A stretch of 64,000 nucleotides of DNA, from assembly GCF_000993825.1 (NCBI RefSeq), contig NZ_CP011114.1, positions 5,208,001-5,272,000 of the forward strand. The letters are read 5' to 3'. Position 1 is the first letter of the stretch; each line of letters starts with the position of its first letter. This document shows, piece after piece, positions 1 through 64,000 of this stretch. Position numbers and translations under genes: made by a program. The notes under the pieces were generated by a model. That model was given only the letters and a program-made list of their open reading frames with translations. It searched no databases and was not told the origin of the DNA. The DNA comes from Paenibacillus durus ATCC 35681 (GTDB lineage Bacteria > Bacillota > Bacilli > Paenibacillales > Paenibacillaceae).

Positions 1-2
1 AT

Positions 3-59
3 AAGGAAGTATTAGAGTTGGACATTCTGGACGAAAATGAATTGACAGTAATGCAATAA
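3..59 (+). CDS. 3' end of an unidentified gene (partial)
   Basis: An open frame enters from the left edge and stops at TAA 57-59. The 18 visible residues are acidic (KEVLELDILDENELTVMQ). It could be the C-terminus of a real protein or chance; too little is visible to assign a family. Confidence 0.35.
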   Translation, partial: KEVLELDILDENELTVMQ

Positions 60-266
60 AATATTCAATTATAAATCGGATAAATCGTTGGTTTATTAGT
101 GTCTTATAACAATAATGTTATGAAGTGTACTCTATGGATTTAAAACTAGAAGTTCATTATTTATGTTCGCTTAACAGATGTCCACTTTTTATTCTAACTG
201 CAAAATACTGCTTGTGAGTAACCATTCGGAGTTCGCATCTAAACCCAGTACCAAGGAGTGGAAATA

Positions 267-461
267 ATGAATAAAAAACAACAACAAAGTTTAGGAATAC
301 TGTTTGCAGCCTCTTTTCTTTCGCTAACAGCGAGTCAAATTATTCATTCTAACGGGAGTACTCTGATGGATTTCGCGCAAGGGACTCTAACTGGTATGGG
401 GATTGTGGGTATGGTGCTGACCATCGCAACCTTTGGCAGATATAATAAGCGTAGCCAATAA
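267..461 (+). CDS. small two-helix membrane protein, unknown function
   Basis: A 64-residue protein. The ATG at 267 is chosen over the in-frame GTG at 258 because AAGGAG at 253-258 lies 8 bases before it. After a short basic head (MNKKQQQ) there are two hydrophobic stretches, about residues 8-25 and 42-57, joined by a polar Gly/Ser loop, and a basic tail (RYNKRSQ). This predicts a small two-pass membrane protein. No family is recognised. It stands alone, with about 200 AT-rich bases before it and the IS630 element about 90 bases after it. Confidence 0.6.
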   Translation: MNKKQQQSLGILFAASFLSLTASQIIHSNGSTLMDFAQGTLTGMGIVGMVLTIATFGRYNKRSQ

Positions 462-547
462 GAACGAATCCTGTTGCAAGGGTCAATGCAGTTGATTTAT
501 AAGTAGTTATTGATTTAAATTCTTACATGTCTTGTTTGAGGAATCTA

Positions 548-1767
548 GTACTTCATCAGTCTAAAAGCAGTTAAATCATGGAATCTATGATATAGTCAAA
601 GTAAAAGAGGTCGAGCCGATGAAAAAACGAGACTATATCGTAAGTCTAAACGCTGAACAACAAGAGGAACTGAAACGTATGTGTAGCCAAGGAAAGTCGA
701 CGGCGCGCGCGTTGCGGCGAGCCCAAATTCTGCTGTGGGCCGATGAAAATCGGCCAGGCGGTAAACTTTCGGATGTGGAAATCGCCGAACGCTCAAACGT
801 GCATACCAACACGGTCCATCTCGTTCGAAAACGGTTTGCCGAGCAAGGCCTTCAGGCCACGCTTGAGCGAAAAAAGCGGTTAACCCCACCGAATCCTCCC
901 AAAGTTACAGGCGAACTGGAAGCCCAAATCATTGCACTCAGTTGCAGTCCACCGCCCGAAGGAAAGAGCCGCTGGTCCTTGCGGATGCTGGCCGACAAAG
1001 CCGTTGAACTGAACTACATCGAAAGTCTTTCCTATGACACGGTAGATAAAATTTTAAAAAAACGAGCTCAAGCCTCATCTTCGTAAATGCTGGTGCATTC
1101 CGCCAAAGCAAAATGCCGCGTTCGTTGCCACCATGGAAGATGTATTGGAAGTGTATCGACTGCCTTACGATCCGGCTTGTCCCGTCATCTGCATGGACGA
1201 AAAACCGTACCAGCTTCTGGATGAAACCCGGGTGCCCATTCCGATGAAACCCGCTAAACCGCTGCGAGAAGATGCGGAGTACGTGCGCAATGGAACGTGC
1301 AGCATTTTCATTTTTACGGAACCACTTGCGGGCTGGCGACATGTGAGTGTTCGTCCACAGCGCACGCGGGTGGAATGGGCGGAACAAGTCCGCGATCTGT
1401 TGGATGTTCATTACCCGGAGGCTCCGAAAGTGCGCCTCGTGATGGATAACCTGAACACGCATTCTATCGCCTCCCTGTACCAGGCATTCGAACCGGAAGT
1501 GGCTTTGCGTCTGGCGAAACGCCTGGAAATCCATTACACACCAAAACACGGTAGTTGGCTTAATGTGGCCGAAATCGAACTCAGTGTCATGACCCGCCAG
1601 TGTCTGGGACGCCGGATTCCTTCTTTAGAAGATTTGGCCCATGAACTTACCGCATGGGAAGCGGGACGCAATGCGTCTCAAAAGGGAGTAGACTGGCAAT
1701 TCACCACGGAAGACGCCCGAATCAAACTGAAACGCTTATATCCACAATTTAAAGACTGATGAAGTAC
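548..1767 (+). mobile_element. IS630-family insertion sequence, complete
   Basis: The ends are a perfect inverted repeat: CTAGTACTTCATCAGTCT at 545-562 and its complement at 1753-1770. A TA dinucleotide sits at each edge (546-547 and 1768-1769), as expected for the TA target of IS630 elements. About 1.2 kb, holding only the transposase gene. Intact ends and target duplication point to a recent insertion. Confidence 0.88.
619..1759 (+). CDS. IS630-family transposase, two frames joined by -1 frameshift
   Basis: The first frame (619-1086, 155 residues) has the helix-turn-helix DNA-binding half, including the segment [22 protein letters not shown]. The second frame carries the DDE catalytic half, with [18 protein letters not shown] and [15 protein letters not shown]. 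The protein reads continuously if the ribosome slips -1 on the A7 run at 1056-1062, giving [21 protein letters not shown] slippery A7 is a usual site for programmed frameshifting in IS families, so this need not be a disabling mutation. It cuts and pastes the element at TA sites. Confidence 0.85.
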
Positions 1768-1811
1768 TAGTGTATTTATGTTCAACCAGCGGAAAACGTT
1801 AATTCAATAAA

Positions 1812-1860
1812 AGAGGTAGCCTCGGACTTTATTTTCTCGTCCATGGCTACCTCTATTTTT
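1812..1860 (+). terminator. hairpin terminator after the IS630 insertion
   Basis: AGAGGTAGCC (1812-1821) pairs with GGCTACCTCT (1845-1854), followed by ATTTTT. It lies just outside the IS and may belong to the transcription unit the IS interrupted. Confidence 0.7.
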
Positions 1861-1879
1861 ATTTCCGGATTCAAACAAG

Positions 1880-2480
1880 CTTGCGGGCTGAATTCAGCCG
1901 ACTGGGCCCTGTGCAGAGGGGGACCAGTGAGCTACCACGTGGCATCGGACTAGACATGTCTGGGATTGTGGACGCGGTAGGTGATGTCGTCATCGATGTC
2001 GTCATCGGTGTTGCCATCCTAGGAAGCGCCGACTACATCGGCGCCCCGATAGCCGGTGCATCGGATCGAGCGATCATAGACCAATGGGCACGTATGCCAG
2101 CAGGACTCGACTTCGTGCAGACTGCGGCGCTGCCATTGGCGGTCGAGACTGCCTACCGGAGCATTGAATACCTCGGGGCGAGGTCGGTCCACTCCCTGTT
2201 GGTGCAAGGAGCCGGCACAATAATAGATTCGCTGCCGTCCAAATCGCCTCATACGCGGTACTCACGTGATCGCTACAGCTGGTAATACTACTTATGCCGA
2301 CCGACTACGTACGATAGGAGCGGCGATGATTTCGTACGGCGACGGAATGGTCGAGCGTGTGACTCAACTGACCGGAGAGCCGATGAACCTGGTTCTGGAC
2401 ACTGCATCGGTCAGCAGCGTACTGCACGATCTTATCCTGATCACTGATGGTGATCACCGAAGTTGTAGACTGACTTAGAG
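1880..2480 (+). pseudogene. zinc/quinone-type alcohol dehydrogenase remnant
   Basis: Pieces of a medium-chain dehydrogenase/quinone reductase are spread over at least two frames: NSADWALCRG and PRGIGLDMSGIVDAVG near the start, DRAIIDQWARMPAGLDFVQTAALPLAVETAYRS in the middle, then after a frame change VIATAGNTTYADRLRTIGA with EPMNLVLDTASV. This order matches the substrate-domain-to-Rossmann layout of the family, but frameshifts and deletions break it and the C-terminus is missing. No function should be expected. Its higher GC than the flanks fits acquired, decaying DNA. Confidence 0.7.
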
Positions 2481-2714
2481 GTGCGCCGACACGCAGTGAT
2501 TGGTATATCCGCCCGGCGCCCAGCTCCAGGTCATTATCAGTTCATGCTCAGTAGGAACCGGCGGCGAAGTCGCTTATTAAATATGACCTTCTTCGCAAGA
2601 TCCCCAAATTCACAAAACGGGTAATCCCGTTCGGGTAAAAATCTGTACCGCCTCCGGTACCAAACGATTTTGCCCAGGCGAGCTGTAAAACAAAAAAAGA
2701 TAATGTGAGGAATG

Positions 2715-2765
2715 TTTACAAAATGTGTCGGAGATGTTATATTGATAGTAAGTTAACCGGTTAAC
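2715..2765 (+). promoter_or_regulatory. sigma-A promoter with LacI-type operator (copy O1)
   Basis: TTTACA (2715-2720), a 17-base spacer and TATATT (2738-2743) form a strong promoter. The perfect palindrome GTTAACCGGTTAAC (2752-2765) lies just after the -10 box, where a bound repressor would block initiation. The same palindrome occurs at the promoters of the lacI genes and the dehydrogenase below. The DNA it drives is now only remnants. Confidence 0.8.
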
Positions 2766-2817
2766 TTCTCTGCATCTCACCAGATAGTTCACACCATTAA
2801 TGAAAGAAGTGAAGCAT

Positions 2818-3190
2818 ATGGCGAAGAAAAATAGCTTTTATGGATGAAAAACTGTTAACGAATCAATTAAAGGAGATAACGCACGAGCCTATGAGTGTAA
2901 AAAACAGGGAATGGCTTTTCACTCTTTTCTTGCGGTGACTATCGCTTCGCTTGCGGCAAAACAAATATTTGTGACAACATCCAATTTGATTCACGTATTT
3001 CCGAAAAATACTGAAAAAGTAATCAGATATGTATTAAATATGCGGAAGCTTCTACAATGTTAATCGACACAAAATATGATGGAGAATGGTTAAGCGAAAA
3101 TAGAAAGCGATTAAAGAGTGGGGTGAAATTCCAATAAGAGAAATAGCGAAGATCTATCTTCTTAAAGTTAATCAAGGAGATCTTTGGTAA
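2818..3190 (+). pseudogene. degenerate coding remnant, family not identified
   Basis: After the operator-controlled promoter an ATG at 2818 opens a frame that stops after ten codons (MAKKNSFYG...). Further coding-like stretches follow in shifted frames, for example AFHSFLAVTIASLAAKQIFVTTSN from about 2910 and EWGEIPIREIAKIYLLKV from about 3117. They read like one frameshifted gene. I cannot name the family. The rest of 2481-3467 holds AT-rich sequence with no gene I can support. Confidence 0.4.
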
Positions 3191-3467
3191 ATCCACAGCC
3201 TTTATGAATCGAATTATTAATCCTGATTTTCCACAAGTAACATAAATTAACTAACATAGCTTACTCTGAACATTTAAGTTAAAATTATCAGTTCATTAAT
3301 TGAATAAATCATTATCTTAATAAAAAAAATGTCAGAAAGATTTACATGGGGAGTTATTTATTCATATAGAAATTTTTAATCTAAGGATGGCCGAAGGCGC
3401 GATAAAAGCATGAATTTTTCGAACAGTTTCTTGTAAGTTCAAGCAAACATATAAGGATGGTAAAACT

Positions 3468-4667
3468 TTGGAACGAATTCAATACAAAAAAAATCAGACG
3501 GCCGCAGTAGTCTCGAGCTTTCCGATTGCAATCATGTCTCTTACTATAGGTGCATTTGCGATCGGGATGACCGAATTCGTCATCATGGGTCTTCTTCCTA
3601 ATGTTGCAAGTGACCTGAACGTAAGCATTCCGAAGGCAGGACAGCTCATTACGGGCTACGCACTCGGCGTCGCGGTTGGCGGGCCAATTATGGCGATCAT
3701 TACCAACAGACTTCCGAAAAAAATGCTGCTATGTCTGCTAATGCTCTTATTTATACTCGGCAATATCATTGCCGCAGTTGCCCCAAGCTATTCGGTACTT
3801 ATGGTTTCGCGAATATTAACGGCACTTACTCATGGAACTTTTTATGGCGTTGGCTCGATTATTGCCTCTGGACTCGTCCGTCACGATAAACGGGCTAGCG
3901 CTATATCGTTAATGATGGCCGGTATAACTGTCGCAAACATTATTGGCGTTCCGTTTGGCACTTTTATTGGACAGCATTTTGGGTGGAGAGCTTCCTTCAC
4001 GTCCATCGCAATTTTGGGCGTCTTGTCGCTGATTTGTATTATAACTTTTATCCCTAAGATACGTAATGAGGCATCTTCCACCTTAATCCGGCAGCTTAAA
4101 GCTCTCGCTCAGCCTAAACTGGTCCTCATTTATTTAGCAGGCGCATTTGGTGTTAGCAGCCTGTTTATCGTATTCACTTATATTGCGCCGCTGCTTGAAG
4201 AAGTGACGGGATTCGCTGAACACAGTGTCAGTTGGATATTGGTGCTATTCGGCTGTGGTGTTACACTCGGCAACCTTCTTGGCGGCAAGCTGGCTGACTG
4301 GAAGCTGATGCCATGGCTAATCGTTAGCTTCACCTTAATGGCAGCTGTGCTTGCGCTGTTCTGGTTCACTGACCGGAATCCGACTGCCGCTGTCATTACG
4401 ATTTTTATCTGGGGGATGGTCACATTTGGACTATTTCCTGGTCTTCAGCTTCGAATTATGACGCTCGCCAAAGACGCTCCGGCGCTCGCCTCGACAACAA
4501 ACCATGCCGTGCTGAACTTGGGAAATGCAGGCGCGGCCTCTCTTGGCGGATTGGTGATTACGCAGTTCGGACTATCTACTCTACCTTTGTTCGGTTCGTT
4601 GCTCAGCTTCATCGGACTGCTGCTTATTGTCATCGTCTACGTATGGGACCGCAGAGATGCATTCTAA
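3468..4667 (+). CDS. MFS efflux transporter, DHA1 type
   Basis: A 399-residue, 12-helix major facilitator protein, probably an inner-membrane drug or metabolite proton antiporter. The start is TTG at 3468 with AAGGATGG about 8 bases before. Family hallmarks: AFAIGMTEFVIMGLLPNVASDL in helix 1, the loop 2-3 motif ITNRLPKKMLL, GTFYGVGSIIASGLV in helix 4 and the motif-C-like GITVANIIGVPFGTFIG in helix 5. Length and pattern fit PbuE/AraJ-like exporters; the substrate is not readable. A shorter copy of its last 130 bases lies at 6686-6826. It stands alone, with the SDR gene following after about 140 bases. Confidence 0.85.
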   Translation: MERIQYKKNQTAAVVSSFPIAIMSLTIGAFAIGMTEFVIMGLLPNVASDLNVSIPKAGQLITGYALGVAVGGPIMAIITNRLPKKMLLCLLMLLFILGNIIAAVAPSYSVLMVSRILTALTHGTFYGVGSIIASGLVRHDKRASAISLMMAGITVANIIGVPFGTFIGQHFGWRASFTSIAILGVLSLICIITFIPKIRNEASSTLIRQLKALAQPKLVLIYLAGAFGVSSLFIVFTYIAPLLEEVTGFAEHSVSWILVLFGCGVTLGNLLGGKLADWKLMPWLIVSFTLMAAVLALFWFTDRNPTAAVITIFIWGMVTFGLFPGLQLRIMTLAKDAPALASTTNHAVLNLGNAGAASLGGLVITQFGLSTLPLFGSLLSFIGLLLIVIVYVWDRRDAF

Positions 4668-4806
4668 AATTCTCATATAGCTTTTATAAATAAAATATAA
4701 GAAATGTTAACATCATATGTGTAATACGGAGTGTTTGAATTTATACATTAACTTAAAATACTATAATTTACAGAATAATAAGCAAATTCATGAAGGAGAG
4801 TTTGAA

Positions 4807-5595
4807 ATGAATCGATATGATCTAAAAGGCAAAGTTGCATTGATTACAGGTGCGGGACAAGGAATTGGAAAAGGCGCAGCACAAGCGATTGCACATAGCG
4901 GCGCTAATGTGATTTTGTGTGGTAGAACAATGGATAAGCTAAATGAAGTAGCGGAAGAAATCAAACTCTTAGGTGTAGAGGTATTGCCTATCAAAATGGA
5001 TGTTTCCAATATTGATGAGATTAATAATGCGGTTTCTCAGGGTGTGGAGAAATTCGGAAAAATTGATATTCTGCTCAATTGTGCAGGTATATGCGGTGAA
5101 TTCAAACTGGTAGATACTGAGCCAGAATTCTGGGATAAAATCTTTGATATCAATCTACGAGGTTCTGTGTTTATGTCAAAAGCAGTGGCAAAACATATGA
5201 TTGAAAAAGGCATTAATGGAACCATACAATTTGTTTCTTCTCAGGCTGGTAAGCTTGGTGAGTATGGATTTCCTGCTTATAGTGCATCAAAATCAGCATT
5301 ACATGCCGTGTGTCAGTCTATGGCTCTTGAACTTGCAGAGTATAACATCAATGTCGTCACAGTTTGCCCTGGTTTCACGGATACACAAATGATGCAAGCG
5401 GAATTCCAGGAAAAAGGCGCGCTGAATAATACCGATCCCAAAATACATGAACAAGAGTTGATTGATACTATTCCTCTAAAAAGAATGGCTTCTCCGTATG
5501 AGATAGGAAGTCTCATGGCGTATCTTTCCTCAGAAGAAGCTTCTTATATCACTGGTGTAACAATCACCATCGCAGGAGGTTATGTGAATATATAA
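4807..5595 (+). CDS. short-chain dehydrogenase/reductase
   Basis: A 262-residue NAD(P)-dependent oxidoreductase of the classical SDR family. ATG 4807 is preferred because GAAGGAGAG lies directly upstream; an upstream in-frame ATG at 4717 would add an unlikely 30-residue AT-rich head. It has the nucleotide motif TGAGQGIGKG (residues 13-22), NCAGICG, catalytic Ser in VSSQAG, and YSASK carrying the Tyr/Lys pair. The C-terminus ITGVTITIAGGYVNI is typical. The substrate is unknown; the sequence resembles FabG or gluconate 5-dehydrogenase types. The IS5 element begins 16 bases after its stop. Confidence 0.88.
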   Translation: MNRYDLKGKVALITGAGQGIGKGAAQAIAHSGANVILCGRTMDKLNEVAEEIKLLGVEVLPIKMDVSNIDEINNAVSQGVEKFGKIDILLNCAGICGEFKLVDTEPEFWDKIFDINLRGSVFMSKAVAKHMIEKGINGTIQFVSSQAGKLGEYGFPAYSASKSALHAVCQSMALELAEYNINVVTVCPGFTDTQMMQAEFQEKGALNNTDPKIHEQELIDTIPLKRMASPYEIGSLMAYLSSEEASYITGVTITIAGGYVNI

Positions 5596-5611
5596 AATAA
5601 CGTGTCTAATA

Positions 5612-6442
5612 GGGCCTGTACGCAAACCTATTTGAGCCATAAACGAATGGAAAGCAACGTCAAAAAAGCGATGAACATATTCGCTGTTTTTTCATAGCGG
5701 GTCGCCAGTCTTCGATAGTTTTTCACTTTGTTGAAAAAGCATTCGATTAAGTGTCGCTCTTTATACGCTTCAGAATCTAACGGACGCTTTACCCGCCGAT
5801 TGCGTTTGCTTGGGATCACCGGAGTGATCGCTCGGCTTTGCAAAAGCTCCAGAATGGCGTTCGTATCGTAGGCGCGATCAGCCAACACTTCGCCCGGGCA
5901 GAAGTCCAATTCATGAAGAAGTCGATAGCCGGTGACCGAATCGTGGTCTTGTCCTGGCGTCAATTCGAAACGCAGCGGATAGCCGAGCGCGTCCACCATC
6001 GCATGAATTTTAGTGGTTAATCCTCCGCTCGAACGCCCGATGGCCTGCCGGTCCTGCCCCCTTTTGCGCCCGCTCCATGTTGATGGACGCGGACGATGGT
6101 GGCATCGACCATCACTTGCTCCCAATCCGGTTCGATGGCGACATGCTTCAATATTTCATCCCAAAGGTTTGCTTTCTGCAATCGCCAGAAAAAACTGTAG
6201 GCGGAAGACCAAGGGCCATAATAACCCGGTAAATCTCGCCATGGCGCTCCCGCTCGAGCTACCCAGAGCACCGCATTGAGCATCTGGCGCCGATCCTTAG
6301 GCGGACGTCCTCCTTGTTTTTTTCGGGCCGGGGGCAACAGGGGTTCAAGTATATTCCATTCTTCATCCGTTAACTCGTATCTTCGTCTCATGTTCCTTAT
6401 TTTACTAGATTTCTACGAGTTGTACAGTTTGCGTACAGGCCC
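5612..6442 (-). mobile_element. IS5-family (IS427-like) insertion sequence, complete
   Basis: AGGGCCTGTACGCAAAC at 5611-5627 and its exact complement at 6427-6443 form the inverted ends. TA dinucleotides at 5610-5611 and 6443-6444 look like the target duplication. The 0.83-kb element contains a two-frame transposase on the minus strand. It landed just after the SDR gene without cutting it. Confidence 0.87.
5628..6391 (-). CDS. IS5-family transposase, two frames joined by -1 frameshift
   Basis: The N-terminal frame (6017-6391) starts MRRRYELTDEEWNILEPLLP and includes the DUF4096-like head and MVDATIVRVHQHGAGAKGG, which holds the first catalytic Asp. The second frame (to 5628) continues QDRQAIGRSSGGLTTKIHA, ADRAYDTNAI (second Asp) and the Y-R-E-type signature around HLIECFFNKVKNYRRLATRYEK. 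The frames join by a -1 slip on AAAAGGGGG (complement of 6057-6065), the known arrangement for IS427-group transposases. Probably functional. Confidence 0.85.
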
Positions 6443-6547
6443 TAATTTGTCCGAAAATCTTACAACAAACTTTTACAAAAATTTTAGTGATAAAAAGCAT
6501 GTAAGAAAATTCAACTAATATTAGATAATACAAATTTCCAAGAAAAG

Positions 6548-6573
6548 CCGGACAGAAAACTGCCCGGTTTTTT
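6548..6573 (+). terminator. hairpin terminator
   Basis: CCGG-A-CAG / CTG-C-CCGG with a short AAAA loop, followed by TTTTTT. Probably the original terminator of the SDR gene, displaced by the IS insertion. Confidence 0.65.
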
Positions 6574-6685
6574 AGGAAGATAAGAGTTTCCTTTTTGGAA
6601 GGTACTTACGAGCTGTCTCCTGTCCGTCTGATTGAAACCCTAAAACATAAACAGCTATGAATTTCATCCAAATAAACGAGAACAC

Positions 6686-6826
6686 GATGCGGCGCGGCTT
6701 TTCCTGGCAGATTGGTCATTACGCAGTTCGGACTATCACTCTGCATTTGTTCGGTTCACTGCTCAGCCTTATGGACTACTGCTAATTGTTATCATCTACG
6801 TATAGAATCACAGAGATGCATTCATT
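6686..6826 (+). pseudogene. 3' remnant of a second MFS transporter copy
   Basis: About 140 bases closely match the end of the MFS gene at 4525-4667: the GCGGCGCGGCTTT start, the GATTGGTCATTACGCAGTTC stretch, and the end CACAGAGATGCATTC. The reading frame is broken by small deletions and a stop. It is what remains of a duplicated transporter gene and is followed directly by another LacI-type promoter/operator copy. Confidence 0.75.
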
Positions 6827-6857
6827 AAACAATAGCATAAAAGGAATGTGAGAAATG

Positions 6858-6899
6858 TTTACATCAGTCTGGAAATGCTTAGAAAGTTAACCAGTTAAC
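6858..6899 (+). promoter_or_regulatory. decayed promoter with LacI-type operator (copy O2)
   Basis: The -35-like TTTACA (6858-6863) and GTTAACCAGTTAAC (6886-6899, one change from the perfect palindrome) repeat the layout of the 2715 and 7014 sites. The distance is shortened and no good -10 box is left, so this copy is probably dead as a promoter. Confidence 0.6.
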
Positions 6900-7013
6900 T
6901 TTTAATTTTTTTTCGATTAAGATTTTCCTTAACGATGTGTTTTGCAAAAAAATGAATGCTGGTTGCATAATTCATTAAAATCCTTTTATTTTAAAAAAAA
7001 TATGTTAGAAATG

Positions 7014-7082
7014 TTTACATTACTATAGGAAAATGCTATACTGAACGAAGGTTAACCGGTTAACTATTTAATCGGTTAACCT
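7014..7082 (+). promoter_or_regulatory. promoter with double LacI-type operator (copy O3) for the GldA-like gene
   Basis: TTTACA (7014-7019), 17 bases, TATACT (7037-7042). GTTAACCGGTTAAC (7051-7064) follows the -10 box at the start region, and a second imperfect site with AATCGGTTAACC is centred 16 bases further on. The dehydrogenase gene starts at 7160. Confidence 0.85.
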
Positions 7083-7159
7083 TCTCCGGATATGATGTAT
7101 TTTTTTTAAAATGCATACCGGTGGCATGAAAATAAAAAAATACAAAACGAGGTGGAAAA

Positions 7160-8266
7160 GTGGCACAGATTTTTGGATCTCCGGGAAAATACGTACAAGG
7201 TTTTGGAGAATTGCACAACATCAAGAAGCATGTTTCCTGGATAGGTGATTCTTATCTTGTTATTGCCAGCAAGAACAGGATCAATGATCTTGGAGAAGTC
7301 ATTAAGGAAAGCTTTGGAGAAGGCTATAAGATTATTTTTGCTGAGTTCCACGGCGAAAGCTCCAGAAAAGAAGTCAAGCGTCTGATGGATATCGCAGTAA
7401 CAGAAGGCTGCAACGGCGTTGTCGGTTTGGGTGGCGGCAAGGTTATTGATACCGCGAAGGCGGTCGGAGGCAATCTTAAGCTACCCACCGTCATAATTCC
7501 TACGATTGCAGCATCGGATGCAGCAACCAGTGCTTGTGCCTGTATATACAATGAAGACGGATCGCTTGACGAAGAGATCTATTTTGATCAAAACCCGGAT
7601 ATTGTCCTTGTGGATACGGAAATCATCATGAATGCACCGGTCCGCTTCCTGGTTGCGGGCATGGGCGATACGCTTTCCACCTATATAGGTGCACGAGTGT
7701 GCTATCGGGGATATAAAGACAACGACTTCGGTGCAAAACCGACGGAAACCTCCATTACCATAGCAAAGCTTTCCTATGACTTGCTAATGAAACATGGCTT
7801 ATTGGCCAAGCTGGCCTGCGAACAGAAGGTTATGACAAAAGATTTAAACAAAATCATCGAAGCCAATATCCTTTTAAGCGGTCTCGGGTTTGAAAACAAC
7901 GGCGGTTCTTCGGACCATTCCTTCTACTACGGTTTCTGCGATCTTACACACAGAAAAGAACATATGTATCACGGAGAATATGTTTCGGTATCTTCCTTAT
8001 GCACGCTCGTCTTGGAAGGTGCGCCCAAGGAAGAACTAGATGAAGTATTCAGCTTCTGTGTAAGTGTAGGCCTACCTGTCTGCCTTGAAGATCTGAAGCT
8101 TGGCGATTTGACCGAAGAAGAATTCAAGATCGTGTCAAAAGGCGTGTTAAGATGCAAATCAACGCATAATTATCCTTTCGAAGTGACTGAAACAGAAGTC
8201 ATCGCCGCAATCAAAACGGCAGATGTCATCGGTAAAATGTATAAAGCGGGCAAGCGCCTGTTTTAG
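7160..8266 (+). CDS. GldA-like iron-type NAD-dependent alcohol dehydrogenase
   Basis: A 368-residue protein of the glycerol dehydrogenase branch of the metal-dependent alcohol dehydrogenases. GTG start, with GAGGTGG about 6 bases before. The nucleotide loop is GLGGGKVIDTAKAVG (about residues 93-107); the metal ligands expected for the family appear as Asp in GMGDTLSTY and His in SSDHSFYYG and MYHGEYVSV. It would oxidise an alcohol or reduce an aldehyde/ketone with NAD(H). Glycerol is not certain: the second ligand region differs from the usual GGLAAAHAIHNG. It is the first gene after the double operator and lies 215 bases before the permease. Its 5' end is duplicated at 10540-10712. Confidence 0.85.
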   Translation: MAQIFGSPGKYVQGFGELHNIKKHVSWIGDSYLVIASKNRINDLGEVIKESFGEGYKIIFAEFHGESSRKEVKRLMDIAVTEGCNGVVGLGGGKVIDTAKAVGGNLKLPTVIIPTIAASDAATSACACIYNEDGSLDEEIYFDQNPDIVLVDTEIIMNAPVRFLVAGMGDTLSTYIGARVCYRGYKDNDFGAKPTETSITIAKLSYDLLMKHGLLAKLACEQKVMTKDLNKIIEANILLSGLGFENNGGSSDHSFYYGFCDLTHRKEHMYHGEYVSVSSLCTLVLEGAPKEELDEVFSFCVSVGLPVCLEDLKLGDLTEEEFKIVSKGVLRCKSTHNYPFEVTETEVIAAIKTADVIGKMYKAGKRLF

Positions 8267-8481
8267 TTAATGACAACAGATGGCATGTACAAGCCACTGG
8301 GCTGAAGGAGTATCTGCTCCCAGCTTCTGCTTGCTTAAACATGGATGAGATAGGTTTCCGTCCAAATTTTCCAGGTGATATGTCATACCAGACGATTGGG
8401 ATTATGAATTAGGTGTACATGGGTCGAGACATTTAACACCACGTATCTTTCCAATCACAGTTAGTAAGGAGGGAAAATGCT

Positions 8482-9951
8482 TTGAGTGAAATTTTTTTGT
8501 CAAAAACAAACAATGAAGAGGTTTCGGTCGGTGGCGTGGGGAACAAACCCCGACTCCAAGGGAACATGGGGGTGGCCGAACTCACGATGAGCGTGCTCGC
8601 CTTCTCGGCGCCGCTCATGACTGTCACAGGGATGCTTCCAGTTCTTCTCATGTACAGTGGCTATAAGTCCGTACCTATCTACTTATATTCCACGCTTATA
8701 CTCTTGCTCTTCTCGGTGGGCTTCGTCCAGATGGGACTGAGAATGCTAAGACCTGGAGGTTTCTACGCATTCATCACCGACGGCCTCGGCCGTTCCGCAG
8801 GTCTTGGTGCGGCATTTCTTGCAATGGTTATGTATCCCATAGTCGGATTCGTCGGCCCCCCTTACTTCGCGCTCGTTCTTAAAGGTTATGTCGAGGGTTA
8901 CGGCGGACCTGTTATACCTTGGTACGTGTACGGCTTCTTGTATGTCTTGTTGATCGGTGCATTGGCTTTCCGAAAAATCGATCTCTCAGCAAAGATACTT
9001 ACCTTGGTTATGATACTCGAAAGCCTTATCGTCGTTGTGTTTGACTATGTTTCATTCGTACATGGCGGACCTTCGACTGAAGGTGGTGTTGGGTTTGGCT
9101 GGCCAGGACTTACTGACAAGGGCTTCGGCATAGGGCTATTATTCGTGGTGGGCACTTTCTTAGGGTTCGAGGCGACAGTTATTTACCGTGATGAAGTCAG
9201 GAACCCACTTCGAACCATTCCTTTAGCGACGTACTACGCGATCGTGGGTATTGGAATCTTTTACGCCATCGGAACGTGGGCGTTCATTACCTACTACGGC
9301 GCAAGTAATGTGCAGGCAGCAGCTACAGCCAACACCACAGGCCTGTTCGTGAGTATAATGCAGCATTTCTTCGGCAAGGTCATCATTGACATCGTGACGA
9401 TTTTGATTATGACGTCGATGGCGGCGTCAACGCTTTCGGTCTGGAACGTTTCGGCACGTTATCTCCACTCGCTCGGCACGGACGGTGTTTTGCCGGCATT
9501 CCTGGGAAAGGTGCATCCCCGCCATCACTCGCCGTACGTCGGAACGACCATCATTGGAATTGTGTATGGGGCAGGGGTTATTTTCTTTGGGGCCATCCAG
9601 TTTGATCCGACTAAGTTGTACGCGTTAGCCAGCGGTGTCGGCTCGTTTGGAGTCATGCTTTTGTTATTTGCCGCGAGCATCGCTATAGTGGTTTACTTCA
9701 AGAAGAATAAGTTTGAGTCGGTATCCGTTTGGAGCACGTTCGTCGCACCGGTTCTCTCTGTGATCGGAATCGGCTTCTCGATATACCTTGCGCTCGCCAA
9801 ATATGGAGACTTGCTGGGTGCCTCCGGAGCTATCACGATAATCTTTATCTTAATCACGTTCGCAATACCCGTCGTGGGTTTCTTCTATGCACAAAGACTG
9901 CGTGTGAAGAAACCTGACGTGTATCAGAGAATTGGCCGCCAAGAACCCTGA
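8482..9951 (+). CDS. APC-superfamily amino acid/amine permease
   Basis: A 489-residue polytopic membrane protein with 12 or more predicted helices. TTG start with AAGGAGGG at 8466-8473; an ATG at 8477 is out of frame and closes at once. The N-terminal GNMGVAELTMSVLAFSAPLMTVTGMLPVL matches the helix-1 region of amino acid permeases, and LRPGGFYAFITDGLGRSAGLGAAF and GTFLGFEATVIYRDEVRNPLRTIP are typical APC motifs (residue E in FE.....DE..NP). It imports an amino acid or related amine by secondary transport. The position between the dehydrogenase and aminotransferase genes suggests it brings in the substrate of that pathway (inference). Confidence 0.87.
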   Translation: MSEIFLSKTNNEEVSVGGVGNKPRLQGNMGVAELTMSVLAFSAPLMTVTGMLPVLLMYSGYKSVPIYLYSTLILLLFSVGFVQMGLRMLRPGGFYAFITDGLGRSAGLGAAFLAMVMYPIVGFVGPPYFALVLKGYVEGYGGPVIPWYVYGFLYVLLIGALAFRKIDLSAKILTLVMILESLIVVVFDYVSFVHGGPSTEGGVGFGWPGLTDKGFGIGLLFVVGTFLGFEATVIYRDEVRNPLRTIPLATYYAIVGIGIFYAIGTWAFITYYGASNVQAAATANTTGLFVSIMQHFFGKVIIDIVTILIMTSMAASTLSVWNVSARYLHSLGTDGVLPAFLGKVHPRHHSPYVGTTIIGIVYGAGVIFFGAIQFDPTKLYALASGVGSFGVMLLLFAASIAIVVYFKKNKFESVSVWSTFVAPVLSVIGIGFSIYLALAKYGDLLGASGAITIIFILITFAIPVVGFFYAQRLRVKKPDVYQRIGRQEP

Positions 9952-10007
9952 ATGGGCGCCAATCCCGACAATAAGATAATTGATGAAAGATTATAACCGG
10001 AAGAGTT

Positions 10008-10521
10008 GCAGTTGATCATGTTGGAATCACCGTTCCTGATCTTGACGAAGCGCTTTCGTTCTTCGTCGCTGTATTCGGGTGAGTGCGAGGTAGTTTTCTA
10101 CGGGGGCCCATACGACGATTGCGGATACATCTGACCAGACGAAACGCAGCGGAGAAGACTACTGTGCGTCTGGTTATGCTTACCCATGGTGGGACGCACG
10201 ACATCGAACTGCTCGAATACAGTATTCGCCCAATCGTGATTAGACAGACGGACCTTCGACCCTCTGATCGAGCTGGTAGGCATCTGGCTTTCTACGTCGA
10301 AGACATCGAAACAGTCACGGAACAGCTGAAACAGCGCGATGACATTCGCCTTCTGGGTGCCCTCCAGAAAGAAGTAGTGGGCGGTTCAATCGATGGTACG
10401 GACTGGGTATATAATGACGTGGTGGGGATTGGTCCTTGAGCTTATGCGATGGGAACCCGGGCAACTACCTTACGAAGCAGACATATCAGTTCGTATGATT
10501 CCGGCGCGCTGGTTGCGCTAG
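10008..10521 (+). pseudogene. VOC/glyoxalase-family protein remnant
   Basis: VDHVGITVPDLDEALSFFVAVFG is readable from 10011, then frame changes lead to EKTTVRLVMLTHGGTHDIELLEY, DRAGRHLAFYVEDIETVTEQL, and finally LELMRWEPGQLPYEA ending at TAG 10519-10521. These are the two halves of a vicinal-oxygen-chelate (glyoxalase/dioxygenase) domain. At least three frameshifts make it non-functional. Its end runs straight into the LacI-type operator at 10539. Confidence 0.8.
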
Positions 10522-10538
10522 CCTGGAAGATATCGTAA

Positions 10539-10712
10539 GTTAACCGGTTAACTTTAGTTAATTTACCCGCAGTTAACCTTCTTCCGGATACGATGTATTT
10601 TATGCAAAAAAATGCATACCGGTAGCATGAAAATAAAAAATACAAAACGAGGTAGACAAGTGGCACGGATTTTTGGTTCTCCGGGAAAATACGTACAAGG
10701 CACTGGGCTGAA
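10539..10712 (+). pseudogene. duplicate of operator, leader and first codons of the GldA-like gene (operator O4)
   Basis: GTTAACCGGTTAAC (10539-10552) and the following leader repeat 7051-7159 almost base for base: CTTCCGGATACGATGTATTTT, ATGCATACCGGTAGCATG, AAAATACAAAACGAGG. GTG at about 10661 then gives MARIFGSPGKYVQG, after which the sequence jumps to CACTGGGCTGAAGGAG, found downstream of the intact gene near 8297. So a whole gene copy was deleted internally, leaving its two ends. The promoter boxes before the operator are gone, replaced by the VOC remnant. Confidence 0.85.
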
Positions 10713-10739
10713 GGAGTTACTGGCTTTAGTTAAATAGCA

Positions 10740-10766
10740 GGTTTCCAAAGCCTGGCTTTGGAAACC
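10740..10766. repeat. 13-bp perfect hairpin upstream of aminotransferase copy 1
   Basis: GGTTTCCAAAGCC (10740-10752) is followed after one T by its exact complement GGCTTTGGAAACC (10754-10766). No T-run follows on the plus strand, so it is not a standard terminator. It is absent upstream of aminotransferase copy 2. Confidence 0.7.
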
Positions 10767-10813
10767 TAGAGAGCGCATAGACATACTTTAATACATTTCA
10801 GGAGGAAAAGAAA

Positions 10814-12190
10814 ATGTTGAAAAAAGACAAGAGCGAAGCTTTAACGCAAAAATTTAATGAGTACTATCCAGGCGGCCATTCTAATTTGCGAATTCCTATG
10901 GATGTTACGAACCATAGGTTGTTTATCAAAAGTTCTGGTGGCACGCATTTAGTTGATGTGGATGGCAATGAATACATCGAATATAACGGCTCCATGGGAC
11001 CGAATATCCTTGGCCACGCACATCCGGAATATGTAGAACGGTTGACGGAATTTATGGTTAATAACGGAACAGCGATTGGTTCCAACCTGTTGTTCTCTCC
11101 GCTGGATATCGAAGTAGCCGAGAAGCTGTGCAAATTTGTTCCTTGTGTGGAAGAGATTAAATTTACGACTTCAGGTTCGGAAGCGGTACAGATGGCGTTC
11201 CGTATTATGCGTGCGTACACCGGGAAAACTACCATTGTACGCGTAGAAGGACATTATGCAGGCTGGCCGGATAATGTATTAGGCGGCAGAAGAAATCCTG
11301 ATCCTAATTCTAAGCCTTATGCTGATTTTTCGTGCGCCGGCGGGCCTGGTGTGGATCCGTTCTATACCGAGGGCAGAATTCCGTGGGCGGGTAAAGAAGT
11401 CTTTATGATTACATGGAATGATTTTGAGCAGCTGGAAGAAACCTTTGAAAAATATCATGAAGAAATTGCCGGTATCCATCTGGAAGGCATTGTTTGGAAT
11501 TATGATGGTCTGTTTCCAAAGACCGGTTACCTTGAAAAGGTAAGGGAGCTTTGCGATAAGTACAATGTCGTTATGTGTATGGACGAAGTCATTACCGGCT
11601 TCCGTGTTAATATCGGCGGTGCACAGACGGTTGTTGGTGTAACACCCGATATTTGTACGATGGGTAAGGCTATGGCCAATGGCATCCCGGTATCCTGCGT
11701 TGGCGGCAAGAAAAAGATTATGGATACTATCCGCAACGGCCGTGTACTATGTCCGGGTACTTTTCCTGGCTTTGGTTTAGGTCAATGCGCTGTAAATGCT
11801 ACTCTTGACATTCTGAGCCGCGATAATTGTGCGATCTATGGCCAGGTATTCAAGGTGCAGGAATGCATCATGGACGGTCTGGTCGAAATTGCCAACCGAT
11901 ATGATATCCCGCTCACGCTTACCGAATCGAACGGCGTATTTTCCACCATCTTTGGTGTTCCGGGCGGCAGACGCAGACTCTATACGAAAGAAGATCTTGC
12001 AGGCTTTGATAAGAAAATTGTTGAAGTTTTCCAGAAGTATATGCAGGAAAATGGCGTATTCCTTATGTTTGGCGGAAGATGGTATGTCAATGCTTCTCAT
12101 ACGATGGAAGATGCCGAAAAGACATTGGAAGCTGCGGATAAGTCGCTAAAAGCAATGAAGGAACATAACTTCCGTTTTTCTCTAGCTTAA
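10814..12190 (+). CDS. class III PLP aminotransferase, copy 1
   Basis: A 458-residue fold-type I enzyme related to glutamate-1-semialdehyde aminotransferases. ATG with AGGAGG at 10800-10805. TSGSEAVQMAFRIMRAYTGK binds the cofactor phosphate, CMDEVITGFR carries the Asp that contacts the pyridine nitrogen, and the Schiff-base Lys is in TMGKAMANGIP. It moves an amino group between a terminal amine or amino acid and an oxo-acid; the substrate cannot be read. The ending NASHTMEDAEKTLEAADKSL is typical. pdxS, which supplies its cofactor, lies about 290 bases downstream. A near-identical copy starts at 13744. Confidence 0.85.
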   Translation: MLKKDKSEALTQKFNEYYPGGHSNLRIPMDVTNHRLFIKSSGGTHLVDVDGNEYIEYNGSMGPNILGHAHPEYVERLTEFMVNNGTAIGSNLLFSPLDIEVAEKLCKFVPCVEEIKFTTSGSEAVQMAFRIMRAYTGKTTIVRVEGHYAGWPDNVLGGRRNPDPNSKPYADFSCAGGPGVDPFYTEGRIPWAGKEVFMITWNDFEQLEETFEKYHEEIAGIHLEGIVWNYDGLFPKTGYLEKVRELCDKYNVVMCMDEVITGFRVNIGGAQTVVGVTPDICTMGKAMANGIPVSCVGGKKKIMDTIRNGRVLCPGTFPGFGLGQCAVNATLDILSRDNCAIYGQVFKVQECIMDGLVEIANRYDIPLTLTESNGVFSTIFGVPGGRRRLYTKEDLAGFDKKIVEVFQKYMQENGVFLMFGGRWYVNASHTMEDAEKTLEAADKSLKAMKEHNFRFSLA

Positions 12191-12294
12191 TTGTCAAAAA
12201 ATTAACTTCATTTGACATTGCTCCCCCTCAAAACGGACTTGCTTTCAAAGCCAGTTCCTATAGACACAGATTTGACCAGTTTGTGGCCATTTCA

Positions 12295-12332
12295 AGCGTC
12301 GTCGGTCGGAATCTAATCTGACCGACGACGCT
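12295..12332. repeat. 13-bp hairpin between aminotransferase 1 and pdxS
   Basis: AGCGTCGTCGGTC (12295-12307) and GACCGACGACGCT (12320-12332) enclose a 12-base loop. The same stem recurs after copy 2 at 15231-15267 with a different loop. No T-run follows. It could be an mRNA-processing or stability hairpin, or an attenuator between the two genes. Confidence 0.7.
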
Positions 12333-12484
12333 ACGAAAAGGCCCATTGGAAAAAGTATTTGTTCCAAACAAAGTAGCAGAAGCCCTTAATTCTCATTCAG
12401 GGAACGACCGCACACTTACCTAACTATGAGGGTTGGGTGAAAAACACATTGAAAACGTTACAGGTTAAAACGGAGGCTTTTAAG

Positions 12485-13366
12485 ATGGAAACAGGGACTT
12501 TGCGTGTACAGCGCGGTATGGCTGAAATGCAAAAAGGCGGCGTTATAATGGACGTCATGAACGCCGAACAGGCGAAGATTGCTGAGGCGGCAGGAGCTAC
12601 AGCTGTCATGGCGCTGGAGCGCGTACCTTCCGATATTCGTGCGGCAGGCGGTGTAGCGCGTATGGCCGATCCGACGATATTGGAAGAGGTCATGAAAGTT
12701 GTCACGATACCGGTTATGGCGAAAGCCCGTATAGGCCACTATGTCGAGGCGAAAGTGCTCGAGGCGCTCGGTGCCGACTATATCGACGAGAGTGAAGTTC
12801 TCACGCCAGCTGACGAAATTTTCCATATCGACAAACGCGATTTTACCGTTCCGTTCGTATGTGGCGCGAAGGAACTTGGCGAAGCCCTTCGTCGCATTCA
12901 AGAAGGCGCAGCGATGCTACGGACGAAAGGCGAGCCGGGAACAGGGAATATCGTGGAAGCGGTTCGTCATATGCGCCTGATTAACGGCCAAATCCGCAAA
13001 GTGCAGAACATGTCGAAGGATGAGTTGTATGCCGAAGCGAAAAACCTCGGAGTTCCATATGATCTGTTGCTAAGCGTACATGAAGCAGGAAAGCTGCCTG
13101 TTGTAAATTTTGCAGCCGGCGGTGTGGCGACACCTTCTGATGCGGCTCTTATGATGCACCTTGGGGCAGATGGCGTATTCGTTGGCTCCGGCATTTTCAA
13201 ATCCGATAATCCGGAAAAATTCGCTCGAGCTATCGTTGAAGCAACCACTCATTACACCGATTACAAGCTTATCGCGGAAGTGTCAAAGAATTTGGGCGCG
13301 CCAATGAAAGGCATCGATATTTCGACACTAGACTTTTCGCAACGCATGCAAGAACGTGGCTGGTAA
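12485..13366 (+). CDS. pdxS: pyridoxal 5'-phosphate synthase lyase subunit PdxS
   Basis: A 293-residue PdxS/Pdx1. ATG 12485 is chosen because GGAGG lies 10 bases before and [19 protein letters not shown] matches the family head; a start at 12437 would add 16 odd residues. It condenses ribose 5-phosphate, glyceraldehyde 3-phosphate and ammonia into [20 protein letters not shown] includes the substrate Asp, VMAKARIGH the catalytic Lys, and [15 protein letters not shown] the second-site region; the end is QRMQERGW. It normally works as a 12-mer with PdxT, which is truncated next door. The rest of the gene is intact. Confidence 0.95.
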
Positions 13367-13425
13367 GAAGACTGTTACACTGAAAATATAGTTCGAACGC
13401 TTCGGTGGAAGAAGGTGTTTACACG

Positions 13426-13620
13426 GTGAAAATTGGCGTATTGGCGCTGCAGGGTGCCGTTGCGGAGCATATTCGAAGCCTTGAGGCCGCAGGCGGCCAA
13501 GCGGTTGCCGTGAAACGGACCGAGCAGTTGAATGTGATTGACAGGCTCATCATTCCCGGTGGCGAGAGCACGACAATCGGCAAGCTGTTGCGTACCTTTA
13601 TGGAATCCATCCGAAATTGA
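13426..13620 (+). pseudogene. pdxT: truncated pdxT (glutaminase subunit of PLP synthase)
   Basis: From GTG 13426 the protein begins [24 protein letters not shown] and reaches [23 protein letters not shown], then stops. Real PdxT proteins are about 190 residues; this keeps about 64. The nucleophile Cys and the C-terminal His/Glu pair of the class I amidotransferase are missing, so it cannot release ammonia from glutamine. Sequence similar to the leader of aminotransferase copy 2 follows, so the break is the joint of the tandem duplication. PdxS would need free ammonia or a PdxT encoded elsewhere. Confidence 0.88.
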
Positions 13621-13743
13621 TAATGGACGTTAAATCAATGCTTTTTAACTGGAGTAGATGCCTTCCAATTTGTCGTGCCACGGGACTTTGGATATCTCGA
13701 GAACGTATAGATATACTTTAATACGTTTCAGGAGGAAAAGAAA

Positions 13744-15120
13744 ATGCTGAAAAAAGACAAGAGCGAAGCTTTAACACAAGAATTTAATGAGTACTATCCA
13801 GGCGGACATTCTAATTTGCGAATTCCCATGGATGTTACGAACCATCGGTTGTTTATAAAAAGTTCTGGGGGTTCGCATTTAGTTGATGTGGATGGCAATG
13901 AATATATCGAATATAACGGCTCAATGGGACCGAATATCCTTGGTCACGCACATCCGGAATATGTAGCACGGCTGAAAGAATATTTGGATCATAACGGAAC
14001 AGCGATTGGTTCCAACCTGTTATTCTCTCCGCTGGATATCGAAGTAGCCAAGAAGTTATGTGAATTTGTTCCTTGTGTGGAAGAGGTTAAATTTATGACT
14101 TCAGGTTCGGAAGCTGTACAGATGGCGTTCCGTATTATGCGTGCGTACACTGGCAAAACTACCATTGTACGCGTGGAAGGACATTATGCAGGTTGGCCGG
14201 ATAATGTATTAGGCGGCAGAAGAAATCCTGATCCTGGTTCCAAGCCTTATGCTGATTTTGAGCTCGCCGGCGGACAGGGGGTGGATCCATTCTATACTGA
14301 GGGCAGAATTCCGTGGGCGGGTAAAGAAATCTTTATGATTACATGGAATGATTTTGAGCAACTGGAAGAAACCTTTGATAAATATCATGAAGAAATTGCC
14401 GGTATCCATCTGGAAGGCATTGTCTGGAATCATGATGGCCTGTATCCGAAGCCCGGTTACCTTGAAAAGGTAAGAGAGCTCTGCGACAAGTACAATATCG
14501 TTATGTGCATGGACGAAATCATTACCGGCTTCCGTGTTAATATCGGCGGGGCACAAACGGTTGTTGGTGTAACGCCTGATATTTGTACGATGGGTAAGGC
14601 TATGGCTAATGGCATCCCGATGTCCTGTGTTGGCGGCAAGAAAAAGATTATGGATGCAATCCGCAACGGCCGCGTACTGAGTCCTGGTACTTTTCAAGGC
14701 TATGGTTTAGGTATGTACGCTGTAAATACTACTCTTGACATCCTGAGTCGCGATAATTGCGCTGTTTATGGCCAGGTATTCAAGGTGCAGGAACGCATCA
14801 TGGACGGTCTGGTCGAAATTACCAACCGATATGATATCCCGCTCACGCTTACTGAATCAAACGGCGTATTCTCCACTATCTTTGGTGTTCCGGGCGGCAG
14901 ACGCAGACTCTATACGAAAGAAGATCTTGCAGGCTTTGATAAGAAAATTGTAGAAGTCTTCCAGAAGTATATGCAGGAAAATGGCGTATTCCTTATGTTT
15001 GGCGGAAGGTGGTATGTCAATGCTTCTCATACGATGGAAGATGCCGAAAAGACATTGGAAGCTGCGGATAAGTCGCTAAAAGATATGAAGGAACATAACC
15101 TCCGTTTTATTCTGGCTTAA
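13744..15120 (+). CDS. class III PLP aminotransferase, copy 2
   Basis: A 458-residue paralogue of copy 1, same length and with only scattered differences, such as KEYLDHNG for TEFMVNNG, FELAGGQG for FSCAGGPG, and LSPGTFQGYGLGMYAV for LCPGTFPGFGLGQCAV. All cofactor residues are kept (SGSEAVQMAF, CMDEIITGFR, TMGKAMANGIP). The ribosome site TTTCAGGAGGAAAAGAAA is identical to copy 1. The differing segments lie around the likely substrate pocket and could mark changed specificity or simple drift. The frame is open, so selection has probably kept both. Confidence 0.85.
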   Translation: MLKKDKSEALTQEFNEYYPGGHSNLRIPMDVTNHRLFIKSSGGSHLVDVDGNEYIEYNGSMGPNILGHAHPEYVARLKEYLDHNGTAIGSNLLFSPLDIEVAKKLCEFVPCVEEVKFMTSGSEAVQMAFRIMRAYTGKTTIVRVEGHYAGWPDNVLGGRRNPDPGSKPYADFELAGGQGVDPFYTEGRIPWAGKEIFMITWNDFEQLEETFDKYHEEIAGIHLEGIVWNHDGLYPKPGYLEKVRELCDKYNIVMCMDEIITGFRVNIGGAQTVVGVTPDICTMGKAMANGIPMSCVGGKKKIMDAIRNGRVLSPGTFQGYGLGMYAVNTTLDILSRDNCAVYGQVFKVQERIMDGLVEITNRYDIPLTLTESNGVFSTIFGVPGGRRRLYTKEDLAGFDKKIVEVFQKYMQENGVFLMFGGRWYVNASHTMEDAEKTLEAADKSLKDMKEHNLRFILA

Positions 15121-15230
15121 TTGTCAAAGAATTAACTTAACTTAATTTAATATTGCTCATCCCCCAAAAAGGACGTGCTTTCAAAGCCCGGTTTTTTAGA
15201 CATCGATTTGATAAGTTTGAGGCCATTTCA

Positions 15231-15267
15231 AGCGTCGTCGGTCAAGTTGCTTATCTGACCGACGACG
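15231..15267. repeat. hairpin after aminotransferase 2, same stem as at 12295
   Basis: CGTCGTCGGTC (15233-15243) pairs with GACCGACGACG (15257-15267). The loop differs from copy 1 while the stem is unchanged. The following 15270-15600 is longer than in copy 1 and holds only broken coding-like pieces. Confidence 0.65.
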
Positions 15268-15626
15268 TCCGGAAAGGCTTCTACCGGCGAACTTTGTCAG
15301 CGGCTAGATTCTGCCGGGCTATTAGGCGGGATTGGTGCTGCAAATCGCCAATAAAGGTATTGTTTAGGCCGTTAAAGAAAACAAGTTTCTTCTGTCTGGC
15401 CTCAATGCTGCCTGAGCTTCGATCACTTATGAAGCCGAAGCCAAGAGACCTCGGCATGGATTATGTACTGCAGAAAAAGCATTGGAAAAAATATTGCTAC
15501 AAGCAAATTAGGTGAACCTCCCAAATTCGGGCCTCGTTCAGGGAACGATCACTCCACTTGCCTAACTATGAGAGTTGTAAACACACTGAAACTTTACGGT
15601 TTCATTTAAACGGGAGGCTTTTTAAG

Positions 15627-16140
15627 ATGGGAACAGGAACTTTGCTTGTAAAGCGCGGTATGGCTGAAATGCAAAAAGGCGGCGTTATAATGGACGTCAT
15701 GAACGCCGAACAGGCGAAGATTGCCGAGGCGGCAGGAGCTACAGCTGTCATGGCGCTGGAGCGCGTTCCATCCGATATTCGAGCGGCAGACGGTGTTGCT
15801 CGTATGGCCGACCCGACGATTTTTGAAGAGGTCATGAAAGTTGTCACGATACCGGTTATGGCGTAAGCCCGTAGGCCACTATGTTGAGGCGAAAGTGCTC
15901 CCAGGCGCTCGGCGCCGACTATATCGACGAGAGTGAAATTCTCACGCCAGCTGACGAAGTATTCCATATCGACAAACGCGGTTTTACCGTTCCGTTCGTA
16001 TGCGGTGCGAAGGACCTTGGCGAAGCCCTTCGTCGCATTCAAGAAGGCGCAACGATGCTACGGAAAGGCGAGCTGGGATCAGGGAATATCCTGGAAGCGG
16101 TCGTCATATATGCCTGATTAACGGCCAAATCCGCAATGTA
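15627..16140 (+). pseudogene. pdxS: broken second copy of pdxS
   Basis: [29 protein letters not shown] starts at 15627 and runs in frame to VVTIPVMA at 15864, where TAA interrupts the catalytic AKAR motif. Later pieces lie in other frames: [29 protein letters not shown], then [10 protein letters not shown]. The copy ends near 16140, about 170 codons in, against unrelated sequence. It is very similar to the intact gene at 12485 and is clearly its duplicate. Confidence 0.9.
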
Positions 16141-16309
16141 TTGTCCACTCAGGTAATTATTCCTAATGCGGATACAAGTCAAGGCTCGGTGTAATAAGCG
16201 GTTGTGCAAGAGCTTTAAACCGCAATCGATAACAGCAAATATTACGGAGTTAGGTCAATGCGAAGGGTTGCTCGTTCTGCCTTCGTAACGCTAATGTGCG
16301 GGGAAACAA

Positions 16310-16530
16310 TCTTCTTGTTTTAAATCTATCGTGTGACTTTCTCACAATTAACTCAATAGGATCAATAATCGTTTGAGCTGAAACGACTCTTTTGTTGAAT
16401 ACATCTTGTCTAATTGTCGTTAACTTTGGTGAATTATACCGTATAATCTCAAGATCTTCAAATCCAACGATAGAATAATCTTTAGGAACTTCTTTTCCAT
16501 TTTCTCGAAATGCATGCTCAAGAAGATGTA
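16310..16530 (-). pseudogene. 3' remnant of a third LacI repressor gene
   Basis: Minus-strand codons give AFRENGKEVPKDYSIVGFEDLEIIRY and SPKLTTIRQDVFNKRVVSAQTIID, the C-terminal third of the LacI proteins at 18258 and 25918. The following NGSHPVKLTLP segment is deleted and the N-terminal two thirds are gone. Its 3' flank, with the AATGCGAAG/CTTCG hairpin, is also shared with the two intact copies. Confidence 0.85.
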
Positions 16531-16719
16531 AATGAGCAGGTGATCCTGAGCACGCCTGGAATTCATTCATGTTGCAGGAACATTTCAGGTTCCGTCGCAG
16601 CCCTCGATCTCACCATAGATTCTTTGAGATTCATCGACTGTCACAATTTACTATAGGATTTGCAATTTCAGTTTATTTATCACCCATGATTTAAGTGTTA
16701 TATAGCATATAAGCAGTCG

Positions 16720-16773
16720 AGTCGGGTGATGTAAGCAAGACAGTTTTAAGAGGCTACTTACAAGAGCCCGACT
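16720..16773 (+). promoter_or_regulatory. nested hairpin in the gudB leader
   Basis: AGTCGGG (16720-16726) pairs with CCCGACT (16767-16773), and inside it TGTAAG (16730-16735) pairs with CTTACA (16757-16762). The structure ends 37 bases before gudB. It has no T-run. It could be a regulatory leader RNA or a protein-binding dyad; no known riboswitch class is recognised. Confidence 0.5.
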
Positions 16774-16809
16774 TATAAAAGGTAGAACGGAATGATTTAA
16801 GATGAAAGG

Positions 16810-18090
16810 ATGTCCGAAACCGTGGTCAATAAAGCTGTGTTAGATCATTCTGAAGAAGTTTCTTTATACGAGTCTACCCAATCCATCATCCGGGAAGCTT
16901 TATCACATCTGAATGGAGATCAAGCTCTTTTTGATTTACTGAAGGAGCCCTTGCGCGTACTGACGGTACGGATTCCGGTAAAAATGGACGACGGAACCGT
17001 GAAGGTGTTTACAGGCTACCGCGCGCAGCATAATGACGCCGTCGGACCGACAAAGGGAGGCATACGCTTTCACCCCGATGTAACGGAGGAGGAAGTCAAG
17101 GCGCTTTCGATCTGGATGAGCATCAAATGCGGACTTGCAAACCTGCCGTACGGCGGGGGAAAAGGCGGGATCGTATGTGATCCCCGAACCATGTCCGCCC
17201 AAGAGCTGGAGCGCCTGAGCCGGGGCTATGTCCGGGCGATCAGCCAAATTATAGGGCCTGCAAAGGATATTCCGGCGCCGGATGTGTTTACTAACTCCCG
17301 GATCATGGCTTGGATGATGGATGAATACAGCTGTATTTGCGAATTCGGTTCGCCCGGGGTTATTACGGGAAAGCCTCTGGCGATCGGCGGTTCGGCCGGT
17401 CGGGAATCTTCTACGGCCAATGGCGTGACGATCGTATTGAACGAAGCGGCCCAAAAAATCGGTTTACCGATCGAGGGAGCGAGCGTAATTATTCAGGGGT
17501 TCGGCAACGCCGGCAGTTATCTGGCGAAATTTCTCCTTGATGCAGGCGCCAAAGTGGTTGGCATTTCAGATGCTTCCGGCGCCCTTTATGAGCCGGAGGG
17601 GCTCGATATTGATCTGCTTCTTACCCAGAAAGATCCATACGGCTCCGTAACCTCACTGTACCCGAACCGGATCACCAATCAAGAGCTTTTAGTAAAACCG
17701 TGCGATATTTTGATCCCCGCTGCCATAAGCAATCAGATTACTGAAGAAAATGCCGGTGATATTCAAGCGAAGATCGTCGTTGAAGCGGCGAACGGACCAA
17801 CGACGTTAAAAGCGACAGAGCTTATGACAGAGAGGGGGATCCTGCTCGTTCCCGATGTGCTCGCAAGCGCCGGGGGCGTGGTCGTCTCTTATTTCGAATG
17901 GGTGCAGAACAACCAGGGTTACTATTGGACCGAGGAAATGGTGGACGAGCGGCTGAAACAAATATTGGTCTCATCCTTTGAAAAAGTCTATGAAACCAGC
18001 TTGGCCAAGGGCGTCGATATGCGAATGGCCGCGTATATCGTCGGATTGAACCGGCTGATTGAAGCGGTCCAATTGCGAGGCTGGATATGA
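16810..18090 (+). CDS. gudB: NAD-type glutamate dehydrogenase (GudB/RocG family)
   Basis: A 426-residue enzyme that deaminates glutamate to 2-oxoglutarate. PYGGGKGGIVCDPR carries the catalytic Lys, IPAPDVFTNSRIMAWMMDEYS the catalytic Asp, and VIIQGFGNAGSYLAKFLLDAGAKVVGISDASG the Rossmann fold. EAANGPTTLKATELM and FEWVQNNQGYYWTEEMV match Bacillus GudB/RocG closely. The GAAAGG next to ATG 16810 is too close for a good ribosome site, so the exact start is uncertain. Placed among aminotransferases, it could regenerate the 2-oxoglutarate acceptor (inference). The leader is structured. Confidence 0.92.
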   Translation: MSETVVNKAVLDHSEEVSLYESTQSIIREALSHLNGDQALFDLLKEPLRVLTVRIPVKMDDGTVKVFTGYRAQHNDAVGPTKGGIRFHPDVTEEEVKALSIWMSIKCGLANLPYGGGKGGIVCDPRTMSAQELERLSRGYVRAISQIIGPAKDIPAPDVFTNSRIMAWMMDEYSCICEFGSPGVITGKPLAIGGSAGRESSTANGVTIVLNEAAQKIGLPIEGASVIIQGFGNAGSYLAKFLLDAGAKVVGISDASGALYEPEGLDIDLLLTQKDPYGSVTSLYPNRITNQELLVKPCDILIPAAISNQITEENAGDIQAKIVVEAANGPTTLKATELMTERGILLVPDVLASAGGVVVSYFEWVQNNQGYYWTEEMVDERLKQILVSSFEKVYETSLAKGVDMRMAAYIVGLNRLIEAVQLRGWI

Positions 18091-18179
18091 TGCAAAAATG
18101 AAATGGATTTTACGGCTGCCGGGAGAGCGGGAGACTATCCGATAAACGGCAATCGATCGATACCAGCAATAATACGGAG

Positions 18180-18223
18180 TGAGGTTAATGCGAAAGTTCC
18201 TGGTTCTGCCTTCGCATTGACCT
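18180..18223. repeat. long hairpin downstream of lacI copy A
   Basis: GAGGTTAATGCGAA pairs with TTCGCATTGACCTC across a 14-16-base loop. Related hairpins follow the lacI copies at 16252 and 25851. It lies between convergent gudB and lacI and could serve as a two-way transcription end, although no good T-run is present. Confidence 0.55.
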
Positions 18224-18257
18224 CATCCTCATGTGCGGGGAAACAATCTTTTTTGTT

Positions 18258-19286
18258 TTAAATCGATCGTGTTGACTCTCTCACAATTAACTCAATAGGA
18301 AGAGTAAGTTTTACAGGATGAGATCCATTTTGTTCAATTGCATCAATAATCGTTTGAGCTGAAACGACTCCTTTGTTGAATACATCTTGTCTAATTGTCG
18401 TTAACTTTGGTGAAATATACCGGCTAATCTCAAGATCGTCAAATCCAACGATAGAATAATCTTTAGGAACTTCTTTTCCATTTTCTCGAAATGCTTGTAT
18501 AATCCCAACCGCCAGAATGTCGGTAGACGCAAAAATAGCTGTTGTTTTTTCTTTGAGGTCGAGAATTTTCATTCCGATTTTATACCCAATTTCAAAAGAA
18601 TTACCATTAGCATCAAATACTAAATCCGGATTGATCGAAATATGAGCCTCGTTTAATGCCCTTTTGAATCCACGGTAGCGTTGTTGATCGATTAGATCGG
18701 TTGATGGTAAATTAATCCTTACAAAGCTAATGTGAGTATGTCCGTTGTTAAGTAAATGCTTTGTTCCAAGATAGCCGCCAAGCTCATCATCGATCATGAT
18801 TTGATAATTTTTTCTGAAATCCCCATAATTATCGATCAAAACAATTGGTATATTAAAGGTATTCAACTCTTTCATCAATGAATCAGGTAAAGGTCCCGAA
18901 ATAATAAGCCCGTCTAAATTTCGCTTAGCCACCCAACTTTTGCAATCCTCGGTGTCTCTTACCCCTGAAATAAGCAGGTCGTAGTTTTGAGCACTAGAAA
19001 TATGCTCCATTCCGCTAATTATTTCCATGTAGTAATGGTCCTGTTTAAAAATAGGAGCAAGTGAATGATTGACAAAGGGGATCATGACACCAATCATATT
19101 TGATTTTCTTTTTGATAAACTGATGGCCGTAAAATCAGGATGGTAATCCAGATGTTTAATGGCTTCCAATACTCTTTCTTTCGTCTGTTGGGAAACTTTG
19201 TTTATATCATTGAGTACGTATGACACAGTTGCCGTAGAGACACCTGCGAACTCGGCTACATCACGAATCGTCGTTTTTGGTTTCAT
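18258..19286 (-). CDS. LacI/GalR-family repressor, copy A
   Basis: A 342-residue regulator. TIRDVAEFAGVSTATVSYVLNDINKVSQQTKERVLEAI is the LacI helix-turn-helix plus hinge start (residues 5-42). The rest is a periplasmic-binding-protein-type sensor domain with IGVMIPFVNHS, DGLIISGP, FRINLPSTDLIDQQRYRGF-like and ILAVGIIQAFRENG-like segments, which binds a sugar-type effector. ATG with GGAGG 5 bases before. TTAACCGGTTAA lies 11 bases upstream of the start, so it should repress itself. About 95% identical to copy B. It is probably the regulator of all seven palindromes in this region. Confidence 0.92.
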   Translation of the reverse strand: MKPKTTIRDVAEFAGVSTATVSYVLNDINKVSQQTKERVLEAIKHLDYHPDFTAISLSKRKSNMIGVMIPFVNHSLAPIFKQDHYYMEIISGMEHISSAQNYDLLISGVRDTEDCKSWVAKRNLDGLIISGPLPDSLMKELNTFNIPIVLIDNYGDFRKNYQIMIDDELGGYLGTKHLLNNGHTHISFVRINLPSTDLIDQQRYRGFKRALNEAHISINPDLVFDANGNSFEIGYKIGMKILDLKEKTTAIFASTDILAVGIIQAFRENGKEVPKDYSIVGFDDLEISRYISPKLTTIRQDVFNKGVVSAQTIIDAIEQNGSHPVKLTLPIELIVRESTRSI

Positions 19287-19297
19287 AGAACCTCCGA

Positions 19298-19309
19298 TTA
19301 ACCGGTTAA
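19298..19309 (-). promoter_or_regulatory. LacI-type operator at lacI copy A (O5)
   Basis: TTAACCGGTTAA, almost touching the GGAGG ribosome site of the repressor gene. The same arrangement stands before copy B at 26958. This suggests autoregulation. Confidence 0.8.
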
Positions 19310-19599
19310 CTTATTTTTATTTCTATTATTATACCTTGTTCTTTGTTTTTTAACAAACAAAGCCAATACATCTCATTGCTCTGAAGCAATACATCCGCTG
19401 CTTTGTGATTGGATTAAGTGAAGGGTGTCGAAGGGCAAAACATGTATTTTTTTCCGTAGTTGGTAATTATTTTCAAGGATATCCTTTATTTGAAGTATGA
19501 TACAAACCCTCGGAGTTAAGAAATAGGATCCTCAACTTATAGTCATTAGATTAACGAGGAGTATTCCTAATAATAAGAAAAATTTGTTTGAGAAACAAA

Positions 19600-20060
19600 A
19601 AGGCTCCCTGGTATGATGTTTAGGGATCCCAGATGCTGGGCCAGGCGAACGGATCCAAAAACAAAACCAAGGAGACTACATGATGCATGAAGACGAACGA
19701 AATATCCAAATCACTTCTTCGGCACTTGTCGTTGGTTGTAGATATCGCAAAGTTCAAAAATGTGATTCGAACATAAGACTTCCTGCGGAGTCGTATAAGA
19801 TGCCAATTTCGTTTGAAAAAAACCGGAAAGGATTTGAATTTTTCGTTAGCTGGTCCCGGAAAATCATGAAAGAACAGGAGTATCCAGGACATTATCGTCG
19901 GAATGGAACCAACCGGTCATTACAAGCTGAACCTTAAATGAACAGAAAATTTTATACGGCGTGGCGACAGGATCCAATCAGCTGTGGCAAATCAACATTA
20001 AGTATGGATATTTATGGGCCTTAGCATCATTGATGCTTGACAGTGTCGTTATCCGGTACA
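19600..20060 (+). pseudogene. IS110-family transposase remnant
   Basis: Pieces in changing frames read VVGVDIAKFKHVIRTYDFLR, KKTGKDLNFSLAGPGKS and IVGMEPTGHYKLNL, which match the N-terminal DEDD domain of IS110 transposases (the family shows VVGIDVAK...VGMEPTGHYW). Stops and frameshifts occur throughout, and the C-terminal serine domain is absent. A dead IS. Confidence 0.7.
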
Positions 20061-20124
20061 GAGGACTGTATGTGAGGCCGAACATGCAGCCCAAACACTA
20101 TGACGTGCGTTACATTGCCGAATG

Positions 20125-20215
20125 AAGCAGTCGAAGCCACGTCTGAATCGAACAGACAACGGGCCGCAATTCGTCAGAGACGACATCATTTGCCACTGAT
20201 TCCACGGCCTTAATA
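20125..20215 (+). pseudogene. short DDE transposase remnant
   Basis: NRTDNGPQFVRDDIICH fits the second-Asp motif (TDNGPQFVS) of IS3/IS2-type integrase-core transposases. Only about 90 bases remain, ending just before the ABC permease gene. Confidence 0.5.
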
Positions 20216-20254
20216 TTCCAATCTAAGACAATTATCTCCTAATTGCCTTACATG

Positions 20255-21343
20255 TCATCCTTTAACTGAACCGCCCAGTAACCCTCGGATAAAATACTTT
20301 TGCATGGAGAAGAAAACGATAAGAGGGACAATCATAGCTACAAACGCTCCTGCAGAAAGCAGATGCCAATCATTCCCTCTCGTACCTGCCAGATTGGCAA
20401 CGGCAAGGGACAATACCTGAACCTTCTCTTCAGCACCTAGGAAAATTAGTGAAATCAAATAGTCGTTCCATACCGCAAGAAATTGAAAGATAGTCATCGA
20501 AGCGAGCACAGGAACGATTAGCGGGACCACAATGTTCTTGAATATCGTGAAGTGGGCTGCCCCATCCATAAAGGCCGATTCGAATAAATCTTTCGGGAGG
20601 CGACTTATGGATCCATACATAAAATAGATGACAAAAGGAAGCGCAAAAGCGGTATGCGCAAGCCAAATACCAAGATATGTCCCATTCAAACCTAACGCCT
20701 TATAGTCGCTTATTATTGGCGATAAAGCCACTTGCATGGGAACAACAAGCAAACAAAGCATGGTAATAAAAAGGAGATTTTTACCCGGAAATCTTAGCCA
20801 TGCAAGTGCATACGCTGCAAACGCAGAAATGATAAGTGGAATAACAGTGGCCGGAACCGAAACCGCCACAGTGTTCCAAAAGGATGTTAAAAGACCTACC
20901 CCTTTAACATTGACCACTTTACCATCATTTGTAATCATGTCATAGTTCTTACCGCCTACCGCTAATTTATAGTTTTCAAGCGTGAAACTGGAAAAAGGAA
21001 CCCATTTTTTCTCTTGAACCGCCACAATTCGGCTGCGACGGTCCCCCCAAATAATACGTACGCCGTCCTTTTCAATTCCGTCCTTTAATTGCTTGTCCGT
21101 ATAGGATGAATCACCAACTTTGATCGGCTTCTTCAAATTGGTATCCAGCGATAACTTCAACTCTTCAGTTGCTTTCCATTCTTTATGGGGCATAACATTC
21201 CACCAAGGCGATTTCATAATATCGGGTACGCTCCGAAATGATGTAACTAAAAGTCCTGCTGTTGGAACGACCCAGAGAAGAACGATGATGGCAAGAGAGA
21301 CGTTTACGAATAGCTTTGAATTGAGTTTCGCAATTTTTTTCAA
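20255..21343 (-). CDS. sugar ABC transporter permease (MalG type)
   Basis: A 362-residue inner-membrane permease of the CUT1 family. TTG start with GGGGG upstream, 1 base after the preceding permease stop. LFESAFMDGAAHFTIFKNIVVPLIVPVLASM is the EAA loop that contacts the ATPase. It is longer than usual MalG proteins because of an extra stretch of about 80 residues between helix 1 and the core (TEELKLSLDTNLKKPIKVGDSS region), probably external. Last gene of the minus-strand operon 24287-20255. No ATPase is encoded here, so it probably uses a shared MsmX-type ATPase (established for Bacillus relatives). Confidence 0.9.
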   Translation of the reverse strand: MKKIAKLNSKLFVNVSLAIIVLLWVVPTAGLLVTSFRSVPDIMKSPWWNVMPHKEWKATEELKLSLDTNLKKPIKVGDSSYTDKQLKDGIEKDGVRIIWGDRRSRIVAVQEKKWVPFSSFTLENYKLAVGGKNYDMITNDGKVVNVKGVGLLTSFWNTVAVSVPATVIPLIISAFAAYALAWLRFPGKNLLFITMLCLLVVPMQVALSPIISDYKALGLNGTYLGIWLAHTAFALPFVIYFMYGSISRLPKDLFESAFMDGAAHFTIFKNIVVPLIVPVLASMTIFQFLAVWNDYLISLIFLGAEEKVQVLSLAVANLAGTRGNDWHLLSAGAFVAMIVPLIVFFSMQKYFIRGLLGGSVKG

Positions 21344-21344
21344 G

Positions 21345-22445
21345 TTAGTGCCCCCCTTGCTTTTTTAATTGTCGGATATTGATATAAAAAATGGGCAGGA
21401 CAGCAACCAATAATAAGGTGGCCAACGCCGAAGCGTATCCGGGACGGTCAATAAAGTTTCGATAAAACTGGGTCGCTACTACATCCGTATTATATTGTCC
21501 ACCCGTCATTACAAAAATAATGTCGAAAATCTTCATGGTTGTAACTACTGTAGTTGTGGTCACATATAAAATGGTTTCGGAAATATTCGGAATAATTACT
21601 GTGAAAAAAATCCGTGTTTCACCAGCGCCATCCATACGGGCTGCCTCTAATAATTCGTCCGGTACTGCCTTGATAGCAGCAGAGAAGATCACCATACCAA
21701 AGCCGGTCGAACTCCATATGAAAATTGCGATCAAGAGCAGGTTGTTCCATGGCTGCAGGCTTAGCCATGCTTGGGGTTCACCACCAAATGCGACCAAAAT
21801 GGCGTTCAGCATGCCGATTTGACTATCCCCGGTTTGATAATAAAACACGAATTTCCATATGACCCCAGTTGCGACGAATGATATGGCCATCGGTAAAAAA
21901 ATGATAGATTTTGCGATTCGTTCAAATTTGCTCCGGTCAGTAAGGACTGCGATTAATAATCCTAGCGAGACGGATATAACCGTCCCTACAACGACCCATA
22001 GCACATTATTGTAAATTGCCACCGTTAGCGTACGGTCATTAAATATAGCCACGTAATTGCCCAGACCAATAAATTTATTAGTCTTATCGTCTATCAAACT
22101 CAAATAAAGCGTACGAATTGTCGGGATGACTTGGAGCCACGCGAGAAATATGACAGCCGGGCCAATAAAGACAAGAGGCAAAACCTTTTCTCTCCATTTT
22201 TCCGGAAACCGCTCTGCCAACCAATTGAACGAATAATAAATGGAGTAAATCCCAAGACTACCCCAGGCAATGGCAATAAGTGAATTTACTAGAATGGGGA
22301 GTGAAGATTCTTTAATAAATCGAAAAATAAGCCAATGAAAAATCACGTTACCACTGATAATCCCAAGTGACAACAGAAGAAGTGAAATCCGACCGAACCT
22401 TTTCGAAGGAACTTGCTTTCCTTCAAGCAGAATTGCTTTTTCCAA
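21345..22445 (-). CDS. sugar ABC transporter permease (MalF type)
   Basis: A 366-residue permease. TTG at 22445 is preferred because GAGGTGGG sits 6 bases before it; the frame is open further up. Two early helices (about residues 18-65) are followed by the six-helix CUT1 core, with LLEAARMDGAGETRIFFTVIIPNISETI as the EAA loop. It forms the channel with the MalG-type partner. The two genes are nearly overlapping, so translation is probably coupled. Confidence 0.9.
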   Translation of the reverse strand: MEKAILLEGKQVPSKRFGRISLLLLSLGIISGNVIFHWLIFRFIKESSLPILVNSLIAIAWGSLGIYSIYYSFNWLAERFPEKWREKVLPLVFIGPAVIFLAWLQVIPTIRTLYLSLIDDKTNKFIGLGNYVAIFNDRTLTVAIYNNVLWVVVGTVISVSLGLLIAVLTDRSKFERIAKSIIFLPMAISFVATGVIWKFVFYYQTGDSQIGMLNAILVAFGGEPQAWLSLQPWNNLLLIAIFIWSSTGFGMVIFSAAIKAVPDELLEAARMDGAGETRIFFTVIIPNISETILYVTTTTVVTTMKIFDIIFVMTGGQYNTDVVATQFYRNFIDRPGYASALATLLLVAVLPIFYINIRQLKKQGGH

Positions 22446-22572
22446 ATGAACCCACCTCACTATTTTTCTGCGTTCCAATCAATTTCAAAGCAGAGAGCTG
22501 GGTTCGCATTAACCCAAACTCTCTGCATTCTCTGAGGAATTCATGAAGCTCGTTCATATTTGTAAGAGCGAT

Positions 22573-23925
22573 TTACTTCCTGCCTTGCTGCATTTCCTCT
22601 AACGCCTGATTCAAATCTACAATCCCTGCAATATAGTCGGCCATTCCTCTCATAAATGAAGCACTCTCAGAGCTTGGCATCATGTCACTAGCGTCGAAAC
22701 CGATAACCTTTGCATTCTTTATATATTCCGCCGCTCTTATATCTAGTTCGCTTTGATACCAGCTTGGGTCGGCGTCGTTCATGGGTGGCGTGAACGCTCC
22801 CGATTGGATAAAAGGTTTAAGGGATTCGGCTTTCGTAAAGAACTCCATTGCGGCTCTTACTTCCGGACGGTCATTAAGCATGGCATATATGTCTGCGGAT
22901 ATTAGTGCCGGATCACCGTATTGTAGATCAATGGCCGGGAAAGGGAACCAGTCCGCATCTGCACCTTCCGGAAAGAAGGTCTTGAAAGAGGAAGACTGAC
23001 GGTGGAGCCAAGCTTTAGGTGGATTTTCAAATAATGGTAGAAGTGCATCAAAGACACTGGTTGTAGCAATCGATTTTGTTCCGCCATAAACATAATCGTT
23101 GTTGAACATAATTTCGGACATTTTTTTCATAGCGTTTTTGACAATGGGATCCGTAAACGGAATCTCACCCGATACCCATTTATCGTAATTCTCCTTCGAG
23201 GTTGTTCTAAGCATAATATCTTCGAGCCAATCGGTAGCTGCCCAGCCTGTCGCCCCGCCGGATTCGATCCCTATGCTCCAAGGAGCATCACCGTCTTGTG
23301 AGATTTGTTCTGAAAGCTGTAGCATTTCTTCCCAAGTTTTAGGGACAGTATACCCAGCTGCATCAAACTCTTTTTTGTTATACCAAACCATACTCTTCAA
23401 ATAACTTATATTCCAAACCCCAGCCATGATATCACCGTTTGGACCAGGCATAGTAGCCATGTCAAGCCAGTTTTTATTGTACTGCTTTTCTAAATATTCT
23501 TTACTTAGAAAAGATCTTACATCGACTATTTTTCCTTCCTTTGCAAATGTAGCCAATGTGCCTGGTGAATTAAAATCGGCGATATCTGGAGCATTGCCTC
23601 CATTTATTCTTAGAGGAAGCACATTTCCATCTGTCGAGCCTTCATAAACAAAATCAATGCCGGTCTTTTCTTCGAAGGGCTTGATCGCTTCTTCAAACTT
23701 TGCCTGCTCGGCATCAACAAATGTTCCTAACATGTGCACAGTCGTACCTTTGTAGGCGCCTGTGTAGGCTTTTTCAAGATAAGAGCTAACTTCGGACGAT
23801 GTATTCCCAGCGCTGCCGCTTTCCTTTTCATTACTCTTAGCCGTTTCATTCTGTGCACCGCAAGCGGATAACATAATCATTGAAGCAACTGTCCCTACAG
23901 TAAGCAATTTATTTACCCATTTCAT
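22573..23925 (-). CDS. sugar ABC transporter substrate-binding lipoprotein
   Basis: A 450-residue extracellular solute-binding protein of family 1. MKWVNKLLTVGTVASMIMLSACG is a lipoprotein signal with the lipobox LSAC (Cys 22). The mature part has the family pattern GTFVDAEQAKFEEAIKPFEEKTGI near the start and RGMADYIAGIVDLNQALEEMQ at the end. It captures a carbohydrate-type ligand for the two downstream permeases; the ligand is not readable. Expression is probably controlled by the operator at 24370. Confidence 0.92.
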   Translation of the reverse strand: MKWVNKLLTVGTVASMIMLSACGAQNETAKSNEKESGSAGNTSSEVSSYLEKAYTGAYKGTTVHMLGTFVDAEQAKFEEAIKPFEEKTGIDFVYEGSTDGNVLPLRINGGNAPDIADFNSPGTLATFAKEGKIVDVRSFLSKEYLEKQYNKNWLDMATMPGPNGDIMAGVWNISYLKSMVWYNKKEFDAAGYTVPKTWEEMLQLSEQISQDGDAPWSIGIESGGATGWAATDWLEDIMLRTTSKENYDKWVSGEIPFTDPIVKNAMKKMSEIMFNNDYVYGGTKSIATTSVFDALLPLFENPPKAWLHRQSSSFKTFFPEGADADWFPFPAIDLQYGDPALISADIYAMLNDRPEVRAAMEFFTKAESLKPFIQSGAFTPPMNDADPSWYQSELDIRAAEYIKNAKVIGFDASDMMPSSESASFMRGMADYIAGIVDLNQALEEMQQGRK

Positions 23926-24128
23926 AAGATCATTCCTTCACTTGATAATAAAAACATAAATTTGCGATAAATTATGAAGTCTGTTCGATTTCCTTTGAAG
24001 CGTATGTTTACCCATTTGGAAATTAGAGGAACTTTTTGGTGATACTTTATATGTTTTTAACATTTCAAAAGATCTGGATAATTCTTAATAAACTCGCTTT
24101 TACAGGCCATCCACTACCCTTCTTCGCA

Positions 24129-24287
24129 TTATTTATTTTGCTGCTGTCCGAAAAAATGTGCATATTCTTTTTTCATATTTACAGATAATTCCTTGACTGT
24201 GAATGTGCCTGCCAGGATGTCCTGCCCGTTTCTGGCCATAACATCATACATGCCATTCGGCGGGTACACACGGTCTGTCAGTTTCAT
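24129..24287 (-). CDS. 52-residue protein heading the ABC operon, unknown
   Basis: ATG 24287 has CGAAAGGAGTC about 7 bases before it, a good ribosome site. The protein reads MKLTDRVYPPNGMYDVMARN and ends EYAHFFGQQQNK; no signal peptide, no membrane segment and no recognised family. It is the first gene after the operator-controlled promoter and lies 200 bases before the binding-protein gene. It could be a real small protein or the cut-off head of a lost enzyme whose rest was deleted. Confidence 0.55.
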   Translation of the reverse strand: MKLTDRVYPPNGMYDVMARNGQDILAGTFTVKELSVNMKKEYAHFFGQQQNK

Positions 24288-24369
24288 TGTTTTGACTCCT
24301 TTCGATAGTTTGGGCGAAAATCGTTTTGTCAAACAAGATTTTTTAATAGTTAACGGGTATTTTTTTATT

Positions 24370-24430
24370 GGTTATCCGGTTAACCTTATCTTTAAAGTGA
24401 ATAATATCATTGCATAAAGAATACTGTCAA
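24370..24430 (-). promoter_or_regulatory. promoter and LacI-type operator of the ABC operon (O6)
   Basis: On the minus strand TTGACA (complement of 24425-24430), 18 bases, TATTAT (complement of 24401-24406). GGTTATCCGGTTAACC (24370-24385), one base from the consensus palindrome, lies 15 bases after the -10 box. The LacI proteins coded on either side are the likely binders. The stretch 24431-24914 between this promoter and the malic enzyme remnant holds no gene I can support. Confidence 0.8.
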
Positions 24431-24914
24431 GATTGAATGTGATAAAATATAACATCAATGATCTTAGAAAAGTCTAAAAAGGAGCAGTGTTTTGTATATA
24501 AGACACTAAAATAGAAAAAAAGTGATTGAACTCTGTTGAATATTACATAAACAATACATGGAGTGGTATATTTAATATTTTGAATGTTCGCAAAGTCGCA
24601 GGGGTTTCGTCCTTTCGTTTTTAACGTCCTTCATCATGGAGGAGGAACGGGACTATCAATGGGAATGATCCAGAAGATAATCTCCACGTAAAATCCTATA
24701 GAAATTCTATGAGTCGCCATTATGAGTTTCAAGTTTTTTACAAATTTCAGGTACACCTCATGACAATGCGAGGTAGGAGTGTTTACCCATTTCATCGAAG
24801 ATATGCTAGTAAAGTGCCTTCTCTGTGAATATTTCGTATCTCGTTTTGAGGTGAAAACTACAAACGGCCATGGCCGAAAGGCCAATCGTCGCGTGCTAAT
24901 CGGACAAAATTGTA

Positions 24915-25775
24915 ATGATACGCGACATAACGGTTAATGTAAGCGACCCGTTTCAAATGGAGTATATGTTGCAATTACTTGGAAAGTTTGACGGCGTGAA
25001 AGTCGTGAATTTATCGGGATCAAACGTAATAGGATTACGGTTGTTTCCGACGGATCGGGACTTGGCAACATTTGGACCGGAAGCGGCTTTGCCGGTAATG
25101 GAAGAGAAAGCGATGCTGTTTAAACAGATGGCTGAGTAGATGCCTTTCCAATTTGTCTTGCTATGCAAAATGCAGGGGTAATCATACAAATTGTAAAAGC
25201 ACTGGCGCTAACATTTTGCGGGATCAACCTGGAGCACAGGGAAACTTCTATTCCAAACTCTGCATGGGCTTGGTACGCCGACCATACGAATCCAAATGCG
25301 GAGAGAGGGAGACTATCCGAAATCATTCCAAGAGCCGATGGTTTTATCGGTGTGTCCGGTCCCAAGGTGCTTGGTGTAGAAGATATCAGAAGATGGCGCG
25401 AGATTCGATTATCTTTGCCATGGCTAACCCGACCCGGAGGTTACCCCAGAAGAAGCCGAACCCTCCGTTCGTGTCATGGCTACGGGACGCTCGGATTACC
25501 GAATACAACAATGTTTTGCTGTTTTCTGGGTATTTTCCGTGGCGTGCTGGATTACCATGCTTCCCGGAGCACGGAGCAAAATAAAGCTTGCAGCCGCTAA
25601 TGTGATTTCCTCCGTTGTCGAGGAGGAAGAGCTTAACGAACATTACATCATTCCGAGAGTGATTAATCAGAACGTGGTAGAGAAAGTACGTCAAGCGGTC
25701 ATAGAAGCGGCATATGAATCCAGCGTCGCGCACCGGAAAAGGTCTAAGGAATTAGTTTCAAGCAATTATTCCTAA
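24915..25775 (+). pseudogene. NAD-type malic enzyme remnant
   Basis: DRDLATFGPEAALPVMEEKAMLFKQMA comes from the N-terminal part of malic enzymes. Further on, in other frames, come IIPRADGFIGVSGPKVLGVEDIRR, APDSIIFAMANPTPE-like and VISSVVEEEELNEHYIIPRVINQ, the family's C-terminal half. Large internal deletions remove the Tyr/Lys catalytic region and several frameshifts follow. Malic enzyme makes pyruvate from malate; this copy cannot. Confidence 0.82.
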
Positions 25776-25917
25776 TGCGATACAAGTCAAGGATGGGTGT
25801 TGTGCAAGAGTTTTAAACCGTAATCGATTACCAGCAATCATACGGAGTGAGGTCAATGCGAAGGCTGCTCGTTCTGCCTTCGCATATTGCTCATGTGTGG
25901 GGAAACAATCTTCTTGT

Positions 25918-26946
25918 TTAAATCGATCGTGTTGACTCTCTCACAATTAACTCAATAGGAAGAGTAAGCTTTACAGGATGAGATCCATTTTGTTCAATTG
26001 CATCAATAATCGTTTGAACTAAAACGACTCCTTTGTTGAATACATCTTGTCTAATTGTAGTTAACTTTGGTGAAATATACTGGATAATCTCAAGATCGTC
26101 AAATCCAACGATAGAATAATCTTTAGGAACTTCTTTTCCATTTTCTCGAAATGCTTGTATAATCCCAACAGCCAGAATGTCGGAAGACGCAAAAATGGCT
26201 GTTGTTTTTTCTTTGAGGTCGAGAATTTTCATTCCGATTTTATACCCAATTTCAAAAGAATTACCATTAGCATCAAATACTAAATCCGGATTGATCGAAA
26301 TATGAGCCTCGTTTAATGCCCTTTTGAATCCACGGTAGCGTTGTTGATCGATTAGATCGGTTGATGGTAAATTAATCCTTACAAAGCTAATGTGAGTATG
26401 TCCGTTGTTAAGTAAATGCTTTGTTCCAAGATAGCCGCCAAGCTCATCATCGATCATGATTTGATAATTTTTTTCGAAATCCCCATAATTATCGATTAAA
26501 ACAATTGGTATATTAAAGGTATTCAACTCTTTTATCAATGAATCAGGCAAAGGTCCCGAAATAATAAGCCCGTCTAAATTTCGCTTAGCCACCCAACTTT
26601 TGCAATCCTCGGAGTCTCTTACCCCTGAAATAAGCAGGTCGTAGTTTTGAGCACTGGAGATATACTCCATCCCGCTAATTATTTCTGTGTAGTAATGGTC
26701 CTGTTTAAAAATAGGAGGAAGTGAATGATTGACAAAGGGAATCATAACACCAATCATATTTGATTTTCTTTTTGATAAACTGATGGCTGTAAAATCAGGA
26801 TGGTAATCTAGATGTTTAATGGCTTCTAGTACTTTTTCTTTCGTCTGTTGGGAAACTTTGTTTACATCATTGAGTACGTACGACACAGTTGCCGTAGAGA
26901 CACTCGCGTACTCGGCTACATCACGAATCGTCGTTTTTAGTTTCAT
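25918..26946 (-). CDS. LacI/GalR-family repressor, copy B
   Basis: A 342-residue near-twin of copy A; about 17 substitutions, including AEYASVSTA for AEFAGVSTA inside the DNA-binding domain and VVLVQTIID for VVSAQTIID near the C-terminus. The helix-turn-helix, hinge and sensor domain are intact. Same GGAGG ribosome site and same TTAACCGGTTAA before the gene (26958-26969). The Gly-to-Ser change in the DNA-binding domain could tune operator affinity. Its 5' and 3' flanks also match copy A, so the whole block was duplicated. Confidence 0.92.
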   Translation of the reverse strand: MKLKTTIRDVAEYASVSTATVSYVLNDVNKVSQQTKEKVLEAIKHLDYHPDFTAISLSKRKSNMIGVMIPFVNHSLPPIFKQDHYYTEIISGMEYISSAQNYDLLISGVRDSEDCKSWVAKRNLDGLIISGPLPDSLIKELNTFNIPIVLIDNYGDFEKNYQIMIDDELGGYLGTKHLLNNGHTHISFVRINLPSTDLIDQQRYRGFKRALNEAHISINPDLVFDANGNSFEIGYKIGMKILDLKEKTTAIFASSDILAVGIIQAFRENGKEVPKDYSIVGFDDLEIIQYISPKLTTIRQDVFNKGVVLVQTIIDAIEQNGSHPVKLTLPIELIVRESTRSI

Positions 26947-26957
26947 AGAACCTCCGA

Positions 26958-26969
26958 TTAACCGGTTAA
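26958..26969 (-). promoter_or_regulatory. LacI-type operator at lacI copy B (O7)
   Basis: TTAACCGGTTAA directly upstream of the repressor ribosome site, as in copy A. The following 26990-27440 is AT-rich with no supported gene. Confidence 0.8.
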
Positions 26970-27443
26970 CTTATATGTATGTATTTATTTTACCTTGTTT
27001 TTTGTTTTTTAACAAACAAAGCCAATACATCTTATTGCTGCTGGAGCACTATACCCGCTGCATTGTAATCGGATTAAGTGATTGGAAGACAAGAAGATAA
27101 TAATCAGTAGCGAAAGCCTAGATAGCGGTGATTAAGGTTAGGCATTTGTTTAAATACGAAAAATTTGATATTTTGGTTAACTTTAATAAGTTGCTAAGAG
27201 TTACTTTTAAAAAAATCCAAAAATGTAATTCAATAAATGGATTCACTTGTCAAATGAAAAGTCTCATTTATAGATATAATTTATGAGAAAAATATCAAAT
27301 GATAACATAGAAAATATTAGTTTTAATTATAAAAATGTCCAATTAAATGCGATTGTAGTCTCATTTATAAACATTACGCACAATGATAAAAAAATTTCAT
27401 ATTTTTCGAGAAATGTATTGATATCCATTTTTATGCATATAGA

Positions 27444-27487
27444 CCTTGAATTCATTAGAAACTTCGATGAATCAAGGTTTTTTTATG
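27444..27487 (+). terminator. hairpin terminator next to the group II intron
   Basis: CCTTGAATTCAT pairs with ATGAATCAAGG (one bulge) and is followed by TTTTTTTA. The intron starts 6 bases later, the position favoured by class C group II introns. Confidence 0.75.
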
Positions 27488-27492
27488 GTCGC

Positions 27493-29417
27493 GTGCCCAG
27501 ATAAGTACGCATCTTCTAGCCGGTGAAAGTCCGGTCACGGGAGGGACCAAGCCCCCGTGTAGCTAGGATACCTGCGTATGGCGAAATCTGTGCGTAGAAG
27601 CGTATCGACGAAAGTACTTGTCAGAGACAAGGCGAGCAACATACCAGGCCGTAACATAAAGTGAATCCTGCCGCGTCGTCAAAAAGGCCTCGCAAGAGGG
27701 ACAAGAGGAAGCCGAGTCTCGGATCATTGGACGAAGGCCACGGAAGCTGTCTAGAACTTGGAGCGACAGCGAAGAATCCTCCGGCGTATGGGGAGCGGCA
27801 TGGTCTGAAAGAGGATGCAGTGAACTGGGGATACCCTCCCCTGCACGGAGTTTTTTTTTTGAAACACCGTAAAGAGACGCTCTATAAGCTCAACAGGTGA
27901 AGTGAGTGGTCTGCAGGAAGGGAGTCCGAGGGGCTCATAGTACCGAAGAATCGCAGGACAACACAACCTGCGGGAGGGAAGGCGCCCTGCTTTGTTCAGG
28001 TTTCACAAGGAGGTACGAGTCAGTGAATGCCAGAGGGCTAACGACACCAAAAGAAAACGTTCAACAACTCCAAATGAAACTAGGTCATGCGGCCAAGGAA
28101 AACAAGAAACGCAGATTTCACGCGCTGTATGACAAGGTATACCGGATGGACATCTTGCGGGAAGCATGGCGGAGAGTACGGGTCAACAAGGGAGCGGCAG
28201 GCGTGGACGGAGAGACGCTGGCGGACATTGAAATGTACGGCGAGCAGCTATTCCTGCACGAATGTGAGCAGCTTTTGAAAGACGGCAAGTATCATCCTCA
28301 GCCAGTGCGGCGGCAGTACATCCCGAAGAAGGATGGCAAAATGAGGCCGCTTGGCATCCCCACTGTCCGGGATCGGGTCATACAAATGGCAGTGAAGCTG
28401 GTCATGGAACCCATCTTTGAAGCGGATTTTCAAGACTCCTCTTTGGATTTCGACCGAAGCGGAGCGCCAAGCAGGCGCTCGAACGCATTCGGAAAGCCTG
28501 TAACCGGAAAGGTAATTGGGTGGTCGACGTCGACATCCAAGGCTACTTTGACAACATCAATCAGGAGAAGCTCATGAAGCTGGTAGAAATGCGAATCAGC
28601 GACAGACGTGTACTAAAACTGGTGAGGAAGTGGCTGAAGGCTGGGGTTCTGGAAGAAGGAAGCGTCCGGCGCTCAGACCTTGGAACACCGCAAGGCGGAG
28701 TCATTTCGCCGCTTCTAGCGAATATCTACCTGAATTACTTCGACAACCTGTGGGAGCGTCACGGCAGCGGGATTGGAGAGCTTACCCGGTATGCGGACGA
28801 CCTGGTCGTAGTGTGCAAGACGAAGAAGGAAGCGGACCGTGCGTACGCTCTCATTCAAGCGATCATGGAGCGACTGGACCTGACCTTGCACAGGGCGAAG
28901 ACACGGGTTGTCGGACTATGGACTGGCGAGGAAGGATTCGACTTCCTGGGGCTGCACCACCGAAGACAAAGGCAGAGACCTCGCAAGGGAAGGTGTACTA
29001 TACGACCCAGCAGTGGCTAACCCGGGAAGCGGAAGAACGCATACGGGAAGTAGTAAAGGAGCGGTTGGCTCCGCCGACCATGCGTCATAAGTCGCTTAAC
29101 GATCATGTGGCATGGCTAAATCCGAAGATACAGGGGTGGCGCAACTACTACTACACGCCTTACAGCCAGCAGAAGCTTGCGAAACTGGATTGGTACATTC
29201 TCCAGCGACTTGCCCGGTGGCATGCCAAGAAACGCCAGCGCAACAGGTGGATGAGTTTAGTACGAGAAGTGAACATCTTAGCTCAAACGATGGGACTTAA
29301 AGCGCTCTTGTGATCTGCATGCCCATGAATGACGAACATCGGAAAGCCGTATGAGGGAAAACCTCATGTACGGTTTGATGAGGAGGGGCTGAAAATTTCT
29401 TCAGCCCTTTACTCTAG
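27493..29417 (+). mobile_element. group II intron, class C-like
   Basis: The 5' edge GTGCCC fits the GUGYG-type start. AGCCGGTGAAAGTCCGGT and the following G-rich part belong to domain I. Near the 3' end AGCCGTATGAGG-GAAAA-CCTCATGTACGG (about 29343-29375) is a clear domain V; a domain VI hairpin GGGCTGAAA/TTCAGCCC follows, and CTCTAG closes it. The reverse transcriptase frame lies in domain IV. The upstream terminator supports class C. Confidence 0.82.
28023..29313 (+). pseudogene. group II intron reverse transcriptase/maturase, two frameshifts
   Basis: GTG 28023 follows AAGGAGG. The protein has an RT domain with KGAAGVDGETL, KKDGKMRPLGIPTVRDR, WVVDVDIQGYFDNI, TPQGGVISPLLANIYLN and the catalytic RYADD box, then a group II maturase domain (SLNDHVAWLNPKIQGWRNYY). 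There is no HNH endonuclease part, as usual for class C. One base is missing near 28442 (SSFGFRPKRS is broken to SSLDFDRS) and another near 28963. Unless corrected, no full protein is made and the intron cannot move by itself. Confidence 0.85.
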
Positions 29418-29579
29418 ATGATACGCGTTGGGAGGAATCATAGAAAAATATTAGGGGTCACGCCTACTGAATGGTAATCGATGTACCCATCGTAAGTTTT
29501 ATCGCAAGTGCCGTTTCGATTGAAATGGCGATGGCATTCTTTGCTCTTGTTAATGCGATTGTATTTATCAGAAATAGTA

Positions 29580-30319
29580 GAGAAGACCCCTTCCTCTGCA
29601 GGAAAGGTTTGACCTATAGAGTATGTTCAGCCCAATTGACTGGACTCAAACAAGAATTGATGTGGCTGAGCGAAGTAGACAGCACCGCTTTGCAGTCGGC
29701 GCTTAAACATCTTGCCGATGCATATGAACAATTTTTCAGAAAATTAAACAATGCCCCCTGTTTTAAAAGCAAGAAGAATCCGGTACAATCCTACACCACC
29801 CAAATCCAAGGGAAAAGCCAAATTCTTTCGTACTTTGGAGAATAAACTCGCTAAAGCCCAGCGCAAGCTTTCACAACGAATGAAGGGCGGCTCGAACTGG
29901 AAGAAACAACGAATCAAAGTAGCTCGAATACATGAAGACATCAGCAACGAAGGAAAGACTATCTAGATAAAGTTTCTACGCACATTGTCAAAAACCACGA
30001 CTTGATTGCGATCGAAGACTTATCTGTACGCAACATGCTCACAAACCGGAAGCTGTCTAAAGCGATTAGCGAAGCCTCCTGGTCCTTGTTTCGTAAGATG
30101 CTGGAATATAAATGTACATGGTATGGTCGAGTATTGGTCACCGTAGGCCGTACCTTTGCATCCTCTCAATTATGTTCTTGCTGTGGATACCGGAACCAAG
30201 AGGTCAAGAATTTGAACGTTCGCGAATGGACATGCCCGGCGTGTGGAACGGATCATAACCGGGACTTGAATGCCAGCCTTAACATCCTGGCCGAAGGCAA
30301 AAGACTGCTACAGGTGTAG
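29580..30319 (+). pseudogene. tnpB: TnpB (IS200/IS605-type RNA-guided nuclease) remnant
   Basis: Three frames hold the parts: AQLTGLKQELMWLSEVDSTALQSALKHLADAYEQFFRK; then LENKLAKAQRKLSQRMKGGSNWKK; then [28 protein letters not shown] with the RuvC Glu, and [35 protein letters not shown] with the zinc finger and last RuvC Asp. The middle part with the first RuvC Asp is deleted. Nuclease-dead. The bases 29418-29580 before it have no clear gene. Confidence 0.85.
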
Positions 30320-30450
30320 ATCTTACATAAACTGCCGGAACGGTAGGGTTCGCTTGGTCAACTTCTCTTCGGTAGAAGGGACTACCCAAGAATTTCCTTC
30401 CTCTAACCTTCAGCGTAGGGAGGGGAGTGTTCAATGTTCTCTCATAGCTT
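30320..30450 (+). other. TnpB downstream region, possible omegaRNA/right end relic
   Basis: The GC-rich stretch after tnpB contains hairpin-forming ACTTCTCTTCGGTAGAAG and ends with CAGCGTAGGGAGGGGAGTGTTCAA, which looks like an IS200/IS605 right end. In intact elements the guide RNA comes from here. Assignment is by position only. Confidence 0.35.
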
Positions 30451-30518
30451 CCCGGTTTTCTGACGACTCCAAATTTGGTTGCCAGAAGTTGGCCCTAATG
30501 TTCCCAAGGTTCTTTTTT

Positions 30519-30980
30519 TCATAAGAGAAGTTCCTTTGCATTAATATTAGTGCTTCCGTTCTCTTCCATCATAGTTTTTAATACGGACAGGTTATTGTTA
30601 ACTTCACGTTGTATATTCCCTTTTAGCAGCTTAAGCAGAACACCGCTGACACCGGAAGGCTTCATGATGACATGATTGGCAAGTATGGTTTTATTTTCAA
30701 ATGCTTTAAGCTCATATTTAGATTCGTAATCAAATCTGCCGCCGGCTGCTTGCAAATGGAGGAATTGGTCTGTCCGAGCTTCAATAACCGTAATGGTCTC
30801 TATTTCTTGCGAGTGGACTAAATCTCTTGTCAATCTATAGGTATCTTTACGATCTCCCGTTGGCTCTACGGTCATGACAGCATAATTCCAAGATGAAAAG
30901 TTCTCCACATTTCTTAAAAATTCATAAACCCGTGCCACAGTACAGTCAATGATTAACTCATTGCTAAATGAAATATCCAT
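30519..30980 (-). CDS. SRPBCC-family (START-like) small-molecule binding protein
   Basis: A 153-residue protein; ATG 30980 has AAAGGAGGAATTAACT before it. The head MDISFSNELIIDCTVARVYEFLRNVENFSSW is the first strand and helix of the polyketide cyclase/SRPBCC fold, and VIMKPSGVSGVLLKLLKGNIQREVNNNLSVLKTMME is the long C-terminal helix. Such proteins bind hydrophobic ligands; here the ligand is unknown. Its promoter holds two repressor-type palindromes. The MFS gene lies just upstream on the same strand. Confidence 0.82.
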   Translation of the reverse strand: MDISFSNELIIDCTVARVYEFLRNVENFSSWNYAVMTVEPTGDRKDTYRLTRDLVHSQEIETITVIEARTDQFLHLQAAGGRFDYESKYELKAFENKTILANHVIMKPSGVSGVLLKLLKGNIQREVNNNLSVLKTMMEENGSTNINAKELLL

Positions 30981-31032
30981 AGTTAATTCCTCCTTTGCTA
31001 GTGACAAGCTCTTCTTCTGAAAATATGTGATT

Positions 31033-31084
31033 AGATGACATATCATCTATATGCTAGAATAGATGATATGTCATCTATTGTCAA
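31033..31084 (-). promoter_or_regulatory. promoter of the SRPBCC gene with two palindromic operators
   Basis: Minus strand: TTGACA (complement of 31079-31084), 17 bases, TATTCT (complement of 31056-31061). One AGATGA-NNNN-TCATCT palindrome fills the spacer (31061-31076) and a second lies at the start site (31033-31048). This is the geometry of tight repression by a TetR-like dimer; no such regulator gene is adjacent. Confidence 0.75.
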
Positions 31085-32264
31085 GAACAGATCTGGAGCG
31101 CAAAGTAGGGATACATAACCAAGTGGTTATCGCCGAAAGGAATAATATCATAATTAATATCAAACACAAGACTGCAAATGATTTTGAATACTCGGCCAGC
31201 AGCTGGCCAAGACTAGCTCCAACGAATGCGGAAAATGCATTTATGGCAAGAGCGCTCCCTCGAGATTCTCCTCCCAGGTGCCCAATTAGAACAATTATAC
31301 TCGGATTTGCTATTGAAATACCTGTAACAAAGATAATACTCGCAATAACCAATGGAATTAGTGATCCGGATAAGGCTTCAACTCCTAAGCCAATTCCAGC
31401 AGTCGCCAAACCGGCGATAAAAACCCGTTTTGCTTCGAAACGTTTCAATAATGGCCCGGCAAACAGTGACATCACAATACCGGGTATACCTCCAATACGA
31501 ATCCACATTAACCCCTGTTCATGAAGGTGGAATCGCTCCGAAACATAAGTGCCTAATCCTGAGTACATCGTCACAAAGCTGAATAATACTGTCGCTGAGA
31601 CGGCAAAAGACACTAAAAGAGAAGGGACGGTGACGAGTTTTATCGTTCGTCCAATCACATGAGAAAGCGATAATTCAGCATGACTAAGCCCGCCTGCAGG
31701 AAGTCGATAGATGAAGTATGCGATTACTAGATAACTAATAGCTAAAATTTCGAATACGCCGCTCCAACCTAGCCAGCTTCCGATTGCTTGTGCATAAAGT
31801 TGACCCAAAATTCCGGACAAAAGAAAACTGCTGCTTAAGATCGAAATGGCTATAGGACGATAACGGGAGGAAAGCACATCCCCGATATAGGCAAGCGCGA
31901 CTGTTGGAAAAGATGCGGCGATTAATCCTTGTATGATCCGCAATACAATCAACCATGCCAAAGTTGGACTCAAACCGACTGCTAAAGTGCTAAGTGCCAA
32001 GGCAACAAGACCGATTCCTAAAATCGTTTTTCTGTGAAAACGGTCTGAAAAGATGCCGATGATGAGATTCCCAACAGCATATGCAAAACCATAAGCGCTT
32101 CCTGCCCATACGGTTTGACCGGGACTCGTATGAAATTCACTTCCCAATAAAGGCATCAAGGGAATGGTGACATACAACAACGAAACTACTAAGATAGATC
32201 CCGTTCCCAGCGTGAGCACAATCCCGAAAAAATCGTAGAATTCTTTGCGGTCTTTCAAAATCAT
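31071..32264 (-). CDS. MFS transporter, DHA1 type
   Basis: A 397-residue, 12-helix transporter. ATG with GGAGAG close upstream. Helix-1/2 region VVSLLYVTIPLMPLLGSEFHTSPGQTVWAGSAYGFAYAVGNL, loop motif GIFSDRFHRKTIL, and RIIQGLIAASFPTVALAYIGDVLSSRYRPIAISIL in helices 4-5 fit drug:proton antiporters. It resembles the transporter at 60631 in head and pattern. The substrate is unknown. The stop codon touches the palindromic promoter of the SRPBCC gene, and it shares its upstream region with the divergent metallohydrolase. Confidence 0.85.
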   Translation of the reverse strand: MILKDRKEFYDFFGIVLTLGTGSILVVSLLYVTIPLMPLLGSEFHTSPGQTVWAGSAYGFAYAVGNLIIGIFSDRFHRKTILGIGLVALALSTLAVGLSPTLAWLIVLRIIQGLIAASFPTVALAYIGDVLSSRYRPIAISILSSSFLLSGILGQLYAQAIGSWLGWSGVFEILAISYLVIAYFIYRLPAGGLSHAELSLSHVIGRTIKLVTVPSLLVSFAVSATVLFSFVTMYSGLGTYVSERFHLHEQGLMWIRIGGIPGIVMSLFAGPLLKRFEAKRVFIAGLATAGIGLGVEALSGSLIPLVIASIIFVTGISIANPSIIVLIGHLGGESRGSALAINAFSAFVGASLGQLLAEYSKSFAVLCLILIMILFLSAITTWLCIPTLRSRSVLDNR

Positions 32265-32340
32265 CTCTCCAGTGCATATAAATTTGCTGGCGGCAGCTAC
32301 TATAAAAGAATTATGTATAATTTCGTCCTCCTCGAATAGA

Positions 32341-32396
32341 AGGCACTTTTATGTAATATGGAAACCTTAAGGTGCCCAGTGAACAAAAAAGTGCCT
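32341..32396. promoter_or_regulatory. 56-bp symmetric operator between divergent MFS and hydrolase genes
   Basis: AGGCACTTTT (32341-32350) and AAAAGTGCCT (32387-32396) are exact complements, and CCTTAAGG (32365-32372) lies exactly in the middle with 14 bases on each side. GGTGCC adds a further half-site. Similar AGGCAC/GGTGCC sites are seen before HxlR-controlled genes; that assignment is an inference. Confidence 0.65.
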
Positions 32397-32474
32397 CCTT
32401 CCCTCGGCCTATACAATCCTGCATAATGCTCTTATCAGCTCAAAAATACAACTCTATAGCTGGAGGAGAGATGT

Positions 32475-33269
32475 ATGGAGAAGTTTGTTAAAGTACATGT
32501 GATGCATACCGGAGATCTAAAATACGATCGGGCATTAGCTTTTAAGGAACTTGATGTGATTCCGCCCGTTAATCAAAGAGGTGAAGAGTATCAAGAATTA
32601 GTACCCGTATCTAGTTACTTAATTGAACACCCGAACGGACGAATTGTCGTCGATGCTGGATGGCATGAAGATATTCGTACTCAGCCCAAAGAACATTTTG
32701 GCGAAGATTTGTATCAGTTTATTGAGTACAGACTTCCTGAGGGATGTTCGGTAAGAGAGCAGCTTGCTTCAAAAAACATATCTCCTCAAGATCTGGAAGC
32801 TGTTGTTATGACACATCTGGATGAAGATCATATCAGCGGGCTTCAACTTTTAAGCGGGGCTAAGAGATTTCTTGTCAGCGAACCCGAGTGGAAGAATGTG
32901 GCGGGCTATAAAGAAAAATGGTATAAAGGAATTTCGTTCGAAGCTTTTGAACTTGAACCCATTCCTTTCGGACCCTACAAGCTAGGAAAAGATTTGTTTG
33001 GAGATGGACTCATTTATCTCGTATTTACACCAGGACATACCGCCGGACATGTATCGGTTCTTGCACGTGTAGAAAACGGGTGGTTATTACTCGTGTCCGA
33101 TGCCGGCTATGCTGAAAGATCATGGAAAGATCTTATTTTGCCTGGCAATACAGTTGACGAACAAGATGCTTTAAAATCATTACAATGGGTTCAACAGTTT
33201 GCGCAAAGAACGGATTGTGTAGCCGCTATTGCGAATCACGATCCGTCTGTTCGGCCGGGTTCCTTTTAA
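32475..33269 (+). CDS. MBL-fold metallohydrolase, lactonase-like
   Basis: A 264-residue cytoplasmic metallo-beta-lactamase-fold enzyme. ATG with TGGAGGAGAG 4 bases before. The metal motif is THLDEDHISG (HxDxDH: the second His of the common HxHxDH is Asp), with TPGHTAGH, VSDAGYAERS and IANHDPS as later ligands. Overall pattern and length fit the N-acyl homoserine lactonase branch (AiiA-like), so it may open lactone rings, including quorum signals; the Asp variant means substrate and metal use are uncertain. It is divergent from the MFS gene and shares the symmetric operator with it. Confidence 0.8.
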   Translation: MEKFVKVHVMHTGDLKYDRALAFKELDVIPPVNQRGEEYQELVPVSSYLIEHPNGRIVVDAGWHEDIRTQPKEHFGEDLYQFIEYRLPEGCSVREQLASKNISPQDLEAVVMTHLDEDHISGLQLLSGAKRFLVSEPEWKNVAGYKEKWYKGISFEAFELEPIPFGPYKLGKDLFGDGLIYLVFTPGHTAGHVSVLARVENGWLLLVSDAGYAERSWKDLILPGNTVDEQDALKSLQWVQQFAQRTDCVAAIANHDPSVRPGSF

Positions 33270-33321
33270 ATGAACGATCCGTTCTTTGCTCTTATACACA
33301 AGCTTTTTTAGTAAGCATTGA

Positions 33322-33346
33322 AGAGGGGCAGGCCACCCCTCTTTTT
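33322..33346 (+). terminator. hairpin terminator of the metallohydrolase gene
   Basis: AGAGGGG (33322-33328) pairs with CCCCTCT (33336-33342), then TTTTT. Confidence 0.75.
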
Positions 33347-33469
33347 GCGTTTCGTTGCAGTTGTTCCAATCCGCGGAGATGCAAAGGAAACTCTATAAAC
33401 GGACGTTGCTCATCGTTGTCCATTGAGTGATGACAATAGCTTCAAACGGGAGGTATGCCGTCAGCAAAG

Positions 33470-34633
33470 TCATAACCCCCTGAATCGAGGTGCATTACGG
33501 TTTGTCGTTACCGAATAAATAGCGGAAATAAGGGCTAAAACAACCATAATACCAGCCACCCAAGTGTTGGTAGTTACGGGATAATGGTCAACCAGTAAAC
33601 CACCAAAACCAGAACCTATAGCTACCCCAAGATGTAAAAATGAAGTATTTAAACCTAGTTGGATATCTGAGGAATCCGGAACAGACTTGGCTAGATAATT
33701 TTGCACTGCTGGACTAAGTGCCCAAACCATCGCACCATATAGGACGATAACAATAAATAAACTTATCATTGATCCTGTTGAATAAGGTAATAAGAACAAA
33801 GAAGCTGCAAATACGATAAGAAATGTGAATATTGTTCTTTCTCCTCCAAATTTATCGGATGCCCATCCACCAATCCATCCACCTGTTATACCTGCTGCAC
33901 CAAAAATTAGTAAGACTATACTAATCATATTTGTTGATAGTCCCATTGTTTTTTGAAGAGAAGGCGTGAAATAAGTATAAACTGTGAAGTGACCAGTTAA
34001 CTCCAAAACTGATATGAGCTGAATTGATGCGATTTTTTTACTTTTTAATGTAGCGATCTGTTTAAGTAAAGGAACGGCTGGTTGCGGCGGAATCTTAGGT
34101 AAAAACTTAATAATTCCTAGCATAGAAACAATACTAAGGACTGAAACTAATACAAATGTCATCCTCCAACCAAAATTTTCACCAATCATTGTACCTAATG
34201 GTACACCTAACACTAATGATGCACTTAAACCCATAAAGATTAATCCGATAGCTCGTCCCCTTAATTCAACTGCAACTGTTTTAGCAGCCATCGTTACGGA
34301 AACAACAACTACGATCGAGCAACTGGCCGCAAGAATCATTCTGGCAACTAATAAGGTTGTATAATTCAGACTAAATATAGATAAAATATTGCCTCCTAGA
34401 AAAGTTAACATAGCTATGAGCAGTAATTTACGTCTTTCTATTCTAGAAGTTAAGGTAATAAGTATTGGAGCCCCAAAGGCAAAAACCAATGAAAAAATGG
34501 AAACTAACTGACCCACTGTTCCTACAGAAACGTGTAAATCTTCGGCAATCATGCCTAATATTCCAGCGATCACCAATTCCACTGTGCCAGCAACAAATGT
34601 TGCAAGTGCTAAAACAAAAATCCCTATATTCAT
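33470..34633 (-). CDS. MFS multidrug-type transporter controlled by the MerR promoter
   Basis: A 387-residue, 12-helix DHA1 transporter. ATG with AGGAGG about 6 bases before. VLALATFVAGTVELVIAGILGMIAEDL in helix 1 and GLIFMGLSASLVLGVPLGTMIGENFGWR (motif C) in helix 5 fit chloramphenicol/arabinose-type exporters. It is divergent from the merR gene, and its promoter has a MerR-type 19-base spacer. It probably exports the compound sensed by that regulator. Confidence 0.87.
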   Translation of the reverse strand: MNIGIFVLALATFVAGTVELVIAGILGMIAEDLHVSVGTVGQLVSIFSLVFAFGAPILITLTSRIERRKLLLIAMLTFLGGNILSIFSLNYTTLLVARMILAASCSIVVVVSVTMAAKTVAVELRGRAIGLIFMGLSASLVLGVPLGTMIGENFGWRMTFVLVSVLSIVSMLGIIKFLPKIPPQPAVPLLKQIATLKSKKIASIQLISVLELTGHFTVYTYFTPSLQKTMGLSTNMISIVLLIFGAAGITGGWIGGWASDKFGGERTIFTFLIVFAASLFLLPYSTGSMISLFIVIVLYGAMVWALSPAVQNYLAKSVPDSSDIQLGLNTSFLHLGVAIGSGFGGLLVDHYPVTTNTWVAGIMVVLALISAIYSVTTNRNAPRFRGL

Positions 34634-34668
34634 TGAAAGTTCCTCCTAAAAACTACGAATTTAGATTA

Positions 34669-34711
34669 AGCATACTCCTTAGAGCGCACTATAAAGCAAG
34701 CGTGTTATAAT
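34669..34711. promoter_or_regulatory. divergent MerR-type promoter (MFS pump 1) and merR promoter
   Basis: Minus strand: TTGCTT (complement of 34694-34699), 19 bases, TATGCT (complement of 34669-34674), with the dyad TTATAGTGCGCTCTAA (complement of 34679-34694) filling the long spacer, as in MerR-activated promoters. Plus strand: TATAAT (34706-34711) lies only 6 bases before the merR ATG. Confidence 0.8.
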
Positions 34712-34717
34712 CATGAT

Positions 34718-35089
34718 ATGAAAAAATCATTACTTATTCAGGATATATCCTCAGTCACCGGTCTTAGTTCCTATACTCTACGCTATTATGAAAATATTGG
34801 TCTATTAAGTGGGATTGAAAGGGATGAAAATGGATACCGCAAATACTCAGAGACCGATATTTTATGGATTGATTTTCTCATTAGGTTGCGTAATACAGAA
34901 ATGCCTATAAGGGATATGAAAAAATTTGCAGAACTCAGGCGCCAAGGTGATGCTACTGTGACTGAAAGACGAGAATTATTAGAAGCTCATCAAGAGAATG
35001 TTCTTAATCAAATTAAGCAACTAAAGAACAATTTAACCAAGATTAATGAAAAAATTGACTATTATAAGAAACTGGAGGAAAAAGCTTAG
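34718..35089 (+). CDS. MerR-family regulator of two MFS pumps
   Basis: A 123-residue activator. LIQDISSVTGLSSYTLRYYENIGLLSGIERDENGYRKYSETDILWIDFL is the MerR winged helix (residues 6-55), followed by a coiled-coil dimer helix ending NEKIDYYKKLEEKA; the effector domain is short. Its gene is bracketed by two inverted copies of the same operator (34679-34694 and 35121-35136), each in a 19-base-spacer promoter facing a transporter gene. TATAAT ends 6 bases before the ATG, so the mRNA may start at or near the start codon (leaderless). Confidence 0.9.
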   Translation: MKKSLLIQDISSVTGLSSYTLRYYENIGLLSGIERDENGYRKYSETDILWIDFLIRLRNTEMPIRDMKKFAELRRQGDATVTERRELLEAHQENVLNQIKQLKNNLTKINEKIDYYKKLEEKA

Positions 35090-35115
35090 TAATGCAACTT
35101 AATATTAACTTACAC

Positions 35116-35146
35116 TTGCTTTATAGTGCACTCTAACTGATATAGT
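35116..35146 (+). promoter_or_regulatory. MerR-type promoter of MFS pump 2
   Basis: TTGCTT (35116-35121), exactly 19 bases, TATAGT (35141-35146). The dyad TTATAGTGCACTCTAA (35121-35136) in the spacer is nearly identical to the one before the divergent pump. Confidence 0.85.
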
Positions 35147-35255
35147 GTTTCATGTGGAGACAAAAGATTAACATCCCTACCAAATTTGCTTGTTAAAAAT
35201 GAGGATGGGAGGGTATCTGCATCGATTATTAAATCAGTGAAAGTAGGGTGTATAG

Positions 35256-36521
35256 TTGGAAGTTTGGAAAAGAAATATGTATATTTTAAGCATTGCACAA
35301 TTTCTAGTCATGTCTGCATTTAGCCTAATTATACCTTTTATTCCAGTCTATCTTAAAAATGATTTAGGTGTTCACGCTCAAACCGATATTCAGCTTTGGA
35401 CTGGAATGATTTTTGGTGCTACCTTTTTATCAGCTTTTCTTTTTCAGCCGATATGGGGGAAAATTGCAGATCGAACGAGTAGAAAAACCATTCTTATCCG
35501 TTCAGCTATCGGGATGTCAATTGCCACGTTCTTAATGACCAATAGCACAATGGCTTGGCATTTATTGGTTCTACGATTTATCTTAGGGATTTTTGGAGGA
35601 TTTATTCCTGCATGTTCTCCATTTATTACAATGAATACTCCTAAAGAGAAAATAGGCTATGCACTCGGTGGAGTCCAGTCCGGTGCATACGCCGGAAATA
35701 TTTTTGGACCTTTATTAGGTGGGATTTTGGGGCAGTGGATAGGATTTTATAATATCCTTTATGTGTCTAGCGCTATGTTGCTGATTTCCGGGGCCCTTAT
35801 CTTATTCTTTTTAACAGAACTTAATAAGCCTAAACCGAATAACTTGAAATTTTCGAAATCTAGAAATAGACGTGTTAACTTTTTCTCTGAACTTCAGGAA
35901 ATTATAAAAAAGCCTATAATTGGAATTTTGTTTATGGTTGGATTTCTTATTCAGTTTTCAACGATGAGTACTTCCCCATTTTTAGCTACCTATGTAGAAA
36001 GTATGTGGAATAATAATCACTTTTTAACAACTATGGTGGGCATATCGGTTTCTATCTCAGGGTTCTCTATTATGATTTTTTCTCCCATTTTAGGAAGAAA
36101 AACAGATCAAGTAGGTCCTGAAATTATTTTATTAATTTCCTTGTTAGGGAATTTTATTTGCTATGCTTCTCAAGCATTGGTTTCTTCTATATGGTTATTT
36201 CTTTTCGCAAGGTTTTTAATGGGGATCTTTATAGGTGGCCTTCTTCCATCAGTAATAAGTTTAATACGAAAACATGCACCTGAAAAAATGGAGAGTTTAA
36301 CATTCGGTTATTATCATAGCGCCTTATTTCTAGGAAACTTAATTGGTCCCTTAATTGGAGGATATTTAAGTGGAATTATTCACATAAAAGGGGTTATTTT
36401 TTTTGCCGGTCTCCTCTTTTTGGTGAATGGTCTAATTTTAAAACACCATCTGTTTAGGCAAGAGTCCTATGTATCTTTAATTATGAGAGTTAAAAAAGGT
36501 ACTAAACAAATTGGACAGTAA
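35256..36521 (+). CDS. MFS multidrug-type transporter (second MerR target)
   Basis: A 421-residue, 12-helix transporter. TTG start; the ribosome site (AGGGTG) is weak. WKRNMYILSIAQFLVMSAFSLIIPFIPVYL in helix 1, FQPIWGKIADRTSRKTILIR as the loop motif, and GGIFGGFIPACSPFI-like helix-4 pattern resemble the MdtG/YceE multidrug branch, different from the pump on the other side of merR. The 110-base leader after the promoter is unusually long. Codon use is AT-rich, like merR. Confidence 0.85.
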   Translation: MEVWKRNMYILSIAQFLVMSAFSLIIPFIPVYLKNDLGVHAQTDIQLWTGMIFGATFLSAFLFQPIWGKIADRTSRKTILIRSAIGMSIATFLMTNSTMAWHLLVLRFILGIFGGFIPACSPFITMNTPKEKIGYALGGVQSGAYAGNIFGPLLGGILGQWIGFYNILYVSSAMLLISGALILFFLTELNKPKPNNLKFSKSRNRRVNFFSELQEIIKKPIIGILFMVGFLIQFSTMSTSPFLATYVESMWNNNHFLTTMVGISVSISGFSIMIFSPILGRKTDQVGPEIILLISLLGNFICYASQALVSSIWLFLFARFLMGIFIGGLLPSVISLIRKHAPEKMESLTFGYYHSALFLGNLIGPLIGGYLSGIIHIKGVIFFAGLLFLVNGLILKHHLFRQESYVSLIMRVKKGTKQIGQ

Positions 36522-36682
36522 AGAAGCTGCCGAGACTGTTTTTTCAGCGCGACATGATGTAATCACCGTGCAAGTTCACATTCTTCAGGGAACGGGTTCG
36601 GCCCCCGCGCGCGATGTTCGGCCATACCGATGCAATTTTGATCATGGAGAAAACCAATTGTACATGTTTAAGACACTACATG

Positions 36683-36723
36683 CCCCTGATTCGTCAGAAA
36701 TACTGATGGATCAGGGGTTTTCT
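36683..36723 (+). terminator. hairpin terminator
   Basis: CCCCTGAT (36683-36690) pairs with ATCAGGGG (36710-36717), with an inner CAG/CTG pairing, then TTTTC. It probably ends the MFS transcript. The 36522-36682 part before it has no supported gene. Confidence 0.7.
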
Positions 36724-36786
36724 ATTTGCACTGCCCGTATAGAGGACTGCGGGAATTTTCCCATGCATCTGATACTTTTCCCGGTT

Positions 36787-36802
36787 TGATAAGCGCTTTC
36801 CT
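36787..36802. promoter_or_regulatory. candidate cre (CcpA) site before the PTS operon
   Basis: TGATAAGCGCTTTCCT keeps the AAGCGCTTTC core of catabolite-responsive elements. It lies about 95 bases before the first PTS gene; a weaker match TGTTAGCGTTTTCT follows at about 36822. Confidence 0.5.
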
Positions 36803-36894
36803 AACTTCCTCCAAACGTATTGTTAGCGTTTTCTTATGGTGATATCCTCTGTTCATGGCCATTAAGAAAACACTTTCAAAAGGAGATTAGAGAT

Positions 36895-37371
36895 ATGGGA
36901 ATTGTATTGGCGCGAATTGATCAACGCTTGATTCATGGAATTGTGGTGACTCAATGGGCAGGACACACAAGAGCCAAACGGCTGATGGTCGTAGATGATG
37001 TTGTAAGTCAAGATGAAGTTCAAAAAACAGCTATGCGTATGAGCAAGCCTGCCGGAACCGGGATGTCGATCATTGATACGGATACGGCGATTACCAACTT
37101 CAATGCCGGAAAATATGACGATCATAATGTTTTGCTGGTTGTTCGAGAACCTGAAACGTTGCTGAAGCTTGCTGAGGGCGGCGTTCAAATTCCGAAAGTA
37201 AATGTCGGGATCATTTTTGACGGCGAAGGTAAAAGAACGGTAAAGAAGATGGTTTCGGTAAATGAAAAAGAAGCAGCCGATTTAAAAGCATTAAAAGAAA
37301 AAGGAATTCCAGTTACCTTTCATTTTGTGCCGGGAGATGCCGAAGAACCACTGGAAACCTATATTAAATAA
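36895..37371 (+). CDS. PTS mannose-class EIIB component
   Basis: A 158-residue phosphocarrier. ATG 36895 with AAAGGAG 9 bases before. MGIVLARIDQRLIHGIVVTQW carries the phosphorylated His (residue 14), and VDDVVSQDEVQKTAMRM matches the EIIB-sorbose/mannose fold. It passes phosphate from EIIA to the incoming sugar held by IIC/IID. First gene of the unit IIB-IIC-IID-IIA-GH13. The sugar is unknown; the linked glucosidase hints at an alpha-glucoside. Confidence 0.92.
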   Translation: MGIVLARIDQRLIHGIVVTQWAGHTRAKRLMVVDDVVSQDEVQKTAMRMSKPAGTGMSIIDTDTAITNFNAGKYDDHNVLLVVREPETLLKLAEGGVQIPKVNVGIIFDGEGKRTVKKMVSVNEKEAADLKALKEKGIPVTFHFVPGDAEEPLETYIK

Positions 37372-37393
37372 CAAAGCAGGAAGAGGATAAAAC

Positions 37394-38197
37394 ATGGAGA
37401 TTATACAAGCGATACTCATCGTTGCATTAGCCTTTTGGATGGTTCTTGACCAGCAAGGCTTTGTCATTACTACTTGGTTCCCATCCATCATCGGAATGAT
37501 TGCCGGACTTATTATGGGAGATGTCGCGACAGCGATGGTTATAGCCGGGACCTTTCAATTAATGGCCCTGGGAGTAGCCAATATAGGCGGGTCCTCCGTA
37601 CCCAATTATGGTCTTGCGACACTTGTCGGGATTTACGTAGCCATCCGTACAACCCATGATATTGAAAATGCGAAAGCCATTGCCTTGGCAGTTGGGGTAC
37701 CTGTCGGAATGCTGGGTATTCAATTGGATGTGCTGGGTAAGATCCTCAATTCCTATGTTTCTCATGCGGCTCAAAAAGCGTTAAACGAAGGGAAATTCGG
37801 GAAAATGAACCGTATTTTCTGGATTGGGCCCCTGATTTTCGGTTTAACTACAGCGGTTCCAACCTTACTTTGTGTGATATTCGGAGATAAAATCGTCAGG
37901 GTGTTGCTGGATGTCGTACCGAAATGGTTTACAGATGGATTATCTATAGCCGGGTCCATGCTGCCGGTAGTCGGGATTGCCTTATTGCTTCAGTTCATGC
38001 CAGTGAAGAAATACCTGACGATGCTCTTGATTGGCTTTGTGATTTCCGCATATCTTGGCTTACCGATCCTAGGAATTGCTATTTTAGGCTTCGCCTTTGC
38101 CTATTATTACTTCACCCAAAAAATGAGCAGTACACCCGCAGCAACTGCGGCGGGGAGCGGCAATACATCGGTTGAAGGAGACGAATTCGATGAGTAA
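37394..38197 (+). CDS. PTS mannose-class EIIC component
   Basis: A 267-residue membrane protein with the EII-sorbose pattern IQAILIVALAFWMVLDQQGFVITTWFPSIIGMIAGLIMGD and TFQLMALGVANIGGSSVPNYGLAT. It forms the transport channel with IID. ATG 22 bases after IIB, with GAGG before. Its stop overlaps the IID start by 8 bases, so the two are translated together. The tail from SSTPAATAAGSGN is low-complexity. Confidence 0.92.
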   Translation: MEIIQAILIVALAFWMVLDQQGFVITTWFPSIIGMIAGLIMGDVATAMVIAGTFQLMALGVANIGGSSVPNYGLATLVGIYVAIRTTHDIENAKAIALAVGVPVGMLGIQLDVLGKILNSYVSHAAQKALNEGKFGKMNRIFWIGPLIFGLTTAVPTLLCVIFGDKIVRVLLDVVPKWFTDGLSIAGSMLPVVGIALLLQFMPVKKYLTMLLIGFVISAYLGLPILGIAILGFAFAYYYFTQKMSSTPAATAAGSGNTSVEGDEFDE

Positions 38198-39008
38198 TAC
38201 AGAGCCTGCAACAAATCAGGTAACGAAAAGAGACATTCGGTCAGCAGCCATCCGGTATATGTTCATGGCTTGCAACACCTTTAATTACGAGAATCAGCAA
38301 GCTCCGGCGGTTGTGTTTGGACTGAATAAAGTGTTACGAAAAATATATAAAAATGATGAGGACTATAAAGCATCGTTAAATAATCATTTTAACTACTTTA
38401 ATACCACGACATGGATGGCTAACCTTCTCTTGGGGGCCTCAGTGGCGATGGAACAGAAAGATGGCATCCAATCCAAAGAAGCGGTTCAAGCTTTTAAAAC
38501 AGGGATGATGGGACCGCTTGCCGGTGTTGGTGATACGCTTGTTTGGGTGCTATACCCAACGATTATGGGATCAATTGCCGGATATATGGGCTTACAAGGA
38601 AATCCGACAGGTGCGATTATTTGGTTGCTGCTCAATATCGTCTTTTTCTTTTTCCGGATTAAATTGTTCGACGTCGGCCACACCTCCGGATTGAAATTAA
38701 TCACTGCCCTTGGCGACAGATTAAATGTCTTTACTGAAGCAGCCTCCATCATGGGGTTAACCGTAGTTGGCGCATTAATTCCAGCCGTTGTAAAAATGAA
38801 TGTTCAGCTTAAGTATCAAGCGGGGGAAGTCACACTGCCCATTCAAACTGAAATTCTGGATAAAATTATGCCGGCGATGCTACCGGCTGTTCTAACAGTG
38901 GTCGTCTATAAATTGATCGGGTCGAAGAAGCTGAGCCTCACAAACATCATATTTTTGATCATTGCTTTAGCGTTAGTCTGCTCCTACTTTGGAATTTTGG
39001 GCGTTTAA
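38190..39008 (+). CDS. PTS mannose-class EIID component
   Basis: A 272-residue membrane protein; ATG 38190 (GAAGGAG 9 bases before) overlaps the IIC stop. VTKRDIRSAAIRYMFMACNTFNYENQQAPAVVFGLNKVLRKIY is the EIID cytoplasmic head, and MGPLAGVGDTLVWVLYPTIMGSIA the conserved family block. IID is unique to the mannose class and pairs with IIC for sugar translocation. Confidence 0.92.
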   Translation: MSNTEPATNQVTKRDIRSAAIRYMFMACNTFNYENQQAPAVVFGLNKVLRKIYKNDEDYKASLNNHFNYFNTTTWMANLLLGASVAMEQKDGIQSKEAVQAFKTGMMGPLAGVGDTLVWVLYPTIMGSIAGYMGLQGNPTGAIIWLLLNIVFFFFRIKLFDVGHTSGLKLITALGDRLNVFTEAASIMGLTVVGALIPAVVKMNVQLKYQAGEVTLPIQTEILDKIMPAMLPAVLTVVVYKLIGSKKLSLTNIIFLIIALALVCSYFGILGV

Positions 39009-39039
39009 TTGATAAAGAAAGAGGAAGGAAACGAAGTCT

Positions 39040-39462
39040 ATGCGAAAAATTATCATTGCAAGCCACGAAAAAATGGCGGAAGGCGTAAAAGACACTCTAA
39101 ACTATATCACTAAAGGTATTGGCAATGTTCATGCTCTTTCAGCATACCTGACCAACACTCCGGTTAAGGAAGAAGTCAAGGAGTTGCTGGGGGATGTAGG
39201 GGAAGAAGATGAAGTAGTGGTGTTCACGGATTTGCTCGGAGGATCGGTGAATCAGGCATTTGCAGCGTATATAAGCCGTCCGCATTTTCATATCATATCG
39301 GGAATAAATTTGCCGGTTATCATTTCTGTACTGGTGCAACCGGAAGATGAATATTTAACAGCGGATCAAATTCTTAATGCCGTGAATGAAGCAAGGCAGC
39401 AGTTAGTATATGTGAATGACTACGTCGCCAATATGCCCAAAGATGATAATGAAGATGAATAA
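39040..39462 (+). CDS. PTS mannose-class EIIA component
   Basis: A 140-residue cytoplasmic protein, MRKIIIASHEKMAEGVKDTL, with the phosphorylated His at residue 9, and VVVFTDLLGGSVNQAF as the second family motif. It receives phosphate from HPr and gives it to IIB. AAAGAGGAAGG stands before ATG. A separate IIA gene at the end of the PTS set is typical of sorbose/fructose-type members. The hydrolase gene starts at its stop codon. Confidence 0.92.
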   Translation: MRKIIIASHEKMAEGVKDTLNYITKGIGNVHALSAYLTNTPVKEEVKELLGDVGEEDEVVVFTDLLGGSVNQAFAAYISRPHFHIISGINLPVIISVLVQPEDEYLTADQILNAVNEARQQLVYVNDYVANMPKDDNEDE

Positions 39463-39463
39463 G

Positions 39464-41149
39464 ATGATGCAAGAAAAAGATTGGTGGAAAAAAGGTGTCG
39501 TTTACCAGGTTTATCCGCAAAGTTTCAGAGATACAACCGGGAGCGGTATAGGCGATTTAAACGGAATCATTGAAAAGCTCCCGTATTTGGCGGATTTGGG
39601 CATCAGCGTGATCTGGTTGAATCCGATTTATCAATCGCCGCTGGTGGATAACGGGTATGACATTGCAGATTACTACGAGATTAATCCCGAATACGGGACA
39701 ATGGATGATTTTAAACGACTCCTGGATCAAGCGCATCTCTTGGATATCAAGATTATTATGGACCTGGTAGTTAATCATACAAGCGATCAGCATGAATGGT
39801 TCAAGAAGTCATGTGAATCGCGGGACAATGAATTTTCAGATTTTTACATTTGGAAAGACCCTAAGGTAGATGGAAGTGCGCCTACGAATTGGGGCTCGAC
39901 TTTTGGCGGTCCCGCTTGGGAGTATGCCGAGAGCCGCGGACAATATTATCTGCATCTGTTTGCTAAAGAACAGCCGGATTTGAACTGGGAGAATCCCAAG
40001 GTTCGTGAAGCGATTTATGATCTGATGAAATTCTGGTTCGAGACGGGAATCGACGGTTTCCGGATGGATGTCATCAGCTTGATTAGTAAACGTCAGGATT
40101 GGCCGGATGCAGCAGATGACGCGATCTACACCAAATCGTATTATATCGGTGCTTCGAATGGACCGCGCGTTCACGAATTTCTCCATGAAATGAATCAAGA
40201 GGTATTAAGCAAATATAATATTATGACCGTGGGCGAGACAGCAAATACAAATAGTGACCAAGCGATATTATATACAGATCCAGAGCGGAAAGAATTAAAC
40301 ATGGTCTTCCATTTCGATCACATGCACCTGGACTACGGACCCTATGGAAAGTTCTCAGACATCCGTTTTAAGCTGAGCGATTTACGGGACGTTATGACAG
40401 AGTGGCAGGACAAACTGGAAGGCAGGGGGTGGAACTCGCTTTATTGGAGCAATCATGATCAGCCGCGTGCGGTTACCCGCTTTGGGAATGACAAGGAGTA
40501 CCGGGTAGAATCCGCAAAAATGTTAGGAACCCTCCTTCATATGATGAAAGGCACGCCTTATATTTACCAAGGAGAAGAGCTGGGAATGCGCAATGTCCGC
40601 TTTGCTTCTTTTGACCAGTATAAGGATATTGAAACCTATGGTGTGAAGAGAGAATTTGAGGCGAAGGGACTTCCGGAAGCGTACATCAAAGAGTCCATTT
40701 TCTTGAAATCCCGTGATAATGCGCGCACACCGATGCCGTGGAATGGAAGAGAACCGTATGGATTTACAAGCGGAACACCGTGGATTGATTTCAGCCCGGA
40801 TAATGCTTGGATCAATGTGGAAGATTGCTTGGCCGATCCAAACTCGGTGTACTACCATTACAAAGAATTGATTCGTCTTCGGAAAGAGCTGCCGGTCGTG
40901 GTTGACGGAGTTTATGAACTGATCCATCCGGGCGATTCCGCTGTCTACGGGTATACGCGTACCCTGGCAGGGCAGAAATTAGTAGTCGTCTGCTCCTTCT
41001 CCGAGAGTAAAGTTAATTATAGGTTACCTCAAGAGCTGAAAGATTCGTCCGGTAAATTGTTATTATCCAATTATCCGGATACCAAGAAAGAGCTGGACAA
41101 CTTGGAGCTTCGACCGTATGAAGCTGTAATTTATTTTATTGAAGAATAA
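39464..41149 (+). CDS. GH13 alpha-glucosidase, oligo-1,6-glucosidase type
   Basis: About 561 residues from ATG 39464; ATG 39455 is also possible because both overlap or touch the IIA stop. A cytoplasmic (beta/alpha)8 hydrolase. The catalytic triad is Asp202 in FRMDVIS, Glu258 in VGETA and Asp332 in SNHDQPRA. QPDLN at 170-174 is the signature of the oligo-1,6-glucosidase group, and Val after the nucleophile is linked to alpha-1,6 preference in that group. Placed after a PTS, it may cut a phosphorylated disaccharide, as trehalose-6-phosphate hydrolases do; this is not proven by sequence. Confidence 0.88.
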   Translation: MMQEKDWWKKGVVYQVYPQSFRDTTGSGIGDLNGIIEKLPYLADLGISVIWLNPIYQSPLVDNGYDIADYYEINPEYGTMDDFKRLLDQAHLLDIKIIMDLVVNHTSDQHEWFKKSCESRDNEFSDFYIWKDPKVDGSAPTNWGSTFGGPAWEYAESRGQYYLHLFAKEQPDLNWENPKVREAIYDLMKFWFETGIDGFRMDVISLISKRQDWPDAADDAIYTKSYYIGASNGPRVHEFLHEMNQEVLSKYNIMTVGETANTNSDQAILYTDPERKELNMVFHFDHMHLDYGPYGKFSDIRFKLSDLRDVMTEWQDKLEGRGWNSLYWSNHDQPRAVTRFGNDKEYRVESAKMLGTLLHMMKGTPYIYQGEELGMRNVRFASFDQYKDIETYGVKREFEAKGLPEAYIKESIFLKSRDNARTPMPWNGREPYGFTSGTPWIDFSPDNAWINVEDCLADPNSVYYHYKELIRLRKELPVVVDGVYELIHPGDSAVYGYTRTLAGQKLVVVCSFSESKVNYRLPQELKDSSGKLLLSNYPDTKKELDNLELRPYEAVIYFIEE

Positions 41150-41160
41150 AGAACGGATTG

Positions 41161-41195
41161 GACTAGTAGAGAATCTCCTCTTGCTAGTCTTTTTT
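41161..41195 (+). terminator. terminator of the PTS/GH13 operon
   Basis: GACTAG (41161-41166) pairs with CTAGTC (41184-41189), with an inner GAG/CTC, then TTTTTT. Confidence 0.75.
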
Positions 41196-41257
41196 GCAGT
41201 ATACTGTTTTTTGTAAATGATGATACTTAGTAATATTACATAACGAGGAGCAGCTAT

Positions 41258-42013
41258 ATGGATTTTGACTTGCGTGTAAAGATACATTATGACGGTTTGA
41301 CCGATTCTGAAAAAGAAATGGTAAGATTCATAACCAATCGGCCCCAAGATGTCATTGACATGAATATCGTCGAATTAGGCGAGGCGTTGCTTAGTTCGAA
41401 AAGCTCGGTGCTTCGTTTGGCAAAAAAGCTGGGGTATCATGGATTTTCAGAATTAAAGTATGCTCTCCGGTCGGACATGACCCTGACATCACTTGAACCC
41501 AGTGATTTGACTCTGTTATTAAAACAGGATTTGGACCGGATTTTTCGGTATGTGGAGCAAACGAATTTTCAGCCCTTTCTGGAGAAGCTGAAAGCTGCAC
41601 GCATGGTCTTTTTATACGCCACCGGCTTCTCACAGAATAATTTCACAAAGGAATTTTCTAAGGATTTAATGATTGCGAATCGACAAAATATAATGATTTC
41701 AGGCGAGACAAATTTGGCGATTAACAGCTCTCTTATAACGGAAGAGGATTTGGTAATATTCACTTCGTTCAGCGGCGAAACCAAAATGATAAAAGATGTC
41801 GTTCGGGCGTTAAAAATAAAAAACGTAACGATCGCAGCCATTACGAAATTCGGAAGTAATTTTTTGGTTGAGCATGCCGACTATGCATTCTTTTTTGAAG
41901 CAACTCCATTGCCAAGTTATCAAAAGCAAGTCGTTCATTCGTTGATTGGGCTAGAAGTGATACTGGATGTCATTGCGCGAAAATATCGTGAGTTTGTTCT
42001 CTTTGATGAATAA
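41258..42013 (+). CDS. RpiR-family sugar-phosphate sensing regulator
   Basis: A 251-residue protein. ATG with GAGGAG about 9 bases before. Residues 1-77 are the RpiR helix-turn-helix (MNIVELGEALLSSKSSVLRLAKKLGYHGFSELKYAL); residues 100-240 form an SIS sugar-phosphate isomerase domain (MVFLYATGFSQNN, VIFTSFSGETKMIKDVV). Such proteins sense a phosphosugar and control the neighbouring catabolic genes. It has its own leader after the PTS operon terminator and probably regulates that operon. Confidence 0.9.
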   Translation: MDFDLRVKIHYDGLTDSEKEMVRFITNRPQDVIDMNIVELGEALLSSKSSVLRLAKKLGYHGFSELKYALRSDMTLTSLEPSDLTLLLKQDLDRIFRYVEQTNFQPFLEKLKAARMVFLYATGFSQNNFTKEFSKDLMIANRQNIMISGETNLAINSSLITEEDLVIFTSFSGETKMIKDVVRALKIKNVTIAAITKFGSNFLVEHADYAFFFEATPLPSYQKQVVHSLIGLEVILDVIARKYREFVLFDE

Positions 42014-42045
42014 TCATTTTGTAGAACATGTTTGGGACAGAAGGA

Positions 42046-42089
42046 GACCCTTGAAACATCAGAATGAGTGATGAATCAAGGGTCTTTTA
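42046..42089. terminator. two-way terminator between rpiR and the radical SAM gene
   Basis: GACCCTTGA (42046-42054) pairs with TCAAGGGTC (42076-42084), then TTTT. It lies between convergent genes. Confidence 0.75.
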
Positions 42090-42093
42090 GATT

Positions 42094-43524
42094 TTAAGCC
42101 AAACGGCTGCCCACAGGCGCCCGGGGACATCGGGGATCTGGAGCGTAGTGCTGATCATATCCATAAGCTTTAAGAGCTTCCCTGACACATCTTCCGAGAC
42201 CTTCATGACACCGCTGGAAATCAGAGCAATCATGGCAAGGTCCGTTGGAAACGGCAGCCTGCTGCGGGTAGGCCAGTTCCAGGGCTTTTGGCGAATTCCA
42301 CACTTCCAGCAACGTCTGTTTTGTTAAATCGCCGATAATAAAATGTTCGTGATTGTACAGCTCCTCGCAGATAGTTACCTTACCGTCGGGCAGCACAACA
42401 ACACCGCGCCGGTTAGCTGTACAATAAGCTCTTTCCCAAAAGTTGTTCTTCCTTACCGATTCCTCTCCGGCATAGGGATTATCATTGGCGCCGCTGAAAT
42501 TCACTTTGTCCGGAAATTCCTCTTTGATCGTATTGAACTCTTCCTCGAAAATCTGGATATCTTCCGGCGAACAGAACAGGCTGTCGTCATGGCGGTATAA
42601 GGAACGTCCGTAGCAAGTAAAGTTGCTCCTCAGCACATAAGGCTTCTCCATCAAATACCGCGCCAGGGATACGGCATCCTTGATGTTAACCGGGGTTAAC
42701 ACCGTGTTGGTCCGGACCTTGATTCCCGCTTCACCCAAGTAATCGAGGGTTTGCAGTATTTTCTTCCCATAGCCGGTAAGACCCATGAGACGGTCAATGA
42801 TTTCCGGGTTAAGCGCGTCAATGCTAACCTGGATGGTGGATAGTCCGGTTGCCGCGAGCTGCTGGGCCATACTTCTGGATAAAGGATACTTCGTGGGGAT
42901 ATTGAGATACAGACCTGCAGACAGAGTGCTCTCAATGAAATCAAAGGCATCCTCCCGGCAAAAAAAGTCGCCCCCCGAGAACTCGACGGTTTCTATACCG
43001 CACGCACGGGCCTCTTTCAACAGGCGACGGTACAGATTTAAATCCAATTCCTGTTTTCCTCTAAAACCCTCACGATTAGCATAGCAATACCTGTAATTGG
43101 TCACACAGCGCATGGTCGGGAGTACCAGCAAGGTGTAGGGCATTTTGCACCGGGTATCATCCATGTCAATCATCTCTTCCGGAACAATAAAAGTCTTGGG
43201 ATCGTATATCCGTGCCTGATCCGGGTTGATATCGGAAGCTTCGATGATCAAGGATTCCATGGTCTGTTCATCATTTACCCGCACAGCCAGCAGGGCATCT
43301 ACTTGCCGAGTCGCTGCTTCCATATCCAGATCGAAGATATAGGCCACGGCTTCACGAACGGCAGTCAGGTCCCGCTTCCCGTCAAACAAGGAGAGGATGA
43401 CAGCCTGCTGCGGGTAGAGAAATTTAAACACTTCCTGCGGGCTATCCCCCGGATTGGCGGTAAACAGGATTGACCTTCCCCCGTCAGGCCGTAGCTTCAC
43501 CTCAGGGCTTAGAAGAAGTCCCAT
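42094..43524 (-). CDS. radical SAM/SPASM peptide maturase with altered cluster motif
   Basis: A 476-residue RiPP-modifying enzyme; ATG with GGAGG 8 bases before. Residues 1-95 form a PqqD-like peptide-binding domain (VKLRPDGGRSILFTA, YPQQAVILSLFDGKRDL). The radical SAM core follows, then a SPASM domain with LPDGKVTICEELYNH, GDLTKQTLLEVWNS and CHDCSDFQRCHEGLGRC. The first [4Fe-4S] motif should be CX3CX2C but reads C140-VTN-Y144-RY-C147: the middle Cys is Tyr (TAC at 43095-43093). With two ligands left, SAM cleavage is doubtful. The two Cys-rich genes upstream are its likely substrates. Either a one-base inactivation, a sequence error, or an odd cluster. Confidence 0.88.
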   Translation of the reverse strand: MGLLLSPEVKLRPDGGRSILFTANPGDSPQEVFKFLYPQQAVILSLFDGKRDLTAVREAVAYIFDLDMEAATRQVDALLAVRVNDEQTMESLIIEASDINPDQARIYDPKTFIVPEEMIDMDDTRCKMPYTLLVLPTMRCVTNYRYCYANREGFRGKQELDLNLYRRLLKEARACGIETVEFSGGDFFCREDAFDFIESTLSAGLYLNIPTKYPLSRSMAQQLAATGLSTIQVSIDALNPEIIDRLMGLTGYGKKILQTLDYLGEAGIKVRTNTVLTPVNIKDAVSLARYLMEKPYVLRSNFTCYGRSLYRHDDSLFCSPEDIQIFEEEFNTIKEEFPDKVNFSGANDNPYAGEESVRKNNFWERAYCTANRRGVVVLPDGKVTICEELYNHEHFIIGDLTKQTLLEVWNSPKALELAYPQQAAVSNGPCHDCSDFQRCHEGLGRCVREALKAYGYDQHYAPDPRCPRAPVGSRLA

Positions 43525-43540
43525 AACTATAACCTCCCTA

Positions 43541-43729
43541 TCATTTAGCTACTCCTCCGTTGGAGCATCCTGGAGAACATGATGTACAGCGCATTGAACA
43601 TCCTATTGTACATCTTGCGATATCCTCCTCATCCTCCGTTACAGCCTCAATGATAAGTTCTCTTAAAAGCTCACGCTTCGAGAGACCTGATCCCGAAAGA
43701 AGCGCCCGGATTTCATTTAACCCACTCAT
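43541..43729 (-). CDS. Cys-rich RiPP precursor peptide 1
   Basis: A 62-residue peptide; ATG 43729 follows GAGGTG by 6 bases. The leader MSGLNEIRALLSGSGLSKRELLRELIIEAV has a helix-forming pattern. The C-terminal core has six Cys in about 20 residues, ARCTIGCSMRCTSCSPGC, with the CxxGC pattern twice. It resembles Cys-rich thioether (ranthipeptide/sactipeptide-like) precursors by layout. It lies 16 bases before the radical SAM gene and is a paralogue of peptide 2. Confidence 0.78.
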   Translation of the reverse strand: MSGLNEIRALLSGSGLSKRELLRELIIEAVTEDEEDIARCTIGCSMRCTSCSPGCSNGGVAK

Positions 43730-43775
43730 TACTGTCACCTCATTCTCTATGATTTGAAGTCCTTAAACCAGCGCA

Positions 43776-43949
43776 TCACTTTGCCGAAGGTCCAGTATTG
43801 CAACCTGTTTGACAATTGATACACCCCGCATCACACTGCCCGCATATGGCCATATTGTCCGTGACAGCATCAATCAGCTCTTTTAGAAGCTGACGCTTGG
43901 AGAGACCGCATTCGCACAGAAGAGCCTTGATTTCCTGTAATTCACTCAT
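43776..43949 (-). CDS. Cys-rich RiPP precursor peptide 2
   Basis: A 57-residue peptide; ATG 43949 with GAGGTG before it. The leader MSELQEIKALLCECGLSKRQLLKELIDAVT parallels peptide 1 (LSKR.LL.ELI shared), while the core ICGQCDAGCINCQTGCNTG differs but keeps Cys spacing and the CxxGC pattern. A conserved leader with a variable core is the usual mark of RiPP precursor pairs. First gene of the three-gene unit. No transporter or protease gene is adjacent. Confidence 0.78.
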   Translation of the reverse strand: MSELQEIKALLCECGLSKRQLLKELIDAVTDNMAICGQCDAGCINCQTGCNTGPSAK

Positions 43950-44055
43950 CACTATCACCTCGTCTTTAGCTATATTGTATATTTTTTCACATAAGTCGGT
44001 TTTCCATACCCTTATCTTGGAAATCGAAACGAAAAAAGCCCAAGTGTCAAAAGAA

Positions 44056-44094
44056 AATAATGTTCTAGACTGAAAAATAAAGTGTTAGACTCGG
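44056..44094 (+). repeat. AAATAAAGTNTTAGACTGA-type repeats, cluster A
   Basis: Two tandem copies about 20 bases apart (AAATAATGTTCTAGACTGAA, AAATAAAGTGTTAGACTCGG). Related repeats lie at 46543-46584 in the same direction and at 49198-49338 inverted. Confidence 0.6.
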
Positions 44095-44234
44095 TTAATT
44101 GTAGTAACGTAAATAGAGGATGGTTAGTTCATTATATGAGCTGATCTCCTCTATTTTTTGTTTAAAAGAAATATTAACTAAGGCTATATAGCTTGGTATA
44201 GATTGTTTAATATATTGAGGATAAATACTTACGT

Positions 44235-44656
44235 ATGAATGGGAAAATCCATGAGATTCATAAGGATGAAGAAATCCCATACGATATCCTGGAAACGCTC
44301 TGGCGTGATCAGAAGCTAAATGCGATCGATAATCCCTACGGCTCCTGTCGGGCTCGTGTAAATGGTAATTGTCCATACGCGGAAGAACCCCCCTGTTTAA
44401 CTTGTAACGGCGGCAGCCCTTGTAAAGACTTAGCTGTAGGTCTCTCTGACATGGACGTACCTAAGTACGAAATTCATATTCAATCTACCTCAAAAATGAT
44501 AGAAGTTGCCAAACATACGGCCGCGACGAAATTGCGGAGAAAAACCAAAAGAACCTTGATCGTCTGACCAGCATCTATGAGACGATCAGAAAAGGCAACA
44601 TCGTCTTTGGGCGTATGGAGCGTATCAAAGGAAAGAAAGGTGTAAAACATGTCTGA
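44235..44656 (+). pseudogene. 3' part of a Tn554-type TnpB recombinase
   Basis: NGKIHEIHKDEEIPYDILETLWRDQKLNAIDNPYGSCRARVNGNCPYAEEPPCLTC through KYEIHIQSTSKMIEVAK is the C-terminal cysteine-containing tail of the Tn554-family tyrosine recombinase. One A is missing near 44513; the other frame then continues YGRDEIAEKNQKNLDRL to IKGKKGVKHV, ending on the start of the next gene. The catalytic part upstream is gone. Confidence 0.75.
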
Positions 44657-45029
44657 TTACGATCGTAGAGCGCATTTAAAGCAGGTTCATGAGGCTCGCA
44701 AAGCTAAGACCATACAAAGAGTGGATGAGTCGATTAGACGGCTTGTAAAAGCCAAAGAGGGCATCAATTTTAATAGTGTTGCAACTGATGCTGGCGTAAG
44801 TAAAGCAACGCTCTATAACAATCCTGAGATACGAGGGCGCATTGAATCGCTTCGTCAGCAGCAAGCTCAAGTGCCGACACCAAAACAAATCAAGCGAGAG
44901 ATGGATGAGAACAACAAGGACGCCATCATTGATGCGTTAAAACGAAAGATGAAGAAGCTCGAAGATGAAAATAAAAAGTTGCGAGAACAACTTAAGTTTT
45001 CCTATGCGGAGGTCTATCAAAAGATTTGA
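44649..45029 (+). CDS. Tn554-type TnpC / DUF6262 accessory protein
   Basis: A 126-residue basic protein. ATG with GAAAGG about 9 bases before, overlapping the end of the recombinase frame as in the parent transposon. VDESIRRLVKAKEGINFNSVATDAGVSKATLYNNPEIRGRIE is a helix-turn-helix-like segment; residues 90-120 form a coiled coil (DALKRKMKKLEDENKKLREQL). In Tn554 relatives it sets orientation and efficiency of transposition. Here its recombinase partners are lost. Confidence 0.8.
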   Translation: MSDYDRRAHLKQVHEARKAKTIQRVDESIRRLVKAKEGINFNSVATDAGVSKATLYNNPEIRGRIESLRQQQAQVPTPKQIKREMDENNKDAIIDALKRKMKKLEDENKKLREQLKFSYAEVYQKI

Positions 45030-45173
45030 GGGAATTTCTATTACCTTATTAAGCTAACTGGCAGGATACCCTGGAAAAAACAGTCTCACTCAGTGAAGAC
45101 ACATTTGGGCATATAACGTTATTTATGACATATCTTAAGGGGGTAAACCTATTAAGAAGGGATGATTTTTGTG

Positions 45174-46226
45174 ATGCCTAATCAAAATCAATTTTATAAG
45201 GTTGTCAACAAAAAAAAGGGACTTGTACAGGATTATGGATATCCAGAAGACGGAAAGGAAATAACTTTGTATCCGTGGCATGGGGGGGATAATCAACGAT
45301 GGATGTTCGTACCGCTTAATAATAATTATTATGCGATTGTCAACAAAAAAAAGGGACTTGTACAGGATTACGGATATCCGGAAGACGGAAAGGAAATAAC
45401 TTTGTATCCGTGGCATGGGGGGGATAATCAACAATGGTTCCTACATGATTTGGAAGGTGGTTACAAAAAAATTACCAACAAAAAAAAGGGACTTGTACAG
45501 GATTATGGATATCCAGAAGACGGAAAGGAAATAACTTTGTATCCGTGGCATGGGGGGGATAATCAACGATGGCTTCCTGAAGCTGTAGAAAGCTTCAACC
45601 TACCTTCTGTCCCAACGTATCCTGTACCGGCTGTCCCGCAATATGGGAATATAAATGATGTACTACCAGAGTTTACTGACAAGGTTACAACTCAATATAC
45701 GCTAGCACCATTTATTGCGGTTGACGATCCTTATTATAGTGATGGGCAACAACAAATAAAAACTAATCCCTATTATTTATACATAAGAAAACAATACTGG
45801 AAGCGAGTAGCTTCACATACACTTGCTCCGAATGAAACACACAAATATATACAAACCACAGGTATGACACAGGAAGATCAAAATTTAGTTTCAAAAACTG
45901 TTGGTCATACGATTGGGGTAGACGTAGGATTTCAATTTGGAAAGGCGGAAAAGAGTCATTCTTCTGCTAGTCTGTCTTATCAATATACAACGCAACTAGC
46001 AACACATGAAAGTCACACAACTACACAAATGACTGAAGAAACAAAAGAATTGTCAATTTTCAATTCGAATCCCTATATTGTCGCATGGACTAAATATGTA
46101 TTGGTTTCAGAATATAGTGTACAACGTTCAGACGGTACACTCGTAAGGGAACCATGGACAGTAACAGATCCAAATACCACAAGTTCCAGTTACTATCCTC
46201 CAACAGCAAACCTTTTGGATAATTAG
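45174..46226 (+). CDS. three-repeat beta-trefoil lectin with toxin-like C-terminus
   Basis: About 350 residues; ATG 45174 is preferred because GAAGGGATG lies 8-10 bases before, though ATG 45162 is possible. Residues 5-135 are three near-identical 45-residue units, each ending WHGGDNQ.W, the QxW-type mark of ricin-B beta-trefoil sugar-binding domains. A proline-rich linker (PSVPTYPVPAVPQY) leads to a 200-residue part rich in Ser/Thr/aromatic strands: HTIGVDVGFQFGKAEKSHSS and THESHTTTQMTEETKEL look like the insertion loop of aerolysin-like pore formers. A lectin plus pore-forming or insecticidal role is an inference. There is no signal peptide, as in many Bacillus/Paenibacillus insecticidal proteins. 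Confidence 0.78.
   Translation: MPNQNQFYKVVNKKKGLVQDYGYPEDGKEITLYPWHGGDNQRWMFVPLNNNYYAIVNKKKGLVQDYGYPEDGKEITLYPWHGGDNQQWFLHDLEGGYKKITNKKKGLVQDYGYPEDGKEITLYPWHGGDNQRWLPEAVESFNLPSVPTYPVPAVPQYGNINDVLPEFTDKVTTQYTLAPFIAVDDPYYSDGQQQIKTNPYYLYIRKQYWKRVASHTLAPNETHKYIQTTGMTQEDQNLVSKTVGHTIGVDVGFQFGKAEKSHSSASLSYQYTTQLATHESHTTTQMTEETKELSIFNSNPYIVAWTKYVLVSEYSVQRSDGTLVREPWTVTDPNTTSSSYYPPTANLLDN
45204..45572 (+). repeat. three near-identical 99-bp repeats at a 135-bp period
   Basis: Copies at 45204-45302, 45339-45437 and 45474-45572 differ at only a few bases, all starting AACAAAAAAAAGGGACTTG after two to three bases. The 36-base gaps are divergent. The period is exactly 45 codons. DNA-level identity beyond protein need suggests recent expansion or gene conversion. 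Confidence 0.92.
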
Positions 46227-46228
46227 AA

Positions 46229-46392
46229 CATGCAAAGGGAAGATTTAATTTTCAAGTACCGAACTTAGAAAAACTTTGGGAAGAATTAAAAGATAAAGTA
46301 GCCGTTATTAATGAACTGCATACTACGTCTTGGTACTACTAAATTTACATTTTGCCGACCTTGATGGTAATGAACTTGGATTTATGTATTAA
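46229..46392 (+). pseudogene. C-terminal remnant of a VOC/bleomycin-resistance-type protein
   Basis: HAKGRFNFQVPNLEKLWEELKDKVAVINELHTTSWYY stops at TAA; in the next frame FADLDGNELGFMY follows. Together they are the end of a VOC-fold protein (family ending: DPDGN..GF). It begins right at the stop of the lectin gene, so the lectin may have been inserted beside it. Confidence 0.7.
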
Positions 46393-46456
46393 CAGGAACG
46401 TATTAAATCATAAGTAGTACGAATCATCCAACTAACGGGACACGATAGTTAAACAT

Positions 46457-46505
46457 AAAGGGTTCCACATATTATACATGACTAATATGTGGAACCCTTT
46501 ATTAT
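46457..46505. terminator. strong hairpin terminator
   Basis: AAAGGGTTCCACATATTA (46457-46474) pairs perfectly with TAATATGTGGAACCCTTT (46483-46500), followed by ATTATAT. Confidence 0.8.
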
Positions 46506-46542
46506 ATCTGACTTTCCTAAATTTAGGTCTTGATAAACTGAG

Positions 46543-46584
46543 CAAATAAAGTTGTAGACTGAGAAAATAAAGTATTAGACTGAC
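46543..46584 (+). repeat. AAATAAAGTNTTAGACTGA-type repeats, cluster B
   Basis: AAATAAAGTTGTAGACTGAG and AAATAAAGTATTAGACTGAC, about 22 bases apart, same direction as cluster A. The following ACAATGCTTCAT also recurs near cluster C (ACGATGCTTCAA at 49273). Confidence 0.65.
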
Positions 46585-46659
46585 AATGCTTCATAATACG
46601 AACGGGCAGGATAGTTAAAGCTGACGATTAATCGTATGGCCTTACGAAGACAAAAAAAG

Positions 46660-46697
46660 CGCCGGCTCACGATGATATCATGGAACTGGCGCTTATT
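46660..46697 (-). terminator. terminator of the hydrolase operon
   Basis: AGCGCC...GGCGCT pairs across a loop of about 26 bases with AAAAAAA on the plus-strand left side, i.e. a T-run on the minus strand. It lies after the minus-strand hydrolase gene. Confidence 0.55.
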
Positions 46698-46864
46698 CGA
46701 TTGTTTCCATATATACGTTCAAATGGAGCTGCTTTAACAACCGTTCCAAGAGCACCGCCGCTTCCACCCCCAAGGGTGCAAATTGATCAGCGCTGCGCCC
46801 CTGGGCCTACTCGTCCCATTGGGCACTGCGGGACTCCGGCTGGTTGCTATTCAGGAAGCGCGTG

Positions 46865-47755
46865 TCAATTGCGATGAGCCGTTCGCTCTATGCCATCAGC
46901 GGTTACTTTGTACAGTTGGTGCGGCAGGTCGTGTCCCATGCCGTCAACCAACATTAGCTCGGCGCCCGGGATGGCAGAAGCCGTGTCCTCGCCACACGCC
47001 GGGACGAACAGGGGATCGTCCATCCCATGAATGACAAGTGCTGGTACTTTTATGGTCGCCAGCCGCGGACGACGGTCACCGGAGACAGCGATCGCAGCAA
47101 TTTGTCGTCCGACACTGCCTGGATCGTAGGCTCGCTGGACTTCCTCCAGAATGAGTGCCCGATAAGCGTCTTCTTCAAACGGATAGCCAGCGCCAGCGAT
47201 GCGTTTGGCAAAAGAGAGGCTGTGCGCCAAAAATCCTGCTTCATCCTCAAATGGGTTCGGCGCCGGTTTAGTCATCATCCCCATGACATCCGGGGAAGCT
47301 TGCGGAAGGGTGGGATTACCGGAACTAGACATAATGGAGGTGAGTGATAAAACCCGTTCAGGGTACTCACTGGCTGCAATCTGGGCGATCATTCCGCCCA
47401 TTGACCTGCCAACGAAATGTGCCCGGTCAATTGAAAGGGCGTCGAGCAGTCCGATAGCGTCGTTGGACATGTCATCGAGAGTGTAAGGGATGTCCGGTCG
47501 CTGTCCCGACATGAGAGCAGTCGCTAATGCGTCAAAATCCAGCGTCCGATAATGGCTAAAGTGTGTTGAGCAACCTACGTCGCGATTGTCAAAGCGGATC
47601 ACCCGAAAGCCCCGCGCTGCCAATAGTTCACAAAACGGAACCGTCCAGCGGATCATCTGGGTTCCAAGCCCGGCGATTAGGATAATAGCCTCGTCATTTT
47701 CGTTACCGAAACTATCATAGGCCAACTCAACACCGTTAACTTTTAGAATGTTCAT
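46865..47755 (-). CDS. alpha/beta hydrolase
   Basis: A 296-residue cytoplasmic hydrolase. ATG 47755 has AAGGAG 8 bases before it. GLGTQMIRWTVPFCELLAARGFRVIRFDNRDVGCS forms the oxyanion region, VGRSMGG the nucleophile elbow, HGMDDPLF the acid and GMGHDLPH the His. It resembles esterases of the RdmC/PldB-like group; the substrate is unknown. It follows the DUF1330 gene by 19 bases in a minus-strand operon with DUF2239. Higher GC than the flanking genes. Confidence 0.88.
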   Translation of the reverse strand: MNILKVNGVELAYDSFGNENDEAIILIAGLGTQMIRWTVPFCELLAARGFRVIRFDNRDVGCSTHFSHYRTLDFDALATALMSGQRPDIPYTLDDMSNDAIGLLDALSIDRAHFVGRSMGGMIAQIAASEYPERVLSLTSIMSSSGNPTLPQASPDVMGMMTKPAPNPFEDEAGFLAHSLSFAKRIAGAGYPFEEDAYRALILEEVQRAYDPGSVGRQIAAIAVSGDRRPRLATIKVPALVIHGMDDPLFVPACGEDTASAIPGAELMLVDGMGHDLPHQLYKVTADGIERTAHRN

Positions 47756-47773
47756 GGTCATGTTCTCCTTCAA

Positions 47774-48214
47774 TTAATTCGGTTTCGGAAGTTCTGCCAT
47801 AGGCAGAAGGCGTGAATCTTCTATCGCTGCAGTCCGGTGACCGATACCGGCCAGGTAGTCTTGATGACTTGAAAAAGCTAGAAATGACTGCGCGCTACTC
47901 TGGCGGATCAGCATGACAAGATCCCATTTCTCGTCTTCGGGTCCGATAAGAAACTCTCCGCCATCGCCAAGAAACACGATTTCACCTCCGCTTTCACGGA
48001 GATATGGGAGGGTGTGCTCAATATAGCGGTTGAAAGCTTCGGCACCGCTAATAGGGACCTCCGGTGTTAGTTCAGGATTGGCTGTGTAATCAGCAACATC
48101 ACGAAAACGCAGCAGGTTCAACATGACGATGCTGCCCTCAATGCCTCGTTGCATGAACCTCATGCCAGCGCGTTGCGTTGGTTCAATGTAACGAATAGAT
48201 TCTAACTCAGTCAT
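47774..48214 (-). CDS. DUF1330-family protein
   Basis: A 146-residue protein with VMLNLLRFRDVADY, SGAEAFNRYIEHTLPYLRESGGEIVFLGDGGEFLIGPEDEKWDLVMLIRQSSAQSFLAFSSHQDYLAGIGHR, the ferredoxin-like alpha/beta pattern of DUF1330. ATG with AAAGGAG about 8 bases before. No catalytic role is established for the family. Operon member with the hydrolase. Confidence 0.82.
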   Translation of the reverse strand: MTELESIRYIEPTQRAGMRFMQRGIEGSIVMLNLLRFRDVADYTANPELTPEVPISGAEAFNRYIEHTLPYLRESGGEIVFLGDGGEFLIGPEDEKWDLVMLIRQSSAQSFLAFSSHQDYLAGIGHRTAAIEDSRLLPMAELPKPN

Positions 48215-48268
48215 AGTGACTCCTTTCGCAATTCCTTTTTAATTCTTTACGCCCTCATATGCTTTCAT

Positions 48269-48880
48269 TCATAAGTTCTCTTCAGGGAATGCATTGGCGG
48301 CTAATCTCTTGACATGGTTTCTGATATCAGGTGCCCAGTCATCGATGAAGTGGTAAAAACGATCCAAATCACCGGCATACAGTGCCCGCAGAGCTTCTTC
48401 GTATTGATTGAAGTCCCCGGCCATAGCTGTCATAAAGTTATATGTTGCTTCTTGTGACTCTCGGATTGTGCTCTGTTGTTCTCCAGTACGGCGAGCTTCA
48501 TCAATGAGTTTTCGTAATGTTACCGACGCCCCTCCAGGTTGACTCTTGAGCCATTCCCAATGCCGAGGCAATAACGTAACCTCACCGGATACAACACCCA
48601 GCTTGGGTCGACCGACCCGCCGTGTAGTCTGGTGATTCACTTCTGTACCGGGTGAGTCACCAAACTGTTCTCCTAATCGTTTAAGCACATCATCTGTCTT
48701 CCCACGAAAATCAACATCTATTGGCTTCCCCGTAGAATCGTCAAATATAAGCAGCTGTGTGAGTTCTCTGTCACTCAGAGCATCCTTCACTGTAGTAACA
48801 ACGTGCTGTAACGAACCACTGGCGACGACTCCCACACCCAAAAATGCCGTGCAGTAAAAGCGTGTTAGGGCATTACTCAT
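48269..48880 (-). CDS. DUF2239-family protein
   Basis: A 203-residue protein; ATG 48880 has AAGGAGGT 5 bases before. TRFYCTAFLGVGVVASGSL, QLLIFDDSTGKPIDVDFRG and RVGRPKLGVVSGEVTLLPRHWEWLKSQPGGASVTLRKLIDEAR match DUF2239; the function is unknown. The double operator at 48907-48948 stands right before it, so it heads the repressed unit DUF2239-DUF1330-hydrolase. Confidence 0.82.
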   Translation of the reverse strand: MSNALTRFYCTAFLGVGVVASGSLQHVVTTVKDALSDRELTQLLIFDDSTGKPIDVDFRGKTDDVLKRLGEQFGDSPGTEVNHQTTRRVGRPKLGVVSGEVTLLPRHWEWLKSQPGGASVTLRKLIDEARRTGEQQSTIRESQEATYNFMTAMAGDFNQYEEALRALYAGDLDRFYHFIDDWAPDIRNHVKRLAANAFPEENL

Positions 48881-48906
48881 GCTGACCTCCTTTCTGCTCG
48901 TCTCAA

Positions 48907-48948
48907 TTTTACCCGGGTAAAAATAAAAAATCAATATTACCTGGGTAA
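48907..48948 (-). promoter_or_regulatory. double TTACCCGGGTAA operator
   Basis: The perfect 16-bp palindrome TTTTACCCGGGTAAAA (48907-48922) and TTACCTGGGTAA (48937-48948, one change) are centred 28 bases apart. Their regulator is not next to them; a TetR- or MarR-like dimer would fit. Confidence 0.75.
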
Positions 48949-49197
48949 AATGTACTTTCCCGTTCGTAATGTAGGGAATAAATGCAAAAGATACGGCCTA
49001 AGAGGAACCGCGCTGTTGAGGGCGGAACTGGCAAAGTATTTGCTCGGCGAGCGGCCAGACTACGCGTACTTGAAAAGCTTATTCCAGCACTTGAGAGCGG
49101 AGCGATGAAATAATCAATGTTACTGTCGAGTGGAAAGGTATTATAAAAGAGCTACAGCTTTCAACTAACGAGGAACGTTAGTTGAACGACAACTGCG

Positions 49198-49338
49198 GCA
49201 GTCTAAGACTTTGATATCAAGTCTTGGTTCGCCGCTGCTTTTATTAATGGATCAGTCTAAAACTTATTTTTTAAAAGCTGACGATGCTTCAATTCAAAAA
49301 CCGTGTTAAATCAATGACTCAGTCTAATACTTTATTTT
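49198..49338 (-). repeat. CAGTCTAANACTTTATTT repeats, cluster C (inverted)
   Basis: Three copies: CAGTCTAAGACTTTGAT (49198), CAGTCTAAAACTTATTTTT (49253) and CAGTCTAATACTTTATTTT (49320). They are the reverse complement of clusters A and B and so close off the segment 46.5-49.3 kb. The rest of 48960-49490 has no supported gene; LRGTALLRAELAKYLLGE near 49000 is a coding-like scrap. Confidence 0.6.
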
Positions 49339-49493
49339 CGCCGAACACCAAGACCTATATGGTGCTTGAGCTACAGTCAGATACAAGAGAACGAAGTGCG
49401 AAAAGCCGCCAATCAGCTGGTCTGGAAGTGACGGGAGAACTGGCTTACCCTAGTCAGATCTCCCGGTGTTCTTTTTATCGACGGGCAAGAGGA

Positions 49494-50098
49494 TCATGCG
49501 TCCAGCCGATGGTCATATTTTTCCCTCAGACGCTTGATGTCTGCTCTGGGAGGAGCGCCAAACATACGGGAATATTCCCGGCTGAATTGGGATGCGCTTT
49601 CGTAGCCTACCCGGAATGCAACATCGGCGGCGTCCGCCGACTCGGATAGCAGAAGGCGCCGAGCTTCCTGCAAGCGCAGCTGTTTTTGAAACTGAATAGG
49701 GCTCATCGCGGTGACCTCTTTGAAGTGCCGGTGAAACGAAGAAATACTCATGCTGGCTGTTTCGAGCAAGGAACGGAATGTCTTTCGAATTGTCCAGCAG
49801 ACGGGTTAACCAGGAGTATCGCATCCAGTATTGAACGCTCTATCTTGCCGACAAACAAGGCTCGCTTGGCATTTCCTTTCGAAGCGATTGGAATGTCGGA
49901 GTCATTGATAACCTCTTTTAAACCTTGAGCGATGAAGCATAGGGAAGGGTTCTACACTCTGTGGGCCGGCTTGGTCAAATTAGAGTTGCGGAAAAAATAT
50001 AAAGAGGGAATCGCGGTCTTGTGAACTCCGTCCCGACCGGTATGACGCTCGATCCGTTTGGCGAGTTCATCCCTCTGGTCTCGTATTTCCTCAGACAT
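49494..50098 (-). pseudogene. AraC-family regulator, frameshifted and deleted
   Basis: From ATG 50098 (GGAGGAG before it) MSEEIRDQRDELAKRIERHTGRDGV and SLYFFRNSNLTKPAHRV are readable; then the AraC sensor part is mostly deleted. In later frames follow [14 protein letters not shown] and the full AraC helix-turn-helix: [35 protein letters not shown] and [24 protein letters not shown]. It is divergent from the aldo/keto reductase gene, the common setting for this regulator type. Confidence 0.82.
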
Positions 50099-50290
50099 AA
50101 GCTCCTCCTTGTTGGTGTTCTTTTGTCCAATTAAAAAGCATCTGCGCCGGTGGCGTTAACGAGAGTGAGAGGATTAGGCAAGCATTTGAGACGAATGGGA
50201 TAACGGTCTTATTTTTAATTATCGCATAATAAGGGTATGCCCTGCCTAGGCGGAATGAGGCCTATACCAAACAAAGGAGTTGTGCCAATT

Positions 50291-51274
50291 ATGGATTATG
50301 TCAAACTTGGCCGTACCGGTCTGGAAGTCTCCCGATTATGTCTTGGCTGTATGAGTTATGGGGTGCCCGAACGCGGAATGGCTCCCTGGTCGCTGAATGA
50401 AGAGGAAAGCCGGCCCTTCATTAAAAGAGCGCTGGAGCTCGGGATTAACTTTTTCGATACGGCGAATGTGTACTCCGATGGAACAAGCGAAGAAATTGTC
50501 GGACGCGCCCTAAAGGAATATACCCGCCGGGATGAGGTGGTCATCGCGACGAAGGTATTTTTCCGCATGAGTCCGGGCCCTAACGGTGCGGGGCTTTCCC
50601 GCAAGGCGATCCTGACCGAAATCGATAACAGCCTGAAACGGCTGGGTACGGATTACGTCGATTTATACCAGATCCACCGGTGGGATAATACGACACCGAT
50701 TGAAGAGACGATGGAAGCGCTCCATGACGTCGTGAAAGCAGGCAAGGCCAGATATATCGGAGCGTCTTCCATGTATGCTTGGCAGTTCCTGAAAGCCCAG
50801 CATACCGCTGAGCGCAACGGCTGGACCAAATTTGTCTCCATGCAGAATTTCTACAATTTATTGTACCGGGAAGAAGAGAGGGAAATGCTGCCGTTTTGCC
50901 GCGAGGAGGGAATCGGCGTCATTCCGTGGAGTCCGCTTGCCAGAGGCCGGTTAACCCGGGATTGGGAGGAGCAGACCGCCCGGTCCGAGATCGACGAGTT
51001 CGGAAAGACGCTTTATTCGCAAATGGCCGATGCCGATCGCAAGATTGTGGAGAAAGTAGCTGAGATTGCCGCCAAACGGGGGATTCCGCGCGCGCAGGTT
51101 GCGCTTGCGTGGGTTCTGCAAAAGGAACCGGTGACCGCTCCAATCATCGGCGCAACTAAGCCCCATCATCTGGAGGATGCCGTTGCTGCGCTGTCAGTGA
51201 AGCTGGATGCTGACGAAATGGTGAGCCTGGAAGAGCCTTATGTGCCTCATCCAGTGATGGGTAATCTTAGCTAG
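50291..51274 (+). CDS. aldo/keto reductase
   Basis: A 327-residue NADPH-dependent oxidoreductase. ATG 50291 has AAGGAG about 10 bases before; the frame is open further up but has no ribosome site. MDYVKLGRTGLEVSRLCLGCMSYG is the family head; the catalytic set is Asp and Tyr in FFDTANVYSDGTSEEIVG, Lys in VIATKVF and His in YQIHRWD. VPIIGATKPHHLEDAV-like is the cofactor site. It resembles the YajO/Tas group; reduces aldehydes or ketones. The regulator gene next to it is broken, so control may be lost. Confidence 0.92.
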   Translation: MDYVKLGRTGLEVSRLCLGCMSYGVPERGMAPWSLNEEESRPFIKRALELGINFFDTANVYSDGTSEEIVGRALKEYTRRDEVVIATKVFFRMSPGPNGAGLSRKAILTEIDNSLKRLGTDYVDLYQIHRWDNTTPIEETMEALHDVVKAGKARYIGASSMYAWQFLKAQHTAERNGWTKFVSMQNFYNLLYREEEREMLPFCREEGIGVIPWSPLARGRLTRDWEEQTARSEIDEFGKTLYSQMADADRKIVEKVAEIAAKRGIPRAQVALAWVLQKEPVTAPIIGATKPHHLEDAVAALSVKLDADEMVSLEEPYVPHPVMGNLS

Positions 51275-51298
51275 GGCGGGCCATTATTCACATTATTT

Positions 51299-51514
51299 AT
51301 ATAAAATGAACTTGAAAAAATGACATCAGGGTAAGGAGTAACGAAGGGGAAGTTTGGAACTGTAGGAGCGATAGCGACCGCCTTTGTCTCCGGATTTCAT
51401 CCGCGAAGAGCGGTTAATTATCAAGAAATCTGGAGACAACAGCGGCCGGAAGTCCAAACGTTCCTCGAAGTTACGAACGATACCCAAATGGGAAAATCTC
51501 AAGTTCATTTTATT
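51299..51514. repeat. about 215-bp long palindromic element
   Basis: ATAAAATGAACTTGA (51300-51314) and its exact complement (51499-51513) are the ends. Inside them, GTTTGGAACT and AGTCCAAAC and further GTAACGA/TTACGAAC stretches pair imperfectly, and GGAGCGATAGCGACCGCC lies near the middle with TCTCCGGATTTC/AAATCTGGAGA. It can fold into a long cruciform or RNA stem. MITE-like; no coding potential. Confidence 0.7.
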
Positions 51515-51543
51515 TAGTTAAGTTCAGTTCAGGGAGACTTGCC

Positions 51544-51580
51544 GCCTCAAGGTCATTATTGATCTTGGGGCTATTTTTTT
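51544..51580 (+). terminator. hairpin terminator
   Basis: GCCTCAAGGTC pairs with GATCTTGGGGC across ATTATT, then TATTTTTTT. Confidence 0.7.
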
Positions 51581-51625
51581 AACGGGAAACTAAAAATATT
51601 GAACATCTGACAAAGAACTTAGAAT

Positions 51626-51653
51626 TTAAAGCGCTTACAAATCTTTTTATAAT
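51626..51653 (+). promoter_or_regulatory. cre-overlapped promoter of the fructan-type operon
   Basis: TTAAAGCGCTTACA (51626-51639) matches the cre consensus TGWAANCGNTNWCA at 13 of 14 positions. It overlaps a TTTAAA -35 (51625-51630), followed after 17 bases by TATAAT (51648-51653). CcpA binding would block the promoter when glucose is present. Confidence 0.7.
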
Positions 51654-51685
51654 CAAGTTAGGACACAAGAAAGGGGCCGCATACC

Positions 51686-53161
51686 ATGTCGAACCTGTTT
51701 TACAAGCCGGAGGGGGCTTGGGTGGGAGATCTTATTCCCTTTTACAAAGACGGTACATTCCGGTTGTTCTATCTCCATGATTGGAGGGAGAATAAGAGCA
51801 TTCACGGAGAAGGAACCTCCTGGTTTGAGCTCCGCACAAGCGATTTCGTGCGCTACGAGGAAAAAGGTGAAATGCTGAAGCATGGAAGCGTCAGCGAGCA
51901 AGATTTGAACTGTTATACCGGTTCCATCATCGAAGCCGAAGGCGAATTCCATCTGTTCTACACGGGGCTGAATCCGTACCCGGACTTCACGGAGGACGGC
52001 GAGCCGCTCCAATGTGTCATGCACGCCGTGAGCAGAGACATGGAGTCGTGGCGGAAAATTCCCGAGGACACCTTCTATTCGGACGGGATTCAATATGAGA
52101 GGCATGACTGGCGCGATCCTTTCGTGTTCTGGAACGAAGAGGCGAAAGAATACTGGATGCTGCTCGCCGCAAGGAACAAGGAAGGCCCGTCCCGGCGCCG
52201 GGGGTGCATCGCGTTGTGCGTTTCCAAGGATCTTAAGAAATGGGAAATCCGCAAGCCTTTCTGGGACCCGAAAATGTACATTACCCATGAGTGCCCGGAC
52301 TTGTTCCGGATCGGGGATTGGTGGTATCTGGTGTATTCCACGTTTTCGGACCGGTTCGTCACCCATTACCGGATGAGCAAATCGCTCAGCGGGCCTTGGA
52401 CGGCGCCGAGGAATGACGCGTTTGACGCCAGGGCGTTCTATGCCGCGAAAACATGGAGCGACGGAAACCGGCGGTACGCGTTCGGCTGGGACCCCAGCAA
52501 GGAGAAGGAGGACGATTACGGGGACTGGCAGTGGGCCGGCAATTTGGTCGTGCACGAGGTCGTTCAGGAACCGGACGGCACGTTAACGGTGCGAATACCA
52601 GAGACCGTATCCCGGCATTTTGCAAATAGGCAGGCTGCCGAGTGGGGCTCACGGCTCGGGGAGTGGAAGGTGTCCGAGGGGCGCATCTCTGCGGAGGCTG
52701 ACGAAACTTTCTCCTGCATCTCGGCCGGCTCCATGCCCGAAACCTGCATGATTTCGGCCCGGCTGTCCTTCTCCGAAGGGACGAGAAGCTGCGGCATTAT
52801 GCTCCGCGCAAACGAGGATCTGGATGAAGCCTACTATGTTCGCCTTGAACCGATTCATAACCGGCTCGTCTTCGACATGTGGCCCCGGCGGGTGAAGGGC
52901 GAAGCGCAGTGGCATATCAACGGCGACCGCCCCCATGCAGTCGAGCTGGAGGTGCCGATTGAATTACAAGCAGGTAAGGCTTACGATATCCGGATCGTGG
53001 TGGAGAATTCCGTATGCGTCGTCTACTTGGCCGACCGGGTCGCCATGACGACACGCCTTTATAATCTGAAGACCGGAAGCTGGGGCTGCTTTGTCCAGGA
53101 AGGCCGGGCGCAATTCGGGCAGGCATCTCTATCGGTTCCAAGCGAACAGGAGGTTAAATAG
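51686..53161 (+). CDS. GH32 beta-fructosidase-like glycoside hydrolase
   Basis: A 491-residue cytoplasmic enzyme (no signal). ATG with AAGGGG about 9 bases before. The GH32 five-blade propeller motifs are GDLIPFYKDGTFRLFYLHDW (nucleophile Asp), HDWRDPFVF (RDP motif) and THECPDLFRIGDWWYL (EC motif, acid/base Glu). The C-terminal 170 residues form a beta-sandwich (SEGTRSCGIMLRANEDLDEAYYVRLEP). The usual WMNDPNG motif is altered to a shorter form. It probably releases fructose from a fructo-oligosaccharide or sucrose imported by the ABC system that follows directly (0-base gap). Confidence 0.87.
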   Translation: MSNLFYKPEGAWVGDLIPFYKDGTFRLFYLHDWRENKSIHGEGTSWFELRTSDFVRYEEKGEMLKHGSVSEQDLNCYTGSIIEAEGEFHLFYTGLNPYPDFTEDGEPLQCVMHAVSRDMESWRKIPEDTFYSDGIQYERHDWRDPFVFWNEEAKEYWMLLAARNKEGPSRRRGCIALCVSKDLKKWEIRKPFWDPKMYITHECPDLFRIGDWWYLVYSTFSDRFVTHYRMSKSLSGPWTAPRNDAFDARAFYAAKTWSDGNRRYAFGWDPSKEKEDDYGDWQWAGNLVVHEVVQEPDGTLTVRIPETVSRHFANRQAAEWGSRLGEWKVSEGRISAEADETFSCISAGSMPETCMISARLSFSEGTRSCGIMLRANEDLDEAYYVRLEPIHNRLVFDMWPRRVKGEAQWHINGDRPHAVELEVPIELQAGKAYDIRIVVENSVCVVYLADRVAMTTRLYNLKTGSWGCFVQEGRAQFGQASLSVPSEQEVK

Positions 53162-54523
53162 ATGAAGGCTTACGGCAAATGGCTAATTCTAGCGTTATCG
53201 CTTATCGTTTTAACAGCTTTGGTAAGCGCTTGCGGAGGCGGCAGCAATACGGGCAGCGCTGCGGAAAATGGTTCGGGAGCTCCCGCGAACGCGGGACAGA
53301 AAGCGGGTAAGAAAACATACAAATGGTTCGTGGCCCGGGGCGTAGACAGCCCTCCGGCTGTCACCGTAAAGGAAATCGCTGATGAATTCTCCAAGACGCA
53401 TCCGGAATTCGAGCTCGTTCTGGAAGGTACGGGCGATCGCCCGTCCTATTTGCAGAAGTTGCGGACATTGATCGCGAGCAACGAGATGCCCGCCATGTTC
53501 GACACCGATCCCGACGCCTATGCTTCCAAGCTGGTGGAGAAAGGCAAGCTGGTCGATATGAAAAAACTGCTCCAAGACCTTGGGAAATACGACGCGTTCC
53601 GTCCGGTTGCCCTGCAATATCAGCAGTTCGCGGATGGCAGCATGTACACGCTCCCGATCGAATACGGGATCGAGGTATTCTGGTACAACATCAAGATGTT
53701 TAAGGACCTCGGCCTGGAACCGCCGAAGACGTTTGACGAGTTCCTAAAGGTTGCCGAGACGCTCAAGCAGAACGGCATTACCCCGATTGCCGTCGACGGC
53801 AAGGACAAATGGCCGGTTCTCCGGTACCTGGCGTTCGAGCCTTTCCGCATGACCGGCAATGATTTTATCGAGAACGTCAAGCAAGGCAAGGCCTCCTTCA
53901 AGGACCCGGCGGGCATGGCAGGCATTAAACTCGTTCACGAGCTGGGCACCAAAGGGTACTTCCAGCAGGGATTCTCATCAACGGATTATACGGCGGCTCG
54001 CGATTTGTTCCTAGCTGGCAAGACCGGCATCTATTACATGGGCTCGTGGGAAACGATGAATTTCGCCAACGATAAATTAAGCGCGGAGATAAAGGACAAT
54101 ATCGGATTTTTCCGCCTTCCCATGATGGATGGGGCCAAGACGGCGGAGAACGATTATTTCATCAACTCGGGCATCGGCGTCGCGTTCAACCAGGATACCT
54201 TCGACGATACAATGAAGGAATTCGTCAAATTCCTCCTGGAGAAATACCCGGAAGCCTATACGAAAAAAGGCCAGTTCTCGCCTTTCAATTATTCGCTGGA
54301 TCAGGCGCAAGGGATGCCGGAAGTGTTCTACAAAATCCAGGACGAAATCGCGAAATCCGGCAGCGTCTTCGCCGTACCGTGGGATACGCGACTCGACCCG
54401 GCCACGAATGAGCTGCTCGGCAACGAGCTGAATGCCCTGGCGCTCGGAGCGCATACCCCGGATGACTTTGCCGACCTGATGGATCAGGCGATTAAAGAAA
54501 ACGCGCCGAAATATTTCAAATAA
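53162..54523 (+). CDS. sugar ABC transporter substrate-binding lipoprotein
   Basis: A 453-residue family 1 solute-binding protein. The signal peptide MKAYGKWLILALSLIVLTALVSACGG has the lipobox VSAC (Cys 24). ISDEFSKTHPEFELVLEGTGDRPSYLQKLRTLIASNEMPAMFDTDPD-like and LFLAGKTGIYYMGSWETMNF are family patterns. ATG with AACAGGAGG before it, right behind the GH32 stop. It captures the oligosaccharide (probably fructan-type, from context) for the two permeases. Confidence 0.93.
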   Translation: MKAYGKWLILALSLIVLTALVSACGGGSNTGSAAENGSGAPANAGQKAGKKTYKWFVARGVDSPPAVTVKEIADEFSKTHPEFELVLEGTGDRPSYLQKLRTLIASNEMPAMFDTDPDAYASKLVEKGKLVDMKKLLQDLGKYDAFRPVALQYQQFADGSMYTLPIEYGIEVFWYNIKMFKDLGLEPPKTFDEFLKVAETLKQNGITPIAVDGKDKWPVLRYLAFEPFRMTGNDFIENVKQGKASFKDPAGMAGIKLVHELGTKGYFQQGFSSTDYTAARDLFLAGKTGIYYMGSWETMNFANDKLSAEIKDNIGFFRLPMMDGAKTAENDYFINSGIGVAFNQDTFDDTMKEFVKFLLEKYPEAYTKKGQFSPFNYSLDQAQGMPEVFYKIQDEIAKSGSVFAVPWDTRLDPATNELLGNELNALALGAHTPDDFADLMDQAIKENAPKYFK

Positions 54524-54595
54524 CCGCGCTAAAGCAGCCGGCCAGCCGACTTTTCGGTTGGCCGGGCATGAAGCGAAAAAATAATAAAGTGGGGA

Positions 54596-55489
54596 ATGAG
54601 CAAGGGTATGGATAAAATCCTCCGTAATCGCAAAGCCGTTCTCGTCTTCCTGCTGCCGGCATTGCTGGTGTATGTGTTCACCGTTCTGGCTCCCATCCTT
54701 TGGTCGATGTATTTCAGCTTCTTCTCCTGGGATGGGGTTTCCGATATGGTCTATATCGGTTTTGCCAATTATGCCAAAATGTTTGGCGGCGACAAGACGT
54801 TCTGGAAAGCGTTCGGCAATAACCTGATCTATGTTTTCATCATTGTGGCCATGCAGGTGTTTCTCGGTTTACTGGTTGCCATTCTGCTGACCAGCATCAC
54901 CAAAGGCAGGGAATTATTTAAAACGCTGTACTTCGCTCCCGCGATTATCACATCAGTAGCCATAGCGCAGCTGTTCACAAGCTTATATTCGTTTGAGCCG
55001 GTCGGCATATTGAATTTTATTTTGCAGCAGCTCGGTTTGGGAGGGTGGAGCAAGCCCTGGCTGTCCGACCTGAAATGGGCGCTAGGCGCCGTATCGGTAC
55101 CCGAAGGCTGGCGCTATATCGGTCTTTATATGATCATTTTGTATACCGCGCTCCTGTCCATTCCTTCCGATATCGAGGAGGCGGCGAGAATTGACGGGGC
55201 TTCTTCCTGGGACCTGTTCTGGTCGATTAAAATGCCGTTGATTAAGCCGGTGCTGACGGTTTCGATCATTATGGCCACTACGGGCGCTCTAAAAGGGTTC
55301 GATATCCCGTATCTCATGACGAACGGGGGGCCGGGCCGGGTGACGGAGCTGCTGCCGACTTATATGTACAAAACCGCATTCTCCAGTCTGGACTTCGGCT
55401 ACGGCAGCGCGATGGCCGTATTTATCGTCATAGAAAGCCTCATAGCCGTCGCCTTTATCAGACGGATGATGGAGAGTAAGGAGACCTGA
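54596..55489 (+). CDS. sugar ABC transporter permease (MalF type)
   Basis: A 297-residue, six-helix CUT1 permease. ATG 54596 (GGGG close before) or ATG 54608 could start it. RKAVLVFLLPALLVYVFTVLAPILWSMYFSFF is helix 1 and IEEAARIDGASSWDLFWSIKMPLIKPVL the EAA loop. Pairs with the next gene; no ATPase gene here. Confidence 0.93.
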   Translation: MSKGMDKILRNRKAVLVFLLPALLVYVFTVLAPILWSMYFSFFSWDGVSDMVYIGFANYAKMFGGDKTFWKAFGNNLIYVFIIVAMQVFLGLLVAILLTSITKGRELFKTLYFAPAIITSVAIAQLFTSLYSFEPVGILNFILQQLGLGGWSKPWLSDLKWALGAVSVPEGWRYIGLYMIILYTALLSIPSDIEEAARIDGASSWDLFWSIKMPLIKPVLTVSIIMATTGALKGFDIPYLMTNGGPGRVTELLPTYMYKTAFSSLDFGYGSAMAVFIVIESLIAVAFIRRMMESKET

Positions 55490-55491
55490 CA

Positions 55492-56325
55492 ATGAACTAT
55501 TCCCGCTATTCCAAGGCGTTTCTGGCGGTCATTTCCTTCGTTTTGCTTATCATTCAAGTGTATCCGCTTATATGGGTGTTCATCTCCAGTTTTAAGGCGC
55601 CCACCGATTTTTCAAGCAGTAATCCGCTCAGCCTGCCCAGCCGGTTCACCTTCGAAAATTATCTCAGCGTGTGGCGCAAAGGGAATTTGGGCACTTATTT
55701 TTCCAACAGCCTCATCGTCGCCGTGACGACTATCGCTTTGGTGATTCTGTTCAGCGCCATGGCCGCTTTCGTGATCGAGAAGATGCGGTTTAAATGGGCC
55801 CAAAGCGTGCTGTTCCTGTTCCTGTGCGGCATCATGATCCCAATCCAGGTCGTGCTTATTCCGCTGTTCATTCTGTATAACAAAACGGGGATTATCAATA
55901 CGCTCACATCCCTTATTTTGCCCCAAGTGGGATTTGCTCTGCCGATCTCGATCTATCTATTCGTCAGCTTCTACAAATACATCTCGAACGAGATTATGGA
56001 GGCCGCCGTCATGGACGGCTGCGGGATTTATCAGGTGTTCTGGCGGATGATTTTTCCGCTGTCCCGCAATACGATCGTCACGGTTGTCGTCATGAATCTG
56101 ATTTTCATCTGGAATGAGTTTATTTTTGCCAATACGTTCATTCACGACCTGAGCTCGCGGACCCTTCCGGTTGGTCTGATGGATTACATCGGCCAGTACG
56201 GCTTAACGGATTGGGGAGCGACCTATGCGGCAATCAGCATCACGACCATCCCGACCATGCTGGTGTACTTTATTTTCAACAAAAGCGTGATTTCCGGCAT
56301 GACCGCGGGAGCGACTAAAGGTTGA
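55492..56325 (+). CDS. sugar ABC transporter permease (MalG type)
   Basis: A 277-residue, six-helix CUT1 permease. ATG 2 bases after the previous stop, with AAGGAGACC before it. IMEAAVMDGCGIYQVFWRMIFPLSRNTIV is the EAA loop, and the end SGMTAGATKG is typical of the family. Completes the importer for the GH32 substrate. Confidence 0.93.
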   Translation: MNYSRYSKAFLAVISFVLLIIQVYPLIWVFISSFKAPTDFSSSNPLSLPSRFTFENYLSVWRKGNLGTYFSNSLIVAVTTIALVILFSAMAAFVIEKMRFKWAQSVLFLFLCGIMIPIQVVLIPLFILYNKTGIINTLTSLILPQVGFALPISIYLFVSFYKYISNEIMEAAVMDGCGIYQVFWRMIFPLSRNTIVTVVVMNLIFIWNEFIFANTFIHDLSSRTLPVGLMDYIGQYGLTDWGATYAAISITTIPTMLVYFIFNKSVISGMTAGATKG

Positions 56326-56398
56326 TCTACCATCTACCCCGGGGCAAAGGTATACTGAAGATATAGGCTTCATACTCTTCTTCGGACAGAGGGATATC

Positions 56399-58144
56399 AT
56401 GAAAATAACCCGGCCGTTCCTGTCGATCAGCATTCGGAGCAAAATCATCATTTTGTCCATCGGCTGTTCCCTGCTGCCACTTGTCCTAATTGCCTCTTTA
56501 ACCTTTGTCTATTTGAGCAAGGTGGCCGAGAACAAGGTGTCCGATACCACCTCCAATTTGCTCGGCTCCATCAACTGGAATATCCAGACTTTCGTCAATG
56601 ACGTTGAGACGATTTCGAAGCTGATGCTGTCTTCCCGTGACGTACAGAACTTCCTTTCTTATGACAAGAACGATTTCAAAAAAATCTATGACCTCCAAAA
56701 CGCCACCCGCAACCTGATCGTCAATATTTCCAACAACAAATCGTATATCCGTTACGTGTATGTCGGCAGTGAGCAACGGGAGCTGATCATCACGAACCAG
56801 TGGGACCGGTTCACATACGATCATATCTATCAGGCGGTTTCCCGGTCAAAATGGTACCGGCAGGTGGGCGACATGGGCGGCCGGGGAGTGTGGCTGAACA
56901 GTGATGAGGTCCGTCTCGTCAAGAACAGTCCGGATTTGCTGCTGTACGGCAAACGGTTAAACAACCTGGATACGCTCGAACCGGTCGGCATGCTGATCAT
57001 TTCCATCGACAGGCGGGTATTCGACGAAATGTTCAAAGACATTACGAATGCGGAGAACGGGCATCTAATGATTCTGGATCAAAATCAAGTCATTTTTTAC
57101 AATTCCCGGACCGCCGATTTGCAGCAGATTCCGCAAAAGGAACTGAACCTGCTCTACGATCTGCCTGAACGTGGCACCCGCATTGATATGGTGGGCGGAG
57201 AACGGTATGTCGTCACCTTCGATACGAATCCGGGGACAGGGTGGAAAGTGGTCAGCATGATCCCCTATTCCAACATCAATTCGGAAGTCGTCCTGATCCG
57301 CAATGTTACGCTAACCTTGACGCTGGCGGCTTTTCTGCTTGCTGCCTATGGTTCGTATCTGATCTCCAAACGGATCACCAAGCAGCTGACTCTGCTCTCT
57401 TCCGTCGCCCGTAAAGCGGCCAAACGGGAGGAAATCGAAGGCATCCTCTTTGAGGAGAGGGACGAAATCGGAAAGATCGGCAATCAATTCCTGCGGACTT
57501 TCCGCACCAACAGCGAACTGTCGGATAAGCTGATCGAAGCCAAGCTGAAGGAAAAGGAAGCGGAGCTGCATGCGCTGCAGAGTCAGATCAACCCTCATTT
57601 CCTATACAATACGTTGAATTCCATCTATCTGATGGCGGAACGAATCAGCGCCAAAAATATTTCCAAAATGGTCATGTCCCTTTCCAACTTTTTTAAATTG
57701 AGCTTGAACAACGGGGATTATATTACGACTGTCCGCAATGAAATCGACCAGGTGAAAAATTATCTGGAGATTCAAAACGTCCGCTATAACGGAAAATTTG
57801 AGGTGGACATCGACATCGAGCCGGGAATCGAGCAGATCCGCATGCTGAAGCTCCTGATCCAGCCGCTCGTGGAGAATGCGATTTTTCATGGCATCGAGCT
57901 AAAAGAGGACAAAGGGAACATCGCCATTCGGGGCCGAAGGGAAGGAGAGACGCTGGTATTCGAGGTCGAGGATGACGGAGTCGGGTTTGATGCTGCGGAT
58001 GCGGGTTTGCGGCCGAGGGGATATGCTTTAAGGAATATACAGGAGAGAATTCAACTGCATTACGGTCAAGACCGCGGGATTCGCATAGACAGCGTTCCGG
58101 GAGCCGGAACCAAAGTTACCCTTGAGATCGGCATCATCGATTAA
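56399..58144 (+). CDS. YesM-type sensor histidine kinase
   Basis: A 581-residue membrane kinase. Helix 1 at about residues 15-37, an extracellular sensor of about 260 residues, helix 2 at about 300-320, then HAMP (ISKRITKQLTLLSSVARKA). The His-kinase box ALQSQINPHFLYNTLNSIYLMAE holds the phosphorylated His, and LIQPLVENAIFHGIELK, EDDGVGFD and GYALRNIQERIQLHYG form the ATP site. ATG with GAGGG 4-8 bases before. It probably senses the external sugar and phosphorylates the next gene product. Confidence 0.93.
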   Translation: MKITRPFLSISIRSKIIILSIGCSLLPLVLIASLTFVYLSKVAENKVSDTTSNLLGSINWNIQTFVNDVETISKLMLSSRDVQNFLSYDKNDFKKIYDLQNATRNLIVNISNNKSYIRYVYVGSEQRELIITNQWDRFTYDHIYQAVSRSKWYRQVGDMGGRGVWLNSDEVRLVKNSPDLLLYGKRLNNLDTLEPVGMLIISIDRRVFDEMFKDITNAENGHLMILDQNQVIFYNSRTADLQQIPQKELNLLYDLPERGTRIDMVGGERYVVTFDTNPGTGWKVVSMIPYSNINSEVVLIRNVTLTLTLAAFLLAAYGSYLISKRITKQLTLLSSVARKAAKREEIEGILFEERDEIGKIGNQFLRTFRTNSELSDKLIEAKLKEKEAELHALQSQINPHFLYNTLNSIYLMAERISAKNISKMVMSLSNFFKLSLNNGDYITTVRNEIDQVKNYLEIQNVRYNGKFEVDIDIEPGIEQIRMLKLLIQPLVENAIFHGIELKEDKGNIAIRGRREGETLVFEVEDDGVGFDAADAGLRPRGYALRNIQERIQLHYGQDRGIRIDSVPGAGTKVTLEIGIID

Positions 58145-58173
58145 CGTCTGGCTATGAAGGAGGGGGACACATC

Positions 58174-59757
58174 ATGTATAAACTGTTTATAGCGGATGAT
58201 GAACAGCTTGTGGTGGAAACGCTATCAACCATGATCGACTGGAACGCATCCGGGGTGCGGATCGCGGGGACGGCCAACAACGGCAGGCAGGCGCTGGAGC
58301 GGATTCTGGAGTCCGATCCGGACGTTGTCCTGACCGATATCCGGATGCCCGGGATGAGCGGGCTGGAGCTGATTCGCTCCTTGAAGGAGAAGGGCTGCCA
58401 AGCGGAATGCATCATCGTGAGCGGATACTCCGAGTTTGAATACGCCAAAGAAGCGATTGAGCTGGAGGCGGTGGATTATCTGATTAAGCCGGCCGAGCTT
58501 GAGGAAGTGTCCCGGACCGTCGTAAGAGCGATTGAGCGTCTGGAGCGTAAAAGGGACCCGGCGGGGAATCGCCTGGAGCTGCGGATTGCCAAAGCGCTGG
58601 ATCGGGCGGTGTTTACCGATCTCATCGTCCATGCCAAGCGACCGTCGTTCGATAGGGCGCCGTATGAACGGTATAGCCAGTTTGCGGCCATCGTGATCGG
58701 AAGCGCGGCGGCGCTCTGGCTCGAACGGATGAAGAACAATGGCGTTACGGATGCCCTTCTCGGCTTTTTGTCGAGTCGCGGAATCGACGTGGAGCTGCTC
58801 TACGAGCAGCAGAAAGTCATCTTGTTATGCATGGCGGCTCTGGAGGAATCCGAGTCATTACCGGAAATTCTGATGGCTGCGGCCGCAGCGTTTTCAGATG
58901 ATGGCTCCCCGGACTCGGACGATCTTACCTTGTCGTTTGGAATCGGTCCAGTTGTAAGCGGAATCATGGATGCGCATCTCTCTTTTTTGGCGGCGGACCA
59001 GGCCTGTCAAATGGGGCTGTTCTTCGGCGTTCCGGTAACGGACGGCAACCGATGGCCGGAGATCGCCCGCACTTCCGAAAGATGGCTCACCGAATGGTCT
59101 GACCGGATCGAATCGTTTACCCGTTACGAACAGAAACCGTTTGAAGAGCTGTTCGAACGCTGGACGGAGTGGGGGAGGGGGCGATGGATGGCTCCTGTTT
59201 TCCTGAAGAAGATCGGCATCCAGTGGGTGAACCGGCTGCTCGATCTGGTTGAGCGGGACTATGGAATCAAGATCGGGAGCGTGATCAAAGACCGTTCGCG
59301 GCTGATCGAAGGGATGCTGGAAGCGCCGGATTGGGCCTCATTGCAGAAACAGTGCCACGATTGCGCGCAGGGTGTGCAGTTTTATTTGAACGTTACGAAG
59401 ACTTCCTTAAAAGAAAAGGTGGTTCAAGAAATCAAGGCTTATCTGGAATCCCATTACCATGAAAATATTCAGCTCGATCAATTGGCGGAGCGGTTCGACC
59501 TTAACGCTTCCTATGTAAGCCACCTGTATTCCAAATCGACCGGACAGACGATTCTTGAATACGTCACGCTGCTGCGCATTCAGCAGGCGAAACGGATGCT
59601 GAGGGAAAGCAGCTTCAAAATCTCCAAAATCTCGCAGAACGTCGGATACGATAACCAGCGGTATTTCTGCCAGGTGTTCAAGAAGCATGTGGGCGTAAGC
59701 CCCGGCCAGTACAGAGAGGACCATATGATCAGAGTCGAAGAAAGCTGTTCGTCATGA
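58174..59757 (+). CDS. YesN-type AraC response regulator
   Basis: A 527-residue activator. The receiver domain (1-120) has DDEQLVVETL, the phosphorylated Asp55 in VVLTDIRMPGMSGLELI and the switch Lys in DYLIKPAE. The middle is an uncharacterised linker domain. AraC helix-turn-helix at about 415-520: NIQLDQLAERFDLNASYVSHLYSKSTGQTILEYVTLLRIQQAKRML and ISQNVGYDNQRYFCQVFKKHVGVSPGQYR. ATG with AAGGAGGGGG about 9 bases before. It likely activates the GH32/ABC operon. Confidence 0.93.
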   Translation: MYKLFIADDEQLVVETLSTMIDWNASGVRIAGTANNGRQALERILESDPDVVLTDIRMPGMSGLELIRSLKEKGCQAECIIVSGYSEFEYAKEAIELEAVDYLIKPAELEEVSRTVVRAIERLERKRDPAGNRLELRIAKALDRAVFTDLIVHAKRPSFDRAPYERYSQFAAIVIGSAAALWLERMKNNGVTDALLGFLSSRGIDVELLYEQQKVILLCMAALEESESLPEILMAAAAAFSDDGSPDSDDLTLSFGIGPVVSGIMDAHLSFLAADQACQMGLFFGVPVTDGNRWPEIARTSERWLTEWSDRIESFTRYEQKPFEELFERWTEWGRGRWMAPVFLKKIGIQWVNRLLDLVERDYGIKIGSVIKDRSRLIEGMLEAPDWASLQKQCHDCAQGVQFYLNVTKTSLKEKVVQEIKAYLESHYHENIQLDQLAERFDLNASYVSHLYSKSTGQTILEYVTLLRIQQAKRMLRESSFKISKISQNVGYDNQRYFCQVFKKHVGVSPGQYREDHMIRVEESCSS

Positions 59758-59792
59758 GTGTATATAAACATTTAAGAAGAGCATCAGGGCCG

Positions 59793-59850
59793 AAAAAAAG
59801 GCCTGCGGCCTTCGTTCGCTGATTAAGCGGACGCGGTCTGCAGGCTTTTT
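59793..59850. terminator. two-way terminator
   Basis: AAAAAGGCCTGCGGCC pairs with GGTCTGCAGGCTTTTT, giving U-runs both ways, between the convergent response regulator and SDR genes. Confidence 0.75.
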
Positions 59851-59896
59851 CAGGTGGTTGAAGATGGCCAGCCCTGCCGCAATAATGCTCCGGCTC

Positions 59897-60613
59897 TCAG
59901 ACGAGTCTGGCTCCTCCGTCTACAGTCAGCGTAATCCCGGACGTATACGTATTTTGCATCAAGAAGAGAATCGCGCCCGCAATGTCGTCCGCCGATGCTA
60001 TGCGTCGTACCGGAAGGGTGGCTGCGGTTTGTTCAAACCAGGCTTTCTTTTGCTCTGGGGGCATTCCGTCATGCATCGGCGTATCGACATATCCAGGGGA
60101 GACGACGTTGACCCGCACCGGAGCAAGTTCGGCGGCCAGCACCCGGCCCAAGTTCTCCAGAGCGCCATGCACGGCGGACGGCACCGCCGCTCCCGGAACT
60201 GCTCTATCGCCAAATACTCCGCTCGTCAGTGTAATCGATCCGGTTTCCCGGATAGCGGGTGCGCCGTAACGAATGGCGAGGTAGGGTCCCCAAAAGCGGC
60301 TCTCGAACTGTTCTCTGGCGCTTGCCGCATCTATGTCCAGGACCTTACCCAATCCGTGCTTCACTTCCCCTGCCGTAATGACTAAATGATCGAAATTCCC
60401 GATTTCCGCAAAAAACGTACGGAGATCGTCCTCGCTCCGCATATCCAGCGCCCTTGTCTGTACTTTCCCCTCCAGGCTTGCGGCCGCGTGTTTCAGCCGT
60501 TCCTTGGAGCGGCTGGCAATGATAACCTCCGCTCCAAGCTCCGCTGCCTGTTTCGCCGCCGCCAGACCGATTCCGGAGCTGCCTCCGATTATAACTATGC
60601 GTTTTCCTTGCAT
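59897..60613 (-). CDS. SDR-family protein lacking the usual Tyr/Lys
   Basis: A 238-residue Rossmann-fold protein. ATG with AGGAGATG about 7 bases before. GGSSGIGLAAA and VNVVSPGYVDTPM are classical SDR. Where YxxxK should stand after SITLTSG the sequence reads AAVPSAVHGALENL, so the catalytic Tyr and Lys are absent. It may bind NAD(P) without the usual catalysis, or use other residues; similar variants exist. It follows the MFS gene by 17 bases in one operon. Confidence 0.85.
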   Translation of the reverse strand: MQGKRIVIIGGSSGIGLAAAKQAAELGAEVIIASRSKERLKHAAASLEGKVQTRALDMRSEDDLRTFFAEIGNFDHLVITAGEVKHGLGKVLDIDAASAREQFESRFWGPYLAIRYGAPAIRETGSITLTSGVFGDRAVPGAAVPSAVHGALENLGRVLAAELAPVRVNVVSPGYVDTPMHDGMPPEQKKAWFEQTAATLPVRRIASADDIAGAILFLMQNTYTSGITLTVDGGARLV

Positions 60614-60630
60614 TTCGATTCATCTCCTCT

Positions 60631-61836
60631 TTAGGAATTAATTGCATTCAGACGTTCTTTATCCGCCGACGGTTTGGCGCTCCACGCCGAAACGGCCGCC
60701 GCCGCAAGCATAATGACGGACAGAGTCCCACATAAAGCCGCGAATCCGAAGGGCATCAGCGCAGCGTCCAGGATGGGCCCCAGACTTGCGCCGACGAAGA
60801 CGAAAAATCCGTAGAGCGCCAGAGCCATGCCGCGTGCGGCCGAGCCGAGCAGGCCGATCCGGGAAATGATCGACGGAACGGCCGCAGCGATTCCGGCGAC
60901 AAAGACAACCGTCGCGGCGATGAACAGCGCCATATTGACGCCGGATAACGCCGCTTCCCCGGCCAATCCGGCCGCAGCGGTGAGAAAGCCCGCCACGAGG
61001 ACGCGAACAGGCCCGAAGCGGCGGATCCAGGAGCCGCAAAACAATGCGCACACCACTCCGGTCATGCTAATGAGTCTGAGCCAAAGAATACGATCGGGAG
61101 ACAGATGCAGATGCTCCACCGCAAATTCGTTCAAACCGAAGAACATGGCGACAAAGCTCATTAAAATCGTTACCGCCGCCCCGTAGGAGACGAGCAGCGC
61201 CGGAATCCGGACCAAAGTGCGGAATGCTTCGAACACGCCGGGGCCATTCGCGGGCCGTTCGGCACTCGGGCGATCTTTCGGCAGCCGCAATGAGATCACG
61301 ATCAAAATGACGTAGATGAAGCTTAAACTGGCGAACACCGCTTTCATTCCCCAGCTTGCCGCCACTTCGGCGGAGAAGATTTGTCCGGCCACTCCGGCAA
61401 GCAAAAATCCGCAGCTCAGGTAGGAAATCACACTGGGACGCTGCGCCGGGGAGATGACTTCGCTGACATAAGCAAGAGCGACCGGAGGAAACGAAGCGGC
61501 AAGAAAGCCTTGCGCCGCCCGCAGCAAGAGGAACGGGGTAAAGGTTGAGACTAGTTCCACGGATAAGGTGCATATGACAAGCAGAATGAGTCCCGCGAGA
61601 ATCAATCGCTTCTTCGGCACTCTGTCGGACAAGGTGCCGAAGAACAAATTCCCCAGAGCGAAAGCCATGCTGAAGATGCTGCTCGCCCAGACAGCCTGAA
61701 TGGGGCTTACGGAAAATTCTGCGATCACGTAAGGCGTTAGCGGAATCATCACATACAGCAGCGAAACGACAGCAATCCCCGACACGGTTAACAGCGCCGC
61801 CGTATAAGCGAGACGAGATTTACTCATTTCAATCAT
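60631..61836 (-). CDS. MFS transporter, DHA1 type
   Basis: A 401-residue, 12-helix exporter. The ATG at 61836 has AAGGAGG 11 bases before; ATG 61827 is possible. VVSLLYVMIPLTPYVIAEFSVSPIQAVWASSIFSMAFALGNL and GTLSDRVPKKRLIL are like the transporter at 31071, so the two are related. RAAQGFLAASFPPVALAYVSEVISPAQRPSVISYL spans helices 4-5. Regulated by the MerR-type protein upstream, probably through the operator at 61870. Confidence 0.87.
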   Translation of the reverse strand: MIEMSKSRLAYTAALLTVSGIAVVSLLYVMIPLTPYVIAEFSVSPIQAVWASSIFSMAFALGNLFFGTLSDRVPKKRLILAGLILLVICTLSVELVSTFTPFLLLRAAQGFLAASFPPVALAYVSEVISPAQRPSVISYLSCGFLLAGVAGQIFSAEVAASWGMKAVFASLSFIYVILIVISLRLPKDRPSAERPANGPGVFEAFRTLVRIPALLVSYGAAVTILMSFVAMFFGLNEFAVEHLHLSPDRILWLRLISMTGVVCALFCGSWIRRFGPVRVLVAGFLTAAAGLAGEAALSGVNMALFIAATVVFVAGIAAAVPSIISRIGLLGSAARGMALALYGFFVFVGASLGPILDAALMPFGFAALCGTLSVIMLAAAAVSAWSAKPSADKERLNAINS

Positions 61837-61869
61837 TAGACATTAAACCTCCTTTTCCAACAACAACAT

Positions 61870-61883
61870 TTACGTAAACGTAA
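61870..61883 (-). promoter_or_regulatory. TTACGT-AA-ACGTAA operator before the MFS gene
   Basis: A perfect 6+6 palindrome between the merR stop and the MFS start. It matches the site before merR (TTACGT-TA-ACGTTA at 62321-62334). Confidence 0.65.
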
Positions 61884-61917
61884 TGGTTTGGGGATAAAAA
61901 CACGGATCGGACACCGC

Positions 61918-62304
61918 TTAGTTTGACAGTTCGTCAATCATAAGCTGTATCCGGGCCATGTTGCTCAGAATCTCTTGCCTGAACTGATCCAGAGCCTCCA
62001 TCTTTTTGTCGGTTTCCTTCAGTTGCTTCGATAATATTTCGAGAACCTTCTGTTTGCCTTTAATCATGGACGGCTCTTCAAAATACAGATCGATGACGGA
62101 TTGAATTTCCTCCAGGCTGAGACCGAGCTTTTTCAAAACGTCGATTTTGTTCAGCCGCTGCAGCGATTCATCCGAGTAATAGTGATATCCGTTGCTCTCC
62201 TGCTCGACATTCCCCAGCAATCCGAGCTCTTGATAGTGCCGAATGGTCCGGGGCGTCACCCCGGCTCTGCGAGCCAGTTCTCCGATCAACATTTTGGATT
62301 CCAT
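61918..62304 (-). CDS. MerR-family regulator
   Basis: A 128-residue protein. ATG with TGGAGGA about 9 bases before. MLIGELARRAGVTPRTIRHYQELGLLGNVEQESNGYHYYSDESLQRLNKIDVLKKLGLSLEEI is the winged helix; residues 75-125 form the dimer coiled coil, with a short C-terminus and no ligand domain. It heads the unit merR-MFS-SDR on the minus strand and probably controls itself through the large palindrome over its transcription start. Confidence 0.9.
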   Translation of the reverse strand: MESKMLIGELARRAGVTPRTIRHYQELGLLGNVEQESNGYHYYSDESLQRLNKIDVLKKLGLSLEEIQSVIDLYFEEPSMIKGKQKVLEILSKQLKETDKKMEALDQFRQEILSNMARIQLMIDELSN

Positions 62305-62316
62305 TTGTATCCTCCA

Positions 62317-62368
62317 ACCATTACGTTAACGTTATGGTAAGTATAATGAACAGGGGGGCTGATGTCAA
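62317..62368 (-). promoter_or_regulatory. merR promoter with 22-bp palindrome
   Basis: Minus strand: TTGACA (complement of 62363-62368), 17 bases, TATACT (complement of 62340-62345). A near-perfect 22-bp palindrome ACCATTACGTTAACGT..ATGGT (62317-62338) follows at the start site. With a normal spacer, the regulator here would repress its own gene. Confidence 0.8.
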
Positions 62369-62424
62369 ACGTTGTTACCGTTACTTTTCACTTGATCACA
62401 CTAATATTCCTTCACCCCTAGTAC

Positions 62425-63183
62425 TCACTTTAATTTAATCAATCCGCTTTTAACAAGTGTTGACTTTAGAGGTCTTATCTTCATTAAAATTTTTATTAAA
62501 ACAGGGATTTGTAGAATATTTAGTTCAGCATACTTTTTGCTTTTTTTACTGATTGTGCCTTTTGTAGCTAAATCTCTTCCAGCTTGACGAAATGCATCGA
62601 GTATTATAGCTTTTTTAGGAACGGATTTTTCATCCATACTTTTTAGTAAAAAGCTAGACTTTCTTACAAGAACACCAACCATTGGTGCATCCATAAATCT
62701 AGAATAAGTTTTAAAATAGGATATTAAACTTTTGGATGCTTCATTCTCAATATTTCCACAACTAGTCAATAAGACAAAAGGTTTTGAGCAAATATCGGCA
62801 TTTATGTGATGAAAAAATATTCCCTTTTTAGATACAGTAACCTTGCTTATATCCCCTGTAGAGTTAAACCTGTCAATAAAGTTTTTCATTAATCCCGACA
62901 TATTGAAAACATGAATAGGTGTGGCATATATAATAATATCTGACTTAGACATCTTCTCCAAAATAACTTTCATATCATCTTTAGCTTCATAAATACATTT
63001 CAAGTAACTTTTTCCTGTGTGGCATAATTCACAACCCAAACATTGATTAATTTTATATTTATTAAGAACTATTGTTTCAAATTCAGATCCTGCACCAATA
63101 ACTCCACTTCTAATTTGATTGATTAAAAACTGAGTAAATCCTTTTTCTCCCCTATGACTTGCATTTATTGCTAATACTTTCAT
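62425..63183 (-). CDS. flavodoxin-fold iron-sulfur flavoprotein/NAD(P)H reductase
   Basis: A 252-residue FMN protein. ATG preceded by AAAGGAATG. VLAINASHRGEKGFTQFLINQI binds the FMN phosphate. NQCLGCELCHTGKSYLKC is a compact CX2CX2CX8C motif like the [4Fe-4S] site of iron-sulfur flavoproteins. YATPIHVFNMSGLMKNFIDRF is the flavin face. It probably moves electrons to quinones, oxygen or drugs. Divergent from marR, sharing the two operators. AT-rich, unlike the GC-rich genes before it. Confidence 0.87.
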   Translation of the reverse strand: MKVLAINASHRGEKGFTQFLINQIRSGVIGAGSEFETIVLNKYKINQCLGCELCHTGKSYLKCIYEAKDDMKVILEKMSKSDIIIYATPIHVFNMSGLMKNFIDRFNSTGDISKVTVSKKGIFFHHINADICSKPFVLLTSCGNIENEASKSLISYFKTYSRFMDAPMVGVLVRKSSFLLKSMDEKSVPKKAIILDAFRQAGRDLATKGTISKKSKKYAELNILQIPVLIKILMKIRPLKSTLVKSGLIKLK

Positions 63184-63217
63184 AACCGTATCATTCCTTT
63201 CACCTAAATTAGATATA

Positions 63218-63301
63218 TAATAAGGCGCCTAACTAAATGATTAAAAAAATATAGACAAAAGAATACCATTAATTTACTATTATAATAAGGCGGCTAACTA
63301 A
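63218..63301. promoter_or_regulatory. two MarR-type operators in the divergent promoter
   Basis: TAATAAGGCGCCTAACTAA (63218-63236) and TAATAAGGCGGCTAACTAA (63283-63301) differ by one base and are spaced exactly 65 bases. The second overlaps the marR -10 box TATAAT (63281-63286). Confidence 0.8.
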
Positions 63302-63331
63302 TTTTGTCAATATATTTATGTGGAGGATATT

Positions 63332-63841
63332 ATGGGGAATTTTAATTTCGATTTAAAAGACATACCTAAAAAAGAGGATTTGCTAAAGTATTCAAATGAA
63401 AATAACCCTTTAAATATAAATGCTATTCAGGCATGTTTATATTTAATTAAAACTACAGATGAAATTTTAAAGATAGTGGATAGTCAATTTCAAAAATATG
63501 GGGTATCTGATGGTAAATTTTCTGTACTTATGACTTTGTACAACAAGGAGAATCATCAATTAATACCATCTGAATTAAGCAGCCAATTAAATGTTACAAG
63601 AGCAACAATTAGTGGACTTTTAGATGGTCTAGAAAAAGATATGCTTGTAGAAAGATGTAAACATCCTTCTGATGGGAGAATGCTGACAATTAAAATAACT
63701 GAAAAGGGTGTAAAACTTATGGATGAGCTTTGTCCAAAGCATTTCGCTTTATTAAGCAGACTACTGGGATCTTTGGAATATGAAAGCTTAACATCTTTTA
63801 TAGAAAATTTAAAACATATAAGAATTGGAATCAAAGGATAA
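63332..63841 (+). CDS. MarR-family regulator
   Basis: A 169-residue dimeric repressor. ATG 63332 has GGAGG about 7 bases before; GTG 63320 would overlap it. The winged helix is LIPSELSSQLNVTRATISGLLDGLEKDMLVERCKHPSDGRMLTIKITEKG, with helices for dimer contacts on both sides. It probably represses itself and the divergent flavoprotein gene, released by an oxidant or aromatic compound. Confidence 0.9.
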   Translation: MGNFNFDLKDIPKKEDLLKYSNENNPLNINAIQACLYLIKTTDEILKIVDSQFQKYGVSDGKFSVLMTLYNKENHQLIPSELSSQLNVTRATISGLLDGLEKDMLVERCKHPSDGRMLTIKITEKGVKLMDELCPKHFALLSRLLGSLEYESLTSFIENLKHIRIGIKG

Positions 63842-63859
63842 ATAAATTATATGAAAATT

Positions 63860-63893
63860 CCCCGTCAGGCATTACGCCTAACGGGGTCTTTGC
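63860..63893. terminator. two-way terminator at the kinase gene end
   Basis: CCCCGTCAGGC pairs with GCCTAACGGGG (one mismatch) over ATTAC, then TCTTT; between convergent marR and the kinase gene, overlapping the kinase stop. Confidence 0.65.
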
Positions 63894-64000
63894 TTATCCG
63901 ACTAACTTCCTGCTCAACTTCCTCCAGCGGAATTTCGATCGTGAACGTGCATCCGGGATTCTCGTTCAGGGAGGCATGAATTTCGCCGCCGTGCATATGA
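63865..64000 (-). CDS. sensor histidine kinase, C-terminal end (partial)
   Basis: The minus strand reads HMHGGEIHASLNENPGCTFTIEIPLEEV... to a stop at 63865-63867. HGGEI and GCTFTIEIPL are the last blocks of the HATPase domain of two-component kinases. The rest lies beyond the window edge. Confidence 0.8.
   Translation of the reverse strand, partial: HMHGGEIHASLNENPGCTFTIEIPLEEVEQEVSRISKDPVRRNA

Follow-up and report, generated by a model that had tools for sequence, protein, structure and literature searches.

A three-gene cassette encoding two cysteine-rich precursor peptides and a radical SAM/SPASM enzyme was found in a stretch of 64,000 nucleotides from Paenibacillus durus ATCC 35681 (NZ_CP011114.1, positions 5,208,001 to 5,272,000; hereafter the window). 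The genes, their order and co-occurrence, the conserved cysteines, the domain architecture and modelled fold of the enzyme and the mobility of the unit are shown by the data. The joint reading that we favour, with some reserve, is that of a mobile minimal RiPP cassette in which an intact maturase would crosslink cysteines oxidatively, the enzyme of the window being inactive. The cassette is a genuine branch of the radical SAM RiPPs, and probably one not described before.

Layout and conservation of the cassette

All three genes are located on the minus strand, in the order precursor A, precursor B, enzyme. Precursor A (43776..43949; 57 aa) starts with ATG behind the ribosome-binding site GAGGTG and contains two cysteines in its leader and five in its core. 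Precursor B (43541..43729; 62 aa) also starts with ATG, and the gene of the radical SAM/SPASM peptide maturase homologue (42094..43524; 476 aa, with tyrosine at the middle motif cysteine) begins 16 nt past the stop codon of precursor B. The initial annotation, which had described paralogous peptides of 57 and 62 residues in front of a radical SAM/SPASM enzyme, was borne out in coordinates and content, and the observation of a RiPP locus is confirmed as genuine. A full-length match to the enzyme occurs once in the P. durus genome, which is a single 5.58-Mb contig. Comparison of loci placed the shared unit at positions 42091-44024 of the window. It includes a conserved element of about 75 bp on the 5′ side of precursor A (43950..44024, minus strand), which is kept across 10 loci and is the upstream edge of the cassette; in all nine loci compared, this edge falls at 44017-44035. 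The element is a probable promoter and ribosome-binding site. It showed no match to the sigma-70 consensus, sigma-70 promoter and terminator sites near the cassette were no more numerous than in shuffled sequences, and an Rfam search over 41000-46500 gave zero matches.

The order A-B-enzyme was found in 12/12 Paenibacillus locus rows, with spacing within about 12 nt. These rows represent at least 10 distinct loci; two of the rows repeat the precursors of two named loci and probably derive from the same genomes. Among 150 related genomes, including that of the window, the enzyme was present in seven, and the precursor profile gave two strong matches in each of the same seven. Co-occurrence of peptides and enzyme in other genomes, which had been named beforehand as a test of the locus, was seen in all seven enzyme-bearing genomes. 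Two further genomes of the 150 gave one marginal precursor match each (E 0.006), one of them partial and the other with two internal stops. Within the family, the enzyme was carried by 9 of 394 genomes, the window's own again included, and a profile search at E 1e-60 detected it in two of 398 phylum genomes, one of which was that of the window. The search of genome contigs yielded Paenibacillus only, no relative was found in the profile search of viral contigs, and the plasmid search gave one close match, from P. peoriae. The constant order, the co-occurrence and the best structural alignment to SkfB, SuiB and PqqE make the proposed RiPP locus, with one radical SAM/SPASM maturase and two leader-sharing precursors, well supported. 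No transporter, peptidase/protease or immunity gene was kept beside the cassette in the compared loci, which counts against the favoured reading; the product may accordingly remain intracellular or leave through exporters of general use.

Precursors, enzyme fold and proposed chemistry

A leader common to both peptides was present, as initially described, with GLSK followed by L..E. Across 19 aligned precursors the common leader positions are L10, L11, G15, L16, S17, K18, L22 and E24, and the invariant core positions are five cysteines and Gly53. The core of precursor A (43800..43844, minus strand) extends from Cys36 to Cys50 as C-x2-C-x3-C-x2-C-x3-C and that of precursor B (43565..43612, minus strand) from Cys40 to Cys55 as C-x3-C-x3-C-x2-C-x3-C; about seven residues follow the last core cysteine. 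Both cores of the window contain the CxxGC steps that had been reported (CDAGC and CQTGC; CTIGC and CSPGC), but the reported count of six or five core cysteines is to be corrected to five per core in the 19 aligned precursors, because two of the seven cysteines of the 57-mer sit in the leader, as CECG. A CxxxD/E step was seen only at the first core cysteine of most A-type peptides and in none of the B-type peptides of this alignment. None of Asp, Glu and Asn is conserved as an acceptor in the 19 precursors, and neither is any aromatic residue, Trp included, in their cores. In A (nine sequences), pooled pairwise pN and pS were 0.064 and 0.129 in the leader and 0.126 and 0.252 in the core; in B (six sequences of equal length), the leader gave 0.095 and 0.129, the core 0.089 and 0.197. 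The precursors are under mild constraint, and their cores show no sign of fast evolution. Two precursor profile searches led to an identical set of 10 proteins, of which one comes from the window itself and the three named ones belong to Paenibacillus. P0133, from Paenibacillus sp. FSL L8-0638, is a truncated or rearranged A-type peptide.

The radical SAM core of the enzyme (42625..43140, minus strand; residues 129-300) matched PF04055 Radical_SAM (4.1e-17, 63.3 bits vs a cut-off of 29.5), and the SPASM domain (42127..42423, minus strand) matched PF13186 (3.6e-11, 43.6 bits vs 21.5) and TIGR04085 (36.7 bits vs 27). All seven SPASM cysteines (C368-x12-G-x4-C386 ... C430-x2-C433-x5-C439-x6-C446-x19-C466) are kept in 64/64 aligned homologues. 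Among known structures, the modelled enzyme aligned best to three peptide maturases, SkfB, SuiB and PqqE. The streptide maturase SuiB (PDB 5v1q, 5v1s, 5v1t) was the top Foldseek match (5.9e-17), with 5v1s aligned over model residues 3..468, and SkfB and SuiB both align over the full length, from residues 7 and 3, respectively. An N-terminal PqqD-like domain had also been proposed. Model topology (43240..43524, minus strand; residues 1-95) and the full-length alignments speak for it, but PF05402 (PqqD) gave no match in the window enzyme and weak matches in 10 of 64 family members (best 0.0061), and the 98-residue domain folded alone gave a poor model (pLDDT 66.5) whose best Foldseek match was non-significant (E 0.30), the top three being lasso RRE and PqqD. 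An RRE-like N-terminal domain is supported, not proven.

None of the cut-offs of curated NCBIfam equivalog families (GeoRSP, 92.4 bits vs 400; PqqE, 80.3 bits vs 381.35) or of the precursor family AC3_0185 was reached, and the SCIFF maturase family did not appear in the top 25 of the 44 NCBIfam families matched. The precursors have the Cys-Xaa3 spacing in common with the CXXX-repeat Cys-rich RiPPs (TIGR04118 AC3_0185, TIGR04117). Weak matches were obtained for 7/13 precursors with TIGR04118 (best 3.1e-4) and for 1/13 with TIGR04117 (6.3e-4); in the window, precursor B reached 12.9 bits with TIGR04118 (cut-off 35), and precursor A did not match. SkfB (PDB 6efn), the sactisynthase of the sporulation killing factor, is 14% identical to the window enzyme and has a single precursor with a cysteine layout unlike that of precursors A and B. 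PqqE, which forms a carbon-carbon bond, acts in the synthesis of PQQ, for which Glu and Tyr are the starting residues; both are absent as conserved core residues in A and B. SuiB makes a Lys-Trp carbon-carbon bond (PMC8326336), and no Trp is conserved in precursors A and B. The ranthipeptide freyrasin (PapA/PapB) of Paenibacillus polymyxa resembles the cassette in pairing a Cys-rich precursor with a single radical SAM enzyme and in coming from the same bacterial group; freyrasin has six Cys-Asp thioethers (PMC8172795, PMC8326336), and the cassette differs in having five core cysteines and no conserved CxxxD. Thuricin CD has two precursors and two radical SAM enzymes, whereas the cassette has one enzyme. 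PMC12093266 presents thuricin CD as a two-peptide RiPP with radical SAM enzymes, a design that the cassette shares. A literature search, covering mostly titles and the beginnings of abstracts, brought up no paper naming this locus.

For the intact copies, leader binding, catalysis, bond type and product function are what we infer rather than observe. The RRE-like domain would bind the leader at GLSK and the subsequent L..E, cleavage of SAM at the CxxxCxxC cluster would give the 5′-deoxyadenosyl radical, and a hydrogen would be abstracted from a core residue, with the seven-Cys SPASM domain presumably carrying auxiliary clusters. The most likely outcome would be an oxidative crosslinking of core cysteines, probably as thioethers. 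Such a thioether product, already suggested in the initial annotation, is plausible but unproven; the analogy with SkfB speaks for it, as does the fact that the invariant residues of the cores are mainly cysteines. On the other side, known acceptor motifs are not conserved in the cores, the last core cysteine is followed by only about seven residues, and the non-thioether enzymes SuiB and PqqE match nearly as well as SkfB. The lack of conserved acceptors and the match to SuiB and PqqE also favour a minority reading that deserves some weight, in which the same cassette performs another chemistry (a carbon-carbon or carbon-oxygen crosslink, epimerisation or another oxidation of cysteine), the cysteines being free or metal-binding, and the best PDB sequence match of the enzyme is indeed PqqE (6c8v, 7e-27). 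However, the fully invariant core positions are cysteines and a few glycines only, and the absence of any conserved aromatic core residue makes chemistry of the SuiB or PqqE type on such residues unlikely.

The substitution at position 144

The radical SAM motif of the window enzyme reads CVTNYRYC, i.e. CxxxYxxC instead of CxxxCxxC. Codon 144 (43093..43095, minus strand) specifies tyrosine in the window copy alone and cysteine in 63/64 aligned homologues, while Cys140 and Cys147 are invariant; the CxxxCxxC feature that marks the family, with all three cysteines in the same 63 rows, is absent from the window copy. Position 144 is also cysteine in the other eight Paenibacillus genomes of the gyrB/enzyme comparison. 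When the motif was counted by regular expression in 121 proteins, 113 had CxxxCxxC and the window protein had CxxxYxxC. The expression failed to pick up the motif in the other seven (six matches were C-terminal and one protein had no match, several being fragments), and two of these seven have all three cysteines in the 64-row alignment. A codon comparison of nine coding sequences revealed six changes unique to the window copy, five synonymous and one non-synonymous, C144Y, and dN/dS of the window enzyme against the other eight was 0.125-0.197. These values rule out a decay of the whole enzyme gene, and C144Y as the sole unique non-synonymous change likewise indicates that the gene is not decaying. 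With purifying selection acting on the gene, C144Y has the look of a recent inactivating change or else of a sequencing error.

PMC8172795 describes the CxxxCxxC cluster of ThnB as essential for SAM cleavage. Since the three motif cysteines hold this cluster, no SAM cleavage would be expected from the window enzyme; judging from its sequence, we take this activity to be lost in the P. durus strain and the enzyme to be probably inactive there. In the plasmid copy of P. peoriae HS311 (NZ_CP011513.1, L021:8001-9430) the enzyme is broken as well, by a frameshift that divides it between two annotated genes, with both precursors intact. An error of sequencing or assembly at Tyr144, leaving the locus intact in the P. 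durus strain, is an unlikely explanation. It would agree with C144Y being the only unique non-synonymous change under otherwise purifying selection and with both window precursors being intact, but the same pattern would be expected after a recent loss, the genome is one contig with a completeness of 100, and the P. peoriae frameshift is a second enzyme loss in Paenibacillus, unless it is also an error. That the Tyr144 enzyme still works, or now binds the precursors without any catalysis, would be consistent with the conservation of its remaining sequence and of both precursors and with the existence of curated pseudo-SAM families, of which TIGR04347 is among the weak matches of the window enzyme and has a candidate RiPP as its neighbour on a plasmid of Halobaculum, but is very improbable in view of the cysteine kept in nearly all aligned homologues and of a tyrosine confined to one genome, so that there is no sign of a lineage keeping the Tyr form. 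The annotated TIGR04347 pseudo-SAM/SPASM protein of the Halobaculum plasmid (L024:775-2315) is a natural precedent for a radical SAM homologue designated pseudo-SAM. With inactivation as the preferred reading, the window copy provides a naturally occurring exchange of one residue in a catalytic motif with the remaining locus conserved. It is also a warning that a locus recognised by its context may be inactive in the particular strain studied.

Mobility, relatives and neighbouring genes

The cassette moves between species. It is joined to sorbose-type PTS and RpiR genes in L026, L028, L029 and L031, as in the window, lies between an aldo/keto reductase gene and a GH32 gene in L027, adjoins the same GH32 gene in L030, with an MFS gene on its other side, and is located on a plasmid in L021. 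The P. terrae locus (L008) matches the window up to a point 340 nt within the RpiR gene, as though part of the PTS-RpiR site had travelled with the cassette. Between the window genome and G029, dS was 0.138 for gyrB and 0.555 for the enzyme; between the window genome and G065 it was 0.573 and 0.153, respectively. In the 14 pairs between the two genera gyrB dS was saturated or 3.9, with enzyme dS at 0.255-0.518. Vertical descent is excluded because the divergence of the enzyme contradicts that of gyrB, and this contradiction, the several sites and the plasmid copy together establish the cassette as mobile.

A protein search at E 1e-20, with 7998 candidates scored, gave 340 proteins. Among the best 120 of these, the relatives with 56-67% identity were mostly metagenome proteins, and the named ones came from Theionarchaea (P0009, P0018) and Methanothrix (P0023). 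A 64-row tree contained a clade of 36 rows (support 100/100) holding the Paenibacillus rows, both Theionarchaea rows and Methanothrix; its one named bacterium outside Paenibacillus was a member of the Syntrophobacteraceae, and the order inside the clade was poorly resolved. Paenibacillus would appear, from these sequence relationships, to have taken up the cassette enzyme from an archaeal or metagenomic-type source. A more far-reaching proposal, which we put forward tentatively and with more doubt than confidence, is that the intact cassettes form an undescribed radical SAM RiPP class with a maturase lineage shared with archaea and metagenomic microbes and a SPASM pattern of CX2CX5CX6CX19C, taken up by Paenibacillus and disseminated as a self-contained unit of about 1.9 kb, yielding two differently crosslinked five-Cys peptides and recurrently losing the enzyme with the precursors kept. 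If this were true, radical SAM RiPPs would gain a maturase lineage without a curated NCBIfam family, the three-gene form would be easy to express, and the paired substrates with their different cysteine spacing would test the donor and acceptor choice of one enzyme.

Distant relatives of the enzyme adjoin other cysteine-containing small peptides, on rhizobial plasmids and in a Bacillota genome. The rhizobial peptides (L022:5607-5843 and L025:4614-4847) end in CDSCTVCPCMICW, adjoin a tandem pair of radical SAM genes whose relationship to the window enzyme is distant and are possibly another undescribed RiPP family. In the Bacillota genome (G427, L023:3002-3202) a peptide ending in CDQCANGARW lies upstream of the distant enzyme relative. 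At the edge of the cassette in the window, positions 44235-45029 (plus strand) contain a short ORF without a Pfam match followed by a DUF6262 ORF (2.7e-18), which have the look of a remnant of a Tn554-type transposon. A 354-aa ORF at 45162-46226 (plus strand) contains ricin-B-type lectin repeats and a match to Toxin_10 (insecticidal crystal toxin P42; 3.6e-11).
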